A DNA stretch of 54,405 nt from an uncultured Spartobacteria bacterium (GTDB lineage: Bacteria; Verrucomicrobiota; Verrucomicrobiia; Chthoniobacterales; Chthoniobacteraceae), in contig CAIRYQ010000053.1 of NCBI GenBank assembly GCA_903882875.1, forward strand, positions 1 to 54,405. The letters run 5' to 3'. The translations under genes were made by a program, and so were the position numbers. Of this stretch, positions 1 through 54,405 are shown piece by piece. Positions within the stretch are counted from its first letter, which is position 1; each line of letters starts with the position of its first letter. The notes beneath the pieces were generated by a model that was not told the DNA's origin, searched no databases, and saw only the letters and a list, made by a program, of their open reading frames with translations.

Positions 1-460
1 ACGCCAAGGTCTTCTTCCGCGACCACCCGGACGCGAAGGCCAAGCCGCAGGTGATCCTCTTCTCCGTGAAGGGCGGCAACGCCTGACAATAGCCCAGCGC
101 TTTAGCGCTGGGTCTCCCCGCCAAACAAACCAGCCAAAGTCCCGTCAGGGACGAAAGAACCGCGAGGCGACTTCTGCCGTCCCTCCGGGACTTTTCATTC
201 CTCCCACACCTTCACCCAGCGCTGAAGCGCTGGGCTATTTTCGAAGAGGAACCTCTTCTCCGTGATGGGCGGCGACGTGCGGTTTTTACACCAGCGCGTT
301 CAACGGGCAGAAGTTTCCGCGCATCCAGGTCCGCACCATCGGGCAGCTCCTCGCCGGAGTCGCCATCGAGCGCCCGAGCGGGAATGTGGCGGTGGATGAG
401 ACCTTCAATAAGGCCCCGAAGGCGAAGGCGAAGGGGCAGGAGCAGACGGAGATGCTGTGA
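1..460 (+). pseudogene. Site-specific DNA methyltransferase, 3' end, disrupted
   Basis: Two pieces of the C-terminus of one N4/N6-adenine-type DNA methyltransferase survive. The first (frame open from 3 to the TGA at 84-86) reads ...KPQVILFSVKGGNA, the family's strand just before the DREKA region. The second (about 265 to the TGA at 458-460) reads GFYTSAFNGQKFPRIQ, then VRTIGQLLAG, then a tail with NKAPKAKAKG, matching the family's extreme C-terminus. Some 45 residues that normally join them are missing. A palindromic element lies between the pieces, flanked by imperfect 26-bp copies of the sequence encoding LFSVKGG (56-81 and 252-277, 24 of 26 identical). The catalytic part would lie upstream of the window. 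Family recognition is from motif memory; the inference is that the enzyme is inactive or truncated here. Confidence 0.72.
88..239. repeat. Palindromic mosaic (REP/BIME-like) element inside the methyltransferase
   Basis: Four palindromes are arranged as nested inverted pairs. The outer pair is at 88-113 and 214-239, each with core CCCAGCGCT...AGCGCTGGG and mutually inverted (AATAG at the left edge, CTATT at the right). The inner pair is at 136-157 (GTCCCGTCAGGGAC) and 178-195 (GTCCCTCCGGGAC), also inverted with respect to each other. No coding sequence is present. The composite symmetry resembles bacterial interspersed mosaic elements built from REP units. It sits exactly where the methyltransferase reading frame breaks. 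Confidence 0.75.
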
Positions 461-690
461 GCACCATGAAGCCATGTCCGGAATGCGGAGCGGGATGCCC
501 AGTAGCCGCGCCTCGTGAGAGCGCGGGCTGATCTCCTCCGGGTGCGGCTGCAAGGAGTTCCCGCGCTTTCATAGGGGAGGCCAAGGTGGAGCGCGCGGCT
601 CCGTGGGCGTTGCGGCTGGTCAAAATCAGCCAAAAACAGGGGCGATCATGGGAAAGCGGCAAAAAGTGGCTGTTTTTGCGGTTTCACCAT

Positions 691-1020
691 GTCGTACGAG
701 TGGTCGTACGACATTGATCGAGTAGTCGTACGACATTGATCGAGTGGTCGTACGACATTGATCGAGTGGTCGTACGACATTGGTCGAGTGGTCGTACGAC
801 ATTGGTCGAGTGGTCGTACGACATTGGTCGAGTGGTCGTACGACATTGATCGAGTGGTCGTACGACATTGGTCGAGTGGTCCTACGACATTGATCGAGTG
901 GTCGTACGACATTGATCGAGTAGTCGTACGACATTGATCGAGTGGTCGTACGACATTGGTCGAGTGGTCGCACGACATTGATCGGGTGGTCGCACGACAT
1001 TGATCGAGTGGTCGGAGGGC
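691..1020. repeat. 22-bp tandem repeat array with palindromic core, 14 full units
   Basis: The palindrome GTCGTACGAC recurs with an exact 22-bp period at 703, 725, 747 and so on to 989 (14 units), followed each time by a 12-bp spacer ATTGRTCGAGTR. A truncated unit starts at 691 and a decayed one at 1011. Variation is limited: A or G at spacer position 5, a few A for G at the spacer end, one core with CTACGAC (879) and two with GCACGAC (967, 989). Because 22 is not a multiple of 3, the repeat is open in more than one minus-strand frame, giving spurious MSYDHS/NVVRPLDQC peptides. No unique spacers exist, so this is not CRISPR. Confidence 0.9.
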
Positions 1021-1156
1021 CATGCCTGTCCGGTTTGTTGACACCGCTGCGGGAAATCATGGCGAAAATAGCCCAGCGATGAATCGTCGGGCCATTGTCA
1101 AAGGCGCTTTTGCTAGGATCCGGATAAGCACGGATGAAACGACCGGGCTTGGACAG

Positions 1157-1550
1157 CTATTCTTTCGCGGGCGCGGGGGCCGGCGCGGCCTTCAGCTCGA
1201 TGGCTCCGTTGCCGATGCCGTTAATGATCACGTTGCCCTGGATCCGGATGCCGCATTCGGGTCGCTCGCTTCTTCGCGCCCGCGGGCACCTTCGCCGCCT
1301 CCTTCCTGTCCACGAGCAAGAGCGCCTGATCGATCACGATTTCGTGGCCGGTCACCTTTACGATGAACTGATTTTCCTTCGGCTGCACGAATGCGCCACC
1401 GTCCGTATTGACGTGGATGCCCCGCCCTACGCTTGCCCGCGGTGATGTCGGAAGGTCTGGAGGTCTTTTGCTTGCAGCCCGCGGCGGCGAACAGCGCGCA
1501 GCAGGCGAGGGTGATGATGGGGAGATGTCTTGTGTTATGGTCCGCATTTC
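1157..1550 (-). pseudogene. Frameshifted lipoprotein remnant fused to a copied gene tail
   Basis: On the minus strand, from about 1550, one frame encodes a lipoprotein signal, LPIITLACCALFAAAGCKQK, with lipobox AAGC. A different frame continues with HVNTDGGAFVQPKENQFIVK and then a stretch ending KEAAKVPAGAKK, so at least one frameshift lies near 1430. Around 1255 the frame changes again into a segment nearly identical to the 3' end of the large gene at 7559-10870: over 82 bases (1173-1254 against 7584-7665) I count two mismatches. It ends at a TAG (1157-1159) equivalent to that gene's stop. No start codon is in frame with the lipobox. The parts look real but the whole cannot be translated as one protein. 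Confidence 0.65.
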
Positions 1551-1580
1551 TTGTCGGATGCAATTTGTTCCCCGCGACAA

Positions 1581-4500
1581 TCACGAGGCATCGCCTGTCC
1601 CAGCGTCCTGCTTTGCCGCGAGTGCCTGCCGCAACTGCACCGCGCCGATGATCGCGGTGAGGAACGCGAGGTTTTCGGCGAGCACGAGTCCGGGCAGCAC
1701 GACTCTCGCGATGAAGGTCGTCGGTGCGCCGTTGATCGAGGCGGCCACGACGGGCGGCCATGTGGTGCAGATGAAAGCGAGGGCGATCACGGCAAGCCCG
1801 CCGATCAGCATGGACACGGCGCGCAGCCGCGCAAACTTTTCACCGCTTGCGATGAGGTGGATCAGCAGGAGCGCGAAATAGACGAGCGAGAACGCCACGC
1901 CATGCCAGAGGTGCCAGCCCGGAATCGGCGCGAGGAATGCCATCATCCACGGCAGCGCGCCCGCGCCCGCGCCAAGCACGATGAGCGTGAAAGTCGGAAG
2001 CGCGGCGCGGATGCCGGCAGGCCGCCCGAAGCAATGCAGCGCAAACAAGATCACGACACCGACCGCGGCGATGACGGCCAGCGGAATCGCGGCCCAGTCG
2101 AGGTTGTTGTATCCGCCAATGAGCCCGCTGGCGGCGGAGAGCGCGAACGCCAGCGCACCGACGCACGCGACGAAGATTTCGCGCAGCTTCCAGATCAGCG
2201 TGAGCACGCCGAGCGGCAGCGAGAGCCACGCGAGCAGCACGACGGCGTTCTGCCAGCACACGACCGACTCGGCGTGCCGCCCGTTGTTGAGGATGTCCAC
2301 AAAACGATTCGCGCGCTGATACATCTCATCCTCCTTCATCTGACTTTTCCGGGCAGGATCATGCGATACCCGGATATCGTGAAGATTCATCTCCAGGGTG
2401 ATTTTTTCGCGCAGTTTCGCGACTTCCTCATCCGGCAGCCAGACCGGCTTCGATTCGTCGCGCTTATTGCCAAACTGCAGCGCGGTGAGTTCGTATTTCC
2501 ACGTCGCGCTGCGGTGGAAAAATCCGAGGCTCATTCCATCCTTCGGATCCCAGCCGAGCGAACGCGTGACCTGCTGGGTGTCGAAGATTCTGCGGTTGAT
2601 GATGTAAACGACGCTGTTGAGCTTTGTCCAATCGGGTTCGTCGAAGGAATATGATTGGTAGGAATCGCCCTCGGGTGCGAGCAGCACTGCCGGCCGGAAA
2701 ACTTCCTGCACCTCCTTCGGCTCCGGCAGCTTGCCGGGATGCGGAATGTAAATTGCCGCGGGCACGAGCAGCAGCGCCGCGAGCGGCCACGTCCACGAGC
2801 GCAGGCTGAGGGAGCGCAGCGCAAACGCGCCGATGCTGCCCGCGATTCCGCGCAGCCGCGCCCAGCGCACGAGCAGCAGCGCAGCCGTGAGCGGCACCAC
2901 GATGCCTCCGACGCGCCAGCACATTCTCAGGACCGTGTCGTCCTTCTTCTCGAACATCGCGATGCAGAGCGTGCCGACGACGGAGCAGAGCACGAGCAGG
3001 ATCAGCATCGGCACGACGATGTGGCGCAGGAAGCCGGGCCGCGGCTTGCTCGCGACGTTTTCCGCGTCGGGCTGGATCGTGTTCGCAGGTGCTGGAGTTT
3101 GCGGGGCGAGGTTGAGCGTTCCCTGCCGCATGGCCGCGCGCACGGCGGAGCGTTTCAGCAGCGGAAACAGTGCGAGCGAAATCAAAAGCGACGCGGCGAT
3201 GGCGAAGCCCGTCGCCAGGCTTTCGTGTGTCAGCTCCTCGGTCGGAAATATATGCCAGCCAGTCATGCGCAGGCTTGTGGTTTTCAGCTCCGTCGGTGGA
3301 AGCATGGGCGCGGTCTGTTGCAGCGCCGCGAAAAAAGCCTCTTGCGTCGTCGGCGCGGAGGTCGCGTATTTTTTCAGGAACGCCATCAACTCCGCAGCGA
3401 GGGCTTTGAGTTCTGGCATCTGGCCCATCGAAAGGCTGTAGAGCTGGACCTGCGTGCCGTCCGGTTTTGTGACACCCCAACCAGACCAGTTGCCGCCAGC
3501 CGGCTTCTCGATGGTGGACGCAATGGTATATTGCATCCAGTTCAACAACTCCTCTTCGTCGAGTGTCGCGCTTTGCCTGTTGGTGATGTAATCCATGTTC
3601 GCGTGCAGGCCGGGCAGCTCGACAGTGAATGAAAAGTTTTCGCCCTCGGGCACGCCTTTGCCGGGCTGCTCGACCCATTTTACCTCGCCCGGCTTGTCGG
3701 AGAAATTTTTCGGCCGGCAAAAGGTCACTTCGAGTTTTGCCGGATGCGGCTGGACGAACCAATGCTCGCCGTTGCTCTCATAGCTCTCGAAGGGAACACT
3801 GATGACGACCTCCTGAAAATGCTTCAGCAACGGCGAGGGCTTGTTCGCGATATTGCCGAATTCGACTTTTTCATACTTGTTCTGCGGCACGAATGCGTAG
3901 TGATACGTCTGCCTCACGCGCTTCGGCTGCGCGGATTCCCAGCGCGAAACGAACGCGGGCAGGACGAACAGCAGCAAACCGCCCCAAAAAACCGATTGCC
4001 GGATTACGCTTGCACGGATGTACGCAGGCAGCGCGCTGAATTTCACACGCGGCAGCGGCTCCTTCGCCAGCACGCCCTCGCCGCGCTCGCGCACTTCGCG
4101 GTCGAGCGCGAACGCCGCGCGCTGAATGCGAATCGCCACGACGAAGTAGAGCGCGAGGAAAATCACCGCGCTTCCCAGATAAATCCCTGTGAACCAATCG
4201 CCATTGGTTGATGAAAACGAGCCGTTTCTGCCCGGCCATCCACGCATGCCGGAGAACCTGAAACCGGGCATCACTTCCGCTGCCGCGTTCATGTATTCAT
4301 CAAAATTGACCGGAGCCTGCCTGCTGAACCGTTTCAGCAGCGACATGAGTTCGGTGGCCTCTTTTTTCACCTTCTCGTCTTTCACATCGAGCGTGCCGAC
4401 ATCGCGCATCCAGTTTGTCAGCTCGTCGAGGTCGAGCACGATCGGGTGTGGATGATTCGACCAACGCGGATCCAGATAACTTGCCTGCAGCGACGGCATT

Positions 4501-6635
4501 TCGATGTCCATCGTCACCGGCTCGGCGCTGTCCTTGGTCTTCAGCCCGATGGCCATGTCCCATTGATTGGGCCGACGGTAGTGAACAACGTCGTTGTCGA
4601 ATTTGGTATAGAACGGCAGGTCGATGAGAAGCTCGTCGTAAGCCTTCGAGTTCGGCTCCAGGATGTATTCAGTGTAGGTGGCGCCCGCGATGCGGTGCAA
4701 CCCGCCCGAGGCGATCACTTGAAACAAGACGGCAATCAGGAACGGCAGAAGGATGGCTGCGGCAAGGCAACTGAAGATTTTCATCTTCGCCCGGCGCTGA
4801 ATGTCCTTTCGCAGCTCGCGAAAACGGCAGCCATAGCGGACGAGATTGTCGATGCGCGAATACCGCCCCGCGATGAACGGAAGCGTGAAGCCGATCAGCA
4901 GCAACAGAAACGAAAACGTGAACGGATGAAACCCGAACGAGCTGGCGGAGACGGCAGTACCGTGTTCGTGGGGAGTATATGTCTGCGTCCACTCCAGCCA
5001 CGGCGATGGCCAGCCGACAAAGCTGGCGAGGATGAACACGAGTTCCAGAAAGACCAGCGCCGGCGGCAGCAGCGTGCGGAAGCGCTCCGAGCGCCGCCCA
5101 AACCACGACGCCCGCGCGCGCCGCACGGCGTCGCTTTCTGCCGTCGGCGTTGATTCGGAATCGCCCGCCGCCTTTCGCGCGAGCGCTTCACGGCGCGCTG
5201 CGGCCAGTTCTGCGAAAGCCGCAGGCATGCCGGGGCCGAACCGGAATAAGAGTGCGCAGAAGATCGAGATCCCTCCAAAGAAAATCCAGACACCTATTGG
5301 CAGCAATCCCGCCGGAACGGGGCGGCCGATCGCAAAGCCCGCAGCGACGGCAACGAGCGTGAGCCCCGCGATCCATGCGAGCCGCTGCCGACCATACCTC
5401 CATGAGCTGCCGACTATTGTCAGCGACACGAAGCTCGCTATGGCCAGGGTCGCGGAAAGCACAAGGCTGTTCCACACCGTGTGCACTGGATCCTTTCCCC
5501 TCCACAGCAGATACACGCTCAATGCCATGCCGACCACGCTGATGATAGCAAACGCCGATGCCCACATTGCGAGCACGGCCAGCGCGGCCTTTGCGACGGA
5601 AACAGACATCTGCATCTGTTCCGCATCCGCTAAGGGCGCAAGCGGCGCATCGCTTTTCGGAATCGGCGCGACCTGCGGCTTGCTCGTCACCTTTTCCACA
5701 TCGTCGCGCACCTGGCTCACGTGCTGGTAGCGGCGGTCGGCGTCGCGTTCCAGCGCGTGCAGCACGATTTCGTCGAGGCGTACGTCTATCCGCACTTTTT
5801 CCGACGGCGGGGCGAAGCGGCCCATCGGGACTTCGCCGGTGAGCATTTCGTAGAAGACCACGCCGAGCGAATAGATGTCCGCGCGGTGGTCCACGCTCTC
5901 CGGCTTGTCGAGCTGCTCGGGGGCCATGTAGCGCGGCGTGCCGAGCGTCATGCCGGTCATGGTGAGCGTGTGGTCGGCCTGCTCGCGGCGCAGGAGTTTC
6001 GCGAGGCCGAAGTCGGCGATCTTCACGCGGCCGCGCTTGTCTATGAGGATGTTCTCCGGCTTCACGTCGCGGTGGACGACGCCCTCCTCGTGCGCGAATT
6101 GCAGCGCGTCGCAAATCTTCGGCACGACCGCGAGCGCCTCCTCGGGCCGCATCTTCCCCGTGCGGATCATCTCGCGCAGGTTCGCGCCGTCCACGAATTC
6201 CATCGCGAAATAATACAGCCCGCCGCTCTCGCCGAAGTCGTGGACGGCGACGATGTTCGGGTGGCTGAGCTTCGCGAGCGAGCGCGCCTCGCGGCGGAAG
6301 CGCTCGACGAAATCCGCCGACTGCGAATCCACCGGCGGAAGAATTTTCAGCGCGACGATGCGATCGAGATTGAGCTGCCGCGCCTTGTAAACGACGCCCA
6401 TCCCGCCTCGCCCGAGCAGTTCGAGGATTTCAAACTGCGGCAGACATTTTCCCACCGCGACGGGATCGCCGATGTCCACGATGTCGCCGGGAATGGAACT
6501 TGTCGTCACGGACTGCGGCTCGCTCGGTGGCGAGGCTGCGGCCTTGAGGAGGCATCGCGGGCACAGGCCCTCGGGAGCATTCGCGGGGAGCGGTTGCCTG
6601 CAGGTGGGGCAGATGCGGATGGTGTCCATATTCAT
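1581..6635 (-). CDS. Giant membrane-attached Ser/Thr protein kinase
   Basis: A 1684-residue protein. It opens with a zinc ribbon (Cys9, Cys12, Cys25, Cys28), followed by a complete Hanks-type kinase domain at about 70-315: glycine loop GRGGMG 75-80, Lys97, HRDVKPEN with Asp190, DFG 208-210, and the APEQ segment near 238. From about 345 to the end there are many hydrophobic segments separated by large soluble loops, implying a polytopic C-terminal half far longer than in ordinary PknB kinases; no PASTA repeats are seen. An ATG at 6633-6635 preceded by AGGAGGTG fixes the start. It lies 98 bp downstream of an ECF-like sigma gene, an arrangement common in Verrucomicrobiota and Planctomycetota where the kinase may act on the sigma factor. 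The role of the membrane half is unknown. Confidence 0.93.
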   Translation of the reverse strand: MNMDTIRICPTCRQPLPANAPEGLCPRCLLKAAASPPSEPQSVTTSSIPGDIVDIGDPVAVGKCLPQFEILELLGRGGMGVVYKARQLNLDRIVALKILPPVDSQSADFVERFRREARSLAKLSHPNIVAVHDFGESGGLYYFAMEFVDGANLREMIRTGKMRPEEALAVVPKICDALQFAHEEGVVHRDVKPENILIDKRGRVKIADFGLAKLLRREQADHTLTMTGMTLGTPRYMAPEQLDKPESVDHRADIYSLGVVFYEMLTGEVPMGRFAPPSEKVRIDVRLDEIVLHALERDADRRYQHVSQVRDDVEKVTSKPQVAPIPKSDAPLAPLADAEQMQMSVSVAKAALAVLAMWASAFAIISVVGMALSVYLLWRGKDPVHTVWNSLVLSATLAIASFVSLTIVGSSWRYGRQRLAWIAGLTLVAVAAGFAIGRPVPAGLLPIGVWIFFGGISIFCALLFRFGPGMPAAFAELAAARREALARKAAGDSESTPTAESDAVRRARASWFGRRSERFRTLLPPALVFLELVFILASFVGWPSPWLEWTQTYTPHEHGTAVSASSFGFHPFTFSFLLLLIGFTLPFIAGRYSRIDNLVRYGCRFRELRKDIQRRAKMKIFSCLAAAILLPFLIAVLFQVIASGGLHRIAGATYTEYILEPNSKAYDELLIDLPFYTKFDNDVVHYRRPNQWDMAIGLKTKDSAEPVTMDIEMPSLQASYLDPRWSNHPHPIVLDLDELTNWMRDVGTLDVKDEKVKKEATELMSLLKRFSRQAPVNFDEYMNAAAEVMPGFRFSGMRGWPGRNGSFSSTNGDWFTGIYLGSAVIFLALYFVVAIRIQRAAFALDREVRERGEGVLAKEPLPRVKFSALPAYIRASVIRQSVFWGGLLLFVLPAFVSRWESAQPKRVRQTYHYAFVPQNKYEKVEFGNIANKPSPLLKHFQEVVISVPFESYESNGEHWFVQPHPAKLEVTFCRPKNFSDKPGEVKWVEQPGKGVPEGENFSFTVELPGLHANMDYITNRQSATLDEEELLNWMQYTIASTIEKPAGGNWSGWGVTKPDGTQVQLYSLSMGQMPELKALAAELMAFLKKYATSAPTTQEAFFAALQQTAPMLPPTELKTTSLRMTGWHIFPTEELTHESLATGFAIAASLLISLALFPLLKRSAVRAAMRQGTLNLAPQTPAPANTIQPDAENVASKPRPGFLRHIVVPMLILLVLCSVVGTLCIAMFEKKDDTVLRMCWRVGGIVVPLTAALLLVRWARLRGIAGSIGAFALRSLSLRSWTWPLAALLLVPAAIYIPHPGKLPEPKEVQEVFRPAVLLAPEGDSYQSYSFDEPDWTKLNSVVYIINRRIFDTQQVTRSLGWDPKDGMSLGFFHRSATWKYELTALQFGNKRDESKPVWLPDEEVAKLREKITLEMNLHDIRVSHDPARKSQMKEDEMYQRANRFVDILNNGRHAESVVCWQNAVVLLAWLSLPLGVLTLIWKLREIFVACVGALAFALSAASGLIGGYNNLDWAAIPLAVIAAVGVVILFALHCFGRPAGIRAALPTFTLIVLGAGAGALPWMMAFLAPIPGWHLWHGVAFSLVYFALLLIHLIASGEKFARLRAVSMLIGGLAVIALAFICTTWPPVVAASINGAPTTFIARVVLPGLVLAENLAFLTAIIGAVQLRQALAAKQDAGTGDAS

Positions 6636-6642
6636 TGGTGTT

Positions 6643-6650
6643 CACCTCCT
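6643..6650 (-). promoter_or_regulatory. Strong ribosome binding site of the Ser/Thr kinase
   Basis: The minus strand reads AGGAGGTG followed by AACACCA and the ATG of the kinase. This is one of the few canonical Shine-Dalgarno sequences in the window and selects the ATG at 6633-6635 over the in-frame ATG two codons later. Confidence 0.8.
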
Positions 6651-6733
6651 ACTGGGGAATCGTGCGCGGGTTGTTACGGGATATTTTTTGGAAAGGCGAG
6701 AATGTGTGCGCGTGTTGGTCGCGGTGCAGCCGA

Positions 6734-7492
6734 TCAGCCTGCGAGTGCGGCGAAGAGGTGCTGCATCTCGGCGTCCACCTCGGCGGGGCTGGCGACGGTC
6801 TCGGCGATCTCGGCGCGGAGGAGATCGCGGTAGCGCGTGCGCAGGCGGTGAACGGCGGTGCGCACGGCGCCCTCCTTCACGCCGAGGCGACCGGCGATTT
6901 CGGCGGGCGGGATTTTCGCGCCGGTGAGCGCGGGCTTCAGAGCCTCGAAGACGTCCTCCTTTCCGTCGCGGATGAATTCATCGCGAAGGCGCTTCAGCAC
7001 TTCATCGAGCAGGGCGAGCGCCCAGCGCTGCTCGTAGATTTTCTCGGCGGAGGATTCGTCGGCGGGCTCCAGCCGGTAGCGCGTCTCGGCGGATTCGGCG
7101 TCGAGCGAGATGGGCCGCACGCCGCCGCCGCGCTTTTGCGCGCGTGCGCGATCCCATTCGTCGGAGAGGAAATGTTTCACCGCGCCGAGCAGGAAGGAGC
7201 GGAAGCGGCCTTTCGCCGGATCGGCGTCGTCGAGGAAATTCCGCGCGAGCAGCCGGGCGAAGAATTCCTGTGTGAGATCCTGCGCGTCATGCGGCGAGTG
7301 TCCCTGCCGCCGCACGAACGCGTAGAGCGGATACCAGTACGCCGTGCAGAGGTGTTCGAGCGCCTCGTGCGCATTCTGCGAATCCGCCGTGCCGCGGCCG
7401 GCCGCGACGACGATGCTCCAGCGCGTGGCCTCGAAGCGGCCTGCGTTTTGGCCGGTGTCATGGGCTGCGGAACTCTGGTTCGTGTGGGGCAC
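6734..7492 (-). CDS. ECF-like RNA polymerase sigma factor linked to the kinase
   Basis: A 252-residue sigma-70-family protein. Region 2 is visible as TAYWYPLYAFVRRQG, then HDAQDLTQEFFARLLAR and GRFRSFLLGAVKHFLSDEWDR. Region 4 is the C-terminal helix-turn-helix PPAEIAGRLGVKEGAVRTAV followed by HRLRTRYRDLLRAEIAET. It is longer than a minimal ECF factor because of a roughly 50-residue segment between the two regions. The start is GTG. The family is typically encoded beside Hanks-type kinases in PVC bacteria, as here, and is thought to be controlled by phosphorylation rather than by an anti-sigma factor; that control is inference for this locus. It lies 66 bp downstream of the large secreted protein gene and 98 bp upstream of the kinase gene, on the same strand. 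Confidence 0.92.
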   Translation of the reverse strand: MPHTNQSSAAHDTGQNAGRFEATRWSIVVAAGRGTADSQNAHEALEHLCTAYWYPLYAFVRRQGHSPHDAQDLTQEFFARLLARNFLDDADPAKGRFRSFLLGAVKHFLSDEWDRARAQKRGGGVRPISLDAESAETRYRLEPADESSAEKIYEQRWALALLDEVLKRLRDEFIRDGKEDVFEALKPALTGAKIPPAEIAGRLGVKEGAVRTAVHRLRTRYRDLLRAEIAETVASPAEVDAEMQHLFAALAG

Positions 7493-7558
7493 GCCCGACC
7501 GCTATCACCCGGCGAATGGAGTTGCCAGCATTCGTGCGAGCGGACGAAGCAAGGGCGG

Positions 7559-10500
7559 CTATTTTCCTTCCGGGGCCGGGGGCGCGGGGGCCGGCGCGGC
7601 CTTCAGCTCGATGGCTCCGTTGCCGATGCCGTTGATGATCACGTTGCCCTGAATCCGGATGCCGCCTGCGGCGTTGTTGAGGATGATCGCGCCGCCGTTC
7701 GGGTTGGCGTTGTTCTGCCCGGCCTTTTTGTCGGCGGCATTTTCCGGAGGCGACGCGGTGCGCGGCTGGAAGACGATCTCGGAGAGCGCGGTCGTGCTGA
7801 AGGTGAGGTTGCCTGCGGAGGCGCTGTGGCAGGTGACGCGGCCATCGGCGACTTGCAGCGAGTCCACGGTGACGCTGCCTTTTCCGGCGAGGTGCAACCG
7901 CACGCCGGCTGCGGGCGGCTGCGGCGGGCCTGCGAATTCGGCCACGAGCGCGCGGCTCATCGGGATGTCGAGCCTGCCCACGTCGCACTGGAGGTGAATC
8001 TCGGTGGAGCTTGCGCCTTCGAGGGTGCCGGAGGTTTCGTCGCCGTTCACGAGTGCGATGAGGTCGCCTGCGGGTGTGGCGGGCTTTTGCTCCGGGGCGT
8101 CCGTCTTGCCGGCGGTGGGCGCGGGCTTGTCGGCTGCGTCATCCTGTTTTCCGTCGGCGGGGACGACGGCGTTGCCATTCACAACGATGCCGCCTGCTGC
8201 GTTGCCTAGCCGGAGGACGCCGTTGTTGAGGATCATTCCGCCTTGGGGGACGACATTGCCTGCGCCGCGTCTGCGGGCACCGCCTTTTGGAATTTCGGGC
8301 GCGTCGCCGCTCCACGGGCCGACCCAGACGTTCGAGATCGTGACGCTGGAATTCATCGGCTGCGGGACGATGGCGATGCCTTTGCCGGGCTTCGGCGATT
8401 CCTTGCCCGCGCCCGTTTTCTGCCCGAATCCGCCGACGGGGATTCCGTTCACGATCATCACGAGCCGTCCCGTGCGCCGGTCGGCGAGGAAGCGGAACGT
8501 GCGGCGGTTTCCCTCGGAGCCGACGCTTTCGCCGAATTCGATCTGCTGCGGCTGGTTGAACATGTTGCCGCCATTTTTCCGCGGCGACATGTCGTAGATG
8601 TATGCGCTGTCCCAGCCGCCCTGGATCATGAGGCCCTGCTGCCGGTCGTCGTGGAAGAGCTGGATCGAATAGCCGGCCTGCGTCTTCGGCGTGGAAATCT
8701 CGAAGCTGACCTCGACCTTGTCCGGCAGGTTGTCGAATGAGCGGCCGACGTTCGGGCCGTTGCCGTAGCCGTTGCGGCCCGTGGCGCGCGGGAGGTTGAA
8801 CGCGCCGTCGAGGTAGCGCCACGGGTTGCGCTTTGAGCCGTCGTCCTTTGTCGGGCGGCGTCCGCCGTACATCTCCAGGTTAGCCGTCTTCATCCACGAT
8901 TGAGGATCGCTCGCGCCGTCCCACACGGGCACCTCGCTGTTCTGGCCGAAGTAGATCGCGCGGATGCCGGTGCGGTCGAGCTGGAGATTGTCGGCGATGG
9001 GGGAGCGGAGGTGGAGCTGCTGCCTGTCGAGGTGGAGCAGTTCGCCGGGAATCCAGTCGCCGTTGCGGAAGCGCACGGCGGCGGTCGGCGGGCTGTCCGC
9101 GGACTTTCCATGTTTCGCGAGCAGGACGCCCGCAAGTCGGCTCACGGGGAATTCGGCGGGCTGCGTGCCTTTCACGGGCTTCCACTTCACCTTTTGGTCC
9201 TGGCTCGCGCTCACGAGCGAGCCGCGCAGCTCGTCGCCATTGCGGAAAATGAGCGTGTCGCCGCCCTCGGCAATCACCTTGTCCGCGGCGGCGAGCCGGT
9301 GGGGAAATTCAATCGCGCGCACGGCGGTGATCGGCAGCGTGATGTCTCCCGCGAAGGAGGTGCGCACCCTGAGCTGCCCGTCGCGGAAGCCTAGCGCCGT
9401 CACGTCGAACTCGCCGCGCTGCGCGAGCCACACGCGAGCCACCGAGCCCGCCGGCGGATCGCCCGCGGCGGCGCGGTTCAGCCGGATGAAGAGCGGATCC
9501 TGTCGCGGGATTTCCCTGCCGGAAAATTTCACGGAGTCCGCGGTGATCGCCTCCAGCGCGCCCGCCTGGCGGACCGGCCTGGGCATGGGCTTTGCATTGG
9601 GATCCACGCGCTCGCCATTCACGAGCGGCCAGCCGGTGATCTTCGGCGGATTCACGACCTGGAGCTGGTTCGAGATCAGATCCTTCGCGGTTTCGTCGCC
9701 CTTCGGATCCGGCTCCACGCTGCCGTCCCACGGACGCACGCGCACCTTCGAGAGCGTCCACGCCATGTTCGAACTCCAGTAGGTCGGCTGCCAGCTCAGC
9801 GAGCCGCCCTTCGAGGGATCGCCCTGCGGCGGCAGATCCCAGTCGGCGACTTTTTTTCCGTTCACGAGGATGATCAGCTTTCCGCCGCGCTTGTCGTGGA
9901 GGATGCGGTAGCGCGTCTCCTTCGGCGCGTTCTTCTCCTCGGACATGGTCGCGCTGAGGTTCTTCATGTTGCTTCCGTCGTACGCGTTTGCGCTGATGTT
10001 GTTCGCCTGGAAGCGGAGATAGACGGAGCCCTTCGAGTAGCCCTGCGACTGGAGGCCGGGATGCAGCCAGAGCGTGAGCCCGCGGACTGCGCTGCCGCCG
10101 TCGCTTGCGGAAAATTCGATGTCCACCCGGTCGCTCAACGCCTCGAAGCGGCGCGTGAGCGGCGATGCGGCGCGCGCGATGAGGGCGCCGTCGGCGTAGT
10201 CCCACGCCGCGCCCGCCTGGCCGCCGGTTTCCCAGCCCGCGAGGCCCATCGGCCCGGTCGGCCCCTCGTAGGCGTCGGGCGGAGTGCCCTTGGAAAGATG
10301 CAGCCACTCGACCTTGTTGCGATCGATCGCGAAAGTGCCCGCGCCCTCGATGGCGAGGCTGAATTTTCCGTCCTGCAGCGCCGTGAGATCGCCCGTGAGC
10401 CAGTCGCTGCCGACGAGCTTCACCGTCGCGTTCGCCTTCTGCGGGGCTGCGATCTCGGTTGCGCCGAACAGTATCCGCTTCACATCCTGCGGCGTGAAAG

Positions 10501-10870
10501 TGAGCGGCGCGGCGGTGTCCCCTCGTTGCCACAGGAGTTCGCTTTTTCCGAATCCGGCGAGCTTGCCGTGGAGCTGCGAACCATCGGTGAGTTCGAGCAC
10601 GGAATCGCCCGCGGGATCAGCCGGCGGCTTCTCGATCTTTTTCGCCGCGTCGCCGGTGAGCACGATGCGGCCGTTCACGATCTGCACGCCCTCGGCGTCG
10701 TCGGATTCGCCGTTGTCGAAAATGTCGAGGCCGTTGAAAAACTCGATCTGATCCGCACGGATCTGCTCCGCGCGGGTCTGGAGCGATGGAATCGCAAGGG
10801 CTGCGATCAACACGGCCGGCGCAATGACCGCCGCGCACGTCCTCAGTTTTTTCCTGATCCTGATGGTCAT
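7559..10870 (-). CDS. Large secreted beta-rich protein with duplicated lectin-like modules
   Basis: An 1103-residue protein with an N-terminal signal peptide (basic MTIRIRKK, hydrophobic core to about residue 34, TRA-EQ cleavage). Two concanavalin-like modules are recognisable at about 230-390 and 690-860; each has a paired segment (KLIILVNGKKVADW and RLVMIVNGIPVGGF) followed by a VRPWDGS or VGPWSGD motif. Between and around them, short NGD-x-L-x-G-x-L beta motifs recur near residues 92, 155, 540, 602 and 943. The tail is rich in Ala and Pro. No catalytic signature was found; a surface or periplasmic glycan-binding or structural role is inferred. AAGGAG 9-10 bases before the ATG supports the start. 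Its last ~100 bases are copied at 1157-1254. Confidence 0.85.
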   Translation of the reverse strand: MTIRIRKKLRTCAAVIAPAVLIAALAIPSLQTRAEQIRADQIEFFNGLDIFDNGESDDAEGVQIVNGRIVLTGDAAKKIEKPPADPAGDSVLELTDGSQLHGKLAGFGKSELLWQRGDTAAPLTFTPQDVKRILFGATEIAAPQKANATVKLVGSDWLTGDLTALQDGKFSLAIEGAGTFAIDRNKVEWLHLSKGTPPDAYEGPTGPMGLAGWETGGQAGAAWDYADGALIARAASPLTRRFEALSDRVDIEFSASDGGSAVRGLTLWLHPGLQSQGYSKGSVYLRFQANNISANAYDGSNMKNLSATMSEEKNAPKETRYRILHDKRGGKLIILVNGKKVADWDLPPQGDPSKGGSLSWQPTYWSSNMAWTLSKVRVRPWDGSVEPDPKGDETAKDLISNQLQVVNPPKITGWPLVNGERVDPNAKPMPRPVRQAGALEAITADSVKFSGREIPRQDPLFIRLNRAAAGDPPAGSVARVWLAQRGEFDVTALGFRDGQLRVRTSFAGDITLPITAVRAIEFPHRLAAADKVIAEGGDTLIFRNGDELRGSLVSASQDQKVKWKPVKGTQPAEFPVSRLAGVLLAKHGKSADSPPTAAVRFRNGDWIPGELLHLDRQQLHLRSPIADNLQLDRTGIRAIYFGQNSEVPVWDGASDPQSWMKTANLEMYGGRRPTKDDGSKRNPWRYLDGAFNLPRATGRNGYGNGPNVGRSFDNLPDKVEVSFEISTPKTQAGYSIQLFHDDRQQGLMIQGGWDSAYIYDMSPRKNGGNMFNQPQQIEFGESVGSEGNRRTFRFLADRRTGRLVMIVNGIPVGGFGQKTGAGKESPKPGKGIAIVPQPMNSSVTISNVWVGPWSGDAPEIPKGGARRRGAGNVVPQGGMILNNGVLRLGNAAGGIVVNGNAVVPADGKQDDAADKPAPTAGKTDAPEQKPATPAGDLIALVNGDETSGTLEGASSTEIHLQCDVGRLDIPMSRALVAEFAGPPQPPAAGVRLHLAGKGSVTVDSLQVADGRVTCHSASAGNLTFSTTALSEIVFQPRTASPPENAADKKAGQNNANPNGGAIILNNAAGGIRIQGNVIINGIGNGAIELKAAPAPAPPAPEGK

Positions 10871-10970
10871 CGTGTTGGTGCTCCTTGGAATCGGTGGATG
10901 CGGCAGCAGGGGCCGCGTGGATTCAGATTAAGATGGCTGACCGGGCGGCGCTGGGAGTTCCCGGCGTTCA

Positions 10971-11984
10971 TCAGCGCTCGTAGATCGGGAGATAGCGGTA
11001 GTTCAGCGCGATCGAGAGCAGCGCGAGCGCGGTGCAGGTCGCCGGGCCGAGGCCCGCGTCCCATGCGCCGTCGTCGTTTTGCATGTCGGCGAGACGCTTC
11101 ACCTGCTTGTCATTCCACGTCTGCCACGCCTTGAAGTCGCCCTGGAAGAATCCCTGCGCCGCGTAGTAGTCGTAGTAAAAGGGATAGCCTCCGCCGTTGC
11201 CGTCGTCACCGCCCTTCATCGCCTTGAGCGCCTTGGCAAAGGTCGGCGCATCCTTTTTTCTCGCGTAGGCGTAAGCCGCGACGCCGATGGCAGTCGTCGC
11301 ATTTCCGTGGCCACCGCTGCGCGGCATGTAGCCGATGCCGCCATCCGGGCTCTGGCAGTCGGTGTAAAATTTCATCGCGTCCTCGATGTTCTTGTCCGGC
11401 ACTTTCACGCCCGCATTCCGCGCGGCGATGAGCGCCACAAAGCACGCGCCGCTCACCGTCGAGTCCGCGTCCTGCGACTCGGGCGAATAGCGCCAGCCGT
11501 GGAACTTGTTCTTGTCCTGCGAGGAAAGGATCAGCTCGACGGCCTTTTTCAGCGCGGGCGCGATGCGGTCATCCGCCACCGCGCCGTACGATTCCGCGAG
11601 CGCGAGCGTGGCGAAGCCGTGGTTGTACATCGAGCTTCCGATGTAGCCGTTCGACTCGTTCCGCTGCTTCAGGATGTAATCAATGCTGTTCTTGATCGTC
11701 TTCGCGTACGGCCCGTGGTTCGGATCGTCGCCGTGCGCGAGCATCGTCATCACCGTCATCCCCACGACGCCCGGCTCGGTGCCGTACTGGCCGGGGAACG
11801 ATCCGTCGGCATTCTGCGCCGAGACGAGAAACTTCAGCCCCTTCTCGTAAATGCGCTCGACCTCCGGCGGCACCTGCGTCCCGCGATAGACTTGGAAATC
11901 CGTCGTCTGCGCGCGCGCCGTTCCCGTGGTGAAAATCACCGAGAGCGTGCCGCCGAGGATCGCCGTGCGGATGCGGGCGATCAT
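10971..11984 (-). CDS. Secreted prenyltransferase/squalene-oxidase-repeat protein
   Basis: A 337-residue protein. The signal peptide MIARIRTAILGGTLSVIFTT ends at ARA-Q near residue 25. Tandem alpha/alpha-barrel repeats follow, with the terpene-cyclase-fold signatures NADGSFPGQYG, DGGIGYMPRSGGHGNATTAI and NDDGAWDAGLGPATCTALAL. The DxDD catalytic motif of true cyclases is not seen, so this is probably a non-enzymatic or unknown-function member, as is usual when the fold accompanies DUF4175/VWA operons. The ATG at 11982-11984 was chosen because it overlaps the upstream gene's stop as ATGA and directly precedes the signal peptide; longer upstream extensions in this frame are antisense to nothing and simply overlap the DUF4175 gene. 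Confidence 0.88.
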   Translation of the reverse strand: MIARIRTAILGGTLSVIFTTGTARAQTTDFQVYRGTQVPPEVERIYEKGLKFLVSAQNADGSFPGQYGTEPGVVGMTVMTMLAHGDDPNHGPYAKTIKNSIDYILKQRNESNGYIGSSMYNHGFATLALAESYGAVADDRIAPALKKAVELILSSQDKNKFHGWRYSPESQDADSTVSGACFVALIAARNAGVKVPDKNIEDAMKFYTDCQSPDGGIGYMPRSGGHGNATTAIGVAAYAYARKKDAPTFAKALKAMKGGDDGNGGGYPFYYDYYAAQGFFQGDFKAWQTWNDKQVKRLADMQNDDGAWDAGLGPATCTALALLSIALNYRYLPIYER

Positions 11985-14900
11985 TTCTTTTTCTCCTCGA
12001 GCGCCTGGAAATACGCCTGCAACGACTCGCGGAACTCCTCGGGCCATTCGCCCGCATTCGCAGCGCCGCCGCTCTTCTCGACGGTGCGCGTGTTGTTCTT
12101 GTCCTTCGTCGTCGAGCCCTGCGCGGTCGTGCCTTCGAGGTTGCTCGGGTTTTTGGAATTGTTCCCGCCCGCCGAGCGGCTCTTCGTCATCTGCTGCATC
12201 ATCTGTTGCATCATCTGCTGCATCTGCGCCATGGATTGCGACTGGCTGTCGCCGCCGCCCTTCTTGTCCGGCGGAACGAGCATCTCGATGATGATGCTTT
12301 CCGTGGACGCCGTGTCCGCGCCCGTGTTCGGCTTGTGCAGCTCGCCCGCGACCTCGTGCATGAGCGAAGTCACCTCGTCGAGCAGCGGTCCGACCTGGCC
12401 CATGAATTTTGCAAACTTCGGGTTCTCCTCGATCTCCTTCGCCGTGCCGCTGAGCTGATTCTGCGTCGTGCCGAGCTTCGAGCTGTCGTCCGCGTAATTC
12501 GGATTCTTGTCCTTCGTCCGTTCCAGTTCCGCGGTCTGCTCGCGAATCGTGTCCTCGGTCACCGCGAGGCGGACGAGCGCGATCATCAGCTCCATCATGT
12601 CGGGATCCATCTCCCCGCCGCCGCCACCGCCGCCGCCTTTCTGCTCGTCGCGCAGCATCTCCGCCCACGCGCTGAGTTGGTCGCCCCACGCCTTTGCGCG
12701 GCCGACGGATTTCAGGCCGAGGTTTGCGCGGACAAAATTCGCAAGCTCGCCGAGTTCCGGCACCGCGCGCTTCTCTTCCATCTCGCTCACGACCTTCTGA
12801 TACTTGTCGTTCGGCATCCGGCGGAGATACGCGGTCATGTCGTTTTGGATTGTGTCCACGTCCTTCACGTTCCCGTCCTGTTTTCCGGCCACGCCCTCGA
12901 ACGACTTCTTTTCACCCACACCGATCTCCGCGGGTTTCAGCCCCACGGTCGCTTTCGCGAGCTTCTTCAGCCCGTCGGAAATCTGCTGCTCCACCGACGC
13001 CGCGAGCCGCAGACGGTTGTAAAAATTCCGCGCAAACAGGTTCTCATTCGTCGTCTTCATCTTGGACGCCGCCTGCCGCATCGCGTCGAGCGCCTGCTGC
13101 TGGCTCTTCATCGCCTTGTCCAGATCCTCCGAGCGCTGCTGCGGCGACTGCTGTGCCTGCGCCGCCTGCGCCATCTGCTGCGCTGCGTCGCTCATTTTCG
13201 GCGAAGCCTCCTTTTGCAACGCGTCCGCGATCTTGCTCCACTCGTTCAGCGTGTCGCTCGGGATGTCCTTGTTCCGCAGCGCGTCCTTCATGACCTCGGC
13301 CATCTGTTCGGCGATCTTGTCGAGCGCGTCCTTGTTCGTCTTTTCGCCCGCCTCGACGCGCTTGATTTCCTCCGCGGCCTTGTCGGTCTTCAAATCCTCC
13401 TTGTTCTCCGCGATGCCCTTGTTCTCCTCGATCGCGCGCTCCTCGTCGCGGATGCGCTCGTCAATCTGCTTGAGCACCTGGTCCATCCGCTCGCGCACGC
13501 GCTCCGCGTGCTTCTCTGGGCTGAGGACGAAAATGGTGAGCTTCCACGAAGTCGAGGGCTCGCGGTTCGGCAGGTAGTCGAGCGCGTAGCCGGTGAGCTC
13601 GACGACGCTGTCCGCCGGCACGCCCAGCGACGCGGGCGTCCAGACGATCGGCCTTGAAAGTTCACGCACCAATTGCCCGCCTGCGACGCGCGGCAGCTCG
13701 GTCGCGGGCTTCTTCGGATCAGCGGGCTTTGAGTCGTCCGCCTTCGGCTTCACCTCGGCCTGTGATTTCCATTCGTTCCAAAGGTCGCCGACCCAGTCCT
13801 TGCCCTTGTCCTTTGAATCCTTGGCGTCCTTCTTCACCTCCTTCGGCTTCTCGTTGATGCCGCGGGTGCTCCAGCCGACCCACATTTCCTTCAGCCCGAA
13901 ATCATCCGTCGCAGCGAGCGTGAAGCGCACGCTCTCATTCGGCAAGATCGCGACTTCCTGCTCGTCGAGGTTCTGAATCTCCACGCGCGGCGGCGCGTCC
14001 TGCGTCGTGCCGAGCTTCAGCGCGTAAGGCTGGATCGGCGTGAGCCCGTGGATGTCCGTCCAGTGCAGCGAGATTTCCTTGCCGAGCTTGTCGAGTTCCG
14101 TCGAAGGCGTGGTGAAAGTTTCCGCCTTTGGCTCGGCGTCGAGCTTCAGGTCTCCGGCGGTGATCGAGCCACTGCCGACGCCGCGGTTGATTTTTCCCAC
14201 GAACGAAACGCTGCTCCCCGCGAGGAAATCCGCCATTGTCCCGGCCACCGGCACGCGTTGCTCGGGGTAGCCGAGGTACGCCGGCAGCGTCACGCGCGCC
14301 GCGAGTTCCTTCAGCTCCGGACGGTGCAGCGGATGCACCGCGATGTCCTTGAGATAGTCGCCGAAGCGCAGGCTCAGCGTGCCCTCGTGCGTCTGGCCGG
14401 GGAATTTGAACAGAGCCTTCGATTTCTGCACCTGCGCGGAAAGTTTCTCCTGGCGCTCGATGCGCGCCGTGGCCGACGAAGGCTTCCACTCCGCATCCGG
14501 CCGCAGCCCGACGGACAGCTCGAACGCCTCGCCGTGCGGAATGTAGAGATCATTCGGCAGCGCCTCGACCGTCGTGAACGTGTACCGCTCAATGCCCGCC
14601 CAAGGTTTCGCCCAGCGTTCCAGCGCATTCGTCGCCGCGCGCGGCGCGAAGACAAACGGAGCCGCCGTGAGCGCCGCCGCGGAAATTCCCGCGAGCGCCC
14701 AGCGCCGTGCGGGACGCTTCGGCACCGCTTCTTCAAAATGATGTTTGCCCGAATCCTCCGCGACCTGCCGGATCGCCGCGCGCAGCAGGGCGGGGGACAT
14801 GTTCGGCGGAAGCTCCTCAAGATGCGTCAGCTCGATCACACCCTGCAGCCGATCACCGAGCACGCGGAAGTGCTTCTGCAAAAGTTTCGCAAGCTGCGTG

Positions 14901-15160
14901 GGCCCGCGACGCTCCCAAAGCCAGTGCTTCGCCCAGCCCTGCACAAACCACGCGGCGAGCAGGCCGCCCGTGATCGTGAGCACCGTGCGCGCCCAGATCG
15001 GCGTGTTCACGAAGCGGTCGAATACGAACAGCAGCACATACGTGATGAGCAGCCCGGCCAGACCTCCGGCCACGGCGACGAGGGTTTCCATCCTTCGCAA
15101 TTTCCGCTCGTAGGCTTGAAGTTGCGCAACCAGTGACTCCGGCAATTGGATCGAGTTCAT
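11981..15160 (-). CDS. DUF4175-like membrane protein with long coiled coils
   Basis: A 1059-residue protein. Two transmembrane helices occur near residues 28-48 and 60-78, and a third near 155-175, followed by a periplasmic region containing beta-rich segments (about 180-420). From about 545 to 720 the sequence is highly charged and helical, consistent with coiled coil (RERMDQVLKQIDERIRDEER and a Gln-rich stretch). A poly-Gly stretch (GGGGGGGG near 863) and a Met/Gln-rich MAQMQQMMQQMMQQM block near 1005 follow. This matches the DUF4175 type found in PVC envelope operons; molecular function is not established. Its stop overlaps the start of the next gene by ATGA, indicating translational coupling. 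Confidence 0.85.
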   Translation of the reverse strand: MNSIQLPESLVAQLQAYERKLRRMETLVAVAGGLAGLLITYVLLFVFDRFVNTPIWARTVLTITGGLLAAWFVQGWAKHWLWERRGPTQLAKLLQKHFRVLGDRLQGVIELTHLEELPPNMSPALLRAAIRQVAEDSGKHHFEEAVPKRPARRWALAGISAAALTAAPFVFAPRAATNALERWAKPWAGIERYTFTTVEALPNDLYIPHGEAFELSVGLRPDAEWKPSSATARIERQEKLSAQVQKSKALFKFPGQTHEGTLSLRFGDYLKDIAVHPLHRPELKELAARVTLPAYLGYPEQRVPVAGTMADFLAGSSVSFVGKINRGVGSGSITAGDLKLDAEPKAETFTTPSTELDKLGKEISLHWTDIHGLTPIQPYALKLGTTQDAPPRVEIQNLDEQEVAILPNESVRFTLAATDDFGLKEMWVGWSTRGINEKPKEVKKDAKDSKDKGKDWVGDLWNEWKSQAEVKPKADDSKPADPKKPATELPRVAGGQLVRELSRPIVWTPASLGVPADSVVELTGYALDYLPNREPSTSWKLTIFVLSPEKHAERVRERMDQVLKQIDERIRDEERAIEENKGIAENKEDLKTDKAAEEIKRVEAGEKTNKDALDKIAEQMAEVMKDALRNKDIPSDTLNEWSKIADALQKEASPKMSDAAQQMAQAAQAQQSPQQRSEDLDKAMKSQQQALDAMRQAASKMKTTNENLFARNFYNRLRLAASVEQQISDGLKKLAKATVGLKPAEIGVGEKKSFEGVAGKQDGNVKDVDTIQNDMTAYLRRMPNDKYQKVVSEMEEKRAVPELGELANFVRANLGLKSVGRAKAWGDQLSAWAEMLRDEQKGGGGGGGGEMDPDMMELMIALVRLAVTEDTIREQTAELERTKDKNPNYADDSSKLGTTQNQLSGTAKEIEENPKFAKFMGQVGPLLDEVTSLMHEVAGELHKPNTGADTASTESIIIEMLVPPDKKGGGDSQSQSMAQMQQMMQQMMQQMTKSRSAGGNNSKNPSNLEGTTAQGSTTKDKNNTRTVEKSGGAANAGEWPEEFRESLQAYFQALEEKKK

Positions 15161-15240
15161 GGCGATTTGGGTTTGGGGATTGTAGCGGGTAAATCGCGGT
15201 TGGAAACCGCGGAGTTGTCAGGAAATTGTGAGGGGCAAAA

Positions 15241-17469
15241 TCACACCAGGCCTCCGATCTTGCGTCCGATCCAGTATGCGGAAAAGAGCACCAGCAGCGC
15301 GCCGCACCACCACGGATCACACCACAGGCGGAAGCGAAGCTCCTCGGGCTTGCGCTCGGGCAGCAGGCTCAGGCTGCTGATGATCTGCGCGAGGTCGCCG
15401 GGCGACGCAAACTTCCCGCCCGTGAGCGCCGAGATTTCGCGCAGCACGTCGAGCTTCGCGGGCAGGCCGACTTTTTCCAAAGTGGGAACGCTCACATCAA
15501 TCTGCGTCTTCATGTGCCGCCCCGCGGTGTCGTTCGCGACTTCGACTTCGTAGCGTCCGCCTTCGCGCGGCGTGAAGGTGCCGTTGTAAACCCCCCACTC
15601 GGAATTCTCCGCCGCAAGCTCGATCGTCTCGCTCGTGCCGCCGGGCGCTTTCAAAGTCACGGTCACTTTTCCCTCGGTGATCGGCGTGCCGAGCTTGTCG
15701 AGGACGGTCGCGCTCAGGCGCACCTTGTCGCCGCGCTTCGGCGCTTCTGGCGTGTAGAAAAATCGCATCCCGTCCGACTGCGCGAGGTGGCGCTGATGCG
15801 ACATCCACCGCACGACCTGACTCCAAAACCGGTAGTGATACGTGTCCTCCACACCCTTGCGCCAGCGCCACGCCGCGTCGGTGCCCATGTAGAGCACCTT
15901 GCCGCTGCCGGCGCTGCGAGTCGCGAGCAGTGGGATGCGGCCGGACGCATTGCGCGCCGACTCATGCACCGCGAGAACTTCCGCGCCGGGCTTCGCCTTC
16001 ACGACCGGCGCGTACCAGAAAAATCCCGGCAGTCCGCGCCACACCGCCTGGTTTGCGGTCGGGTCGGTCGCGAGCATCGTGAGCCAGTGGTCGCGTCCGC
16101 GGAAAGTCAGCTCCAGCTTCGTCTCGCCCGCGGTCGAGAAGCCGCTGCCCGCCGAGAAATTCACCATGCCCGCGCCCTTTTCGTAATCCGTCTCCACCGG
16201 CACGAGATCCCCGAGCGGCGAATCCTTCAGCGTCTTCTGCCAGCCGAGCGGGCCGGGCAGAAAGACGAGGCCGCTGGCCTGCTGTTCGATCAGCCCGCGC
16301 AGCATCGTCGCCTGCTCGGGCGAGATCATTCCTTTCGTCACGCCGACATCGCCGAGGAAGACCACATCGTAGCCCTGCAAATCTTCGCGCTTCGTCGGGA
16401 ACGACGGGAGATAGCCCGCACCTTCGCCCATGCCGATCTGCGGATGGAAGAGCACCGTGTTCACCTGCACGCCGGGGTCGCGCATGAGCGCGTTGCGCAG
16501 GTAGCGGAATTCCCACCGCGGCTGCGAATCCACGACGAGCACCTTCAGCGTCTCCTTGCGCACCGCCATGTGGAATTTTTTCTCGTTGTTCTCGGGAAAA
16601 ATTTCGTCCTTCTCGACCGGCACCTTTACCGTGAAGTCCGCCTCGCCCTCCGCCAGCGGCGTGATGACGACCATGTCCTGAATCTGCGCCATGGGCGGAA
16701 TCGTCACCGCCTTCGATCCCGTCGTGCCGCCCGGTCCGCTCACCGTCACCGTCGTCTTCACCTCGCGCGTGAGATGATTTTGCAACGTCACGAAAACGCT
16801 GATGCGCTCATTCAGCAGCCCGTAGGTCGGCGCGAGCACGCTCTGCAATTCGAGATCCGGCAGATAGTTTTCGCTGCCCGTCCCGATCGCAAAAACCGGC
16901 ACATCCTTCTGCGCCAGCGCCGTCGCGCCGGTGATGGGCGACTTGCCGAGATTCCAGTCGCCATCCGTGAGCAGCAGCACCGCGCGGAGATCCGTGTGCG
17001 CCTTCAGCACGCGCTCCAGCGCGCCGTTCAGATCGGTGCCAATCTCCGTCTCCACATCCGCCTTCGGATCCGTCGGCGGCGCGCTGAACGCCTCGACGCT
17101 CACCTGATACCGCTTCTCCAGCGGCGTCCAAAATTTTGCCTCCACCTGCTCCTTCACCCACTCGGCGCGCTGCACGGCGGTCTTGCCGTCGAGCACCACG
17201 TCCTTCGTCGCCATGCTGCCCGACGCATCCCACAACACCGCCACACGCGGCTGTTCGCTGCGCTTCGAAAGCTGCACGCGCTCGGGCCTCAAAAATGTGA
17301 GCGCCACCGCGAGCGCGATGACCATGCGCAGCAGATGCAGCGCGATCATGCCGCCCGTGCTGCCCTCGCGTTTCACCGAGCGGAAAAAGAACCACACCGA
17401 CGCGATCAGGAAAGCCCCCGCGACCCCGAGCGCCCAGGGCGCGTTGTTGAATTGCCAGCCTTCAATCAT
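15241..17469 (-). CDS. VWA-domain membrane protein with glutamine-amidotransferase-like fold
   Basis: A 742-residue protein. Two N-terminal membrane helices (about 13-30 and 41-60) precede a von Willebrand factor A domain whose metal-site motif DASGS is at 81-85, with the later TDGD loop of the same site. A second alpha/beta domain around 300-480 (LKVLVVDSQPRWEFRYLRNA, then a GYDVVFLGD strand) resembles the glutamine-amidotransferase-like fold of BatA-type operons. Ig-like beta segments follow, and a C-terminal helix (LWCDPWWCGALLVLFSAYWI) anchors the protein again. Start and the preceding gene's stop overlap as ATGA. The role is presumably substrate or partner capture with a MoxR ATPase; the partner is unknown. 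Confidence 0.88.
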   Translation of the reverse strand: MIEGWQFNNAPWALGVAGAFLIASVWFFFRSVKREGSTGGMIALHLLRMVIALAVALTFLRPERVQLSKRSEQPRVAVLWDASGSMATKDVVLDGKTAVQRAEWVKEQVEAKFWTPLEKRYQVSVEAFSAPPTDPKADVETEIGTDLNGALERVLKAHTDLRAVLLLTDGDWNLGKSPITGATALAQKDVPVFAIGTGSENYLPDLELQSVLAPTYGLLNERISVFVTLQNHLTREVKTTVTVSGPGGTTGSKAVTIPPMAQIQDMVVITPLAEGEADFTVKVPVEKDEIFPENNEKKFHMAVRKETLKVLVVDSQPRWEFRYLRNALMRDPGVQVNTVLFHPQIGMGEGAGYLPSFPTKREDLQGYDVVFLGDVGVTKGMISPEQATMLRGLIEQQASGLVFLPGPLGWQKTLKDSPLGDLVPVETDYEKGAGMVNFSAGSGFSTAGETKLELTFRGRDHWLTMLATDPTANQAVWRGLPGFFWYAPVVKAKPGAEVLAVHESARNASGRIPLLATRSAGSGKVLYMGTDAAWRWRKGVEDTYHYRFWSQVVRWMSHQRHLAQSDGMRFFYTPEAPKRGDKVRLSATVLDKLGTPITEGKVTVTLKAPGGTSETIELAAENSEWGVYNGTFTPREGGRYEVEVANDTAGRHMKTQIDVSVPTLEKVGLPAKLDVLREISALTGGKFASPGDLAQIISSLSLLPERKPEELRFRLWCDPWWCGALLVLFSAYWIGRKIGGLV

Positions 17470-19505
17470 GCCGCGACCTCCTCATTCTTCTCAGCCTTGG
17501 CGGCGGGTTTCGCTTTCGGCTTCAGCTTCACCGGCAGCATTGCCCTGCTCGTGGCGAGCAGCATTTCGAGACACATGAAGAGCATCGTGGCGATCACCAT
17601 CGCCGGCCAGATTTCGCTCATCAGGCGATCGGCTTTCAGTTCGAGTGCGCCGGCCATGACGGTAAGCTTTGCGCCTTTGAAAAGTTCCGGCAGCTTCGCC
17701 GACTCGACGAGATCGGGAACGTCTTCCGAGTCGGGGCGGTTCAGGGCGATGAGCTGCGCGCCGTTGCGATAGATGCCTGCGTTCCAGCGCGGGTCGCTCC
17801 GGCGATCCGTCTCGACGGGTGCCCAGCTTCCCTCGGTGGTTTCCGGCTTCCACTCGCCCGCGATCGCGAGCGTCGGCGGTGCGAGATGCTTTCCGCCGAC
17901 CGCAATGAGCCGCTGCACCATTGGCAACAGCACGAAGCCTTCGCCGAGGCCGCTCCATTCCTCATCCGGCAAAGTTGAGCACGCGAAGACGTAGCCATTT
18001 CCCGCGCGCCGTCCGGTGAGGAACGGCTGGCCGTCCGCATACGCGCCATACACATGCGCCGCGGCCGTCGCCGTGCGCGGCATCTGGCGCTGGATCACCG
18101 CGAGCCGCGCGAGCGGGAGCGACGTGCCTGCGTCGGTGCGTTGCAGCGGGCCGTCGAGATCGTCCCACGCTGTCACGCGGAACGAATCCTTCCCGCTCTT
18201 CTCGATCTCGCCCCACGAAATTCCCGCCACGCCCGCGCTATCGCCCTCATTTTTTCCCGGCGGCAAAACGAGCAGCACGCCGCCTTCGTTCACAAACTGA
18301 TCGAGCGCCTTCGCCTCCGCGTCCGCTGGCGGTGCGCCCTGCCACACGACAAGCGCGCAGTCCTTCCACCGCGTGCCGGATGCGCGCGCGGGCGTGAGCG
18401 TCTCCGCCGTGCGATCGGCGCGCGATGGATCGGGCGCGGCGGCGAAGCGGAAAATTTTCGCCGTCAGCGGGAGATCGCTGATCACCGTCGTGTGCATCGC
18501 GACCGGCGTGCGGTGGACGAAATACGCCGTGTTGTCCGCCATGTTGTCGTCTGCGGGAAGTTCGAGCTTGCCCCAGCCGCCGCCTGCCTCGGGCTTTGGC
18601 ACGTCGAATTTCATCGTCTGCCGTTGCGCCGATCCTGTGAGCTTCACATCGGTCTGGCTCTTCGCGCCGTCGCGCGTCACGAGCAGCGGGAATGTCCCCG
18701 TCTTGCCGTTCGTCTTGATTTCAAAGGCGAGTGCGAGCTGCCCCTTGCCGGTCTTCGCGTCGCGCACGCGAAAATCCGCGGCCTTCAGTCCGATGCTGAG
18801 GTTCGTGCCGCCGGGCGATGAGAGGTCGAGCACGCGCACCTGCGTCTCCTGCGGCAGCCCGGCGAAGCGCGCCTGAATGTCCTGCCATTCGGGCGACTCG
18901 GGGCGCCAGTTGCTTGCCTGCAAATCGCTCGCGAGCCACACCTCGGCGCTGCCGGGTTTGTTTTTCACGAGGTAGTCGAGCGCCGTGCGCAGCATCGCGG
19001 GAATGTCCGCCGCAGTGTCCGTCGCCGAGGCCATCTGCATCGAGGCGAGCGCCGAAGTGTCCGCGATTTCGAGCGGCTGGCGCAGCACGTTTTCGATCAG
19101 TACAAAGCGGCTGCCTGCGCTCTGCTTGGCGGCTTGCGAGAGCAGCGCGATGGCGTGCTGGCGCTTGCTCTCCTGCGAATCCGGCGCGCGCCCTTCCATG
19201 CTCGCCGAACGGTCGAGAACCACGAGCACGACCTCCGGCGCACCGCCCGCCGCGCTGCCGATCCAGCCGCCGATGATCGGACGCGACATCGCCCAGACGA
19301 GAAAAAGAATCACCAGCGCGCGGAACAGCAGCAGCAGGTATTGCCGGATCTTCGCGCGCCGCGTCGCGGCCTTGTTCGCCTTCAGCAGGAACATCATCGC
19401 GCCCCAATGCACGGTGCGGTAGCGCAGGCGATTGAGCAGGTGGATGATGATCGGAAGCAGAATCGTCGGCAGCGCCCAAAGCATCCACGGCTGGAGATAG
19501 TTCAT
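17466..19505 (-). CDS. BatA-like VWA-domain membrane protein
   Basis: A 679-residue protein. The N-terminus is the BatA/aerotolerance type: LQPWMLWALPTILLPIIIHL, an RTVHWGAMMFLL motif near residue 30, and a second helix at about 55-75. A VWA domain follows with the metal-site motif DRSAS at 98-102 and the strand ASDLQ further on. The middle is beta-rich and probably periplasmic; a last helix near residue 635 and a Lys/Ala-rich tail (KPKAKPAAKAEKNEE) close the protein. It overlaps the DUF58 gene upstream and the second VWA gene downstream by ATGA, so four consecutive genes are translationally linked in pairs. The family accompanies MoxR ATPases; exact function is unknown. Confidence 0.9.
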   Translation of the reverse strand: MNYLQPWMLWALPTILLPIIIHLLNRLRYRTVHWGAMMFLLKANKAATRRAKIRQYLLLLFRALVILFLVWAMSRPIIGGWIGSAAGGAPEVVLVVLDRSASMEGRAPDSQESKRQHAIALLSQAAKQSAGSRFVLIENVLRQPLEIADTSALASMQMASATDTAADIPAMLRTALDYLVKNKPGSAEVWLASDLQASNWRPESPEWQDIQARFAGLPQETQVRVLDLSSPGGTNLSIGLKAADFRVRDAKTGKGQLALAFEIKTNGKTGTFPLLVTRDGAKSQTDVKLTGSAQRQTMKFDVPKPEAGGGWGKLELPADDNMADNTAYFVHRTPVAMHTTVISDLPLTAKIFRFAAAPDPSRADRTAETLTPARASGTRWKDCALVVWQGAPPADAEAKALDQFVNEGGVLLVLPPGKNEGDSAGVAGISWGEIEKSGKDSFRVTAWDDLDGPLQRTDAGTSLPLARLAVIQRQMPRTATAAAHVYGAYADGQPFLTGRRAGNGYVFACSTLPDEEWSGLGEGFVLLPMVQRLIAVGGKHLAPPTLAIAGEWKPETTEGSWAPVETDRRSDPRWNAGIYRNGAQLIALNRPDSEDVPDLVESAKLPELFKGAKLTVMAGALELKADRLMSEIWPAMVIATMLFMCLEMLLATSRAMLPVKLKPKAKPAAKAEKNEEVAA

Positions 19506-20422
19506 CTGCCTCCTTTCTTGGAATGCCGGATGCGCGAGAGCAAAAAGTTCGTCAGCAAACCCTCGAACGACTGATCCAGATACGTGAGGTGGTAGTCCAC
19601 ATTGAACTGCTGGCAGCCGTGCCGGATCGCCGTGAGATAGTCCTGCACCGCGTCGAGGTAAGCCTCGCGCACGACGCTCGGATCCGTGATGAGATCCGCG
19701 CCGCTCTCGAGATCCACGAATCGCACCGGGCGCGTAAAATCAAAATCATATTCCTGCCGATCCAGCAGGTGAAACACCGCAACGTCGTGCTTGTAGAAAC
19801 GCAGGTGCTTGATGCAGTCGAGCAGCGGCGGCACCTCGGTAAAGAGGTCGCTGATGATGACCACGAGCGCGCGCTGCCGGATGCGCTCGGCGAAATCATG
19901 CAGCGTCTGCACGATGTTCGATTCGCCCACCGGCTTTGCCTCGCCGAGCGTCTGGTAGAGCTGCCGCAAATGCGACGGCGTGCGGCGCGGCGGGAGATCC
20001 ACCGTCTTCTCCGCGAAGCAAGTGAGCCCCACCGAGTCGCCCTGATGCACGAGCATGTGCGCGATCGTCGCCGCGAGCTTGCGTGCGTAGTCGAAGCGCG
20101 TGCCGCCCTCCGGCGTGCTCGTGAATTTCATCGAGGCGCTTGTGTCCATCACGAGGAAGCAGCGCAGGTTCGTGTCCGCCTCGAATTCGCGGATGAAAAA
20201 TTTGTCCGTCCGCGCAAACACGCGCCAGTCGAGGAACTTGATGTCATCCCCTGGCGCATACTTCCGGTATTCCGCAAACTCGACCGAGGCCCCGCGCGTC
20301 GCCGAGCGATGCAGCCCGTTCACCGAGCCGAGCATCGGATTGCGGACATTCAGGATCAGCCGCGAAAGGCGGCCGATGACCCCGTGGTCGAGGAATTCGA
20401 GATTTGGAGGCGCGTCAGCCAT
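19502..20422 (-). CDS. DUF58 domain protein
   Basis: A 306-residue soluble protein. The DUF58 hallmark is plain: RGASVEFAEYRKYAPGDD at 43-60 followed by IKFLDWRVFARTDKFFIREF and the VWA-like metal motif DTSAS at 93-97. No membrane segment is seen, unlike some larger DUF58 proteins. DUF58 proteins are regularly encoded immediately after moxR, as here (19 bp downstream), and are thought to link the ATPase to the membrane VWA proteins. Its end overlaps the next start by ATGA. Confidence 0.93.
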   Translation of the reverse strand: MADAPPNLEFLDHGVIGRLSRLILNVRNPMLGSVNGLHRSATRGASVEFAEYRKYAPGDDIKFLDWRVFARTDKFFIREFEADTNLRCFLVMDTSASMKFTSTPEGGTRFDYARKLAATIAHMLVHQGDSVGLTCFAEKTVDLPPRRTPSHLRQLYQTLGEAKPVGESNIVQTLHDFAERIRQRALVVIISDLFTEVPPLLDCIKHLRFYKHDVAVFHLLDRQEYDFDFTRPVRFVDLESGADLITDPSVVREAYLDAVQDYLTAIRHGCQQFNVDYHLTYLDQSFEGLLTNFLLSRIRHSKKGGR

Positions 20423-20441
20423 GAGGTCCGGGGGCGGACGT

Positions 20442-21470
20442 CTAGCTCTCGGTTTCCTTGATCACGCGCCGGACGATTTCCGCGCTGTCTATCCCTTCGC
20501 TCTCGGCGTGGAAATTCACCAGGATGCGGTGCTGCAGCACGGGCTCAGCGACGGCGAGCATGTCCTCCAGCCGCGTGAGGTAGCTGCCGTAGAGGACGGC
20601 GCGCGCCTTTGCTCCGAGCACGAGATACTGCACGGCGCGCGGGCCGGGGCCCCACATCACGTATTTCTTCACCCAGTCCGGCGCTTCCGCTCCGCCGGGG
20701 CGGCATTTGCGGACGAGCTTCACGGCGTATTCATAGACGTGATCGGGCACGGGCACGCGGCGCACGATGTCTTGGAATTTCAAAATCTCCTCGGCGCCGA
20801 TGAGTTTGCTCAGTGTGGCGGCGGCACCGCCGGTCGTGGTCTTCGCGATCTGCAATTCCTCCGCGGCGCTCGGGTAGCCGACATTGATGAGGAACATGAA
20901 CCGGTCGAGCTGCGCCTCGGGCAGCGGATACGTGCCCTCCTGTTCGATCGGGTTTTGCGTCGCGAGAACGAAGAACGGCTTTTCGAGGACGAAGCGGTGC
21001 TTGCCCGAGTTCACGACCTGCTCCTGCATCGCCTGCAAGAGCGCGGCCTGCGTCTTCGGCGGCGTGCGGTTGATTTCATCCGCGAGGACGATGTTCGCAA
21101 AAATCGGCCCCTTCACGAATTCGAACGCGCGGCGTCCCGCCGTCTCCGTCTCCTGCAAGATCTCCGTGCCCGTGATGTCGCTCGGCATGAGGTCCGGCGT
21201 GAACTGAATGCGGCTGAAACTCAGCGACATCAAATCCGCGACCGAGTGGATGAGCAGCGTCTTCGCCAGCCCCGGCACGCCCATGAGCAGCGCGTGCCCG
21301 CGCGCAAAGACGCAAGTGAGCAACTGCTCGATCACCTTGTCCTGGCCGATGATGATCTTCGCGAGTTCGACGCGAATTTTTCCATACAGCTCGCGGAGGT
21401 GGTCAATGGCGATGACGTCGGCTTCGTTCGGGGTGTTCTGTGCGGAGGTTGGGGACAGTGCGGTGCTCAT
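20442..21470 (-). CDS. MoxR family AAA+ ATPase
   Basis: A 342-residue ATPase. Walker A GVPGLAKT is at 64-71 and Walker B ILADEINR ends near 134. The MoxR signature FTPDLMPSDITGTEI at 90-104 and sensor 1 VLATQNPIEQEGTYPLPEAQ follow. MoxR proteins act as chaperones that mature or remodel VWA-domain partners, and two VWA proteins and a DUF58 protein lie directly downstream. The ATG at 21468-21470 was preferred over an upstream in-frame ATG (21548) because family members start shortly before the VIAIDHLRELYGKI helix; there is no good Shine-Dalgarno sequence at either. It is the first gene of the 20-kb minus-strand locus. Confidence 0.93.
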   Translation of the reverse strand: MSTALSPTSAQNTPNEADVIAIDHLRELYGKIRVELAKIIIGQDKVIEQLLTCVFARGHALLMGVPGLAKTLLIHSVADLMSLSFSRIQFTPDLMPSDITGTEILQETETAGRRAFEFVKGPIFANIVLADEINRTPPKTQAALLQAMQEQVVNSGKHRFVLEKPFFVLATQNPIEQEGTYPLPEAQLDRFMFLINVGYPSAAEELQIAKTTTGGAAATLSKLIGAEEILKFQDIVRRVPVPDHVYEYAVKLVRKCRPGGAEAPDWVKKYVMWGPGPRAVQYLVLGAKARAVLYGSYLTRLEDMLAVAEPVLQHRILVNFHAESEGIDSAEIVRRVIKETES

Positions 21471-21904
21471 GCTTTTTTCAGTGGTGGAGGAAAAGGGCGC
21501 GACAGGACAGACGAATCGTCGGAAATGTTCACGCGAAAAGTGACACAAATCGGCAGGACGCGATTTTTTGGGCCGACAGGACAGGTTTTTTCAAAATGTG
21601 TGTCCGCGTGTCGTGCGGCATCCCATGTGGATCGAACGTGCGCAAGCCGGGGTGTGCGCGCCGAGATCGGCTTCGTGATGAACGGTTGCCATGTGTCACC
21701 ACATGAATGTCGCAGGCTCGGAGAAGTGGACAAAAAAAGTGCGCAGACACCGGGATTCCCGCGGCACTGCAACGCGCGAATGGAAAGCAGATGGCCGGTT
21801 CGGACATCTTTTCCTCATCGGGTGATCCCGGATTTTCGCCGAGGAGTAATGAGTCCCCGCTCGCTCCGGATTCTTGCGATCTATTGGCGGGAGTCAGGAG
21901 GATG
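21471..21904. other. Intergenic region upstream of the MoxR operon
   Basis: This stretch of 434 bases has no credible gene. It must carry the promoter of the MoxR operon (minus strand). The decamer GACAGGACAG occurs twice about 70 bp apart (near 21503 and 21578); I could not assign a regulator. No confident -35/-10 pair was identified. Confidence 0.4.
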
Positions 21905-21940
21905 AAAACGCCCGCTGGCTGTGAGCCAGCGGGCGCTTTT
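21905..21940 (-). terminator. Rho-independent terminator of the Spy-like gene
   Basis: A perfect 12-bp stem (21909-21920 CGCCCGCTGGCT against 21924-21935) with a 3-base loop is followed on the minus strand by GTTTTC. It lies about 60 bp past the stop of the gene at 22001-22957 and could terminate weakly in both directions, since CTTTTG follows on the plus strand. Confidence 0.85.
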
Positions 21941-22000
21941 GCGTGAAGGGGCTTCGCGCCGATCTTCGGATCGCCGCGAGCTACGGGCGCTGCGCGGGAT

Positions 22001-22957
22001 TCAGGGTTTGCGCAGGATTTGCGGTGCGCCAATCGCTGCGCCGGGAGTCGTACCGCCGGGGCGCCCGGTGTTGAAGCCGCCTTTCGTCGCCTCTTTTTGC
22101 TCAGGGGTGAGGAGATTGTTCACCGCGTCGTTCAGCTTCTTCGAGAGTTCCTGCGGATTCGATCCCGACTTCGCGAGATCGTCGTAGGCGGACTCGATCT
22201 GCTTCACCTGATCCGCCGTCAGATTCGCACGGCCAAACATCATCTTCGTCATCGAGAGCGTGCGGTTCTTTGCGATCGCCGCCTTCTGCTCGGCAGTCAG
22301 CACGTCCTGAACGGCCTGGTAGTTTGCGCGCTCGCGGGTCTCGCCGCCGCTCTCCGCGATGATGGACTTGATTTTTGCCTCCTGCTCCGGCGTGAGCGTC
22401 ACGCCGTCGGTCAACGACTTGATTACCTGAGTGACACGCGCCTCAGCGCGCTTCGCCTTCTGCTCGGGAGTGAGCACATCATCGAGTTCCTTCTGCGCCG
22501 CCGCATAGATCTTTGAAGTACCCCCGAAGAGCGCCTGATTTTCCTGCTGCGCCTTGGCGATGGCCTCCCGATCCTGGCTCTTGAACGCGTCCATCATTGC
22601 CTGATTGGCGGCCTTCAGCTTGTCCGCATTTGCGGTGTTGTAATCTTGGATGGCCTTGTCGCGCGCCTCGATGATTTTCATCATCGCGTTCTGCTGGTCG
22701 GGCGTGAGCGGCACGACTTTGTTGATGCTCTCGATGTACCATTCGGAGGCCGATTTTCCGCCGCCGACGCGTGCAAACGGGCCGCCGGGATTTCCGACTT
22801 GGGGGCCGTTGATGATCACGCCGCCGCCGACGCTGGTAGCCGGTGCCTGGGCCTGCGGTTTGAGCTGAGTGCTGGGATTTGCGACGGGATCGGCGGCAAA
22901 AATGTTCGTCGAACAGAAGACAGCGGACGACACGGTGAGGATGAGGATATTTCGCAT
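22001..22957 (-). CDS. Spy/CpxP-like periplasmic protein with LTxEQ repeats
   Basis: A 318-residue exported helical protein. A signal peptide (MRNILILTVSSAVFCSTNIF ending AA-DP) is followed by a Gly/Pro linker and four helical segments bearing the Spy/CpxP type motif: LTPDQQ, LTPEQKAKRAE, LTPEQEAKI, LTAEQKAAI, LTADQVKQIE and LTPEQKE. Such proteins act as periplasmic chaperones or metal/stress sensors; this one is longer because the motif is iterated. An in-frame ATG at 23009-23011 would add 18 polar residues (MKTKTHQHN...) before the signal peptide; the shorter start gives a normal signal peptide, but neither has a clear ribosome site. It follows an ECF sigma/anti-sigma pair and may belong to its regulon. 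Confidence 0.78.
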   Translation of the reverse strand: MRNILILTVSSAVFCSTNIFAADPVANPSTQLKPQAQAPATSVGGGVIINGPQVGNPGGPFARVGGGKSASEWYIESINKVVPLTPDQQNAMMKIIEARDKAIQDYNTANADKLKAANQAMMDAFKSQDREAIAKAQQENQALFGGTSKIYAAAQKELDDVLTPEQKAKRAEARVTQVIKSLTDGVTLTPEQEAKIKSIIAESGGETRERANYQAVQDVLTAEQKAAIAKNRTLSMTKMMFGRANLTADQVKQIESAYDDLAKSGSNPQELSKKLNDAVNNLLTPEQKEATKGGFNTGRPGGTTPGAAIGAPQILRKP

Positions 22958-23052
22958 GGTATGGGTTGTGGGGTTTGGGTTGATGTTGTGTTGATGTGTT
23001 TTGGTTTTCATGGTGCTTGAGTTTGGAGGTGAGTCTTTCGATACGTTCTGAA

Positions 23053-23859
23053 TCAGGGAGCCAGAGCCACGAGGGGAACGTGGTCGCCTGTGGGGTTCAC
23101 CACGCCGCCGGGCCGTTCCACGCTGATGGCAAACAAGATCGGTTCGCGGATGAAATTCTCCACGACAATCGGCAGGATCAATTCGCCGGTCTCCTTCTTC
23201 ACGTCGAAAACGCCACCGTTGATGAACACATTCGTGCCCATGCCCGCGTCCACGATCCAAAGCTGATACTGGCTCCGCGACGGATCATTGCCGGCCAGCC
23301 CGTGCAGGCGCAAATAGCCCGACTGCTTCTCGCTGCTCCACACGATGTCGCCGTCCGCCCGCGCCGCCACCGCATTTCCGCCGCCCTTGAACTGGATGTG
23401 CAGCACGTCGCCGCCGGATGCCAGCAACTGCTCCCGCTCTTGCGCCACCGTGAGCGGAACCGCCGCCGGGGGTCTGTGCGCGAGCGATGTTCCATCGGGC
23501 GCAACATTCCGCTCACGCGTGCTCCACATGAACACCGCCAGTGCCAGGCAGGCCGCCGCCCCCAGCCACGCGATCATCTCGCGCGGCCGCATCCGGATGA
23601 TCCGCGAGCCTGCCGCGGATGAATTCGCCGGTGTGGTTTCACGGGATGCGAGCATCGGGGCGGGCTGGTCCGCGCCGAAGATGCTGAACAGGTGCGCCTC
23701 CATTCTCATGCGGGATCGAAACCGCCGCCGCAGATCCGAATCGGCTTTCAGCAATGCCTCCAGCTCCGCTGCGTCATCAGCGGTCGCATCGCCGGATTGC
23801 AGACGCTCCAGCATTTCGTCCAGGACAGACTCGGGATCGGCGGGTTCGGGCGTCTTCAT
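23053..23859 (-). CDS. RskA-like anti-sigma factor
   Basis: A 268-residue protein with one membrane helix at about 95-112. The cytoplasmic N-terminus (1-60) carries an acidic helical segment SVLDEMLERLQSGDATADDA typical of these PVC anti-sigma proteins. The periplasmic C-terminal domain matches anti-sigma-K factor RskA: YQLWIVDAGMG, NGGVFDVKKETGELILPI and FAISVERPGG. It starts 3 bp after the stop of the ECF sigma gene, so the two should be co-expressed and bind each other. The signal that releases the sigma factor is unknown. Confidence 0.88.
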   Translation of the reverse strand: MKTPEPADPESVLDEMLERLQSGDATADDAAELEALLKADSDLRRRFRSRMRMEAHLFSIFGADQPAPMLASRETTPANSSAAGSRIIRMRPREMIAWLGAAACLALAVFMWSTRERNVAPDGTSLAHRPPAAVPLTVAQEREQLLASGGDVLHIQFKGGGNAVAARADGDIVWSSEKQSGYLRLHGLAGNDPSRSQYQLWIVDAGMGTNVFINGGVFDVKKETGELILPIVVENFIREPILFAISVERPGGVVNPTGDHVPLVALAP

Positions 23860-23862
23860 GGG

Positions 23863-24399
23863 TCAGTTCGTAATTGAATGGGAAAATCCTTCCTTCCGGA
23901 GTCGCGCACCGATGCACGTCCGCAACGCTTCGCGCACGCGCTGGAGGATTTTGTAAAGTCCCGCCGCGGGCCGTTGCAGTTCCTTGCTGAGGTCCGCGAT
24001 GGTGACTTCCGCCTTTGCATAGTACTGCCGCACGAGTCCCTGCTGCATCGGCGTGAGTTCCTCCAGGCAGCCTTGCAGCGCCGTGCGTTCCGCGTCCGCC
24101 AAATCCGCCTCCGCCTCATTTTCCGCCGCGAGCTGGTCCACGAACTCCGAGGAAAACGACACCGGACTCCGGCTGTTTTTCCGCCTGCGGTTCATCGCGT
24201 TGAACCGCAGGAAAGAGCACGCCCATGCGCGGAAATCACCCTCGACCTTCAACTGCCCCAGCTTCTGCCACATTTGCACGCACGAGTCCTGCAACAGATC
24301 ATCCGCCTCGCCGGCTTGCAGCGTGAGCGAATGGGCAAAGGCCCGGAGATGGGGCTTATGCTCGGCGAAGAGTCGGAGGAACTGGTGTTCGGAAACCAT
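23863..24399 (-). CDS. ECF sigma factor, Rhodopirellula/Verrucomicrobium type
   Basis: A 178-residue sigma-70-family protein. Region 2 includes EADDLLQDSCVQMWQKLGQ and DFRAWACSFLRFNAMNRRRK, the latter being characteristic of the sigma group named after Rhodopirellula and Verrucomicrobium. Region 4 is at about 112-165 (LTPMQQGLVRQYYAKAEVTI, then KELQRPAAGLYKILQRVREAL). Immediately downstream is its presumed anti-sigma factor. It is smaller than, and unrelated in arrangement to, the kinase-linked sigma factor at 6734-7492. Confidence 0.92.
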   Translation of the reverse strand: MVSEHQFLRLFAEHKPHLRAFAHSLTLQAGEADDLLQDSCVQMWQKLGQLKVEGDFRAWACSFLRFNAMNRRRKNSRSPVSFSSEFVDQLAAENEAEADLADAERTALQGCLEELTPMQQGLVRQYYAKAEVTIADLSKELQRPAAGLYKILQRVREALRTCIGARLRKEGFSHSITN

Positions 24400-24567
24400 G
24401 TGCTACCATCGAATGTCGCCTGAGAATGGATTTGGACAAAAAAATTACGATGACTCCGGCAACCGGTCATCGTCCTGCCAAAGCCGAACACAGATCGTCT
24501 CGCAAACGATTGACCAGCCGCGTCAGACTCCCTAATCGCGCCCGCATCCCCCGACTCTCTCCGACCC

Positions 24568-25638
24568 ATGAGCAAAAAATTCCGTATCGCCGGCATCAAC
24601 TTCGATCACTTCCACATGGGCGACCTGCTGCGGATGACGCACGAGCATCCCGATGTGGAACTCACGGGCATCTGCGACGAGCAGCCGGAGCGGATGCGCG
24701 AGGCGCAGAAAAATTTCTCCATTCCCGACGATCGCATTTTCACCGACGTGGACGCTTGCATGGAAAAGGCGCGGCCCGACGTGGTGATCCTCTGTCCCGC
24801 AGCCGCGCGGCACGGCGAATACGTCGCGCGCGTGGCGAAATACGGCGTGCATGTGCTCGTGGAAAAGCCGTTCGCCGCATCGCTTGCCGAGGCCGATGCG
24901 ATGGTCACCGCGATGCCGCGCGGGAAATTGCTCGCGATCAACTGGCCTCTGCGCTGGGCGGAAAGCGCGGTGACGGCGAAGCGGATCATTGACGAGGGAA
25001 CCATCGGCGAGCCGCGCGGCTTCCACCACTACGGCGGCAACCGCGGCCCGCTCTATCACGGCGCAGGCAAGATGGAGAAGGAGCCGACTGCCGAGGAGAA
25101 AGCGGCGAGCTGGTTTTACCAAAAGAGCGCGGGCGGCGGTTCGCTGTTCGACTACCTCGGCTACGGCACGACGATCGGGACGTGGTTCATGGGCGGCCGC
25201 GTGCCGCTCGAAGTCACCGCCGTGACCGATGAACCGCCGGGCCTCGATGTGGACGAGCACAGCGTGGTGGTCGTGCGCTACGAGTCGGGACTTTCCAAAT
25301 GCGAGACGCGGTGGGGGACGTTCACCGATCCGTGGACGCATCAGCCGCAGCCGAAGTGCGGCTTCGTCGTGTGGGGCACCGCGGGCACCGTGAGCTGCTA
25401 CGACTATGCCCCGATCGTGCGCGTGCAGACACGCGCAAAGCCAGAAGGATTCGACATCCTGTGCGACAAGCTGCGTGCACCGGAGCGGAACCCGGTGGAA
25501 TATTTTCTCGATCGCATCGCAAGCGGCCGTGCGCTCGACGGCCCGCTGTCGCCCGAGATTTCGCGCATCGGCCAGCAGATCGTGGACGGCGCGGTTCGGA
25601 GCGCGCGGGAAAAGCGTACGGTGAAGCTGCCAGCCTGA
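24568..25638 (+). CDS. Gfo/Idh/MocA family NAD(P)-dependent oxidoreductase
   Basis: A 356-residue protein. The N-terminal Rossmann half has the family's catalytic EKP at 99-101 (VLVEKPFAASLAEA) but a divergent nucleotide loop (AGINFDHFHMGD) where GxGxxG is usual. The C-terminal half is the typical alpha/beta substrate domain (GSLFDYLGYGTT, DEHSVVVVRYESG). The family oxidises or isomerises sugars and cyclitols. The next gene (NanM-like) starts 9 bp later and a NanA-like gene follows, so a sugar acid such as sialic acid or its 2,7-anhydro form is a reasonable substrate guess; members of this family (NanOx/YjhC) do act on 2,7-anhydro sialic acid, but I cannot show orthology. Confidence 0.88.
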   Translation: MSKKFRIAGINFDHFHMGDLLRMTHEHPDVELTGICDEQPERMREAQKNFSIPDDRIFTDVDACMEKARPDVVILCPAAARHGEYVARVAKYGVHVLVEKPFAASLAEADAMVTAMPRGKLLAINWPLRWAESAVTAKRIIDEGTIGEPRGFHHYGGNRGPLYHGAGKMEKEPTAEEKAASWFYQKSAGGGSLFDYLGYGTTIGTWFMGGRVPLEVTAVTDEPPGLDVDEHSVVVVRYESGLSKCETRWGTFTDPWTHQPQPKCGFVVWGTAGTVSCYDYAPIVRVQTRAKPEGFDILCDKLRAPERNPVEYFLDRIASGRALDGPLSPEISRIGQQIVDGAVRSAREKRTVKLPA

Positions 25639-25647
25639 CGCACGAAG

Positions 25648-26727
25648 GTGGGAGCCCTCTCCGATTTCACGCGGCTTGCGCTGTGTTCAGCGTGCCTGTT
25701 TGCGGGGATTTCGTCCGGCCTGCGCGCAGATGCCGCCGAGACGATGACGTGGGAAAAGCTCCCGCCGATTCCCGATGCGGAAGGTTTTGCAGGGGCATTC
25801 GCAGGAGTGAGCAACGGCGCGCTCATCGTGGCCGGCGGCGCAAATATCGCGGGCGAGAAGTGGGGCGAGACTTTCACGAAGCAATGGCACGACTCGGCTT
25901 TCGTGCTCGAAAAACCGGGTGGCAAATGGCGTGGCGGATTCACGCTGCCGCGCGCGCTCGGCTACGGCGTGTCCGTCACGACGGAGCGTGGCGTCGTGTG
26001 CATCGGCGGCAGTGATTCGCAGCGGCACCACGCGGAATGTTTCCTCCTCGAATGGCACGGCGGACGCATCGCCACGACCGCGCTCCCCGCGCTGCCGAAT
26101 CCGTGTGCGAACATGTGCGGCGCGCTCGCGGGCAGTGTGATCTACGTCGCTGGCGGGATTGAAAAGCCGGACGCGATCGAGGCGCTGAAAACATTTTGGA
26201 AACTTGATCTCGCCGCTGTTGAGCCGCGCTGGGAGTCGCCCGATCCATGGCCCGGCCCGGAGCGGATGTTCGCGGTTGCGGGTGTTGTCGGCGATTCGTT
26301 CTTCATTTTCAGCGGAGCGAAACTGCACGCCGGTGCGGACGGGAAGCCGGTGCGCGAATATCTGCGCGACGCATACCGCTTCACGCCGGGGAAGGGCTGG
26401 ACGCGCCTCGCGGACATGCCTCGTGCGGCGGTCGCTGCGCCATCGCCCGCGCTGAAAGCCGGCGGTTCGCGCCTGCTCATCGTGAGCGGGGACGACGGGA
26501 CAAAGGTGGACTTCCAGCCTGTGCGCGAGCATCCCGGTTTTCCTCGCGACGTGCTGGCGTACGATGTGGCGCGCGACGAGTGGAGTAGCGCCGGGGAAGT
26601 TCCGTTTTCCCGCGGCACGGTGCCCGTCGTGCGCTGGCTGGGGCGCGATGTGATTCCCAATGGCGAAGTCCGTCCGCGGCTGCGGACACCGGAAGTGTGG
26701 ACAGTGCGAGAGCGGCCGATGAAGTGA
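25648..26727 (+). CDS. Kelch-repeat beta-propeller, NanM-like
   Basis: A 359-residue protein beginning with a GTG, 9 bp after the previous stop. An N-terminal signal peptide (hydrophobic ALCSACLFAGIS ending near LRADAAE) suggests export. Kelch blades are visible by their Gly-Gly turns: LIVAGGANIAGEKWGE, VVCIGGSDSQRHHAE, VIYVAGGIEKPD, FFIFSGAKLHA and LLIVSGDDG. The pattern and length match N-acetylneuraminate mutarotase (NanM), a periplasmic enzyme converting alpha- to beta-sialic acid. The NanA-like lyase gene follows 67 bp downstream. Other Kelch proteins are possible; substrate is inferred from context. Confidence 0.82.
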   Translation: MGALSDFTRLALCSACLFAGISSGLRADAAETMTWEKLPPIPDAEGFAGAFAGVSNGALIVAGGANIAGEKWGETFTKQWHDSAFVLEKPGGKWRGGFTLPRALGYGVSVTTERGVVCIGGSDSQRHHAECFLLEWHGGRIATTALPALPNPCANMCGALAGSVIYVAGGIEKPDAIEALKTFWKLDLAAVEPRWESPDPWPGPERMFAVAGVVGDSFFIFSGAKLHAGADGKPVREYLRDAYRFTPGKGWTRLADMPRAAVAAPSPALKAGGSRLLIVSGDDGTKVDFQPVREHPGFPRDVLAYDVARDEWSSAGEVPFSRGTVPVVRWLGRDVIPNGEVRPRLRTPEVWTVRERPMK

Positions 26728-26794
26728 GTCGCACGTAAGCGCACCGCGCATTTCGCGATGGACGTTTCTTCGTCGCTCGCGCTTGCTTTTCAAA

Positions 26795-27721
26795 ATGAAA
26801 CTCTCCGATTCCCAGCGCTTGCGCGGACTTGTCGCTGCGACTCACACGCCGTTTCACGCGGACGGTTCGCTGAATCTCGCCATTGTCGAAAAGCAGTGTG
26901 CTCATTTGTTGGGGAATGGCGTCACGAGCGTCTTCATCGGCGGCACGACGGGCGAGAGCAGCTCGCTCGCGCTCGATGAGCGTCGCCTGCTGGCGAAGTG
27001 CTGGATGGAAGTCGCGCGCGGCACCGCCATGCGCGTGATCGTGCATGTCGGCGCGAATGCGCTGACGGATGCACGCGATCTCGCGGCGGATGCACAGCAG
27101 CTCGGCGCGCACGCGATCGCGGCGCTCTCGCCGAGTTATTTCAAGCCGCGCTCGCTCGATTCGCTTGTCGCATGCGCCGCGGACGTCTCTGCAGCGGCGC
27201 CGGAGACGCCGTTCTATTTTTACGACATCCCGAGCATGACCGGCGTGAGCTTTCCGATGTGCGATTTTTTCGCGCAGGCGCGCGATCGCATCCCGATGTT
27301 CGCGGGGCTGAAGTTCACAAATCCCGACCTGATGTCCTTCCAGCTCTGCCTGCGAGCGGACGGCGGCGCGTGGGATGTGCCATTCGGTTGCGACGAATTT
27401 CTCCTCGCGGCGCTCGCACTCGGTGCGACGGGGGCGGTGGGCAGCACGTATAATTTTGCCGCGCCGATCTACACGAGGCTCATCGCGGCATTCGGGCGTG
27501 GAGATCTCGCCGTGGCGCGCGAAGAGCAGTTTCGATCGGTGCAACTTGTGCAGTTGCTGGCGGGCTTCGGTTTCATGGGCGCTGCGAAGGCCGTGATGAC
27601 GATGCTCGGCGTGGATGTCGGCCCGGCGCGTCTGCCGAATGGAAATCCGACGCGCGAGCAGATCACGAAGTTGCGCGCGGATCTCGAGGCGATGGGATTT
27701 TTTGAATGGATCAAAAACTGA
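26795..27721 (+). CDS. N-acetylneuraminate lyase-like class I aldolase
   Basis: A 308-residue (beta/alpha)8 aldolase of the dihydrodipicolinate synthase/NanA superfamily. The substrate carboxylate motif GGTTGE is at 49-54, the catalytic tyrosine is in FYFYDIPSMTG (Tyr143) and the Schiff-base lysine is Lys173 in GLKFTNPDL. The spacing and the YDIP and TNPDL context fit sialic acid lyase better than dapA. The ATG at 26795 is preferred to a TTG four codons upstream. The upstream NanM-like gene strengthens the assignment. The sialic-acid kinase, epimerase and transporter normally needed are absent from the window. Confidence 0.85.
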   Translation: MKLSDSQRLRGLVAATHTPFHADGSLNLAIVEKQCAHLLGNGVTSVFIGGTTGESSSLALDERRLLAKCWMEVARGTAMRVIVHVGANALTDARDLAADAQQLGAHAIAALSPSYFKPRSLDSLVACAADVSAAAPETPFYFYDIPSMTGVSFPMCDFFAQARDRIPMFAGLKFTNPDLMSFQLCLRADGGAWDVPFGCDEFLLAALALGATGAVGSTYNFAAPIYTRLIAAFGRGDLAVAREEQFRSVQLVQLLAGFGFMGAAKAVMTMLGVDVGPARLPNGNPTREQITKLRADLEAMGFFEWIKN

Positions 27722-27746
27722 GCCGCAGACAGCAGCAACTCGTCGC

Positions 27747-28637
27747 ATGAAAACTTTCCCCTCAATTTTTCTCGCCGTCTGTGCCGCGGTTTTCGTCGTC
27801 CGTGCGCAGCAGCCGCGCGCACCTGAACTGCCCGACATCACGACACTGCCGGAGGACGTGAGGGTACCCGCCATTTCCGAAGCCGCGCCCGCGGCGGGGC
27901 TGCGTGTGCGGCAGACGACGCACGGATGGGAGGGCACGGGTGTGCATCACGTTCTCGGCCTTCCGGCGAATTGGAAGCGCGGCGGAAAATTCCCCGTGTT
28001 CGTCGAGTTCGCGGGCAATGGCGGATACAAGAACAACTTCGGCGACGTGTGCGAGGGCACGGTCGAGGGATGCAATCTTGCGTTCGGAATCTCCGGCGGT
28101 CGCGACACCATCTGCATTGCGATGCCGTTTGTGAAAGTGGCAGACGGGCGCAAGGAGAACGCCGCAAACTGGTGGGGCGATGCGGATGAGACGGCGGCTT
28201 ACTGCGTCGCGACGGTGCGCGAGGTGTGCCGCGAATTTGGCGGCGACGAGAAGGCCGTCGTGCTCTGCGGATTTTCCCGCGGCTCGATCGCCTGCAACTA
28301 CATCGGCCTGCGCAACGACACGATCGCGCCGCTGTGGAAGGCATTCATCTGCCACAGCCACTACGACGGCGTGCGGACGGCGTGGCCGTATGCGGATGCG
28401 GATCGCGCGTCCGCACTCGCGCGATTGCAGCGGCTGAACGGTCGTCCGCAATTCATCAGCCACGAGGGATCGGTCGAGGACACGCGCCGCTACATCGAAG
28501 CCTCCGGCGTGCGTGCGGCGTTCGAGTTTTCCACGCTGCCCTACCGCAATCACACCGACCGATGGGCTCTGCGCGACTGCGAGCAGCGGCGGAAGGTGCG
28601 CGCGTGGCTGCGTTCGTTCGGGCTGCCCGGACAGTAA
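27747..28637 (+). CDS. Secreted alpha/beta-hydrolase (esterase-like)
   Basis: A 296-residue protein with a signal peptide (MKTFPSIFLAVCAAVFVVRA-QQ). The alpha/beta-hydrolase nucleophile elbow GFSRGS is at 175-180 (Ser178), and a late histidine (PYRNHTDRW near 276-284) could be the catalytic base. Oxyanion-region candidate FVEFAGNGGYKNNF is at 85-98. It follows the NanA-like gene by 25 bp and is probably co-transcribed; O-acetyl removal from sialic acid or another glycan would fit, but I do not recognise the subfamily. Confidence 0.75.
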   Translation: MKTFPSIFLAVCAAVFVVRAQQPRAPELPDITTLPEDVRVPAISEAAPAAGLRVRQTTHGWEGTGVHHVLGLPANWKRGGKFPVFVEFAGNGGYKNNFGDVCEGTVEGCNLAFGISGGRDTICIAMPFVKVADGRKENAANWWGDADETAAYCVATVREVCREFGGDEKAVVLCGFSRGSIACNYIGLRNDTIAPLWKAFICHSHYDGVRTAWPYADADRASALARLQRLNGRPQFISHEGSVEDTRRYIEASGVRAAFEFSTLPYRNHTDRWALRDCEQRRKVRAWLRSFGLPGQ

Positions 28638-28758
28638 CGACCTGCGGCAATGGCTCGGTTTGAAAATCTCCGGACAATCTGAGCGGAATTCCGCTGCGTT
28701 CGGGCGGCATCGGCAGTCGCTGTCTTTGCCTGGCCAGCGCAGGCGCGGGCGCAAAAAC

Positions 28759-28813
28759 AGGAGCGCGGGCGCGCACGCGGACGCGCGCATACGCGTACGC
28801 ACGCGCGCGAGGC
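28759..28813. other. Alternating purine-pyrimidine tract (Z-DNA prone)
   Basis: The tract consists mainly of CG and CA/TG dinucleotide steps, for example GCGCGCACGCG and CGCGCGCATACGCGTACGCA. It lies in the intergenic region after the esterase gene, within 28638-28914, which contains no other supportable feature. Confidence 0.6.
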
Positions 28814-28914
28814 CCTCCATTGAGGGCGGCTGCACGTCTCTTTACTCAGAATGACCTCCGTCTTGAAAGTGAGCCACTACCCGAACTGCGGGATTGAGTC
28901 CTGCATCATCTGTG

Positions 28915-29194
28915 AATAATCTGGAAGCCCACACGGACGCCCGTGCTGAGCCTCGGCGCACGCACCGGGGAACTGAACGCCTCCACGCCGCCCATTCTCA
29001 ATGCCTCGGTCCATGGCCGGCGCGTCGCGCTGGCCTCCGCGCCGGATGTCTATGTGCTGGAACAGCAGACGAAAGCCGCGAGCGACACCTTCGAGGGCCT
29101 CACCCCGGGGCAGATCTACCTCGTGGATGTGAACGCAGTCGGCAGTGCCGGCCCGAGCGACTGGAGCGACACCGCGCAGCAGATGGTGCACTGA
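28915..29194 (+). pseudogene. Fibronectin type III domain fragment
   Basis: The plus strand encodes TFEGLTPGQIYLVDVNAVGS followed by AGPSDWSDTAQQMVH and a TGA at 29192-29194. This is the last half of a fibronectin type III domain as found at the C-terminus of PVC proteins that normally continue far upstream. Upstream of about 28915 no matching frame exists, so only a tail survives. The 256 bases that follow, up to the MITE-like element, show nothing codable. Confidence 0.6.
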
Positions 29195-29450
29195 GCCATC
29201 CTGAAGGCGGAAAACAGCCCGGCCTTCACCAATCTTTGGTTGGGGCTAAACAAGGCGCGTAGCGGCGCGACAAGGGGTGCGGCTCCCGGTGTTGTGACGC
29301 CGCTGCGCGGCATTTCCGTCTTGTTGTCCTGTCCGTGGGCTCCTCGCTGTGCTCGTCACCCACCGCTACTGTTGTGTTGGCGCTCCGCGCCACAGCGCGA
29401 CATCCCCATGCGCTGCATGGGCGGATCGTCAGTCCCTTGTTCCTAATTAG

Positions 29451-29598
29451 GGAACCGCTGATTTAATCGCCATCCGGAAATTTCACCCCACTTTCGACTA
29501 TCAAAACGCGCTCCGCTGAAATCAAAATCGTTTCTATGCCATCCTAGAGCCTCGAAAATCACGAGGCCATGCGCGCCACTGATTAAGTCAGCGGTTCC
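29451..29598. mobile_element. MITE-like element with 18-bp terminal inverted repeats
   Basis: Left end GGAACCGCTGATTTAATC (29451-29468) is the inverted complement, with one mismatch, of the right end at 29581-29598. The 148-bp element has no ORF and is AT-richer than its surroundings. I could not find a convincing target-site duplication. The ends resemble those of DDE-type insertion sequences, so an internal deletion derivative mobilised in trans is likely, but no parent copy is in the window. Confidence 0.7.
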
Positions 29599-29747
29599 TC
29601 AGAGATTCTTAAGGAATGCTCGTGGTTGCGGTGTCGAACCCAGAGAAACGCAAACCCACCGGTTCAAAAAAGCACCGCAGAAAGACTCATGAGAGAGCTA
29701 CCCGTTAATAAAGCGGTTTTGAATGTGGAGTGTAAAAACTTAGCATC

Positions 29748-30275
29748 CTATTTGACATTTGGACAAAGAGTCAGAAGAGCAGACAAAACATCAGCACTGG
29801 GTCGATTCAGAATTCGCACTTGTGGACGCCGATGTGGAGTTACATCGGAACTTCTGAGTAGAAATATAAGTTTGTCCGGATCGGCTTGGTTAGCCACCCT
29901 TAGTAGCAGCAATTTTGTTATCTCGGAAAACTTCACATGAATTTGTTCCACTGGTTCCCAAACGCCCCATTGTGGCCCATGATATTCAGGCGATCCTTTG
30001 ATAATCATGAGTGTGTATACATAACCATTTTCGTCAATAGAAACAAAGACTTGCTTATGCCCATTAGGCGCTGGGCGCGTTGGATTTATCGGGTTTTGTA
30101 AGCATTCTCGTATAATTCCTATTGCCTCGCCTCTCGACATGGTGCGCTTATTTTCATATGATTGCGTGATCTCAATTAAACCGCTTCTTCCTCTTTTCGG
30201 CCTCTTTGTCGCGCATCCGGAAAACAGAGAAATGGTGATTGAGACAAGGATCAGGATGCGGAGGGGGGCTTTCAT
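29748..30275 (-). CDS. Hypothetical lipoprotein, AT-rich
   Basis: A 175-residue protein with a clear lipoprotein signal (MKAPLRILILVSITISLFSG and Cys21, lipobox FSGC) followed by a basic segment (KRPKRGRSG). The rest is not recognised; DENGYVYTLMIIKGSPEYHG looks like a small beta-sheet domain. Base composition is far more AT-rich than the surrounding genes and codon choice differs, suggesting horizontal acquisition. It lies between a MITE-like element and an orphan nuoC fragment. The 149 bases before it (29599-29747) hold nothing visible. Confidence 0.7.
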   Translation of the reverse strand: MKAPLRILILVSITISLFSGCATKRPKRGRSGLIEITQSYENKRTMSRGEAIGIIRECLQNPINPTRPAPNGHKQVFVSIDENGYVYTLMIIKGSPEYHGPQWGVWEPVEQIHVKFSEITKLLLLRVANQADPDKLIFLLRSSDVTPHRRPQVRILNRPSADVLSALLTLCPNVK

Positions 30276-30322
30276 CTTTGTTGTTTTTTATTTTTTGGGA
30301 ACCTTGGAGTGAATCAAGCGAA

Positions 30323-30718
30323 TCAGATAATGCTTTTCTTTGAATTTGCGGCTAATGGCAAAGCAAATTTGGATTTTCTTTTGGGACAAGGGACTGATTT
30401 GTTAGAAGACCGTGGCCTCGGTATCCACTCCATCTCCCGCGAGCACGGTTCGCGGTCCTGCGTGTCGCCGCCGGTGGGCGATGTGACGAAGGGGCCGCCG
30501 GCGAGCGGGGCGGCGCGGGAGAATGCGACGTCGGGCGTGTCGCTGTCCTTGCCGACGAGCGGGAAGTCCTTTCGCAGCGGATGGAACGGATAGCCTTCCC
30601 ACATGAGGATGCGGCGCAGGTCGGGATGGCCGGTGAACCGGATGCCCATCATGTCGAACACTTCGCGCTCGTGCCAGTCGGCGGTGGCCCACAGATCGGT
30701 GACGGCGTCCTCGTTCAC
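30323..30718 (-). pseudogene. nuoC: Orphan nuoC (NADH dehydrogenase subunit C) fragment
   Basis: The frame encodes the C-terminal signature of NADH-quinone oxidoreductase subunit [21 protein letters not shown], then [20 protein letters not shown]. About the first half of NuoC (roughly 80-100 residues) is missing, and beyond about 30420 the frame runs into AT-rich DNA with an unrelated tail. No other nuo gene is nearby. It appears to be a rearranged or duplicated remnant; a complete copy presumably exists elsewhere in the genome. Confidence 0.8.
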
Positions 30719-31197
30719 GGCTGCAATTTGCTTTCGCGCCCGCCGCGCCGTGGGCGGTCAGAACTCGGACGGGCGTCGGGGAGTGAGGGGGTCTGGGGGG
30801 AGCGAGGGGTTGAGAAAGGATGAAGCAGGATTCCGGTGCTGCTCCGAGAGGCGGATTTCCGGGGGTGAGACTCGGTGGTGGCGAGATTCATGCGCTCAAG
30901 CGTTGTTTTCGAGCATGAGCATCCGCTCCGCTTTGCCAAGCATTTTTCCGGCAGCGGGCTTTGGCGGGGTGCTGCTCCGTGGCCTCAGTCGGAATCGAGG
31001 ACGAGGAAACAGGCTCAGGAACAGGCTCAGGCGACGATTCTTGACAGACGAATCCTTCGCGACTGCAACCACCTCGTTGTGGTCCGGTTGGAGGGACGGG
31101 AGTCGGCGGCGCTCACGTCGCTTTATTTTCCCCTGCGTTGGCCGGATAAAAGGACTTACCGCCCGCACGCGGCTTCGCTCGAAGTGTTTGCTGGCTG
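30719..31197. other. Non-coding accessory stretch
   Basis: Several open frames exist on both strands but none has a recognisable domain or sensible start. A short motif CAGGCTCAGGAACAGGCTCAGG is duplicated in tandem near 31010. A phrase close to CGCCCGCACGCGGCTTCGCTCG (31162-31182) recurs in altered form near 31734-31755, so some of this is probably degenerate repeat DNA. Confidence 0.4.
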
Positions 31198-31443
31198 CTA
31201 TGGGATTTCCTCACCGGCTGGAACCTGGCCGATCCGGAGAAAAGTTTTCAAATATTCGCCTTCTCCGCACGCGATCATTCCGGGGAATCGCTTGAACCAT
31301 TTCCCAACGGGCACTTCGGGTTCACCAGTGAGCCATTCGGAAAGCAATTGAAGCTGCCCGATTGGGATTTCCCTGTCACGCACGCGGTCTTCCAAGTGCG
31401 CCACGAGGGCGCGAGGCACGTTGCGCCGCCGAATTCTAGGCAT
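31198..31443 (-). CDS. Small conserved protein, second gene of a putative toxin-antitoxin-like pair
   Basis: An 81-residue basic protein, MPRIRRRNVPRALVAHLEDR..., with a conserved-looking core EVPVGKWFKRFPGMIACGEG followed by EYLKTFL. I recognise the pattern from PVC genomes, where it follows a small MNAAAIIDEIKRLP-type gene, but no biochemical function is known to me. The ATG at 31441-31443 overlaps the end of the upstream gene by 8 bp (ATGCCTAG), implying coupled translation. An upstream in-frame start (31458) would add five residues. The arrangement suggests toxin-antitoxin or another two-component small-protein system. Confidence 0.7.
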   Translation of the reverse strand: MPRIRRRNVPRALVAHLEDRVRDREIPIGQLQLLSEWLTGEPEVPVGKWFKRFPGMIACGEGEYLKTFLRIGQVPAGEEIP

Positions 31444-31657
31444 CCGGCTCGTCTCCAAAAAAACCTGCGACGATTTGTTCCTTCAATCGCCGCGCCTCCG
31501 CAGGATCATTTGTTTCGACCATCTTCTTCTCGTATTCCGTGAGCTTCTCGCCGCTCCAAGGCTGCCGTATTTCGAGGGTCTGCACGAATTCCGCGATCTG
31601 CTTTTGTTCGGGAGGCGGCAGACGTTTGATCTCATCAATGATTGCGGCTGCATTCAT
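31436..31657 (-). CDS. Small antitoxin-like protein, first gene of the pair
   Basis: A 73-residue protein. The N-terminus MNAAAIIDEIKRLPPPEQKQ and the acidic C-terminal part (ETNDPAEARRLKEQIVAGFF) match a small family resembling antitoxins of the RelB/DUF2281 kind, with a helical N-terminus and flexible tail. No ribbon-helix-helix is obvious. It overlaps the downstream gene by 8 bp. Antitoxin first, partner second, is the usual order for such modules; function is inferred from size, order and overlap only. Confidence 0.72.
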   Translation of the reverse strand: MNAAAIIDEIKRLPPPEQKQIAEFVQTLEIRQPWSGEKLTEYEKKMVETNDPAEARRLKEQIVAGFFGDEPDA

Positions 31658-31817
31658 ACTGGGAAGCTACCTGCCGATTTGTTTCGTGACAAGCGACGAT
31701 TCCTTCGGGGCCGCGTAAAAAATGGCTCTGCGCCCACACGCGGCCTCGCTCGCAATTTCAGGGCTGTGCGGTCATGCAAATAGTGATGCCTGCCCGGCGC
31801 TGATTTGCGCTAGCCGC

Positions 31818-33047
31818 TCAATCGCGCACGGCACCGCAGACCATCTCCAGTACGCGCCATGTGGAGTCGCCATTCTGGCTGCCCTCGTCGAATGCGGTGC
31901 GCGGCTTTGGCTCCCAGCCGTCGCGGTCGTGCTTTTGCTCGGTCTGCGGGAGGCCGGTGAGCGCATGGTCGTACTGGTTGTCCTTTCCGCCGAGTTTGTA
32001 AATCACGAGGTCGAGCGACGGGACGACGTAGATGCAGAAGCCGCCCGCGCCGGTCTTGTAAAATGCGTCACGCGCCGCACCGAGGATCTGGCCGCGCTCG
32101 TTGTGCTCGAACTGGAGGCTGAACGGCGAATGCGGATTGTATTTCGTCACTTTCTTGCAGAGCGCGATGTAGTCCGGCGGGACGAGCTGCTGGTTGTTCC
32201 ATTTGCCGTCATGCGCGAGGCACCAGCCGAAGCGCAGCGCGTCCGTGGCGTGGACGGCGATACTGCCTGCGCCATTCGCGTGCGGCATGTCGTAGTCGCC
32301 GCGATGCAGGCAGTAGCCCCACGATTCCCAGCCCATCGGATCGCCGAGCTTTTTGCGGATGTAGTCCTGCAACTCCATTCCCGTGATGTGGCGCAGGACG
32401 ATGGACGCGATGTGCGGCGACGGCGACGAATACGAGTAGCCCGCGCCCGGTGCGGTCCACAGCGGCACGCGGATCGAGGACATGTCGAGGTCGCGGATGT
32501 TTTGTCCGGGCTTCGGCGCGAGCGGCTGCGGCTTGCCGCCGTTCACGGTGCCGCTCGGCGTCTGGCCTTCGCCCCAGGTGCCTGCGCTCATCGAGAGCAG
32601 TTGGCCGAGCGTGATGTCCGCCTTGCGCGGATCGTCGAGCGGGAAAGCCTCGGGCAGATATTTTTCCGTGAAGACTTTCGTGTCGAGGCCCTGCGGAATC
32701 TTGTCGTGGAATTCCTTCAGCATGATGCCGCACGCGATGCTCGTGAATGCCTTGCCGGTCGAGGCCATGTCGGGATTCGCATTGCGGCTCGCGCGGCCGA
32801 AGTATTTTTCAAACACAAGCCAGCCGTGCCTCACGACGAGCAGGCCGCCGTTCGGCGTTGTGTTCTCGCAAATCTTGAAGGCGTCTTCGAGGCGCTGGAG
32901 ATCAAGCCCGGCTTTCTCGCGCACTTCTTTTGCGCCAGTCGCCGTGCGCCAGCCGCCCTTGCTGTCCGGTGGCGGAAAATAATCGGCGGCGCGGGTGAAC
33001 GCGGTGAGGGTGAGAACGACGGTGAGGGAGCGGAGCAGGGTGGTCAT
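31818..33047 (-). CDS. Secreted serine hydrolase, beta-lactamase class C family
   Basis: A 409-residue protein with a signal peptide (MTTLLRSLTVVLTLTAFTRA-AD). The SxxK motif is STGK at 96-99 (Ser96, Lys99). A Tyr-Ser segment (GAGYSYSSPSPH near 201-212) occupies the place of the YxN motif, and the fold continues with IVLRHITGMELQDYIRKKLGDP and a late Gly-rich strand (FYKTGAGGFCIYVVPSLDL) replacing KTG. Such proteins include esterases, peptidases and penicillin-binding proteins; the substrate cannot be told. It precedes a secreted esterase gene read in the same direction (22 bp apart). Confidence 0.87.
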   Translation of the reverse strand: MTTLLRSLTVVLTLTAFTRAADYFPPPDSKGGWRTATGAKEVREKAGLDLQRLEDAFKICENTTPNGGLLVVRHGWLVFEKYFGRASRNANPDMASTGKAFTSIACGIMLKEFHDKIPQGLDTKVFTEKYLPEAFPLDDPRKADITLGQLLSMSAGTWGEGQTPSGTVNGGKPQPLAPKPGQNIRDLDMSSIRVPLWTAPGAGYSYSSPSPHIASIVLRHITGMELQDYIRKKLGDPMGWESWGYCLHRGDYDMPHANGAGSIAVHATDALRFGWCLAHDGKWNNQQLVPPDYIALCKKVTKYNPHSPFSLQFEHNERGQILGAARDAFYKTGAGGFCIYVVPSLDLVIYKLGGKDNQYDHALTGLPQTEQKHDRDGWEPKPRTAFDEGSQNGDSTWRVLEMVCGAVRD

Positions 33048-33068
33048 AAAATAGTGTGCAGCGTGAAG

Positions 33069-33860
33069 TCACGGCAGCGCGTGCTGTTTGAAGAATTTCA
33101 CGATGAGCGCCGGTGCCTCGGCCGCGTAGGTGTGCGTGCCGGGATGGATGAACGTCACGACCGGCGCGCCGATTTTCGACGGATAAAGCGTGCAGTCATT
33201 TTCGCCTTCCCACGATGTGCCCTCGCCGCACTGGTTGCCTTTCCGCACGGCTTCGATGGTAAGCTTCTGCCACTCGAATTTCACAAGCGGATCATTTTCA
33301 CCGGCGATATGGATCATCGGTTTCGGCTTCAGGTCGCCAAGCGCGCGTTTTGACACCGCCGCGGACGGGCCGAATGCTGCGAACTTGTCGCCGCGTTCGG
33401 CCCACAGCAGGTAGGTGAAGCCGCCGCCGTTTGAGTGGCCGGTCGAGTAAATGCGCTTCGTGTCCACTTTGAAATCCGCCTCCAGCGACGCGAGCATCGT
33501 GTCGAAAAATTTCAGATCGCGGTCGCCCTCTGTGCCTGCGGTGCCCTGCCAGCCGGGCTTTTTCCCCTCGGGATCCGTGAGTTGACCCTTGGTGTTCAGT
33601 CCCTGCGGATAGACGACGATCGCCTCGGGCCACAGCGTGTGGATGTGATACGAGCGCGCGGCGAACTGCATGTTCCCACCGTGGCCGTGAAAGCCGAACA
33701 CGAGCGGTGCGGGCGCGGTTTTCGCCGTGGCGGGAATCGCAACCAGCGCCTCGCGTTTGACGCCGTCCACGGTCCATTCACGGCGGACGAGCGCATCCGC
33801 GGCGAATGTGCAATGGAGTGTGGTGACGAGCAGGGAGAGGAAAAGTGCGAGCGATTTCAT
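33069..33860 (-). CDS. Secreted polyester/feruloyl esterase-like hydrolase
   Basis: A 263-residue protein with a signal peptide (MKSLALFLSLLVTTLHCTFA-AD). The alpha/beta-hydrolase features are FGFHGHGGN (oxyanion region, 55-63), nucleophile GHSNGG at 141-146 (Ser143), Asp in AGENDPL and a late His in HPGTHTY. This pattern is that of PHB-depolymerase and feruloyl-esterase-like (LpqC) enzymes. The ATG at 33858-33860 was chosen because it starts the signal peptide; a longer ORF begins 24 codons upstream. It may be co-transcribed with the beta-lactamase-family gene. Confidence 0.86.
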   Translation of the reverse strand: MKSLALFLSLLVTTLHCTFAADALVRREWTVDGVKREALVAIPATAKTAPAPLVFGFHGHGGNMQFAARSYHIHTLWPEAIVVYPQGLNTKGQLTDPEGKKPGWQGTAGTEGDRDLKFFDTMLASLEADFKVDTKRIYSTGHSNGGGFTYLLWAERGDKFAAFGPSAAVSKRALGDLKPKPMIHIAGENDPLVKFEWQKLTIEAVRKGNQCGEGTSWEGENDCTLYPSKIGAPVVTFIHPGTHTYAAEAPALIVKFFKQHALP

Positions 33861-33961
33861 GCGGTGTGAAACTCCGAGGTGCCGCGGAAGTTTGCGGCAA
33901 GGTGCGTGCGGTGAGGACTTCGCGATTTTCAAATGTGCGGGTTCTGTGCAATCACGCTGTG

Positions 33962-34330
33962 ATGCGTCTCGACCAATGGCTTTGGGCTGCCCGTGTTTTC
34001 AGAACGCGCTCGCTTGCGGCTGATGCGATCAAGGCCGGGCACGTCCGCGTGAATGATGCGCCGTGCAAGCCTGCGCGTGAGGTGAGGGCTGGGGACATGG
34101 TGGTCGCACGCGTGGGAATCATAACGCGCACCGTGCGCGTGATCGCTGCACCGAAATCCCGCGTGGCCGCGAAGCTCGTGCCGGAATTTGCCGAGGATCT
34201 CACGCCGCCCGAGGAATACGCCCGACGACCCGAACCGAGTCTGCTGCCGCCGATGTTCCGACCGCAGGGCACGGGGCGTCCCACAAAGCGGGAACGGCGC
34301 GAGACGGACCGGCTCGGCGAGACGGAGTGA
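33962..34330 (+). CDS. S4-domain RNA-binding protein (Hsp15 type)
   Basis: A 122-residue protein starting MRLDQWLWAARVFRTRSLAADAI, the standard opening of Hsp15-like S4 proteins. The S4 RNA-binding motif spans about 1-60 (GHVRVNDAPCKPAREVRAGD) and the C-terminus is basic (GRPTKRERRETDRL). Hsp15 binds rRNA in stalled 50S-nascent chain complexes. It is divergent from the esterase gene upstream; the secretin gene follows 59 bp after its stop. Confidence 0.92.
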   Translation: MRLDQWLWAARVFRTRSLAADAIKAGHVRVNDAPCKPAREVRAGDMVVARVGIITRTVRVIAAPKSRVAAKLVPEFAEDLTPPEEYARRPEPSLLPPMFRPQGTGRPTKRERRETDRLGETE

Positions 34331-34389
34331 ACTGCGTTGCCCGGATTGCACGGCACGCATTGGTTGACCGCCTTCTGCCGTCGGGCTAG

Positions 34390-36930
34390 ATGTCCGGTGT
34401 GTCGCTCCGAACTCTCCTCCTCACCACGGGCCTGACCTTCGCCTTCCGTCTGTCGGCGCAGATCCCGCTCCCGACCACCCCGCCCGTCGTTTCGCCTCCG
34501 GTCGTGCCTCCGCCGATGGTCGCACCCGGAGTGCCTCCCGCAGTGCCGATGCCGACTTTGCCCCCGCAGAATCAGTCGGCGACTCCCGGCGGCGAACAGA
34601 TGGTCACGCTGCAGCTTTTGGATGCAAACATCACCGATGTCCTCGGCATGTATGAAAAATGGACGGGGCGACGGCTCATCTACAGCACGCAGCTCACGGG
34701 GCCGATCCGCATGTTCATCTCCGGCCAGGTGCCCACTTCCGAGGCGATCAAGATCGTCGAGATGACCCTGCTCATGAACGGCTTCAGCATCGTCCCGACC
34801 GAGGAGCCGAAGATATGGAAGGTGACGGGCGTCGGGCAGAACCCGAAATCCGTCGGCATCCCGTTTGTGGATCGCGAGGAACTGCTGCCGGCCGGGGAGC
34901 AGATGGTGATGTACCTTTTCAAGCTCCAGTTCGCGGACCCGACGGAACTCGCGCAGACGATCTCGACCGGCATCCTCGCGGCCACGCAGGGCGGCGCGTC
35001 GAGCGTCACGCCGTTGCCGCGGGCGCAGTCGCTGCTGGTCACGGAAAACACGAGCATCATCCGCACACTCATCCGCATCGTGAAGGCGATTGATGTCGAG
35101 CCCGCGGAAGTTGTGAGCGAATTCATAGGCCTCGAGCACGCGCAGGCGGAGGAGATCGCGGGCTACCTGGAGAAACTTTTCGACAAGCAGCAGACGCAGG
35201 GAACCACCGGCATGCCGGGTGCGGGTGCGCAGCCGCGCGTCACACGCGCGACGACGGATGCGGGCGGCGCGCCTTTGCCTCCCGGAGTGCCAGCGAGCGA
35301 CGGCAATCTTTCCATCCACATCACCGGCGGCGCGACCGGCATCGGGCCGACGGAGGACAATTTCGTCGTGGGAAAAGTACGCATCACCGCGGACAAGCGC
35401 ACGAACCGCCTGCATGTCGTCTCACGTCCTGTGAACATGAGGCTCATCCGCGCGTTGATCAAAGAATACGATTCAGTTGTCCCCCTCGCCGCGCCCGCTG
35501 TGCGTCCGCTGCGCTTCCGGCCCGTCGAGGAGGTGATGGATGCCATCGTCGCCGCCATCAAGGATCCGGGTGAGAAAGATTCGGCCGGAGCAGCCGGCAC
35601 TCCCGCGCCGGCTGCCGGCGCGCGTCCGCAGAACCAGCAGGGCAACGTCACGCGCAACGGCGCCCAGAACACGAACGGCGGTCTCTCCAACAACATTACA
35701 GGCGGGTCCGGCTCTGCATCTGCGACTGGCGGTGAGACACTCTCCACCACGGAGCGCGATACCCAGCCCGTCACGCAGCAGGTCGGCAAGAGCACGATCA
35801 TCGCCGACAAGCGGGCGAACACCATCATCATGGTCGGCCCGAAGGACGTGACTGCGAAGGCGTTTGCGCTGATAGACAAACTCGACGTGCCGCAGGCGCA
35901 GGTGATGATCCACTGCATCATCGGCGAACTGACGCTGACGAAGAACGAGAACTTCGGCCTCGAGTACATCCTGCGCAACGGCGGACTTCTCCCGACTACG
36001 ACGGGAACTACCACTGGCACGACGGGGACGACAGGAACCACCGGAACTACGACGTCCACCTCGTCGTCCGTGGGGTTCAACAGCAACAACCAGGCGGTCC
36101 TCGGGCTGAACACGCTGCTCGGTCAGAACGCAATCACCAAGGCCCTTGCAGCCGGCTCCGGCGGAATCAGCGGCCTCGTCACCGTGGGCAACACCTTCAA
36201 CATCGCGCTCAATGCGCTCGAAAACTCCGATCGCTTCCGCGTCATCCAGCGGCCGAGCATTTTCACGAGCAACAACAAGCGCGCCGTCATCACCTCCGGC
36301 TCGCAGGTGCCGGTGCCGACGAGCATCCAGAGTTCGCTCAGCTCCACGAGCACGACGAGCAACGGCCTCGTGAGCAACAGCTCGATCCAGTACAAGGACA
36401 TCCAGCTCCGGCTCGAAGTGCTTCCGCTCATCAATGCCGACAAGGATGTCACGCTCGAAATCGTCACGAACCTCTCCGACCAGGCCGGCACCACGACCGT
36501 GGACAACAACGCAATTCCGAACATCTCGAACCGCGCGCTGAAGACCTACGTGACCGTCCCGAACAACGGCACTCTCATTCTCGGCGGGCTGATCAAGGAC
36601 AGCTACGACTTCAGCAAGAGCGGCGTGAACAAGCTCGTGAACATCCCGCTCATCGGCCCGCTGTTTGGCAAGCATTCAAAGGCGAAGGTCCGCAACGAAC
36701 TCATCATGATCATGCGCCCGGTCGTCACGCTCGCGCCGACGGAGACCGCCGCACTGCGTGAAAAGACGCTCGAGGCATTCAACGTCCCGACGGATCTCGA
36801 GGCTGCGATCATGCAGGAGAACATCCGCGAGCGCGTGAAGCCCGTGAAGCCCGTGAAGACGGCGACGCCGCGCGGTTCCGCGCCGCAGCTCCGCGACGAC
36901 TCGCCGGTGAACAGCGTCCGCAAGCAATGA
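34390..36930 (+). CDS. gspD: Type II secretion/pilus secretin (GspD-like)
   Basis: An 846-residue outer-membrane secretin. After a signal peptide (to about SA-QIP, residue 25) comes a Pro/Val-rich linker, then N-domains (VTLQLLDANITDVLGMYEKW, ADKRTNRLHVVSRPVNMRLI, ADKRANTIIMVGPKDVTAKA). The C-terminal secretin domain runs from about 505 (AQVMIHCIIGELTLTKNEN) to 770, ending in IPLIGPLFGKHSKAKVRNEL. A low-complexity Thr/Gly stretch lies near 538-562. It assembles a large pore for a type II secretion or type IV-pilus-like system. The gspE gene overlaps its end by ATGA. Other components are not nearby. Confidence 0.92.
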   Translation: MSGVSLRTLLLTTGLTFAFRLSAQIPLPTTPPVVSPPVVPPPMVAPGVPPAVPMPTLPPQNQSATPGGEQMVTLQLLDANITDVLGMYEKWTGRRLIYSTQLTGPIRMFISGQVPTSEAIKIVEMTLLMNGFSIVPTEEPKIWKVTGVGQNPKSVGIPFVDREELLPAGEQMVMYLFKLQFADPTELAQTISTGILAATQGGASSVTPLPRAQSLLVTENTSIIRTLIRIVKAIDVEPAEVVSEFIGLEHAQAEEIAGYLEKLFDKQQTQGTTGMPGAGAQPRVTRATTDAGGAPLPPGVPASDGNLSIHITGGATGIGPTEDNFVVGKVRITADKRTNRLHVVSRPVNMRLIRALIKEYDSVVPLAAPAVRPLRFRPVEEVMDAIVAAIKDPGEKDSAGAAGTPAPAAGARPQNQQGNVTRNGAQNTNGGLSNNITGGSGSASATGGETLSTTERDTQPVTQQVGKSTIIADKRANTIIMVGPKDVTAKAFALIDKLDVPQAQVMIHCIIGELTLTKNENFGLEYILRNGGLLPTTTGTTTGTTGTTGTTGTTTSTSSSVGFNSNNQAVLGLNTLLGQNAITKALAAGSGGISGLVTVGNTFNIALNALENSDRFRVIQRPSIFTSNNKRAVITSGSQVPVPTSIQSSLSSTSTTSNGLVSNSSIQYKDIQLRLEVLPLINADKDVTLEIVTNLSDQAGTTTVDNNAIPNISNRALKTYVTVPNNGTLILGGLIKDSYDFSKSGVNKLVNIPLIGPLFGKHSKAKVRNELIMIMRPVVTLAPTETAALREKTLEAFNVPTDLEAAIMQENIRERVKPVKPVKTATPRGSAPQLRDDSPVNSVRKQ

Positions 36931-38639
36931 GCCAGCTCCGCGCCCTTCTCGACGCTCTGCTCGCGAGCGGCGTCAACGAGACCGACGCCGCCGAACTCCT
37001 CGCCATCAAGCCGCCCGCAGGCGGCACGTGGACCGTCGAGGTTCTGAACTCCGGCAAGTGCGACGAGGCGAAGCTCACGGCCGAACTCGGAAAAATCTTC
37101 CGCACACCGGTCGCGCCGATTGACGCCGCAAAAATCGAGCGCGGCGTGCTCCAGCTTTTGCCGGGCCGCTTTGTTTTCAAGCATCACATTTTGCCCGTCG
37201 CGCAGCCGGACGAGCACACGATCACGCTCGCGACGTACGACGTCTTCAACCAGACCGCGCGCCGCCTCGCGCAGCAGCAGCTCATCGGGAAAAAGGTGCT
37301 GTGGCAGCTCACTCCGCGCAGCCAGCTCCTGCGCGCATTGCGCATGGCGTACGGCGTCGGTGCGGATGTCTTCGAGGAAATCCTCAAGAACAACCGCGCC
37401 TTCGAGACGCTCGAACAGGACAGCGCGCTCGACATCACGAACGACGACCCCGAGGCGAGCGTCGTGAAATTCGTGAACCAGATCATCCGCGAAGCGCTCA
37501 CCGAGCGCGCTACGGATATCCACGTCGAGCCGCTCGAAAACGATCTCCGCATCCGCTACCGCGTGGACGGAATTTTGCACGAGATCGCCGTGCCACCGCA
37601 GCTCCGCGTGCTCCAGAGCGCGATCATCTCGCGCCTGAAAGTGATGGCCCACATGGACATCGCCGAGCGCCGATTGCCGCAGGATGGCCGCATCAATCTC
37701 ACCACGATGTCCGGCGCGATTGACGTGCGCGTCTCCACCATTCCCACAGTGAATGGCGAGAGCATTTCGCTGCGTCTCCTCTCGCGCACCGAGACGCTCA
37801 CCTTCGGCATTGACCGCCTCGACATGGGCGCACGGCAGATGGCCGAGATGAAAAAAATGATCACGCTGCCGAACGGGATCATCCTCGTCACCGGCCCGAC
37901 CGGCAGCGGCAAGAGCACCACGCTGTACTCGTTCCTCTCCTCGATCAATCAGCCCACGCGCCGCATCATCACCGTCGAGGAACCCGTCGAATACCGACTC
38001 CCCGGCATCTCGCAGATTGATGTGAAGTCCGACATCGGCCTCACCTTCGCAAGCGGCCTGCGCGCGATTTTGCGTCAGGATCCGAACATCGTCATGGTCG
38101 GCGAAATCCGCGATTTCGAGACTTCCGAAATCTCCATCCGTGCCGCGATGACGGGCCATCTCGTCTTTTCCACGCTGCACACCAATGACGCCGTGAGCGG
38201 CATCACGCGACTGCTCGACATGGGCATCGAGCCTTTCCTTCTCGCGAGCGTCGTCCGCTGCTTCCTCGCCCAGCGCCTCGTGCGCAAAATCTGTCCCGAC
38301 TGCTCCACCGAGGCGACCTACGACGCCGACTACCTCCGCGAACACGAGTTCATCGTCCCGCCCGGCACGAAGCTCTTCCGCGGCAAAGGCTGCGACAGTT
38401 GCCGCCAGACCGGCTACCGCGGGCGCTTCGCCATCTTCGAGGTCTGCATCATCACCGAGGAACTCCGCCGAAAAATCATCCGTAAAGAAACCGGCAGCGC
38501 GCTCAAGGCGCAGGCGATCAGCGACGGCATGGAAAGCCTGCGCACCGACGGCTGGCGCCGCGTGCTGAAAGGCCAGACGACCGTCGAGGAGGTAGTCCGC
38601 GTGACGCAGGCAGACGAGGCGATGACGGAGACCGAGTAG
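36927..38639 (+). CDS. gspE: GspE/PulE-type secretion ATPase
   Basis: A 570-residue type II secretion/type IV pilus ATPase. An N-terminal MshEN-like domain (1-150) is followed by the ATPase core with Walker A GPTGSGKST (about 324-332), the Asp box ITVEEPVEYRLPGISQI, Walker B IVMVGEIRDFET and the His box HLVFSTLHTNDAVS. A zinc-binding CPDC...CDSC pair precedes the C-terminus, as in GspE/PilB. It powers assembly of the pseudopilus or pilus. The start codon lies inside the gspD stop (ATGA), so the two are coupled. Confidence 0.94.
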   Translation: MSQLRALLDALLASGVNETDAAELLAIKPPAGGTWTVEVLNSGKCDEAKLTAELGKIFRTPVAPIDAAKIERGVLQLLPGRFVFKHHILPVAQPDEHTITLATYDVFNQTARRLAQQQLIGKKVLWQLTPRSQLLRALRMAYGVGADVFEEILKNNRAFETLEQDSALDITNDDPEASVVKFVNQIIREALTERATDIHVEPLENDLRIRYRVDGILHEIAVPPQLRVLQSAIISRLKVMAHMDIAERRLPQDGRINLTTMSGAIDVRVSTIPTVNGESISLRLLSRTETLTFGIDRLDMGARQMAEMKKMITLPNGIILVTGPTGSGKSTTLYSFLSSINQPTRRIITVEEPVEYRLPGISQIDVKSDIGLTFASGLRAILRQDPNIVMVGEIRDFETSEISIRAAMTGHLVFSTLHTNDAVSGITRLLDMGIEPFLLASVVRCFLAQRLVRKICPDCSTEATYDADYLREHEFIVPPGTKLFRGKGCDSCRQTGYRGRFAIFEVCIITEELRRKIIRKETGSALKAQAISDGMESLRTDGWRRVLKGQTTVEEVVRVTQADEAMTETE

Positions 38640-38645
38640 CGGCGG

Positions 38646-39917
38646 CTACTTTGCCGCGAGATACGGGATCGTCAGCGGCCCCTGCGGCAGCACGGCGATG
38701 CGTGCGCCGTTCGGATTCGGCCCGAGCTTTGCGCGGATGGTGGCTGCGATGTCGCGGCATGGGACGAGATGCGCGGCGCGCACTTCAGCATCGTCCATCG
38801 CTGTGAAAATCTGGATCTCCGCGCGGCGCTGGATGAGCGACTGGATGTGCCCCTGCCATTGCTCCGGCCACACGAAGCCCGGCGTGTTCACCTTTTCGAG
38901 CAGCTCGCCGCCGCTCTTCACGCTGCGCAGCAATTTGTCGTGCGGGCTGTTTGCGGGGACGCCTTCGGTGCACTCGGCGGCGATGATCACGGTGCCGCCG
39001 TCCTTCACGATCAAATCCGCCGCGCGCATCCCTTTCACGGCCTGGTAGAGATTCATGTCGAGCGGGTAGCCGCTGTTCGTCGTCACCACGATGTCGAACG
39101 GCTGCTCTACGCGCTGCATCGCCCCGGCGCGGACAAATTCGATGCCGACCTTGTGCGCCGCGATGAGGTCGCCTGCAAAAATCCCGGTGATCTTCCGCTG
39201 CTCGTTCAGCGCGACATTCAGCAGGAAACTCGGGCCGACTCGCAGCGCGATGTCGCGCATTTCCTCCCAAATGGGATTGCCCTCGGTGACGCCGAAGGTG
39301 CTGCGCCGGTCGCCGATGTTTTTCGCGCCGTGATTGCTCATCACAGTCTTCAGCGCAGCGACTCCGGGCATGATGCCCTTCGGCCCGCCGCTGAAGCCCG
39401 CGAAGAAATGCGGCTCGATGAAGCCGGTGATGATTCGCACTTCGGCTTCGGCGAGATGCCGGTTCAGCAGCGCGGGCACGCCGGTGCGCGTCACGCCGAA
39501 CTGCACATGCGCGGCGTCGTTCTCCGGCTCGTGGTTCACGCAGCGGTAGTTCGCGACGACCGCGGGTGTGAGCATCTGCTCCATCTCCGCCTTCGTGTTC
39601 GGGCGGTGTGTTCCGAGGCCGTTCAGCAATGTGATGTCCTCGCGCTTCGCCCCTGCGCCTTCGAGATACACGAGCAGCCACGGAATGAGACGGTCGTTCG
39701 GCGTCGCGCGCGTGATGTCCGTGTGGACGATGACGATCTTTTTCCCTGCGACCTGCGTGCGCAAAGGCGCGGCATTCACGGGCGCATCGAGCGCGGCAAT
39801 CATCGCTGCGCGTTCATCCGCGAGCCCGGCCTGGTGCGAAGGCTCGATGATCGTCGTCCGGTCGTCGGGGAATTCGACATCGAGATGGCCGCGTCCGTAG
39901 GCGAGTGGGATTTTCAT
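38646..39917 (-). CDS. larA: LarA-like nickel-dependent racemase
   Basis: A 423-residue protein of the lactate racemase LarA family. Conserved features are HTDITRATPNDRLIPWLLVYLE, the NGLGTHRPNT segment, HFFAGFSGGPKGIMPGVAAL with the family lysine and the later GYPLDMNLYQAVKG. LarA uses a nickel-pincer nucleotide made by LarB, LarC and LarE; none is in the window, so the substrate (lactate or another 2-hydroxyacid) is uncertain. ATG at 39917 is preferred over a GTG three codons upstream. It is convergent with gspE, only 6 bp between stops. Confidence 0.9.
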   Translation of the reverse strand: MKIPLAYGRGHLDVEFPDDRTTIIEPSHQAGLADERAAMIAALDAPVNAAPLRTQVAGKKIVIVHTDITRATPNDRLIPWLLVYLEGAGAKREDITLLNGLGTHRPNTKAEMEQMLTPAVVANYRCVNHEPENDAAHVQFGVTRTGVPALLNRHLAEAEVRIITGFIEPHFFAGFSGGPKGIMPGVAALKTVMSNHGAKNIGDRRSTFGVTEGNPIWEEMRDIALRVGPSFLLNVALNEQRKITGIFAGDLIAAHKVGIEFVRAGAMQRVEQPFDIVVTTNSGYPLDMNLYQAVKGMRAADLIVKDGGTVIIAAECTEGVPANSPHDKLLRSVKSGGELLEKVNTPGFVWPEQWQGHIQSLIQRRAEIQIFTAMDDAEVRAAHLVPCRDIAATIRAKLGPNPNGARIAVLPQGPLTIPYLAAK

Positions 39918-40221
39918 GCTGTGCACGACTTACGTGCAGCGTGGTGCGGTGTAAAGGCGCGCGCACTTTTGCAGTGCTCAGAAAAGCTTGCGGACTGGAA
40001 TGCCGGGAACTTGAGGACACGGTCGCTCCCGCCCTTTCCCTTGCGATGCTCATGCGACTGCGGTAAGCCCACGCCATGCATCCGCAAAAAAACAGCCTGG
40101 CTCGGCTCGCGGTCGGCGCGGTCGGGTTTCGTCATTTGTGCCCGGTCGCGCTGGCAGTGACGTGGCGCGCCGCTTCCTGCGCCGAAGACGCCGGCAATTT
40201 GGAACCAGCTTCCGCATCGTG

Positions 40222-40788
40222 GTGACTGCGCGCGCGAATCCATTTGCCCCCTGCCATCTCGAACGCATCCCGTTCCGGTTTCCGGCGGGGCTCGGGTGGG
40301 ACACGCTGCTGAAGCGGATCGAGGAGCTGAACTGGTGTGCGAGCATCGTCGGCGGCAACGGCGTCGGGAAGACCACGCTGATCGAGCAGATCATCCCGCA
40401 CCTGGAGACGCGCGGATTCCAGCCGGTGCTTTTCCGCCTCCAGACCGAGAGCGGCATGAAGGAAAAGGATCGCCTCGCGGAAAAACTGCGCGAGGTGAAA
40501 AAGCCCGGCTTCATTTTGCTCGACGGGGCGGAGCAGCTTTCGACGAGGCAGTGGCTCTCCATCCGCGCCGCGGCGAGCGAGGCGGCGGGATTCATCGTCA
40601 CGGTCCATCGCACGAGCCGGCTGCCTGTCGCACTGGAACTTGAAACTTCATCGAAGCTTCTGAAGGCGCTCGTCGAGTCGCTCACCGGCGGCGCACTGCC
40701 CGACGGCGAAGCCGAGACGCTGTTCCACCGTCACCGCGCAAATCTCCGCGACTGCCTGCGGGAGCTGCACGATCGCTGGGCGGGATAG
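40222..40788 (+). CDS. Small P-loop ATPase of unknown role
   Basis: About 188 residues if the GTG at 40222 is the start (a GTG at 40138 would extend it with an Arg-rich leader). Walker A GGNGVGKTT is at 44-52 and Walker B FILLDGAE at 97-104. The N-terminal ANPFAPCHLERIPFRF is a pattern I associate with PVC ATPases of this size. The C-terminal half is helical (LETSSKLLKALVESLTGGAL). It is probably a single-domain ATP-binding protein; function is not known. A GNAT gene follows 74 bp later on the same strand. Confidence 0.75.
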   Translation: MTARANPFAPCHLERIPFRFPAGLGWDTLLKRIEELNWCASIVGGNGVGKTTLIEQIIPHLETRGFQPVLFRLQTESGMKEKDRLAEKLREVKKPGFILLDGAEQLSTRQWLSIRAAASEAAGFIVTVHRTSRLPVALELETSSKLLKALVESLTGGALPDGEAETLFHRHRANLRDCLRELHDRWAG

Positions 40789-40862
40789 GCCGTCCCCGTG
40801 CGACGCGGCGAAAACGACACAGGACGATTGCATTCCAAAATGGCCGCCGCTACCGTGCCCGC

Positions 40863-41387
40863 ATGAAGCTCGTCCGTTGGAAGCGGTTTGCCTGGGATCT
40901 CACAAAGCTCCCTGCGTTTGAATCGCGCCTGCCCTCCGCATTTAACATCCGCGCCGCCTCGCGCGACGAGGAGAAGACCGTCCACCAGGTGATCTTCACC
41001 GCGTTCGGGCTCGACACCGCGTGGGGCGATTCCATCCGGCTGGTGCGTGAATTCGTCGAGTCACAGCTCGCCGCGAGCTTCGCGCACCGTGCCGTGCCGT
41101 GCCTCGTGCTCACGCACGGCACGCGCATCATCGCGGCATCCGCGCTGAATGTGAATGACGATGCGCCGAGCCATCTCATCTCCGGCCCGTGCGTGCTTTC
41201 CGAATACCGGAGCCGAGGCATCGGCACCACGCTCCTCCACGAATCGCTCGAACACCTCAAGGCCGCCGGTCTCGCGACCGCGCACGGCATTTCAAAGGAG
41301 AACGTTCCCGCATCCCGGTTCATCTATCCGAAATTTGAATCCACGAATGTGGAATTCGACTTTGAGGGGCTGCTCACTGCCAAGTAG
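40863..41387 (+). CDS. GNAT family acetyltransferase
   Basis: A 174-residue N-acetyltransferase. Motif A is EYRSRGIGTTLLHESLEHLK, with the Q/RxxGxG/A acetyl-CoA loop as RSRGIG. The preceding strand (SHLISGPCVLSE) and following SKENVPASRFIYPKFESTNVE fit the GNAT fold. Substrate unknown. Confidence 0.88.
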   Translation: MKLVRWKRFAWDLTKLPAFESRLPSAFNIRAASRDEEKTVHQVIFTAFGLDTAWGDSIRLVREFVESQLAASFAHRAVPCLVLTHGTRIIAASALNVNDDAPSHLISGPCVLSEYRSRGIGTTLLHESLEHLKAAGLATAHGISKENVPASRFIYPKFESTNVEFDFEGLLTAK

Positions 41388-41395
41388 AGCCTGCT

Positions 41396-41421
41396 GAAAA
41401 ACGGCGCGACGCCGGAAAAAG
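41396..41421 (-). terminator. Rho-independent terminator of the kinase/regulator pair
   Basis: A short GC hairpin (41402-41414, CGGCG-CGA-CGCCG) is flanked by A runs on the plus strand, so on the minus strand it is followed by TTTTT (41397-41401). It lies 10 bases or so past the stop of the response regulator. Confidence 0.65.
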
Positions 41422-41429
41422 TGTCGGTC

Positions 41430-41936
41430 TCACGGCTGCCGTCGTGCGTTCCACAGTTCGCTGAGGCGGAATGCCATCTGCCTCACCGCAGTGGGATCGA
41501 ATGGTTTCCGGATCAGGAAGAGATTCTCGCGCTTTCCGAGGGTGTGGACGATCTGTTCCCACGAGTAATCGGAAAACGCAGTGCAGATGACCGTCTGGAG
41601 ATCTTGCGACACTTCCCAGATGTGCCGGATGGTCTGGATGCCGTCCCAGCCCGGCGGCATCCGCACGTCCACGAATGCAACGGAAAAAGGATGGCCCTCA
41701 TTTTCCGCGCGCTTCACCAGCTCGAATCCCTCGCGGCCTTGGAAGGCCGAGGCGAGTTCAAATTTGCTGGCCGTCGGCGCGGTCGGTGCTTCGCCGAAGA
41801 GCGAGTCTTCCAATGCCGCGAGCGCCGGATTTTCCGAATCGGAGATCCGTAAAATCTTCCCGAAATCCGCGTGGATTGCGCGGTTGTCGTCAATGATCAG
41901 AATGCGGCGGCAGTCGTTTTTCTGGAGCGTATTCAT
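41430..41936 (-). CDS. Single-domain response regulator with an insertion
   Basis: A 168-residue receiver-domain protein without an output domain. The acidic pair Asp16-Asp17, phosphoacceptor Asp90 (VAFVDVRMPPGWDGI) and Lys in FLIRKPFDP are all present. Between helix 1 and strand 2 there is an insertion of about 30 residues (ISDSENPALAALEDSLFGEA...), typical of a receiver subfamily paired with large kinases. Its start overlaps the histidine-kinase stop by ATGA, so it is the kinase's direct partner. Confidence 0.9.
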   Translation of the reverse strand: MNTLQKNDCRRILIIDDNRAIHADFGKILRISDSENPALAALEDSLFGEAPTAPTASKFELASAFQGREGFELVKRAENEGHPFSVAFVDVRMPPGWDGIQTIRHIWEVSQDLQTVICTAFSDYSWEQIVHTLGKRENLFLIRKPFDPTAVRQMAFRLSELWNARRQP

Positions 41937-44131
41937 GCGGCTTTTTGGATGGCGTCCGCCGTCGTGAACGGCAGCGTGAGTGTGAAAAGCGCGCCCTTAT
42001 CCTGGCCGTCGCTCGTGCCAGTGAGGCTGCCGCCGATTTCCGTCGCGGCATTTGCAGCGCCATGGAGGCCGAAGCCGTGACCGGTCGGCTTCGTCGTGAA
42101 GCCGTGGTTAAAGACACGCGTGAGATTTTCCTCCGCGATGCCGCAGCCCGTGTCGCGGATCGCGATGGCTGCGCCCCCGGTGCCGTCGGGCGTCACAGTG
42201 ATCGTGAGCGTGCGATGTCCGGGCCGCGTCCCGGCCATCGCCTGATGCGCATTGGTGATGAGGTTCACGAGGATTTGGAGCACCTTGTGTCGATCCGTGG
42301 TGACATGCGGCAGAGTCGCGGGGCAGACGACCTCGACCTTCACCGAGGCGGACTGGAGATCCGCGCCCGTCATGCGCAGCGCCTCGTCAATCAGCACCCG
42401 CGGCGCGAAATCCTCCATGACGCTCTGGACCTTCGCGTGATCCTGCTGCATCGCGACGATGTCCTTGATGTGGGCGACGTTCATTGTGAGCTGCTCGATT
42501 TCGGCGAGCCGCGCCTCCTGCTCCGTCTCGAGCTGCTGCGCGAGTGTCGCGAGATAGCCGGGAACCATCTGGCCCTTGCCGCCGGCGGCGAAAAATGCGG
42601 GGAGGTCGGCCTTGTTTGCGTCAAGCAAATCCGCGACCTTGCGGATGCTTGCGGCCTTGGATTTACGCACGCTGTCAGCGAGGACGTTTGCGGAGACGTT
42701 CACGCTGTTCAGCACATTGCCGACATTGTGCAGCACGCCGGTCGCCACCTCGGCCATGCCTGCGGCCCGCGAGGCGTCCACGAGCTTCTGGTGCATCTCG
42801 GCGATCAGCCGTTGCGCGCGGTTGCGTTCGGTCACGTCATTGGCCAGCACGATTTTCGCAACCTTGCCGGCGAAGACAATCGCATGTGCGGTGAGATGCA
42901 CCTCGATGACTTCGCCGCCGCGCCGCTTGTGCTTCCACTCTCCTCCGTCGAATGATTTCTGGCTCGTGCGGAACGCGCGCTCCACGTCGAGCGGATCGGC
43001 GTCCTTGGTGATCGCCGGCAGCGACAGCTGGCGGAATTCCGAGTGGCTGTAACCGTAGTGCCGCACTGCGGCATTGTTCACCGCGATGAAGTCAAGCGTC
43101 TCCAGATCCATGACCCACATCGGCATCGGGTTGTTTTCAAAAAGGTTCCGGTAACGGTGTTCGGAGTCCTTCATGGCATCCTCCGCCTGCCTGCGTTCGA
43201 GGACTTCCTTCTCGAGCTGGGTCGTGCGGGCTTTCACGTTTGAATCAAGGTCCGCCTTTGCCTGGGCCAGCGCCGCGTCCCGTTCCTCGATTTCGCCGAG
43301 CACACTGTTGAACGAATCCGCAATCGCCCCCACCTCGTCCTCGTTCCGCTTCTCCGCGCGCAGCGAGAAGTCGCCGTCCTTCACGACGGTCTCCGCGAAC
43401 CGTGCAAGCTCTGCGACCGGCCCGGAGATCACCCCTTGGAAGCGCCCGAACAGATGTTTTGCGGCAGCGGCTGCGAGGATCAGAACTCCGAGCGCGACCA
43501 GTGCGTAAAGGCGAAACACCGGCCAAAACTGAGAAGAGCCAATCTCGATCACGAGTGTGCCCACCTTCAGCCTGTTCTGCATGATCGGCTCGTAATGCCT
43601 CATGCCCGTGAGGCCGATGTGCATGCCGGGCGACACCTCGGCGGGAAGCATTGCTGGCAGCGATGCGTCCGGCATTTTTGTGGGGTGTGCGAATGCGCGT
43701 CCGTCCGCTTTGTAGATCGCCGCGGCGGTCACATGCGGATATTCCATCACGCCGTTCAGCGCGGGGATGAGTTCTGCCGACGAACCTTGTGCCAGGGCTT
43801 CGCGGCTGCTCTCGGCGGCGACGTGTGCGAGTGATTTCAGGCTGTCGCGGGTGGCGAAAAATCCCGAGCAAAAATCGAAGATGAGAAGGGCCAGCCCGGC
43901 AACAAACAGCGCAGCGATGCACGCGAGAATCGTGACGGATATGAGCTTGCTTCGGACTGGCTTCGGACCGAGTGCGCGTTTCGCCTTGTGTTCGAGACGT
44001 GAGAAAAATCCCTCCGGCTCCGGCGTCGGCGCTGCTGGTTTTGGAGGAGGTGCGACAGGGGCGGGTGCCGGTGGCGTGGGCGGTGTCGCCCATTCTTCGT
44101 CGGAGGGCGGTTCTGGGAAATGATCGGGCAT
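41933..44131 (-). CDS. Membrane sensor histidine kinase
   Basis: A 732-residue kinase. A Pro-rich N-terminus (1-45) precedes TM1 (about 64-88), a periplasmic sensor of about 115 residues, TM2 (about 205-225), a HAMP linker, a coiled coil (285-325), a PAS domain (325-440; ERRQAEDAMKDSEHRYRNLF), and a kinase core with phosphoacceptor His468 in GVLHNVGNVLNSV. The ATPase domain has the N box HKVLQILVNLITNAHQAM, G1 IRDTGCGI and G2 GHGFGLHGAANA. The HNVGN-type H box is found in kinases that signal to stand-alone receivers, as here. Start is ATG at 44131; longer upstream frame runs into unrelated sequence. Confidence 0.92.
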   Translation of the reverse strand: MPDHFPEPPSDEEWATPPTPPAPAPVAPPPKPAAPTPEPEGFFSRLEHKAKRALGPKPVRSKLISVTILACIAALFVAGLALLIFDFCSGFFATRDSLKSLAHVAAESSREALAQGSSAELIPALNGVMEYPHVTAAAIYKADGRAFAHPTKMPDASLPAMLPAEVSPGMHIGLTGMRHYEPIMQNRLKVGTLVIEIGSSQFWPVFRLYALVALGVLILAAAAAKHLFGRFQGVISGPVAELARFAETVVKDGDFSLRAEKRNEDEVGAIADSFNSVLGEIEERDAALAQAKADLDSNVKARTTQLEKEVLERRQAEDAMKDSEHRYRNLFENNPMPMWVMDLETLDFIAVNNAAVRHYGYSHSEFRQLSLPAITKDADPLDVERAFRTSQKSFDGGEWKHKRRGGEVIEVHLTAHAIVFAGKVAKIVLANDVTERNRAQRLIAEMHQKLVDASRAAGMAEVATGVLHNVGNVLNSVNVSANVLADSVRKSKAASIRKVADLLDANKADLPAFFAAGGKGQMVPGYLATLAQQLETEQEARLAEIEQLTMNVAHIKDIVAMQQDHAKVQSVMEDFAPRVLIDEALRMTGADLQSASVKVEVVCPATLPHVTTDRHKVLQILVNLITNAHQAMAGTRPGHRTLTITVTPDGTGGAAIAIRDTGCGIAEENLTRVFNHGFTTKPTGHGFGLHGAANAATEIGGSLTGTSDGQDKGALFTLTLPFTTADAIQKAA

Positions 44132-44225
44132 TTTCAGGCGTCGGAATGCTTGGGTAGCCTGTCCTGCGTCGCAGGATTTGCGCCACATTCCGCCGCAATA
44201 CCGTCCCGTCTTCGGGTGGAAAAAG

Positions 44226-44918
44226 CTACAATCCCGCGAGGTGCGCAGGCGTGCGGCTCGCTTTCTCCTCCTCGATGCCGTCCGGCACCCGGAGTCGCCC
44301 GAGCGAGCGCGAGCCGTCCGCGTGAAAATGCAGCGGGAGAATCGCGCAGTTCGGCACGGTGAAGCCGTGGATGAAGTGGAAGAACCGCCGCATCGCCACT
44401 GCGTCCACCGTCGCGGGTGGCGACAGGTGCAGCCAGGCAACCGCATCCATCACACGCCCGTGGCAGAAGACGAAAATCGAGCGTTCCGTGCGGTGCGCGA
44501 GCCGGTGGAGTGCATCCGCAACCCGCGTGATGAAACTCGCAAATGACTCCGCGCCCGGCGCGGCAAAATGCGGATCGCAGCGATCCCAGTATGCATAGGA
44601 GAGCAGGCGTCTTTCGTCCTGAGTCGTGTCCGTGCACAGCGCGGGATCGAGATATTGCACCTCCTGCACCGGCCATTCCTCGATGCGCGCATCGGGAAAT
44701 TTCCGGATCGCAAGATCCGCCGTCTGCTGTGCGCGCACATAGGGTGACGTGATGATCAGTTCCGGCTCGATGTGCAGCGCCGCGGCAAGCTGCGCGGCCT
44801 GCCGGAAGCCGAGTTCGCTCAGCGGATACGTCGGTGCCTCGCGTGTGCGTGCACCCGCATTTGCCACGCTCTCCGCGTGCCGGATGAACCATGCCTCGCG
44901 GACGCTATTTTTGTGCAT
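44226..44918 (-). CDS. Histidine phosphatase family protein
   Basis: A 230-residue member of the phosphoglycerate-mutase-like superfamily. The catalytic motif is RHAES (residues 13-17, His14) with the second histidine in IFVFCHGRVMDAV and the acid in the GAESF segment. The substrate could be a phosphosugar or similar small molecule. Its start overlaps the 3' end of the small membrane protein gene by 14 bp. It ends 94 bp before the histidine kinase gene begins. Confidence 0.87.
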   Translation of the reverse strand: MHKNSVREAWFIRHAESVANAGARTREAPTYPLSELGFRQAAQLAAALHIEPELIITSPYVRAQQTADLAIRKFPDARIEEWPVQEVQYLDPALCTDTTQDERRLLSYAYWDRCDPHFAAPGAESFASFITRVADALHRLAHRTERSIFVFCHGRVMDAVAWLHLSPPATVDAVAMRRFFHFIHGFTVPNCAILPLHFHADGSRSLGRLRVPDGIEEEKASRTPAHLAGL

Positions 44919-45162
44919 CGTCCTCCAGCCTGTCGAAGCGTCCGGCGAACCAGAGCATCACACCGCCGAGCGCCGCGAAACCACCTGCGCACAGCCAGCG
45001 TGCGAACATGAACCGCGCAAACTTTGAATTTGGATCATCGCGCCGCTGCTCGACATTTGACGAGCTGCCGAGCGGTCTCACAGCTCCGCTACGGAGCGCA
45101 TCCACGGCCGTCCAGCCGTAGAAAATCGCGCCCGCGAAACATGCGATGGCGAACAGGCGCAC
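44905..45162 (-). CDS. Small two-helix membrane protein, unknown function
   Basis: An 85-residue protein with two predicted membrane helices (about 3-22 and 55-76, FARWLCAGGFAALGGVMLWF) joined by a polar loop (SSSNVEQRRDDPNSKFAR). No family recognised. It starts 3 bp after the SufT-like gene stop and overlaps the phosphatase start, so it is part of the same transcript. Confidence 0.72.
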   Translation of the reverse strand: MRLFAIACFAGAIFYGWTAVDALRSGAVRPLGSSSNVEQRRDDPNSKFARFMFARWLCAGGFAALGGVMLWFAGRFDRLEDDAQK

Positions 45163-45165
45163 GCG

Positions 45166-45714
45166 TCAGATCAGCCCGAGCTTCATTTTCCCCGCCTCGG
45201 AAATCATCGCCTGATTCCACGGCGGATCCCACACGAGTTCCACCGACGCCTCGGAGACGCCAGGGACGCTCTCGATTTTCGAGCGCGCCTCGGCTGCGAT
45301 CGTCGGGCCCATGCCGCAGCCTGGCGCGGTGAGCGTCATTTTCACGTTCACTTTCGCGGCCGAATTTTCCGGCTGCTCGACGGTGCAGTCGTACACGAGC
45401 CCGAGATCCACGATGTTCACGGGAATCTCCGGATCGTAGCAGGTGCGGAGCTGCTGCCAGACGGACTGCTCGTCCACCTTCTCGGTGCTTGCCTCGGCCT
45501 CCGCGGACTTCGCGGCGACGGTGATTCCGAGCGCGTCCGCATTGGCATCTGTGATGCGGGCGAGCCCCTGCGCAGTCGCGATCGTGAAACTTCCGCCGAG
45601 CGCCTGTGTGACGGTTACGGCGCTGTCTTTTGCCAGCGTGAACGTCTCGCCGCTCGGGATGCGGATGGCCTCGCAGTCGCGCGTGAGGATTTTTGGTCCG
45701 GTGTGGTCGTCCAT
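45166..45714 (-). CDS. sufT: SufT-like Fe-S assembly protein (DUF59/MIP18 domain)
   Basis: A 182-residue protein. The C-terminal half is a MIP18/DUF59 domain: DPEIPVNIVDLGLVYDC, MTLTAPGCGMGPTIAAEARS and VELVWDPPWNQAMISEAGKM. The N-terminal half (1-75) is an accessory segment seen in the SufT-type subgroup. SufT proteins help maturation of Fe-S proteins. It follows the NifU-like scaffold by 6 bp and, with the rhodanese gene, forms a three-gene group for Fe-S assembly. Confidence 0.87.
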   Translation of the reverse strand: MDDHTGPKILTRDCEAIRIPSGETFTLAKDSAVTVTQALGGSFTIATAQGLARITDANADALGITVAAKSAEAEASTEKVDEQSVWQQLRTCYDPEIPVNIVDLGLVYDCTVEQPENSAAKVNVKMTLTAPGCGMGPTIAAEARSKIESVPGVSEASVELVWDPPWNQAMISEAGKMKLGLI

Positions 45715-45720
45715 GGTTTG

Positions 45721-46239
45721 CTATTCGGTCTTGGGTTTCAAAATCACGCGCACGGTCTTCTGTGCGCCGTCCTTCGAGGGGGAAAAGCTGTCCATCAGTG
45801 TCGGCGCATTCGGCGGCGCGGGCGGCGGTGTTAAATTTTTAACAACCTCCGCCGCTTTTGTCGTGGGCGCCCCGCCGAGTGCCTGCCGCAGCGCGCCCTC
45901 GACGAGCTGTGCGCAGTGGATGCGCATCGGGGGCAGTGGGCCGAGCGGTGCGCTCAACGCCTCGCCGTCCATCGCCATCGCCTCCTCGGGAGTCTTGCCC
46001 TGGATGAGCTGCGTCGCGAGGCTCGCGACCGCGATGGCCGTCTCGCAGCCAAACGTCTGGAACGTCGCGCGATCGATCACCTTCTTTCCGCCTTCCTCGC
46101 GGAACTTGATCCACATCCGCAGCATGTCGCCGCAGTCCGCACTGCCCGCCGTGCCGACTGCATCCGCATTCTGCATCTCGCCGAGATTTTTCGGCTCGGC
46201 GATTGCGCTTTCGATTTTTTGCCGGAGGTCGTCGCTCAT
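45721..46239 (-). CDS. NifU/IscU-like Fe-S scaffold protein
   Basis: A 172-residue protein. The three conserved scaffold cysteines are Cys36 (ADCGDMLRMW), Cys65 (TFGCETAIAV) and Cys109 (RIHCAQL). A Pro-rich linker (NLTPPPAPPNAPT) and a basic C-terminal tail follow. The spacing matches NifU N-domain/IscU scaffolds on which Fe-S clusters are built. ATG at 46237-46239, 4 bp after the rhodanese gene stop. Confidence 0.88.
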   Translation of the reverse strand: MSDDLRQKIESAIAEPKNLGEMQNADAVGTAGSADCGDMLRMWIKFREEGGKKVIDRATFQTFGCETAIAVASLATQLIQGKTPEEAMAMDGEALSAPLGPLPPMRIHCAQLVEGALRQALGGAPTTKAAEVVKNLTPPPAPPNAPTLMDSFSPSKDGAQKTVRVILKPKTE

Positions 46240-46243
46240 TTGC

Positions 46244-46780
46244 TCATTCCAGTTCGTAGCGCGGCAGATTTGCATCCACCTCGCAGCTCCAGGCATCAAT
46301 GCCGCCGCGCAGCACGCGGATGTTTTCCAGCCCGTGCCCGATGAAATACGCCGCAGCATCCATGCTCTTCACACCGTGGTGGCAGACGAAGACGAGCAGT
46401 TCGTCCTTCGGCAGTCCGCCGAGCGAGTGCATCAGTTCCTGCGTGAAAAATGTGCTGCCTTCGATATGCACCGCGTCCCATTCCTCGCGCGAACGGACAT
46501 CAATGAGCCGCGCCTTTCCCGCCTTCATCAGTTCCGCAGCCTCAGTCGGTGCGATCCGCATTTTTTCATCCGCCTCGTGCGCGGCGAGGATGGTCTGCGC
46601 GACTTCGTCCACGGCGAGATTGTTGTTCCGCGCGCAGACTTGCGCGAGCGTTTCGGACGGATTGAACCCGCAGCTCGAGCAGCCGCCGATGTGGTAGCTG
46701 CGGAAGAGCGCACGCTGCGCCCCTGGAAAGAGCGAAAGCAATTCGCCCATGCTGGTCTGTGGATCAATCGTCGCGGTCAT
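46244..46780 (-). CDS. Rhodanese-like sulfurtransferase with CSSC N-terminal domain
   Basis: A 178-residue protein with two domains. Residues 1-70 form a small helical domain with Cys34 and Cys37 (HIGGCSSCGFNP) of the hybrid-cluster/DUF1858 redox-disulfide type. Residues 75-178 are a rhodanese domain with active-site Cys133 in FVCHHGVKS and the LIDVRSREEWDAVHIEG signature. It probably delivers sulfur to the scaffold encoded next. First gene of the Fe-S operon. Confidence 0.88.
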   Translation of the reverse strand: MTATIDPQTSMGELLSLFPGAQRALFRSYHIGGCSSCGFNPSETLAQVCARNNNLAVDEVAQTILAAHEADEKMRIAPTEAAELMKAGKARLIDVRSREEWDAVHIEGSTFFTQELMHSLGGLPKDELLVFVCHHGVKSMDAAAYFIGHGLENIRVLRGGIDAWSCEVDANLPRYELE

Positions 46781-46881
46781 CGGACGCCGAGCGTAAAGCA
46801 GGCATCCCGCGATGGCAACCGAAGCCGTGCAGATGGTCGTGTTGCTCGGTGCGGGCGGTAAGCACTGCTTTCCAACGCCGC

Positions 46882-48321
46882 TCAGTCCGCCCTGTTCAGC
46901 CGGGCATCGTCCTTCTCCACTCCGCTGTTCCAGTACGCCTGCATTTCGGCGGGCGTGGGAGTTTTCAGTGGGCGGACGATTCGGAAGCCGAGGAACTGCG
47001 CGTCGGTGTGGAACCAGATGCTCTTCGGGAGCTGCGGATCCTGGCGCTTCCATTCGGCGGACGATGCGCGGCGCACGGCGGCGCGGAGCTTTGCCGGCTC
47101 GTCGTCGTCCCACGAGCCGCCGCGTGCGACGTGCGGGTAGGGCTTCGTCGCCTTGTTCCAAGGGTTCGCGGCGGGCGAGGATTTGTAGTAGGCGGGATCG
47201 TATTGATCGAGCGTCCACTCGGCGACGTTGCCGAGGATGTCGTAGAGGCCCCACGGGTTCGGCTTTTTCTTGCCGACCTTCTGGTACTTGAAGTCGCTGT
47301 TCTTCCCGTACCAGCAGTACTCACCGATCTTCGAGACGTCGTCGCCCCAGAAATACGCGGTGGTCGTGCCCGCGCGAGCGGCGTATTCCCATTCGGCCTC
47401 GGTGGGCAGGCGGTAAAAGTGGCCGGTCTTCGCGCTCAGCCACTGGCAGTATTTGTTCGCCATGTGCTGCGTCATTGAGATCGCCGGGAATCCGTCCGTG
47501 CCCATGCCGAAGCTCATCTCGACGTAAGGCTGCGTCGGGTGGGTGACGGCGTCGGTGAGCTTGTTCAGCTCGGGCGCGAGGTTCTTTGAAACGCGCGCCT
47601 TTTTCTCCTCCTCGGGATACATGAAGAGCTGGAATTCATTCCACGTCACCTCCTTCGCCTCCATCCAGAAAGGGGAGATTTCCACCTCGTGCTGAGGGCC
47701 TTCGTCCTCGCCGCGGCCCTTCTCATTTTCCGGGCTGCCCATTTTGAATTTCCCGCCGGGAATCGGCACCATGTCGTAGGTCACCTCGGTGCCGGCGATC
47801 GTCCCGGTGTAGGGCTTCATTTCGGACTCGGCCTTTTCCTTCGAGGTTTCGGCGATGCGCTTCGCGATCTCCGCGACCACGAGTGACTCCGCGGTGTTGT
47901 CCACCTTCGCCTCCTTTTTGCGTGCGATCAAAGTCACTCCATCGGGCCAGTTCGCGCCCTCTGAGATCCACGTCTTCAGCGTTTCAGACTCCGCCTTCGT
48001 CAGCCGCGTGCTTGCGCCCTTTTTGATCTCATCCATCGGCGGCATGAGCTTTTCGTCGTCGTCCGGTAGCACCGTCGTCGTGTAGGCTTTGCTCTTCGCC
48101 GGATCGCCGGGGACGATGGTCTTGCCGCGGATCGCCTTGGCCTTTGTGTCGAGTTCCACGCTGGTGTCGCCTTTTTCGACGGCAGTCGCCTTCGGATTGT
48201 GGCAGCGCACGCAGTTGAATTCGAGGATCGGCTGCACGTCCTTCACGAAGTCCACCGCGGCGGTGGCGAGCGTGGGGATGGCGATCATCATGGCGAGGAT
48301 GGCGGGAGTCGTGGGTTTCAT
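46882..48321 (-). CDS. Secreted cytochrome c plus SUMF1-like domain protein
   Basis: About 480 residues. A signal peptide ([22 protein letters not shown]) is followed by a planctomycete-type cytochrome c domain with heme motif CVRCH (37-41). The rest is a formylglycine-generating-enzyme-like (SUMF1) fold: [48 protein letters not shown] and [13 protein letters not shown]. The two catalytic cysteines of true FGE are absent (the equivalent tail [13 protein letters not shown] has none), so it is unlikely to activate sulfatases. An ATG two codons upstream (48327) is equally possible. The gene is divergent from uvrA. Confidence 0.85.
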
Positions 48322-48499
48322 GTGCATGGAGTTGGTAAGTGCGATAGGATTCTTGCCGGGTTTCTTTCTTGGGAGAAAAGCGGGGCGCACTGCATGTCCG
48401 AGCGATACGCGAGGATCAACACCATTCCGCTCCGCGGTTTCCTCTTTCACGCACCGTGCCGCCGCTGCTTCACTGGGCGGTTGCAGCAATGCGCTCCGA

Positions 48500-51400
<2,901 letters not shown>

Positions 51401-51540
51401 AATGACAAATGACGTAACCCGAGATCTAAAACCAATGAGCAACGACACAAAACCGGGAAAGACATCCGCGGCAGCCGCGCTCGCGCGGCTCCCGTCATTC
51501 GTCATTCTCTCAGCCCTCGTCATTGGTCATTCGTCATTCG
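51401..51540. repeat. Repeat-derived signal-peptide region
   Basis: The 5' coding region of the TPR gene is bounded by related short repeats in inverse orientation: AATGACAAATGACG at 51401-51414 and CGTCATTGGTCATT followed by CGTCATTCG at 51518-51540, with another GTCATTCGTCATTC at 51494-51507. They could form a stem that brings the start region to the end of the signal-peptide coding stretch. Confidence 0.65.
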
Positions 51541-53960
51541 CCGCCGAGCCCGAGCAGATCGCGGAGGCGCGCGCAGCGATTGCGGAGAGCATCCCCGAAG
51601 TCGCGATTGAAAAGTTGCGGCGTGTGCTCACGGTGCCGTCCATCCGCGGTGAGGACAGGGCAGATGCGCTCGTGCTGCTTGCCGAGGCGCAACTTGGCAC
51701 CGATCGCGCGGCGGATGCGCTCGACACGCTCGCTCAAATCACACCGGGCGATGATGCGCGCATCGTGCGGCTCCGCGCGCACTCGCTCGTCGCGCTCGGG
51801 CGTTGGGACGAGGCGCTCGCGCAATTTGAAAAGCTCGCGGCGTCCGGCACGGACGTGACTGCCTCGCTCGTTGGCAAGGCCGAGTGCCTGCAATCGCTCG
51901 GCCGCACGCGTGAAGCCGCGGATGTGCTGAAGCCGTTCGCGCTTTCAAAGGACGCGCCTGCCGCACTCCGGCTGCGGCTTGCCTCGCTGTTCATCGATCT
52001 CGGCCGCATTTCGGAGGCGCGCGGCTTGCTCGGCTCCGCGATGCAGTCGCCCGCCGATGAGCACTGGCGGCGCTACATCGAGGCGCGCATCCACCTTCTC
52101 GAAAAGAAGCCGCTCGCAGCAATAGATGATCTCGCTTCATTCATCCCCGGACCGGATGCCGAGCCACCGCCCGGCGTCTCGCAGAATCTCCGCGCGGCGG
52201 CGGCCCTCGCGCAGGCGGATGCCCGTCTCGCCGCAAGCGGGCCGGAGACCGCGGAGAAAGTCCTGGAGGCATTCATCCGCCAGAACCCGGCGAGCCCGCA
52301 AATCTCGACGGTGTTCCGCAGGCTCGATCAGATTTACGCCGGTGATCGCAGCACCGACGAAGGCCCGCTCTCACGCATGACCGCGGAGCTTCCGCCGCAG
52401 GCCGCGGCCCTCGCGCAATTTTACCTCGCGCGGATTCACCAGCGCGCGAAACGCACCGAGGCGGCGGACGCCGCGCTGAAAAAATTCCTCGCGCAGTTTC
52501 CCGAGCACGGTCTCGCGCCGTACGCACACGCGATGCTCGCGGAGAATGCGCAGGCGCGTCGCGATCTCACGGGCGCGGAGGCCGAGTTCGACGCCGCGTC
52601 GCGCAGCGCGCAGTCGGAAAAGCTGCGCGGCGAGCTCGCGCTCCAGACCGCGCTGCTCAATCTCCGGCAGGGCGAATACGTCCGCGCATCCGCAGGCTTC
52701 CTCAACGCGGCGCAGCGATCGCCCGCGCTGAAAGTCAGCGCGCGCTACGACTCGGCGTTCGCGTGGCTTTTGCAGAAAAACTACGCGCGCTTCGCCGAGG
52801 AGTTCGCGACCTTCACCGCGGAGTTCCCCGATGCCACGCTCGCCGGCAACCTGCGGCTCGAGGAGGGCCTCACGCGCGCTAGGGAGGGCGATGTGAAAGC
52901 ACGAGCGACGCTGAACACCTTTCTCGCGGACTTCAAAGCCCACCCGCGCCGCGCCGAGGCGCAGCTCGCGCTTGCGGAACTCGCCCTTAATGACGGCAAG
53001 CCGGCCGAGGCTCAGAAGTTCCAGCAGGAAGTTGCAGCCGCCGCGGACACCTCCCCGGAAATGCGCGAGCACGCAGACTACCTCGCCATTTTCCTCGCGG
53101 ACGCAAAGGCGCAGGGCGGCGACGCGCATACGGCGCGAAACGACGAGCCGTCCATCGCGCGCGCCCGTGACTTCATCGCGAAATACCCGAAGTCCGCCGT
53201 GCTCGACGAAGTGCGGATGAAGCTCGGCGAGATTTTCTTCCGCCATGACGACTACCTGAATGCGCAGGAGCAGTTCGAGAAGATCGCAAACGAGCGGCCC
53301 GACAGCGCGCACGCCACCGCCGCGCTTTTCCTCGCAGGCCAGTGCTCGATGAAGCTCCTCAGCCCGGAGTCGCTGAACCATGCGCTCGATCTCTTCGGCA
53401 GGGTCGCCGAAAGGCGCGGCCCGATGGAGATCCACGCGCGGCTGCACCAGGCGCTCGTGAAGACCAAGCTCGGCGCGCCCGAGGACGCCGTGAAAATCTA
53501 CGACAGCATCATCACCGCACAGCCGCCCGCCGAGCTGGAGCTGCGCCTCGCCGCGCTCACCGGCAAGGCCGACAATCTCGTCGCGATGGGCAGGGCGGAT
53601 GTTAAAAATTTCGCATCTGCGCTCACCACATACGATCAGGTCATCGCCACCGCAGGCGCATCGCCGACGTGGAAAAACCAGGCCGCATACAAGAAGGCGA
53701 AAACCCTCGAGCAGCAGTCCCAGCCCGACGCCGCGCTCGATGTTTTCTACAACATCCTCAAGGGCGCCGCGACCGGCCCGCGCGAGACATTCTGGTTTGC
53801 CAAGGCGGGCTTCGACGCCGCCGCGCTCGTCGAATCGCGCCAGCAGTGGAAGAGCGCCGTCGGCATCTACGAAAAGATGGCCGCCATCCCCGGCCCCCAC
53901 GTCGAGCAGGCAAAGCAGCGCGTGCGCAGGCTCCGGTTGGAGCATTTTCTGTGGGACTGA
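51402..53960 (+). CDS. Large periplasmic TPR-like helical-repeat protein
   Basis: An 852-residue protein made almost entirely of paired helices with TPR/Sel1-like spacing (VALGRWDEALAQFEKLAASG, ADALDTLAQITPGDDARIVR, LNAQEQFEKIANERPDSAHA). An export signal is probable (FVILSALVIGHSSFA-AEP, with a long polar lead). This architecture resembles outer-membrane assembly or cell-envelope scaffold proteins of the YfgC/BamD-like or tol-pal-system type; a specific role is not evident. It begins 1 bp after the uvrA stop, unusual for an exported protein beside a repair gene and possibly fortuitous. Confidence 0.82.
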   Translation: MTNDVTRDLKPMSNDTKPGKTSAAAALARLPSFVILSALVIGHSSFAAEPEQIAEARAAIAESIPEVAIEKLRRVLTVPSIRGEDRADALVLLAEAQLGTDRAADALDTLAQITPGDDARIVRLRAHSLVALGRWDEALAQFEKLAASGTDVTASLVGKAECLQSLGRTREAADVLKPFALSKDAPAALRLRLASLFIDLGRISEARGLLGSAMQSPADEHWRRYIEARIHLLEKKPLAAIDDLASFIPGPDAEPPPGVSQNLRAAAALAQADARLAASGPETAEKVLEAFIRQNPASPQISTVFRRLDQIYAGDRSTDEGPLSRMTAELPPQAAALAQFYLARIHQRAKRTEAADAALKKFLAQFPEHGLAPYAHAMLAENAQARRDLTGAEAEFDAASRSAQSEKLRGELALQTALLNLRQGEYVRASAGFLNAAQRSPALKVSARYDSAFAWLLQKNYARFAEEFATFTAEFPDATLAGNLRLEEGLTRAREGDVKARATLNTFLADFKAHPRRAEAQLALAELALNDGKPAEAQKFQQEVAAAADTSPEMREHADYLAIFLADAKAQGGDAHTARNDEPSIARARDFIAKYPKSAVLDEVRMKLGEIFFRHDDYLNAQEQFEKIANERPDSAHATAALFLAGQCSMKLLSPESLNHALDLFGRVAERRGPMEIHARLHQALVKTKLGAPEDAVKIYDSIITAQPPAELELRLAALTGKADNLVAMGRADVKNFASALTTYDQVIATAGASPTWKNQAAYKKAKTLEQQSQPDAALDVFYNILKGAATGPRETFWFAKAGFDAAALVESRQQWKSAVGIYEKMAAIPGPHVEQAKQRVRRLRLEHFLWD

Positions 53961-54048
53961 CTTTCCAGCTTCGACGCTTTCCTTTCGTAACCCCCCTGTT
54001 AGGCTTCATCGCTCGCTCTCCGCAAATCGCAAAAATCGAAAACTATTT

Positions 54049-54288
54049 ATGCCACTTCCCGTAATTGCTCCCTTTTTAATTTCATCCGCAATCGAATGGG
54101 TTGCCAAGCATCACAAGGACATAATTCCAATCGCAACTCGCGGTGTGGAGTTCATGAATGACGTTCTTACTCAAGGCGGCATCGAGAACACAATTAAGCA
54201 GATCGGGAACACGGTCATCTGGAATCGACCGGATGGTGCATCTCACGTTATCGGGATGCTTGACCAACTAGTGCAACGTAACACATGA
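54049..54288 (+). CDS. Small hypothetical protein, AT-rich
   Basis: A 79-residue protein, MPLPVIAPFLISSAIEWVAK..., with a hydrophobic N-terminal half that could form one membrane helix, and a polar C-terminal half. No family recognised. Composition is AT-richer than its neighbours. It lies between the TPR gene and a transposase fragment, and may be an import or a decayed gene. Confidence 0.5.
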   Translation: MPLPVIAPFLISSAIEWVAKHHKDIIPIATRGVEFMNDVLTQGGIENTIKQIGNTVIWNRPDGASHVIGMLDQLVQRNT

Positions 54289-54293
54289 ATCAG

Positions 54294-54405
54294 CTACGGT
54301 TTGATTCTTTGTTTGGGATTGGAGTAAGTCCATTTGATTGGGGTTGCCGTTTTATTGTATTGGCGGATGTAGCGCATGAGCTTGGAGCGCAGGTCGGCGA
54401 GAGAG
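54294..54405 (-). mobile_element. IS630-type transposase, C-terminal end (cut by window edge)
   Basis: The minus strand encodes SLADLRSKLMRYIRQYNKTA and then TPIKWTYSNPKQRIKP before a TAG at 54294-54296. This is the usual tail of IS630-superfamily transposases, whose last helix reads DLRxKLxxYIRxYN followed by a P-x-x-W-x-Y motif. The remainder lies beyond the window, so whether the copy is intact is not known. Confidence 0.7.

What the first reader, a model, noticed from the sequence alone, without database searches (positions are those of the whole stretch)
31198..31657. Overlapping small-gene pair of unknown function
An antitoxin-like 73-residue protein overlaps by 8 bp an 81-residue basic protein with a conserved VGKWFKRFPGMIACGEGEYLKTF core. 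I recall the pair from PVC genomes as a frequent, uncharacterised unit. Size, order, overlap and location in accessory DNA suggest a toxin-antitoxin or related defence module, whose partner protein matches no toxin fold I know.
Basis: partly seen in the sequence, partly recalled or inferred. Interest (0 to 1): 0.6.

Follow-up and report, generated by a model that had tools for sequence, protein, structure and literature searches.

The report
Small overlapping toxin–antitoxin gene pair
Two tiny overlapping genes in a verrucomicrobial bacterium look like a mobile poison-and-antidote pair whose poison matches no family in the libraries searched and shares a motif with a phage enzyme that cuts messenger RNA; nothing has been tested in the laboratory.

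Summary
The pair is real: gene A (31436-31657, minus strand, 73 aa, acidic) overlaps gene B (31198-31443, minus, 81 aa, basic) by 8 nt. B has no significant Pfam, NCBIfam, PADLOC, PHROGs or PDB match. Homologues lie in Verrucomicrobiota, Acidobacteriota and single records of other phyla. In all 80 loci examined (best 80 of 124 found) an A-type gene precedes B. Its protein ends in one shared ~35-residue tail (..GF[YF]G), while the N-terminal half is exchanged: helical IIxEI, ribbon-helix-helix-like, Xre-type helix-turn-helix, others. The IIxEI half, with another tail, also precedes Fic/Doc genes. Orphan tails occur; full-length B without the tail was not seen. Best reading: a type II toxin–antitoxin module, A the modular antitoxin, B the toxin. 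AlphaFold gives B a confident helix-helix-sheet fold. Its only solved neighbours with Z of 2 or more come from ParE and YafQ entries, but weakly (Z 3.4 or less). A profile comparison links its H-x3-R-x3-R-x-I helix with the catalytic His48 helix of T4 RegB, so an mRNA endoribonuclease is the likeliest activity. Toxicity is untested. The ~0.5-kb unit is mobile and often bracketed by direct repeats.

The parts
31436..31657 (-). Gene A, predicted antitoxin, 73 aa, predicted all-helical (H3-11, H15-28, H36-48, H52-66)
   Evidence: AlphaFold pLDDT 90.1, pTM 0.59
31451..31570 (-). C-terminal tail of A (match of tail profile A3), shared by the B-linked antitoxins; predicted toxin-neutralising element
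31198..31443 (-). Gene B, predicted toxin, 81 aa, predicted H11-23 H28-39 E48-53 E56-61 E64-69 E78-80
   Evidence: AlphaFold pLDDT 95.3, pTM 0.83
31366..31398 (-). H16-x3-R20-x3-R24-x-I26 of B, aligned with the His48 helix of T4 RegB; candidate active-site helix
   Evidence: His48 catalytic per PMC3014915
31436..31443 (-). 8-nt overlap of the two genes
   Evidence: the same 8-nt overlap in 21 of the 78 kept loci for which the script listed an upstream frame
31147..31707 (.). Extent of DNA similarity to the nearest relatives (L054: 31147-31707; L053: 31194-31686): the unit that moves
31160..31181 (+). Left copy of a degenerate direct repeat (20 of 22 nt shared with 31731-31752)
   Evidence: a like repeat brackets the pair in L054
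31731..31752 (+). Right copy of the degenerate direct repeat

Best explanation
The pair is a type II toxin–antitoxin module (the confidence given is for this). A is the antitoxin, translated first: its N-terminal half dimerises and/or binds the operator (inferred), its C-terminal two-helix tail ending GF[YF]G wraps the toxin (inferred). B is the toxin, a minimal RelE/ParE-superfamily (BECR-like) protein. Within the module reading I think it most likely (about 0.55) an endoribonuclease acting on mRNA, with H16, R20 and R24 on the first helix, and perhaps K51 and K66 on the sheet, cleaving or binding RNA by analogy with T4 RegB. Losing the unit would leave stable toxin without labile antitoxin (general type II logic, recalled). 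Shown here: gene pair, linkage, domain exchange, predicted fold, motif similarity, mobility. Inferred: toxicity, neutralisation, RNase activity, autoregulation.
For: Linkage: tail-bearing gene upstream of B in 80 of 80 kept loci (76 by script; L078, L108, L110, L125 by eye) and at 19 of 19 full-length or nearly full-length B in relatives (G142's match lacks the first 13 residues). Modularity: 49 IIxEI, 25 RHH-like, 6 other N-termini (L097 reassigned by hand); 6 changes of type on the B tree. HTH type: HTH_37 E 2e-5 for L017, 7.7e-4 for L131, both below Pfam's cut-off. The IIxEI half with another tail precedes Fic/DOC genes in L049 and L052. Asymmetry: of 27 tail loci at E<=1e-3, 19 adjoin such B, 2 a broken B, 6 no B by profile, 3 of these 6 with a clearly intact tail; 5 of 80 kept B frames hold a stop while the upstream tail is open. 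Fold: pLDDT 95; of 330 chains realigned the only four at Z>=2 come from ParE and YafQ entries, Z 2.6-3.4. B against RegB: score 29.0, E 1.5e-4; 0 of 150 column shuffles reach it (best 20.6). Conservation in A2: H16 73 of 74, R20 71, R24 74, K51 70, K66 71.
Against: No experiment. Fold matches are weak: no Foldseek hit at E<=0.001, and Z of 3.4 or less is within what the tool calls a common arrangement. B shows no profile similarity to ParE, YafQ or RelE-type genes of related genomes (probability under 1%), though the same method also missed ParE against YafQ (3.9%). The RegB match is 18 columns, probability 51.5%, on a RegB alignment of 8 similar rows, and one of six profiles tried. RegB's second catalytic histidine has no counterpart: H16 is the only histidine of the window's B. 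RHH is below Pfam's cut-off (5 of 20 members, best E 0.019). No plasmid, phage or viral-contig copies found. 44 of the 124 stretches were not returned, so their linkage is unknown.
Confidence: 0.8

Rival explanations
1. It is a toxin–antitoxin module, but B is not a ribonuclease: it poisons gyrase or another target, like ParE, with the same fold and no catalytic site. (A variant within the module reading.)
For: Two of the four solved neighbours are from ParE entries (3kxe, 6xrw). B has a single conserved histidine.
Against: The conserved polar set H16, R20, R24, K51, K66, T67, C59 would be unusual for a pure binder (judgement). The motif similarity is to an RNase, RegB; none was seen to ParE.
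Confidence: 0.25
2. The pair is a conserved regulatory operon without toxicity: A a DNA-binding regulator, B its co-regulator or RNA-binding partner.
For: No toxicity data; purifying selection on both genes; not found on plasmids or phages.
Against: Patchy distribution (21 of 147 genomes), different flanks of near-identical copies, two copies in some genomes, exchanged N-terminal halves and loss of B but not of the tail fit a selfish addiction module better.
Confidence: 0.12
3. The roles are reversed: A is the toxin, B the antitoxin.
For: Gene order alone does not settle roles; both orders occur among BECR-toxin modules (PMC11980606, Table 1).
Against: A is acidic, predicted all-helical and swaps its N-terminal half; B is basic and one conserved alpha/beta domain. 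The A half also precedes Fic/DOC genes. Orphans are A tails, not B.
Confidence: 0.04

Closest known systems
RelE/ParE superfamily (BECR-fold) type II toxins, 13 Pfam families in Table 1 of PMC11980606 (section 5)
   Same: Small basic partner of a modular antitoxin; helix-helix-sheet order; the four structural neighbours at Z>=2 come from ParE and YafQ entries.
   Different: None of the 13 reached Pfam significance; of them only DUF4258 appeared, in 1 of 74 members at E 0.16. No profile similarity to ParE, YafQ and RelE-type genes of related genomes. If the fold is right, a further family.
Phage T4 endoribonuclease RegB (Pfam REGB_T4)
   Same: H-L-L-D-R-x3-R-E-I helix (RegB residues 48-58; His48 catalytic per PMC3014915); profile match E 1.5e-4; REGB_T4 is the Pfam family named by most members (3 of 74, E 0.16).
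   Different: RegB has 153 aa and an extra N-terminal helix, and an antitoxin is only raised as a possibility in the passages read; B has 81 aa, is antitoxin-linked and has one histidine.
DUF4258 toxins (PF14076)
   Same: N-terminal H-A-...-R-x-I motif and antitoxin-first order; target unknown.
   Different: Profile match weak (probability 9.8%, E 0.0033, 20 columns).
Modular type II antitoxins with a linear neutralising element (e.g. Phd-C, PMC10440598, passages)
   Same: A short terminal element attached to different other domains.
   Different: This tail is not named in the passages read; in the relatives examined it lay next to B, next to B remnants, or alone.

Membership tests
Type II toxin–antitoxin module | Two small adjacent co-oriented genes, consistently linked | tested here: met
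   80 of 80 kept loci (of 124 found); 19 of 19 full-length or nearly full-length B in relatives
Type II toxin–antitoxin module | Antitoxin built of a DNA-binding/dimerisation part and a toxin-binding part | tested here: inconclusive
   Exchange of N-terminal halves on a fixed tail is clear. Xre-type HTH E 2e-5 but below Pfam cut-off, RHH weak (5 of 20, E 0.019), IIxEI half unassigned (DUF2281 E 0.046, DUF4238 E 0.017). Binding not shown
Type II toxin–antitoxin module | Toxin inhibits growth and antitoxin protein neutralises it by binding | not testable with these tools
   Needs expression and pull-down
Type II toxin–antitoxin module | Patchy, mobile distribution | tested here: met
   21 of 147 genomes; different flanks; bracketing repeats 19 of 79 against 8 of 312 random placements
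RelE/ParE (BECR) superfamily | BECR fold | tested here: inconclusive
   Element order fits; neighbours at Z>=2 from ParE and YafQ entries but Z 3.4 or less; no significant Foldseek hit
RelE/ParE (BECR) superfamily | Significant sequence match to one of its Pfam families | tested here: not met
   best E 0.16 (DUF4258, 1 of 74 members)
RegB | Significant match to Pfam REGB_T4 | tested here: not met
   3 of 74 members, best E 0.16
RegB | Helix with catalytic His48 | tested here: inconclusive
   hhalign E 1.5e-4, probability 51.5%, 18 columns; above all 150 column shuffles; supports works-like, not membership
RegB | Second catalytic histidine (His68) | tested here: not met
   H16 is the only histidine of the window's B; no other histidine is invariant or nearly so in A2

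The most novel reading that the evidence does not exclude
B is a bacterial, antitoxin-controlled counterpart of phage T4 RegB: a further BECR-fold toxin family that cleaves mRNA with a RegB-type His/Arg helix. It is neutralised by one ~35-residue tail that has been joined to several unrelated N-terminal domains, and the 0.5-kb module spreads by inserting at gene 3' ends and leaving a duplicated gene end behind it.
Probability: 0.3. Interest if true: 0.65.

Novelty: new member of a known kind. Interest (0 to 1): 0.48.

Why it matters
If true, it adds a toxin family in Verrucomicrobiota and Acidobacteriota that the Pfam, NCBIfam and PADLOC models searched here do not recognise, so surveys relying on such models would miss these pairs. 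The RegB-like motif would connect a phage mRNA-cutting enzyme with chromosomal toxins. The fixed tail on exchanged N-terminal halves is a ready test case for linear, graftable neutralisation.

Tried and rejected
Chance open frames: rejected (selection; homologues). Sequence membership of ParE, YafQ or RelE-type families: hhalign against profiles from related genomes (19, 20 and 9 rows) gave probabilities under 1%. Controls in the same call: ParE against RelE-type 94%, YafQ against RelE-type 45%, but ParE against YafQ only 3.9%, so a negative is weak evidence. Solved homologues by sequence: none. Foldseek: nothing at E<=0.001 in PDB or BFVD. RegB's own structure (2hx6) does not appear among the rows, which excludes nothing. 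Fold of A: only scattered helical matches, best Z 3.7. PADLOC: none for A or B. Phages, plasmids, viral contigs: none. The phylum-wide survey gave 3 of 387 genomes, the own one included, but at most 14 candidates per genome were scored, so it is a lower bound and not used for prevalence.

Literature searches by words listed no paper that I recognised as describing this family; they cannot show that it is unpublished. Seen: PMC11980606 passages and section 5; PMC3014915, PMC2701414, PMC10440598 passages; all others as search listings.

Direct repeats depend on method: 9 of 80, 12 of 78 against 14 of 2340 random placements, 19 of 79 against 8 of 312; ParE/YafQ pairs, by a slightly different layout, 3 of 49. 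Some loci are near-copies, so counts are not independent. The window's own pair passed none of the blastn thresholds; its repeat was seen by eye first and then checked as a pattern, so that chance estimate is after the fact.

Full report
What is there. On the minus strand, gene A (31436-31657, 73 aa) and gene B (31198-31443, 81 aa) overlap by 8 nt. A is acidic (pI 4.67), B basic (pI 9.09). In three pairwise comparisons among the window, L053 (labelled Prosthecobacter debontii MAG) and L054 (labelled Akkermansia muciniphila MAG), both genes show mainly third-position changes and dN below dS. DNA similarity covers only 493 and 561 bp, the two genes and little more, inside 10-kb loci. In the window a beta-lactamase-family gene lies upstream (PF00144); in L053 the pair follows a gene that I read as leuC (name recalled).

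Family of B. B was found at E<=0.01 in 21 of 147 genomes, the own one included: 19 loci with a full-length or nearly full-length match (G142's lacks the first 13 residues), 4 with broken or partial copies. A pattern-plus-tblastn scan of one genome each of 84,980 species found 124 stretches; the best 80 were returned. Titles name Verrucomicrobiota, Acidobacteriota, one record without a phylum, and single records of Planctomycetota, Lentisphaerae and Betaproteobacteria. Nearly all are metagenome bins, so the single records may be binning errors. The two sets overlap (for example L002 and L053 are one locus). B has no significant match in Pfam, NCBIfam, PADLOC, PHROGs or, by sequence, the PDB.

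Linkage with A and domain exchange. All 80 loci carry upstream of B a gene whose protein ends in a common tail, about L[ST]xEELxxLAxx......EAxxLKExIxRGFYG. The script's motif found it in 76. By eye it is also there in L078 (ending RRFYG), L108 and L110 (a larger gap before B) and L125 (larger gap, GYYG). The window's own tail ends GFFG. The overlap is 8 nt in 21 of the 78 loci for which the script listed a frame (one of the 78, L108, was the wrong frame); the rest range from a 1-nt overlap to a 48-nt gap. The N-terminal half differs: 49 loci have a helical IIxEI type as in the window, 25 an RHH-like type, 6 others (classes by regular expression, L097 reassigned by hand). Library support for these halves is modest: RHH_1 in 5 of 20 members scanned, best E 0.019; HTH_37 E 2e-5 and HTH_3 2.5e-4 for L017, HTH_37 7.7e-4 for L131, all below Pfam's cut-offs; DUF2281 E 0.046 and DUF4238 E 0.017 for the window's A. 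L114 looks Phd/YefM-like to me, without library support. On the B tree (4 of 77 inner branches starred, 46 open) the types need six changes, the least possible for seven states. Conversely, in L049 and L052 the IIxEI half carries a different tail and precedes a Fic/DOC gene (PF02661 E 9.4e-10 and 1.5e-13). This is the architecture of modular antitoxins, a neutralising element and an exchangeable second domain (PMC10440598, passages).

Asymmetry. A profile of the tail alone (A3) matched 27 loci at E<=1e-3 in the same 147 genomes: 19 adjoin the 19 full-length or nearly full-length B, 2 a broken B, and 6 have no B by profile in the sequence held. Of these six tails three are clearly intact (G006 twice, G064) and three degraded or split; beside one (G006:C13) a possible B remnant is visible by eye. 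Two B fragments (G020, G085:C15) lack a tail match at that level. Among the 80 kept loci, 5 B frames contain a stop (L086, L088, L092, L097, L128) while the upstream tail is open, although in L097 A has also lost its start. B can be lost while A stays, and full-length B without A was not seen, as expected if B is harmful alone. Sequencing errors in metagenome bins could explain some of the stops.

Fold and motif of B. AlphaFold2 with 74 sequences gives pLDDT 95.3 and pTM 0.83: two helices followed by four strands, the order of RelE/ParE toxins (recalled). Foldseek finds nothing significant. Of 330 top chains realigned, four reached Z 2, from entries 3kxe and 6xrw (ParDE), 4mmg (YafQ) and 9lew (DinJ-YafQ): Z 2.6-3.4, rmsd 3.7-4.0, 65-68 residues. 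The table names entries, not chains; their lengths of 90-94 fit the toxins. Among viral models a protein annotated 'site-specific RNA endonuclease' is rank 7 (TM 0.50, E 1.2), which I read as RegB-like. Profile comparison was negative with ParE, YafQ and RelE-type genes of related genomes (its control ParE against YafQ was missed too), weak with DUF4258 (probability 9.8%, E 0.0033, 20 columns) and best with T4 RegB (51.5%, E 1.5e-4, 18 columns). None of 150 column shuffles of the RegB alignment reached its score of 29.0 (best 20.6). The matched segment is H-L-L-D-R-x3-R-E-I. RegB's His48, one of its two catalytic histidines (PMC3014915, passages), aligns with H16 of B (73 of 74), followed by R20 (71 of 74) and R24 (74 of 74). 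The same passages describe RegB's fold as similar to RelE and YoeB. B has no counterpart of RegB's His68.

Interpretation. I rate a type II toxin–antitoxin module at 0.8. Within it, an RNA-cleaving BECR-like toxin seems more likely than a ParE-like poison of another target, but neither is shown. PMC11980606 (section 5) lists 13 Pfam families of such toxins; B reaches significance in none, so if the fold is right it is a further family.

Mobility. Direct repeats bracket the pair in 19 of 79 loci tested (80 kept loci plus the window, two dropped for short flanks) against 8 of 312 random placements in the same loci, and 3 of 49 ParE/YafQ pairs. At the protein level, 15 of 77 loci show such a repeat. 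In 7 (L053, L056, L075, L086, L112, L122, L126) both copies, on the strand of the pair, end within two residues of an open-frame end (no random control for this count). In four of the seven (L053, L075, L122, L126) the upstream frame is long (282-472 codons in the stretch examined); in the other three it is 80-118 codons and may not be a gene. L053 reads as leuC and L075 as icd (names recalled). This suggests insertion at gene 3' ends with a duplicated, often diverged, gene end. No recombinase is part of the unit, so how it moves is open.

Noticed in passing
L053, L075, L122, L126 (clearest); L056, L086, L112 (short upstream frames): The pair follows the 3' end of an open frame, and a second, often diverged copy of that end lies after B (3-111 nt after it in six, 424 nt in L056), as if the unit inserts at gene ends and duplicates them.
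   Followed up: partly
window 30326-30718 (-), duplicated part 30426-30705: Orphan 3'-end fragment of nuoC (PF00329 positions 71-122) about 480 bp downstream of B on the same strand. The genome has a complete copy on contig 2 (97.5% identical over 280 bp) and another fragment on contig 84 sharing a 430-column, 83% alignment with the window.
   Followed up: partly
window 31160-31181 and 31731-31752; L054 flanks: Degenerate hairpin-like repeat (GCCGCGTgaGGGCTG.AAGCCCTTTTACGCGGC type) on both sides of the pair. Better copies lie elsewhere in 3 of 10 genomes of the genus: 2 places in the own genome, 6 in G004, 1 in G008.
   Followed up: partly
window 31664-31692 (-): By eye, TTGTCA-N17-TAGCTT with its last base 7 nt before the ATG of A; L053 and L054 have similar blocks there. 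Possibly a promoter with almost no leader; not tested.
   Followed up: no
BFVD A0A6J5SZS4 (rank 1): An uncultured phage protein annotated as sigma-70-like (575 aa) is the best viral structural match to B (probability 0.87, TM 0.51 by query, 20% identity, E 0.11); it may carry a B-like domain.
   Followed up: no
L129 and L130: Two copies of the pair with identical B and A proteins lie about 6 kb apart on one contig, JAIBCL010000004.1.
   Followed up: no
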